In this document: piece by piece, positions 1-5,672 of the stretch
Numbering within the stretch: position 1 is the stretch's first letter
Layout of the letters: every line of letters begins with the position of its first letter
From: a bacterium
Lineage (GTDB): Bacteria > SM23-31 > JAUVVT01
NCBI GenBank assembly: GCA_030616165.1
Contig: JAUWXV010000234.1
Location: 1 to 5,672, forward strand
Direction of reading: 5' to 3'
Length of the DNA: 5,672 nucleotides
Translations under genes and position numbers: made by a program
Notes under the pieces: generated by a model
Database searches by the model: none
Seen by the model: only the letters and a program-made list of their open reading frames with translations
Told to the model about the DNA's origin: nothing

Positions 1-5
1 TAAAT

Positions 6-23
6 CCCCCTTATCAAAGGGGG
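6..23. repeat. G/C-armed hairpin repeat at left edge
   Basis: Five C plus TT are followed by the loop ATCA and then AA plus five G, giving a perfect 7-bp inverted repeat. A further run of five G follows at 31-35, so the C arm has two possible partners. No T-run follows on the + strand, so a simple intrinsic terminator is not shown. Short repeats of this C5/G5 type occur dispersed between genes in many bacterial genomes; that this one is such a copy is inference, since only one is in the window. Confidence 0.5.
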
Positions 24-75
24 AACTAAAGGGGGTTGTAAAATAATTAAATTTCTTTTATTATACTATCTTCTC

Positions 76-95
76 TGTTGGTGACAACACCAACA
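76..95. promoter_or_regulatory. Perfect 8-bp inverted repeat upstream of the response regulator gene
   Basis: The arms TGTTGGTG and CACCAACA are exact reverse complements around the 4-base spacer ACAA. The element stands out in very AT-rich DNA about 160 bases before the response regulator start. It has an A-run on its right and no T-run on either side in the sense needed, so it does not look like an intrinsic terminator. It could be a dyad operator for a regulator of the downstream operon, or an RNA hairpin. I found no -24/-12 sigma-54 promoter in 1-256 and no convincing sigma-70 promoter. TTGACA at 131-136 has no good -10 box at the right spacing. Confidence 0.4.
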
Positions 96-256
96 AAAAA
101 CTATAATTTATTTTATACGTTATATTACTGTTGACATGACAATAGTATATCTTAATGGATAAAGAAATTTGATTTAAAAAATTTAATTTGTTTTTATTAT
201 CTTGATTATTATATTAGATTTAAGTAAGTGTTAATAAATTTGTGAGGTGATCGGAT

Positions 257-1633
257 ATGGGTAAAAAATCGGGGAGAGTACTTCTTGTGGATGATGATGA
301 AGATGTTCTTCATGCAGCAAGACTGTTCCTTAAACAACACGTAGAAACGATACATATTGAAAAAAGCCCGCAGACAATTCCTGCATTACTTAAAAACGAA
401 TCCTATGATGTTATCCTGTTGGATATGAATTTTACCAGGGATGTAAGCAGCGGCTCTGAAGGTTTTTATTGGCTGAACAAAATTCTTGAAATTGACCATT
501 CGGCTGTTGTAATTCTGATTACAGCATACGGTGATGTGCAAATGGCAGTTCGGGCAATTAAAGAAGGTGCGACAGATTTTATCCTCAAGCCGTGGCAGAA
601 CGAGAAATTGCTGGCAACTCTTTCGGCAGCTCTGAATCTTAGGTGGTCTCTTGTCGAGGTTGATAGCCTGCGTTCACGGCAAAAACAGCTGAGTGCAGAC
701 CTTGATAAACCTTTTCATAATTTTATTGGCATCTCTTCTGCAATGCAGCAGATTTTTGCAACCATTCAAAAAGTTTCTAAAACCGAAGCCAATGTATTAA
801 TTCTGGGTGAGAATGGTACCGGAAAGGAATTAGTAGCCCGGGAATTACACCGCCAGTCACCTCGTACTAATGAAGTGTTTATCAGTGTTGACATAGGTTC
901 AATAAGTGAAACACTCTTTGAGAGTGAACTCTTTGGTCATGTTAAAGGAGCTTTTACTGATGCCCGAGAAAACCGGGCCGGCCGTTTTGAAATAGCATCT
1001 GGAGGAACGCTTTTTCTTGATGAAATTGGTAATCTTCCCCTGCACTTACAGGCAAAACTCTTAACAGTCCTGGAAAAACGCCGTGTCATTCGCCTTGGAA
1101 CGAATAAACCAATCCCTATTGATGTCCGCCTGGTTTGTGCAACCAATATGTCCATTCAGGAAATGGTAACCGAAAAAAAGTTTCGTCAGGATCTCCTTTA
1201 CAGAATTAACACTGTTGAAATCAATCTTCCTCCTCTGCGTGAGAGGCTCGAAGATATTCCATTACTTGTTGAACATTTTCTGGAGATTTACTCTAAAAAA
1301 TACAAAAAATCAATCATGCGGGCAAGTCCAACAGCTTTGAAAAAATTACAAAAATACAATTGGCCTGGAAATGTCAGAGAGTTGCTGCATACTATAGAGC
1401 GAGTTGTTATAATGAGTGACTCTGAGATATTGCAGCCATCTGACTTTTTCTTTTCTGCACCGGAAACAAAAGAAGAATACATAACATTTGAAAATTATAA
1501 TTTAGAAGAGGCCGAAAAAGTATTAATTCGGAAAGCAATTAGTAAACATGGGGGAAATATCAGTCAGGCGGCAAAAGAATTAGGGCTGACACGAACTTCC
1601 CTTTATCGGAGGTTGGAAAAATATGGTTTATAA
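257..1633 (+). CDS. Sigma-54-dependent response regulator (NtrC family)
   Basis: Predicted cytoplasmic transcription activator that, when phosphorylated, remodels sigma-54 RNA polymerase using ATP. Three domains are visible. The receiver domain (about 7-125) has the acidic pocket D12-D14, phosphoacceptor D56, switch T89 and K111. The AAA+ domain (about 156-385) has Walker A GENGTGKE at 184-191, the sigma-54 contact loop at 231-236, Walker B DEIG at 255-258, the arginine-finger region around R310/R316 and WPGNVREL at 369-376. A Fis-type helix-turn-helix occupies about 417-458. The length of 458 residues is typical for the family. The contact loop reads GAFTDA instead of the textbook GAFTGA. 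The ATG is preceded by GAGGTG with 7 bases between. The last 11 bases overlap the kinase gene, so that kinase is its likely partner. Family assignment is firm; target genes are unknown. Confidence 0.96.
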   Translation: MGKKSGRVLLVDDDEDVLHAARLFLKQHVETIHIEKSPQTIPALLKNESYDVILLDMNFTRDVSSGSEGFYWLNKILEIDHSAVVILITAYGDVQMAVRAIKEGATDFILKPWQNEKLLATLSAALNLRWSLVEVDSLRSRQKQLSADLDKPFHNFIGISSAMQQIFATIQKVSKTEANVLILGENGTGKELVARELHRQSPRTNEVFISVDIGSISETLFESELFGHVKGAFTDARENRAGRFEIASGGTLFLDEIGNLPLHLQAKLLTVLEKRRVIRLGTNKPIPIDVRLVCATNMSIQEMVTEKKFRQDLLYRINTVEINLPPLRERLEDIPLLVEHFLEIYSKKYKKSIMRASPTALKKLQKYNWPGNVRELLHTIERVVIMSDSEILQPSDFFFSAPETKEEYITFENYNLEEAEKVLIRKAISKHGGNISQAAKELGLTRTSLYRRLEKYGL

Positions 1634-2984
1634 AAGTTTTCGGCTCCAATGTGTCCTAAGAGTCCTTATAATATGTGTTTTGACTTTTCTATTATTCTAT
1701 CTATTCCATAACACCACTCAATATTTGATAATATTTTTTGTTTGCATTTTCATTCTTTTTCAAATCTTTTCGCTTATTCGGTATGTGGAAAAAACTAACA
1801 AAGTCCTGACCCGTTTTTTACAATCTATCAGGTATTCGGATTTTTCACAGACTTTTATCAAAAATGGTCGAGGAGACTCATTCGATGAGTTAAGCACCGA
1901 ATATAATGAAGTCATAAACAAGTTTCGACAGACGCGGGCTGAAACGGAAGAGCACTTCCGTTTTTTACAAACGGTTGTTCAACACGTAGGTATTGCATTA
2001 CTGGCTTATAAACAAAATGGTGATGTGGTACTGATTAATACTCCTGCAAAACGTTTATTTAAGATTGCACGACTGAGAAATATCAAGTCACTTGAATCTT
2101 TCAACAATTCATTAGTTGAGATTATGTTTCGGTTGAAATCGGGTGAAAAGGAATTAGTCAAAGTTGAAGATAATAATGATTTGTTGCAACTGATGGTATA
2201 TGCTGCAGAATTTAAATTACGTGAACAAAAAATTACCCTGGTCTCAATACAGGATATAAAAAGCGAATTAGAAGAAAAGGAGATGGAAGCATGGCAGAAT
2301 CTCATACGTGTACTTACTCATGAGATAATGAACTCAATTACACCAATTGCCTCACTTGCTTCTACGATTAATGACCTCCTAAAAAATTTTTATATTTCTG
2401 AAAATCAGTATATTAAAGGGAATAATAGGATAGAACAACTTCCTGATATTCATGATGCAGTACGAACAATTCAGAGACGGAGTCAGGGATTATTACACTT
2501 TGTTGATAATTACAGAGATCTTACCAATATTCCAAAACCCAACTTCCAAATATTTTTAATTGCGGAACTTTTTGACCGGGTAAATCAACTTATGCATACC
2601 GAAATAGAAAAAAAGGCAATTAGTTATCAGGTAACTGTAGAACCGAAAACTCTGGAATTGACAGCAGATCCGGAATTGATTGAACAAGTCCTTATAAACC
2701 TCATATTAAATTCGATCCAGGCAGTTGAAGGCAAAAAAGACGCAAGAATAGATTTAGAAGCAGGTTTGGATGGAAGAGGGAATGTTATAATCAGGGTTAC
2801 TGATAATGGCACTGGAATCATTAGAGATGCTCTGGATAAAATTTTTATCCCCTTCTTTACCACAAAAAAAAATGGGTCGGGCATCGGCTTGAGCTTATCC
2901 AGGCAAATAATGAGATTGCACGGCGGTTCAATCAAGGCATCTTCAAAACCCAACAAACAAACAGTTTTTACTCTAAAATTTTAA
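1623..2984 (+). CDS. Membrane-anchored NtrY-like sensor histidine kinase
   Basis: Predicted inner-membrane histidine kinase that phosphorylates the response regulator encoded just upstream. Two hydrophobic helices (about 10-29 and 34-54) are joined by only a few residues, so almost no periplasmic domain exists. A HAMP-like or coiled linker (about 55-112) and a PAS-like domain (about 113-215) follow. The HisKA region has phosphoacceptor H233 in LTHEIMNSITP. The ATPase domain has an N box with N359 and N363, DNGTGI at 394-399, FIPFF at 408-412 and the glycine-rich GSGIGLS at 418-424. All residues needed for kinase activity appear present. The ATG overlaps the regulator gene by 11 bases in another frame, with GGAGG at 1608-1612, 10 bases upstream, which supports this start and translational coupling. 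The signal sensed is unknown; input probably comes through the membrane helices or the PAS domain. Confidence 0.94.
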   Translation: MVYKSFRLQCVLRVLIICVLTFLLFYLFHNTTQYLIIFFVCIFILFQIFSLIRYVEKTNKVLTRFLQSIRYSDFSQTFIKNGRGDSFDELSTEYNEVINKFRQTRAETEEHFRFLQTVVQHVGIALLAYKQNGDVVLINTPAKRLFKIARLRNIKSLESFNNSLVEIMFRLKSGEKELVKVEDNNDLLQLMVYAAEFKLREQKITLVSIQDIKSELEEKEMEAWQNLIRVLTHEIMNSITPIASLASTINDLLKNFYISENQYIKGNNRIEQLPDIHDAVRTIQRRSQGLLHFVDNYRDLTNIPKPNFQIFLIAELFDRVNQLMHTEIEKKAISYQVTVEPKTLELTADPELIEQVLINLILNSIQAVEGKKDARIDLEAGLDGRGNVIIRVTDNGTGIIRDALDKIFIPFFTTKKNGSGIGLSLSRQIMRLHGGSIKASSKPNKQTVFTLKF

Positions 2985-3261
2985 ATTTATCCAGCCAAAT
3001 CTGAATTTGAAGAACTATATCTTAGACCATTTTATACTCCCGAAATTTTAATGACCTGCATCGTAAATAACCAGCTGGAATGGAGCAACAGCGGAGTACT
3101 GATTCGGTGCATTGGATGGTTATACGAGAATTTATATTGCCGCTTTAACTCTCATCCCGAACAGGGATTCCTGATGAGCCGTTTACTTGTGCATTATTTC
3201 ATGGTATAAGCATAATCAGCCTTCACTCTTAACCATCACTGTCTTCTTTAAGAATCATCTT
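2985..3261. other. Convergent intergenic gap, no supported gene
   Basis: This gap lies between the 3' ends of the kinase (+) and fucosidase (-) genes. Bases about 3003-3209 are richer in G/C than the flanks and have an open frame on the + strand that continues the kinase frame after its TAA, but it lacks a ribosome site and I recognise no family in it. CTCATC at 3151-3156 and GATGAG at 3173-3178 can pair as a 6-bp stem. An internal ATCCC/GGGAT pairing is an alternative. No T-run follows on either strand, so I cannot assign a terminator to either gene. Confidence 0.4.
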
Positions 3262-4803
3262 TCATTTTAAGTTAATCTTAAATACAAAAGCATGTTCACA
3301 GGGTTTCTCTTCAGGAAACTTAATCGTAAGACCCCTCTCATCTCTGGACCATTGAATTTCACTTCTTGAACCTAACATGGAGATAGAAGAGATACCTTCG
3401 GGGCTGATTTTAGTTTTGGCATTTAAACTCTTTATGGTAAGTTCTTTTTCTTTAGGCCAGTCGAGTGCAATTGCATAGAGGACGTTACCTTTCCTGGTAA
3501 ATCTTATATCCTTTGCCGTATAAGGAACTCTGTCGCGCTCTTCGCTGAAAGCACCACCTTTTCCCTTAGTAGGACCTTCCCCGTAAGTGACCCAGTGCCG
3601 TGTATCGTAAATTGCCTCACCGTTGACATCCAGCCATTCGCCGATTCCCAGCAGACGTTCTCTTGCCGGTTCGGGAATTATTCCATCAGACCTGGGACCA
3701 ACATTGAGCAGCATATTGCCGTTCTTGCTGACGATATCAACCAGAACATCAACCAGTTCATTAACTGATTTATAATCTGGGTTCTCGATGTAGCACCACG
3801 ATTTTCTGTCAACTGATGTATCAGTTAGCCAGGCATCAGTACTTAATGAATCAAGCCTTCCACGCTCAAGGTCAAGGATACCTGCCCCTGCCGGAAGATC
3901 CTGGTGCTTATAAGTTACACCCACTTCTCTGCCCCATTCCTCGGCTCTGTTATAATAGTAAGCGAGAAAACTCTTTTTATACTCCTGGAAATCATCAAGG
4001 GCTGAACGGAAATACTCCTTTCTCCCTATCCCACCATCAAACCAGAGTAAATCCGGTTCGTACTTGTCGATGACCTCGACTATTTTTGCTTCCCAGTTTT
4101 CCATGTACTCTTTGGTCGGCGGGGCTCCCTTTTCATGTGGCTGGGAGTATAAATCCCCATACCTTGGATCTTCGGTATCATATCGTTTATCAGGCGTATA
4201 AGAATTTTCATAATACCACCATTTACGTGCATGGTGAAACGATGTAACAAACTTCATACCCCGTGATTTAATGGCTTTAGCCAACTCCCCGACAATATCT
4301 CTCTTGGGTCCCATATCAGCGGCGTTCCATTCAGTGATGTCACTGTCCCACATGGCAAAACCATCGTGGTGTTCCGCAACAGGACCGGCAAACTGCGCGC
4401 CGGCTCTCTTGAACAAATCAGCCCAGCGGTTAGCATCGAAGTTTTCCGCTTTGAACATCGGGATGAAATCTTTATAGCCGAATTCAGATGGATCTCCAAA
4501 ATGCTCTTTGTGGTATTGATAAAAATTGCCCCTCCTTGGTTGCTCTTCATTTACATACATCCAGCGTGGATACCACTCGTTACCGAATGCGGGCACCGAA
4601 TAAACTCCCCAGTGAAGGTAAATTCCAAATTTCGCGTCCTTGAACCATTCGGGAGTAGAGTGTTGCGTGAGAGATTCCCAGGTGGCTTCATACCTCTTAC
4701 CACTCACTTGATTTTCGCACGACCCAACCACGAATGACATTAAAAAAACGGACGCCAAAATTATAGCTGATAAAAATTTGGCAAAATTTCCTGCAATTTT
4801 CAT
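3262..4803 (-). CDS. Alpha-L-fucosidase, glycoside hydrolase family 29, lipoprotein
   Basis: Predicted exported retaining glycosidase that releases terminal alpha-L-fucose from glycans (EC 3.2.1.51-type). Residues 1-28 form a signal peptide with a lipobox-like V26-G27-S28 before C29, so the mature protein is probably a lipoprotein facing the periplasm or cell surface. GH29 signatures are clear: FGIYLHWG (H64), NEWYPRW (E76), EHHDGF (H145, H146) and LLWFDGG with the likely nucleophile D256. NGNMLLNVGP comes near the end of the barrel, at about residue 365. The last 100 or so residues look like the usual C-terminal beta-sandwich. The acid/base glutamate varies within GH29 and I cannot assign it. 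The length of 513 residues is normal and no damage is seen. AAGGAG lies 9 bases before the ATG. No other carbohydrate gene is adjacent, so it looks like a stand-alone scavenging enzyme. Substrate linkage is unknown. Confidence 0.95.
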   Translation of the reverse strand: MKIAGNFAKFLSAIILASVFLMSFVVGSCENQVSGKRYEATWESLTQHSTPEWFKDAKFGIYLHWGVYSVPAFGNEWYPRWMYVNEEQPRRGNFYQYHKEHFGDPSEFGYKDFIPMFKAENFDANRWADLFKRAGAQFAGPVAEHHDGFAMWDSDITEWNAADMGPKRDIVGELAKAIKSRGMKFVTSFHHARKWWYYENSYTPDKRYDTEDPRYGDLYSQPHEKGAPPTKEYMENWEAKIVEVIDKYEPDLLWFDGGIGRKEYFRSALDDFQEYKKSFLAYYYNRAEEWGREVGVTYKHQDLPAGAGILDLERGRLDSLSTDAWLTDTSVDRKSWCYIENPDYKSVNELVDVLVDIVSKNGNMLLNVGPRSDGIIPEPARERLLGIGEWLDVNGEAIYDTRHWVTYGEGPTKGKGGAFSEERDRVPYTAKDIRFTRKGNVLYAIALDWPKEKELTIKSLNAKTKISPEGISSISMLGSRSEIQWSRDERGLTIKFPEEKPCEHAFVFKINLK

Positions 4804-4883
4804 AACTTGTTTCTCCTTGTATCTTTACATAATATATTTTCATTTCAATTATATGTTTTAATGAATTGTTTTTTTACCAACTG

Positions 4884-4935
4884 TAGGGGCGAACCCCTGT
4901 GCTTGCACTGTGTGCCTGTCCTTTGGATTCGCCCT
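4884..4935 (+). repeat. Hairpin repeat family, copy 1
   Basis: GTAGGGGCGAA starts the element and ATTCGCCCT ends it. The arms GGGCGAA (4887-4893) and TTCGCCC (4928-4934) are exact complements around a loop of about 34 bases. Just inside the arms, CCC and GG can extend the pairing past a mismatch. The tail CTCTCT after the right arm is shared with copy 2. It lies in the 363-base gap between the fucosidase and SelW-like genes, in which I find no supported gene. Confidence 0.65.
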
Positions 4936-5009
4936 CTCTATTTTCTTCCTTGCCCTTCGGGTCTGCGGTTTATTATTATTCTTTTAATCTATTTTCATTC
5001 CAACCAAAC

Positions 5010-5040
5010 GTAGGGGCGAACCTGTGTGTTCGCCCTCTCT
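5010..5040 (+). repeat. Hairpin repeat family, copy 2
   Basis: The arms GGGCGAAC (5014-5021) and GTTCGCCC (5028-5035) form a perfect 8-bp stem with the loop CTGTGT. It has the same GTAGGGG start as copies 1 and 3 and the same TTCGCCCTCTCT ending as copy 1. This is the most compact copy of the three. Confidence 0.7.
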
Positions 5041-5082
5041 GTTTCCAATCCTTGTTTTGATTGCCTTTCGTTTAAATTAAAT

Positions 5083-5121
5083 GTAGGGGCAGAACACAGT
5101 GTGCAGGCATTGTTCTGCCCT
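5083..5121 (+). repeat. Hairpin repeat family, copy 3 (diverged arms)
   Basis: It starts with the same GTAGGGGC, but both arms differ from copies 1 and 2. GGGCAGAACA (5087-5096) pairs perfectly with TGTTCTGCCC (5111-5120) around a 14-base loop. The change from CGAA to CAGAA is matched on the other arm, so pairing is kept. Read on the - strand it lies about 46 bases after the SelW-like stop codon and is followed by only weakly T-rich DNA, so it might help end that transcript, but this is not shown. Confidence 0.65.
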
Positions 5122-5166
5122 TGTTTATGGTTTTGAAGAATTGTTATTCCGAATTGATTTTTATTT

Positions 5167-5388
5167 TTAAATTGACTTCAACTTTTGAATCATCTCATTA
5201 TTATCAGGGAAACGGCCAGTTGATCTTTTTGAGAATATCAATTTCCCATCCGCAACCACTTCAAAAACACCACCGCTGGATTTTATAAGTTTTGGAGATA
5301 TTCCTATTTCGTTTTTAATCGCAGCCGCCAAACTGGAGGCTTGTGGGTAATAGTTTCATTCTCCACAGTATTCAATTGATATGTTCAT
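5167..5388 (-). CDS. SelW-like selenoprotein (SelT/SelW/SelH, Rdx family), Sec at residue 11
   Basis: Small cytosolic thioredoxin-fold protein of 73 residues, read through an in-frame TGA (5356-5358) taken as selenocysteine. It begins MNISIEYCGE, and the TGA follows at codon 11, giving C8-G9-E10-U11 exactly where SelW relatives carry CxxC or CxxU. After the TGA the family pattern continues: GGVFEV at 39-44, DGKLIFSKR at 47-55 and GRFPD at 58-62, ending at a TAA. This continuity across the TGA argues against a chance ORF. AAAGGAG with a 7-base gap fixes the ATG, and a SECIS-like hairpin follows the TGA. The family is thought to act in thiol redox reactions, but bacterial substrates are poorly known. 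It stands alone, codirectional with the fucosidase but 363 bases away. The alternative is a pseudogene with a mutated second Cys; the hairpin makes this less likely. Sec synthesis genes would have to be elsewhere. Confidence 0.85.
5323..5341 (-). promoter_or_regulatory. Putative bacterial SECIS element
   Basis: Inside the SelW-like coding region, on the - strand, AGCC pairs with GGCT. After a single U-C mismatch, CC pairs with GG. The apical loop is AGUUU, or GUU if the closing A-U pair forms. There are 21 bases between the TGA and this loop. Known bacterial SECIS elements are short stem-loops just after the UGA, with G (often followed by U) at the start of a small apical loop that SelB recognises; this matches in position, size and loop bases. 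The stem is short, so SelB binding remains inferred. Confidence 0.75.
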
Positions 5389-5395
5389 AGATTAA

Positions 5396-5402
5396 CTCCT
5401 TT
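5396..5402 (-). promoter_or_regulatory. Ribosome binding site of the SelW-like gene
   Basis: AAAGGAG on the - strand ends 7 bases before the ATG at 5388-5386. It decides the start of this short gene, whose TGA at codon 11 makes ORF-length evidence useless. Confidence 0.8.
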
Positions 5403-5476
5403 AGGAATTATTAATATATTTATATAAAATTTGGTGAAATATGTGTCCAATAATCCTGCCAATCGTGCCATACGAA

Positions 5477-5504
5477 AATATATATTTTTTAGACATATTG
5501 TCAA
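5477..5504 (-). promoter_or_regulatory. Probable sigma-70-type promoter of the SelW-like gene
   Basis: On the - strand a perfect TTGACA (5499-5504) is followed after 16 bases by TATATT (5477-5482), one base off TATAAT. Transcription would start near 5470 and leave a leader of about 80 bases before the ATG. Two near-identical 9-base units lie head to tail at 5452-5469 (AATCCTGCC, AATCGTGCC on the + strand), right at the predicted start, and could be an operator. AT-rich DNA makes chance -10 boxes common, so confidence is moderate. Confidence 0.5.
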
Positions 5505-5519
5505 GAAATTAGTATTATG

Positions 5520-5550
5520 TCCCTGAAATAAATGTTATTAATTACAGGGA
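5520..5550. other. Inverted repeat with AT-rich loop
   Basis: TCCCTG (5520-5525) and CAGGGA (5545-5550) are perfect complements, and AATAA/TTATT inside can extend the pairing with bulges. It lies just upstream of the predicted SelW-like promoter. There is no T-run in a position that would make it a terminator for a visible gene. It may be the end of a leftover transcript, an operator, or chance. Confidence 0.3.
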
Positions 5551-5651
5551 AAAAGGTTTAGATTCTTTGCAAACAGACGGAGGGAAAAAAGGAGGAGCGG
5601 AACGGTGATATGTTTTTATTATTTTTTGATAAAATACTATCATTTTATGAT

Positions 5652-5671
5652 CCCCTCGATAAATCGAGGGG
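5652..5671. repeat. Hairpin repeat at right edge
   Basis: CCCCTCGAT and ATCGAGGGG form a perfect 9-bp inverted repeat around AA; allowing for loop geometry, this is an 8-bp stem with the loop TAAA. Its design (four C, four G) resembles the left-edge repeat but the sequence differs. It is probably a dispersed intergenic repeat or a bidirectional transcription terminator. The window ends one base later, so the flank cannot be judged. Confidence 0.5.
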
Positions 5672-5672
5672 T

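Follow-up and report, generated by a model that had tools for sequence, protein, structure and literature searches.

A probable SelW-like selenoprotein gene with an in-frame UGA at codon 11 in an uncultured bacterial lineage

The window, a stretch of 5,672 nucleotides, carries a short minus-strand reading frame in which TGA occurs once, at codon 11 (Table 1). Read with selenocysteine (Sec, U) at that codon, the product is MNISIEYCGEUNYYPQASSLAAAIKNEIGISPKLIKSSGGVFEVVADGKLIFSKRSTGRFPDNNEMIQKLKSI, followed by TAA. The initial annotation had proposed a hidden SelW-like selenoprotein gene here, and translation reproduced exactly its coordinates, the Cys-Gly-Glu-TGA motif at codon 11 and the 62 further codons that lead to the stop. 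It had also held that without recoding the locus looks empty. This was true only in part. The frame has no ATG past the TGA earlier than codon 66, but a 54-amino-acid ORF starts from the TTG of codon 20 (5331-5167, minus strand), so a gene caller could report a headless fragment instead of nothing. What that ORF offers is a truncated product that lacks strand beta-1 and the CxxU motif.

Table 1. Positions of the features discussed in the text
Feature	Position	Strand	Remarks
NtrC-type response regulator gene overlapping histidine kinase gene	257-2984	+	
Alpha-L-fucosidase gene	3262-4803	-	signal-like N terminus
selW-like (Rdx family) gene, probable selenoprotein	5167..5388	-	73 aa, ATG to TAA, predicted Sec (TGA) at codon 11
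Bacterial SECIS-like hairpin AGCC-U-CCA GUU UGG-C-GGCU	5323..5341	-	apex 22 nt after UGA
TGA codon, predicted to encode Sec	5356..5358	-	C8-x-x-U11 motif; TGA in 33/34 relatives, TGT (Cys) in one
Shine-Dalgarno-like AAGGAG	5396..5401	-	seen in sequence; conserved in closest relative
Promoter-like TTGACA-16-TATATT	5477..5504	-	consensus match only, 11/12

Upstream of the gene the sequence reads aaggag-ttaatct-ATG. This places AGGAG 7 nt before the start codon, the good spacing that had been claimed for it, and the corresponding region of the closest relative is nearly identical (caaggagtcaatct-ATG). Might translation begin instead at the TTG, yielding a 54-residue protein with neither Cys nor Sec? 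The ORF for such a protein exists, but codons 1 to 19 are conserved as protein in the relatives (ISIEYC-x-x-U-NY), it is the ATG that has the good and conserved Shine-Dalgarno sequence, and in the predicted fold the short form would be missing part of helix 1 as well as beta-1. We therefore regard a start at the TTG as very improbable. The promoter-like pair that had also been noted upstream is present. It can be called suggestive at most, because the AT-rich stretch holds nine promoter-like matches against 3.0 expected (about threefold), which makes any one of them weak evidence; the selW-like gene may be transcribed from it. Between the fucosidase and selW genes (4876-5120), we observed diverged intergenic repeats around GTAGGGGCGAAC...GTTCGCCC, one copy of which scores as a terminator-like hairpin on the plus strand. 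We found no conserved gene order: in the closest relative, the ORFs that flank selW are not those of the window.

We compared the product, with C in place of U, with curated protein family models. It matched Pfam Rdx with an E value of 1.5e-18 (67.2 bits, cut-off 22.6) over profile positions 1-73 of 74, which excludes a chance match. It also matched TIGR02174 CXXU_selWTH (60 bits, cut-off 34.2) and NF041051 (88.8 bits, cut-off 88). The assignment to the SelW/Rdx family made from the letters alone is thus borne out by scores above all three curated cut-offs. Relatives of the window protein scored 85.6 and 87.1 bits with NF041051, just under its cut-off, and we therefore consider the window protein a borderline member of that narrow model. 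We found no other Rdx gene in the same genome.

A sequence search of solved structures retrieved SelW-related proteins and mouse SelW. In the alignment, the CxxC of Atu0228 falls on C8-x-x-U11, with its second Cys opposite Sec11. The motif, C8-G-E-U11, lies near the N terminus, and C8 and position 11 are invariant across 32 sequences when U is read as C. AlphaFold (five models, 32 aligned relatives) predicted a confident thioredoxin-like fold, with a mean pLDDT of 96.2 and a pTM of 0.84. When this model was compared with the PDB by Foldseek, the top matches were bacterial SelW-related proteins (TM 0.86-0.94), followed by MIEN1 and mouse SelW. The thioredoxin-like fold is shared with mouse SelW (2npb) and with the bacterial Cys-form SelW-related proteins (2fa8, 2obk, 2ojl, 2p0g and 3dex); the bacterial structures are 24-32% identical to the product in sequence, and mouse SelW is the poorer match to the predicted model (TM 0.64). 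Family, fold and motif together suggest that the protein may act as a thiol/selenol oxidoreductase, in which a Cys8-Sec11 selenenylsulfide would be exchanged with a partner.

We next consider conservation. The comparison covered 34 distinct relatives, some within the same phylum and others in MAGs or genomes that carry various other labels (Deltaproteobacteria/Desulfobulbaceae, Gemmatimonadetes, Planctomycetota, Acidobacteria, Actinomycetota, Verrucomicrobiales and others). The homologous codon is TGA in 33 of them, in a domain otherwise without stops. The remaining one, a Nitrospiraceae MAG, has TGT (Cys) at this codon. Both a conserved TGA and a Cys orthologue, which the initial annotation had suggested looking for, were thus found, and the random stops and frameshifts that it had named as signs of a decayed gene were not seen in the relatives. 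Downstream of the TGA, comparison with the nearest relative gave a dN of 0.11 and a dS of 0.71, and most differences fell on third codon positions (21, versus 8 on first and 5 on second positions). We conclude that the frame past the TGA is translated and under selection.

Perhaps the locus is a Cys-form Rdx gene in decay, its Cys codon mutated to TGA? The single Cys-encoding relative is what such a history would draw on. Against it stand the TGA that 33 of 34 relatives from different phyla share, purifying selection past this codon (dN well below dS), the covarying hairpin and the complete Sec system described below. We rejected a decayed Cys gene on the strength of the conserved TGA and the purifying selection, and hold it to be extremely improbable.

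Within the phylum of the source, five of the six genomes examined have a TGA-form selW; in the sixth, which is 83% complete, no TGA-form selW was found. The bin of the nearest relative (70% complete) yielded no selB over the cut-off and no detectable tRNA-Sec, gaps that are most easily explained by its incompleteness. A genome of the same class as the source (G003) has SelB over the cut-off; no Rdx gene and no tRNA-Sec were found in it, possibly a gap, given its completeness of 83%. We also considered that the selW-like gene might come from a phage or another mobile element and rejected this, since phage records gave no near match and plasmids no close one, the best being 42% identical.

A second line of evidence lies in the RNA just after the UGA. 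The region following the TGA aligns without gaps in 33 sequences and contains a seven-pair hairpin (alignment columns 22-28 and 32-38), which in the window reads GCC-U-CCA GUU UGG-C-GGC. Across the 33 sequences, 86.6% of the hairpin cells are paired; shuffles gave 78.9 +/- 1.4%, and sliding the partner strand gave 28-54%. Four of the seven pairs have two-sided changes, the covariation score is 0.330 versus 0.199 +/- 0.020, and RNAalifold, unaided, recovered six of the seven pairs. Since the hairpin lies within coding sequence, base conservation is partly conservation of the protein, and it is the two-sided changes that carry information. Folded by itself, the window's hairpin, whose stem contains one U-C mismatch, has a free energy of -8.9 kcal/mol; this is not clearly better than its own shuffles (z score -0.96), so the support for a SECIS element rests on the comparison.

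Published criteria for bacterial SECIS elements are an apical loop of 3-9 nt with G in the first two positions, an upper stem of 4-16 bp, a distance of 16-37 nt from the UGA and a minimum free energy of -7.5 or lower (PMC13188914). The window's hairpin falls inside all of these limits: its loop is GUU, 22 nt separate that loop from the UGA, and its stem forms seven pairs plus one mismatch at the energy given above. An Rfam search of the window returned no match. Searching the whole genome with a covariance model built on the hairpin and its surroundings recovered only this locus and one weak match (E 0.2); the model is therefore too specific to list other selenoproteins.

Is the machinery for Sec present? 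The source genome (3.74 Mb in 343 contigs, 90% complete) encodes a tRNA-Sec with a UCA anticodon, and profile searches detected selB, selA and selD at 353, 488 and 362 bits. The order selA-selB-selD-selC occurs on a single strand of one contig (C100). The selA gene is split, running off the end of C100, with its first ~108 model positions at the end of another contig (C84). The selD gene (283-1338, minus strand of C100) carries an in-frame TGA of its own, in KCAG-U-AGK. A genome without selB, selC and selD would have spoken against a selenoprotein, as had been pointed out from the outset; all four sel genes are in this genome, mostly on C100.

These genes also bear on the idea that UGA is reassigned throughout the genome (code 4 or 25), the residue at codon 11 then being Trp or Gly. 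Nothing beyond the in-frame UGA itself speaks for it. In 261 kb of the genome, TGA ends 40 of 133 long frames, the median distance from a TGA to the next in-frame stop is 5.5 codons, like those for TAA and TAG, and tRNA-Sec is the only tRNA with a UCA anticodon. Moreover, the family has Cys or Sec at this position, aligned with the CxxC of Atu0228. UGA is otherwise an ordinary stop, which points to recoding in particular genes and not to an altered code. We rejected an altered genetic code on stop usage and tRNAs, and judge its chance to be vanishingly small.

We conclude, from sequence evidence, that the locus is almost certainly a SelW-like Rdx-family selenoprotein gene whose UGA at codon 11 is read as Sec. 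What the sequences show is the gene itself, its conserved UGA, the hairpin and a Sec machinery in the genome; Sec would be expected at codon 11 from what is known of the family. The product would be small, with a thioredoxin fold and, near its N terminus, a C-x-x-U redox motif. SelB and tRNA-Sec would decode the codon-11 UGA as selenocysteine, directed by the in-gene stem-loop with its apical GUU, which starts 14 nt after the UGA.

SelW-like selenoproteins were reported from Sargasso Sea metagenomes (PMC1088965). A survey of sequenced bacteria found few Cys homologues in organisms that use Sec and on that ground took Sec for the original state of SelW-like proteins (PMC1794560), and a table in a 2026 review lists SelW-like as PF10262 with CxxU, predicted with high confidence (PMC13188914). 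The locus has in common with these proteins the Rdx family, the N-terminal CxxU, the predicted UGA-encoded Sec, a SECIS-like element that follows shortly within the gene and few Cys homologues among Sec users. Only its host sets it apart, a lineage from a small uncultured phylum (six genomes examined). In Epsilonproteobacteria, selW genes were completely missed in genome annotation (PMC4607533). The window protein resembles the SelW of that group in standing at the cut-off of its model (NF041051, SelTWH_Campy) and in the same missed-annotation situation, but it comes from another phylum. The observation and interpretation of the initial annotation stood, whereas the novelty that it implied did not: the family is already listed (PMC1794560, PMC13188914), and so are missed selW genes (PMC4607533). 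Knowledge of bacterial SelW-like selenoproteins dates from 2005-2006. The locus adds nothing new on the SelW family or its mechanism. What is gained is a Sec-using, SelW-bearing lineage for a known family, and an example of a small selenoprotein gene, of a kind that often escapes gene callers, which can be recognized from the bare letters and then confirmed through its genomic context, where standard annotation would drop the gene or give a truncated product.

Other candidates were seen in the same genome. A formate-dehydrogenase-like alpha subunit gene (contig C53, about 15.6-16.3 kb, minus strand) has an in-frame TGA in EHQARI-U-HSSTVASLAA, followed by the hairpin CGCCAGUUUGGCGG, whose apex is almost the same as that of the selW hairpin. 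The two genes have near-identical hairpins 19-22 nt after the UGA. One SelB in this lineage could conceivably recognize the same apical motif (CCAGUUUGG) in selenoprotein genes that are not related to each other, a proposal that we put forward tentatively and think somewhat unlikely. If true, it would make a lineage-specific search for further hidden selenoproteins feasible.

A second hidden candidate lies on C84 (622-2655, plus strand, TGA at 2023) and would encode 678 amino acids. Its product has an N-terminal hydrophobic stretch, LVIVD repeats, an Ig-like region, an AhpC/TSA redoxin domain with W-U-PVC (UxxC) and a C-terminal Por_Secre_tail/FlgD-like sorting domain. An exported, sorting-tagged selenoprotein looks unusual, and a literature search for this combination of features found nothing relevant. 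A hairpin follows the TGA, and the gene is divergent from the selA fragment on the same contig.
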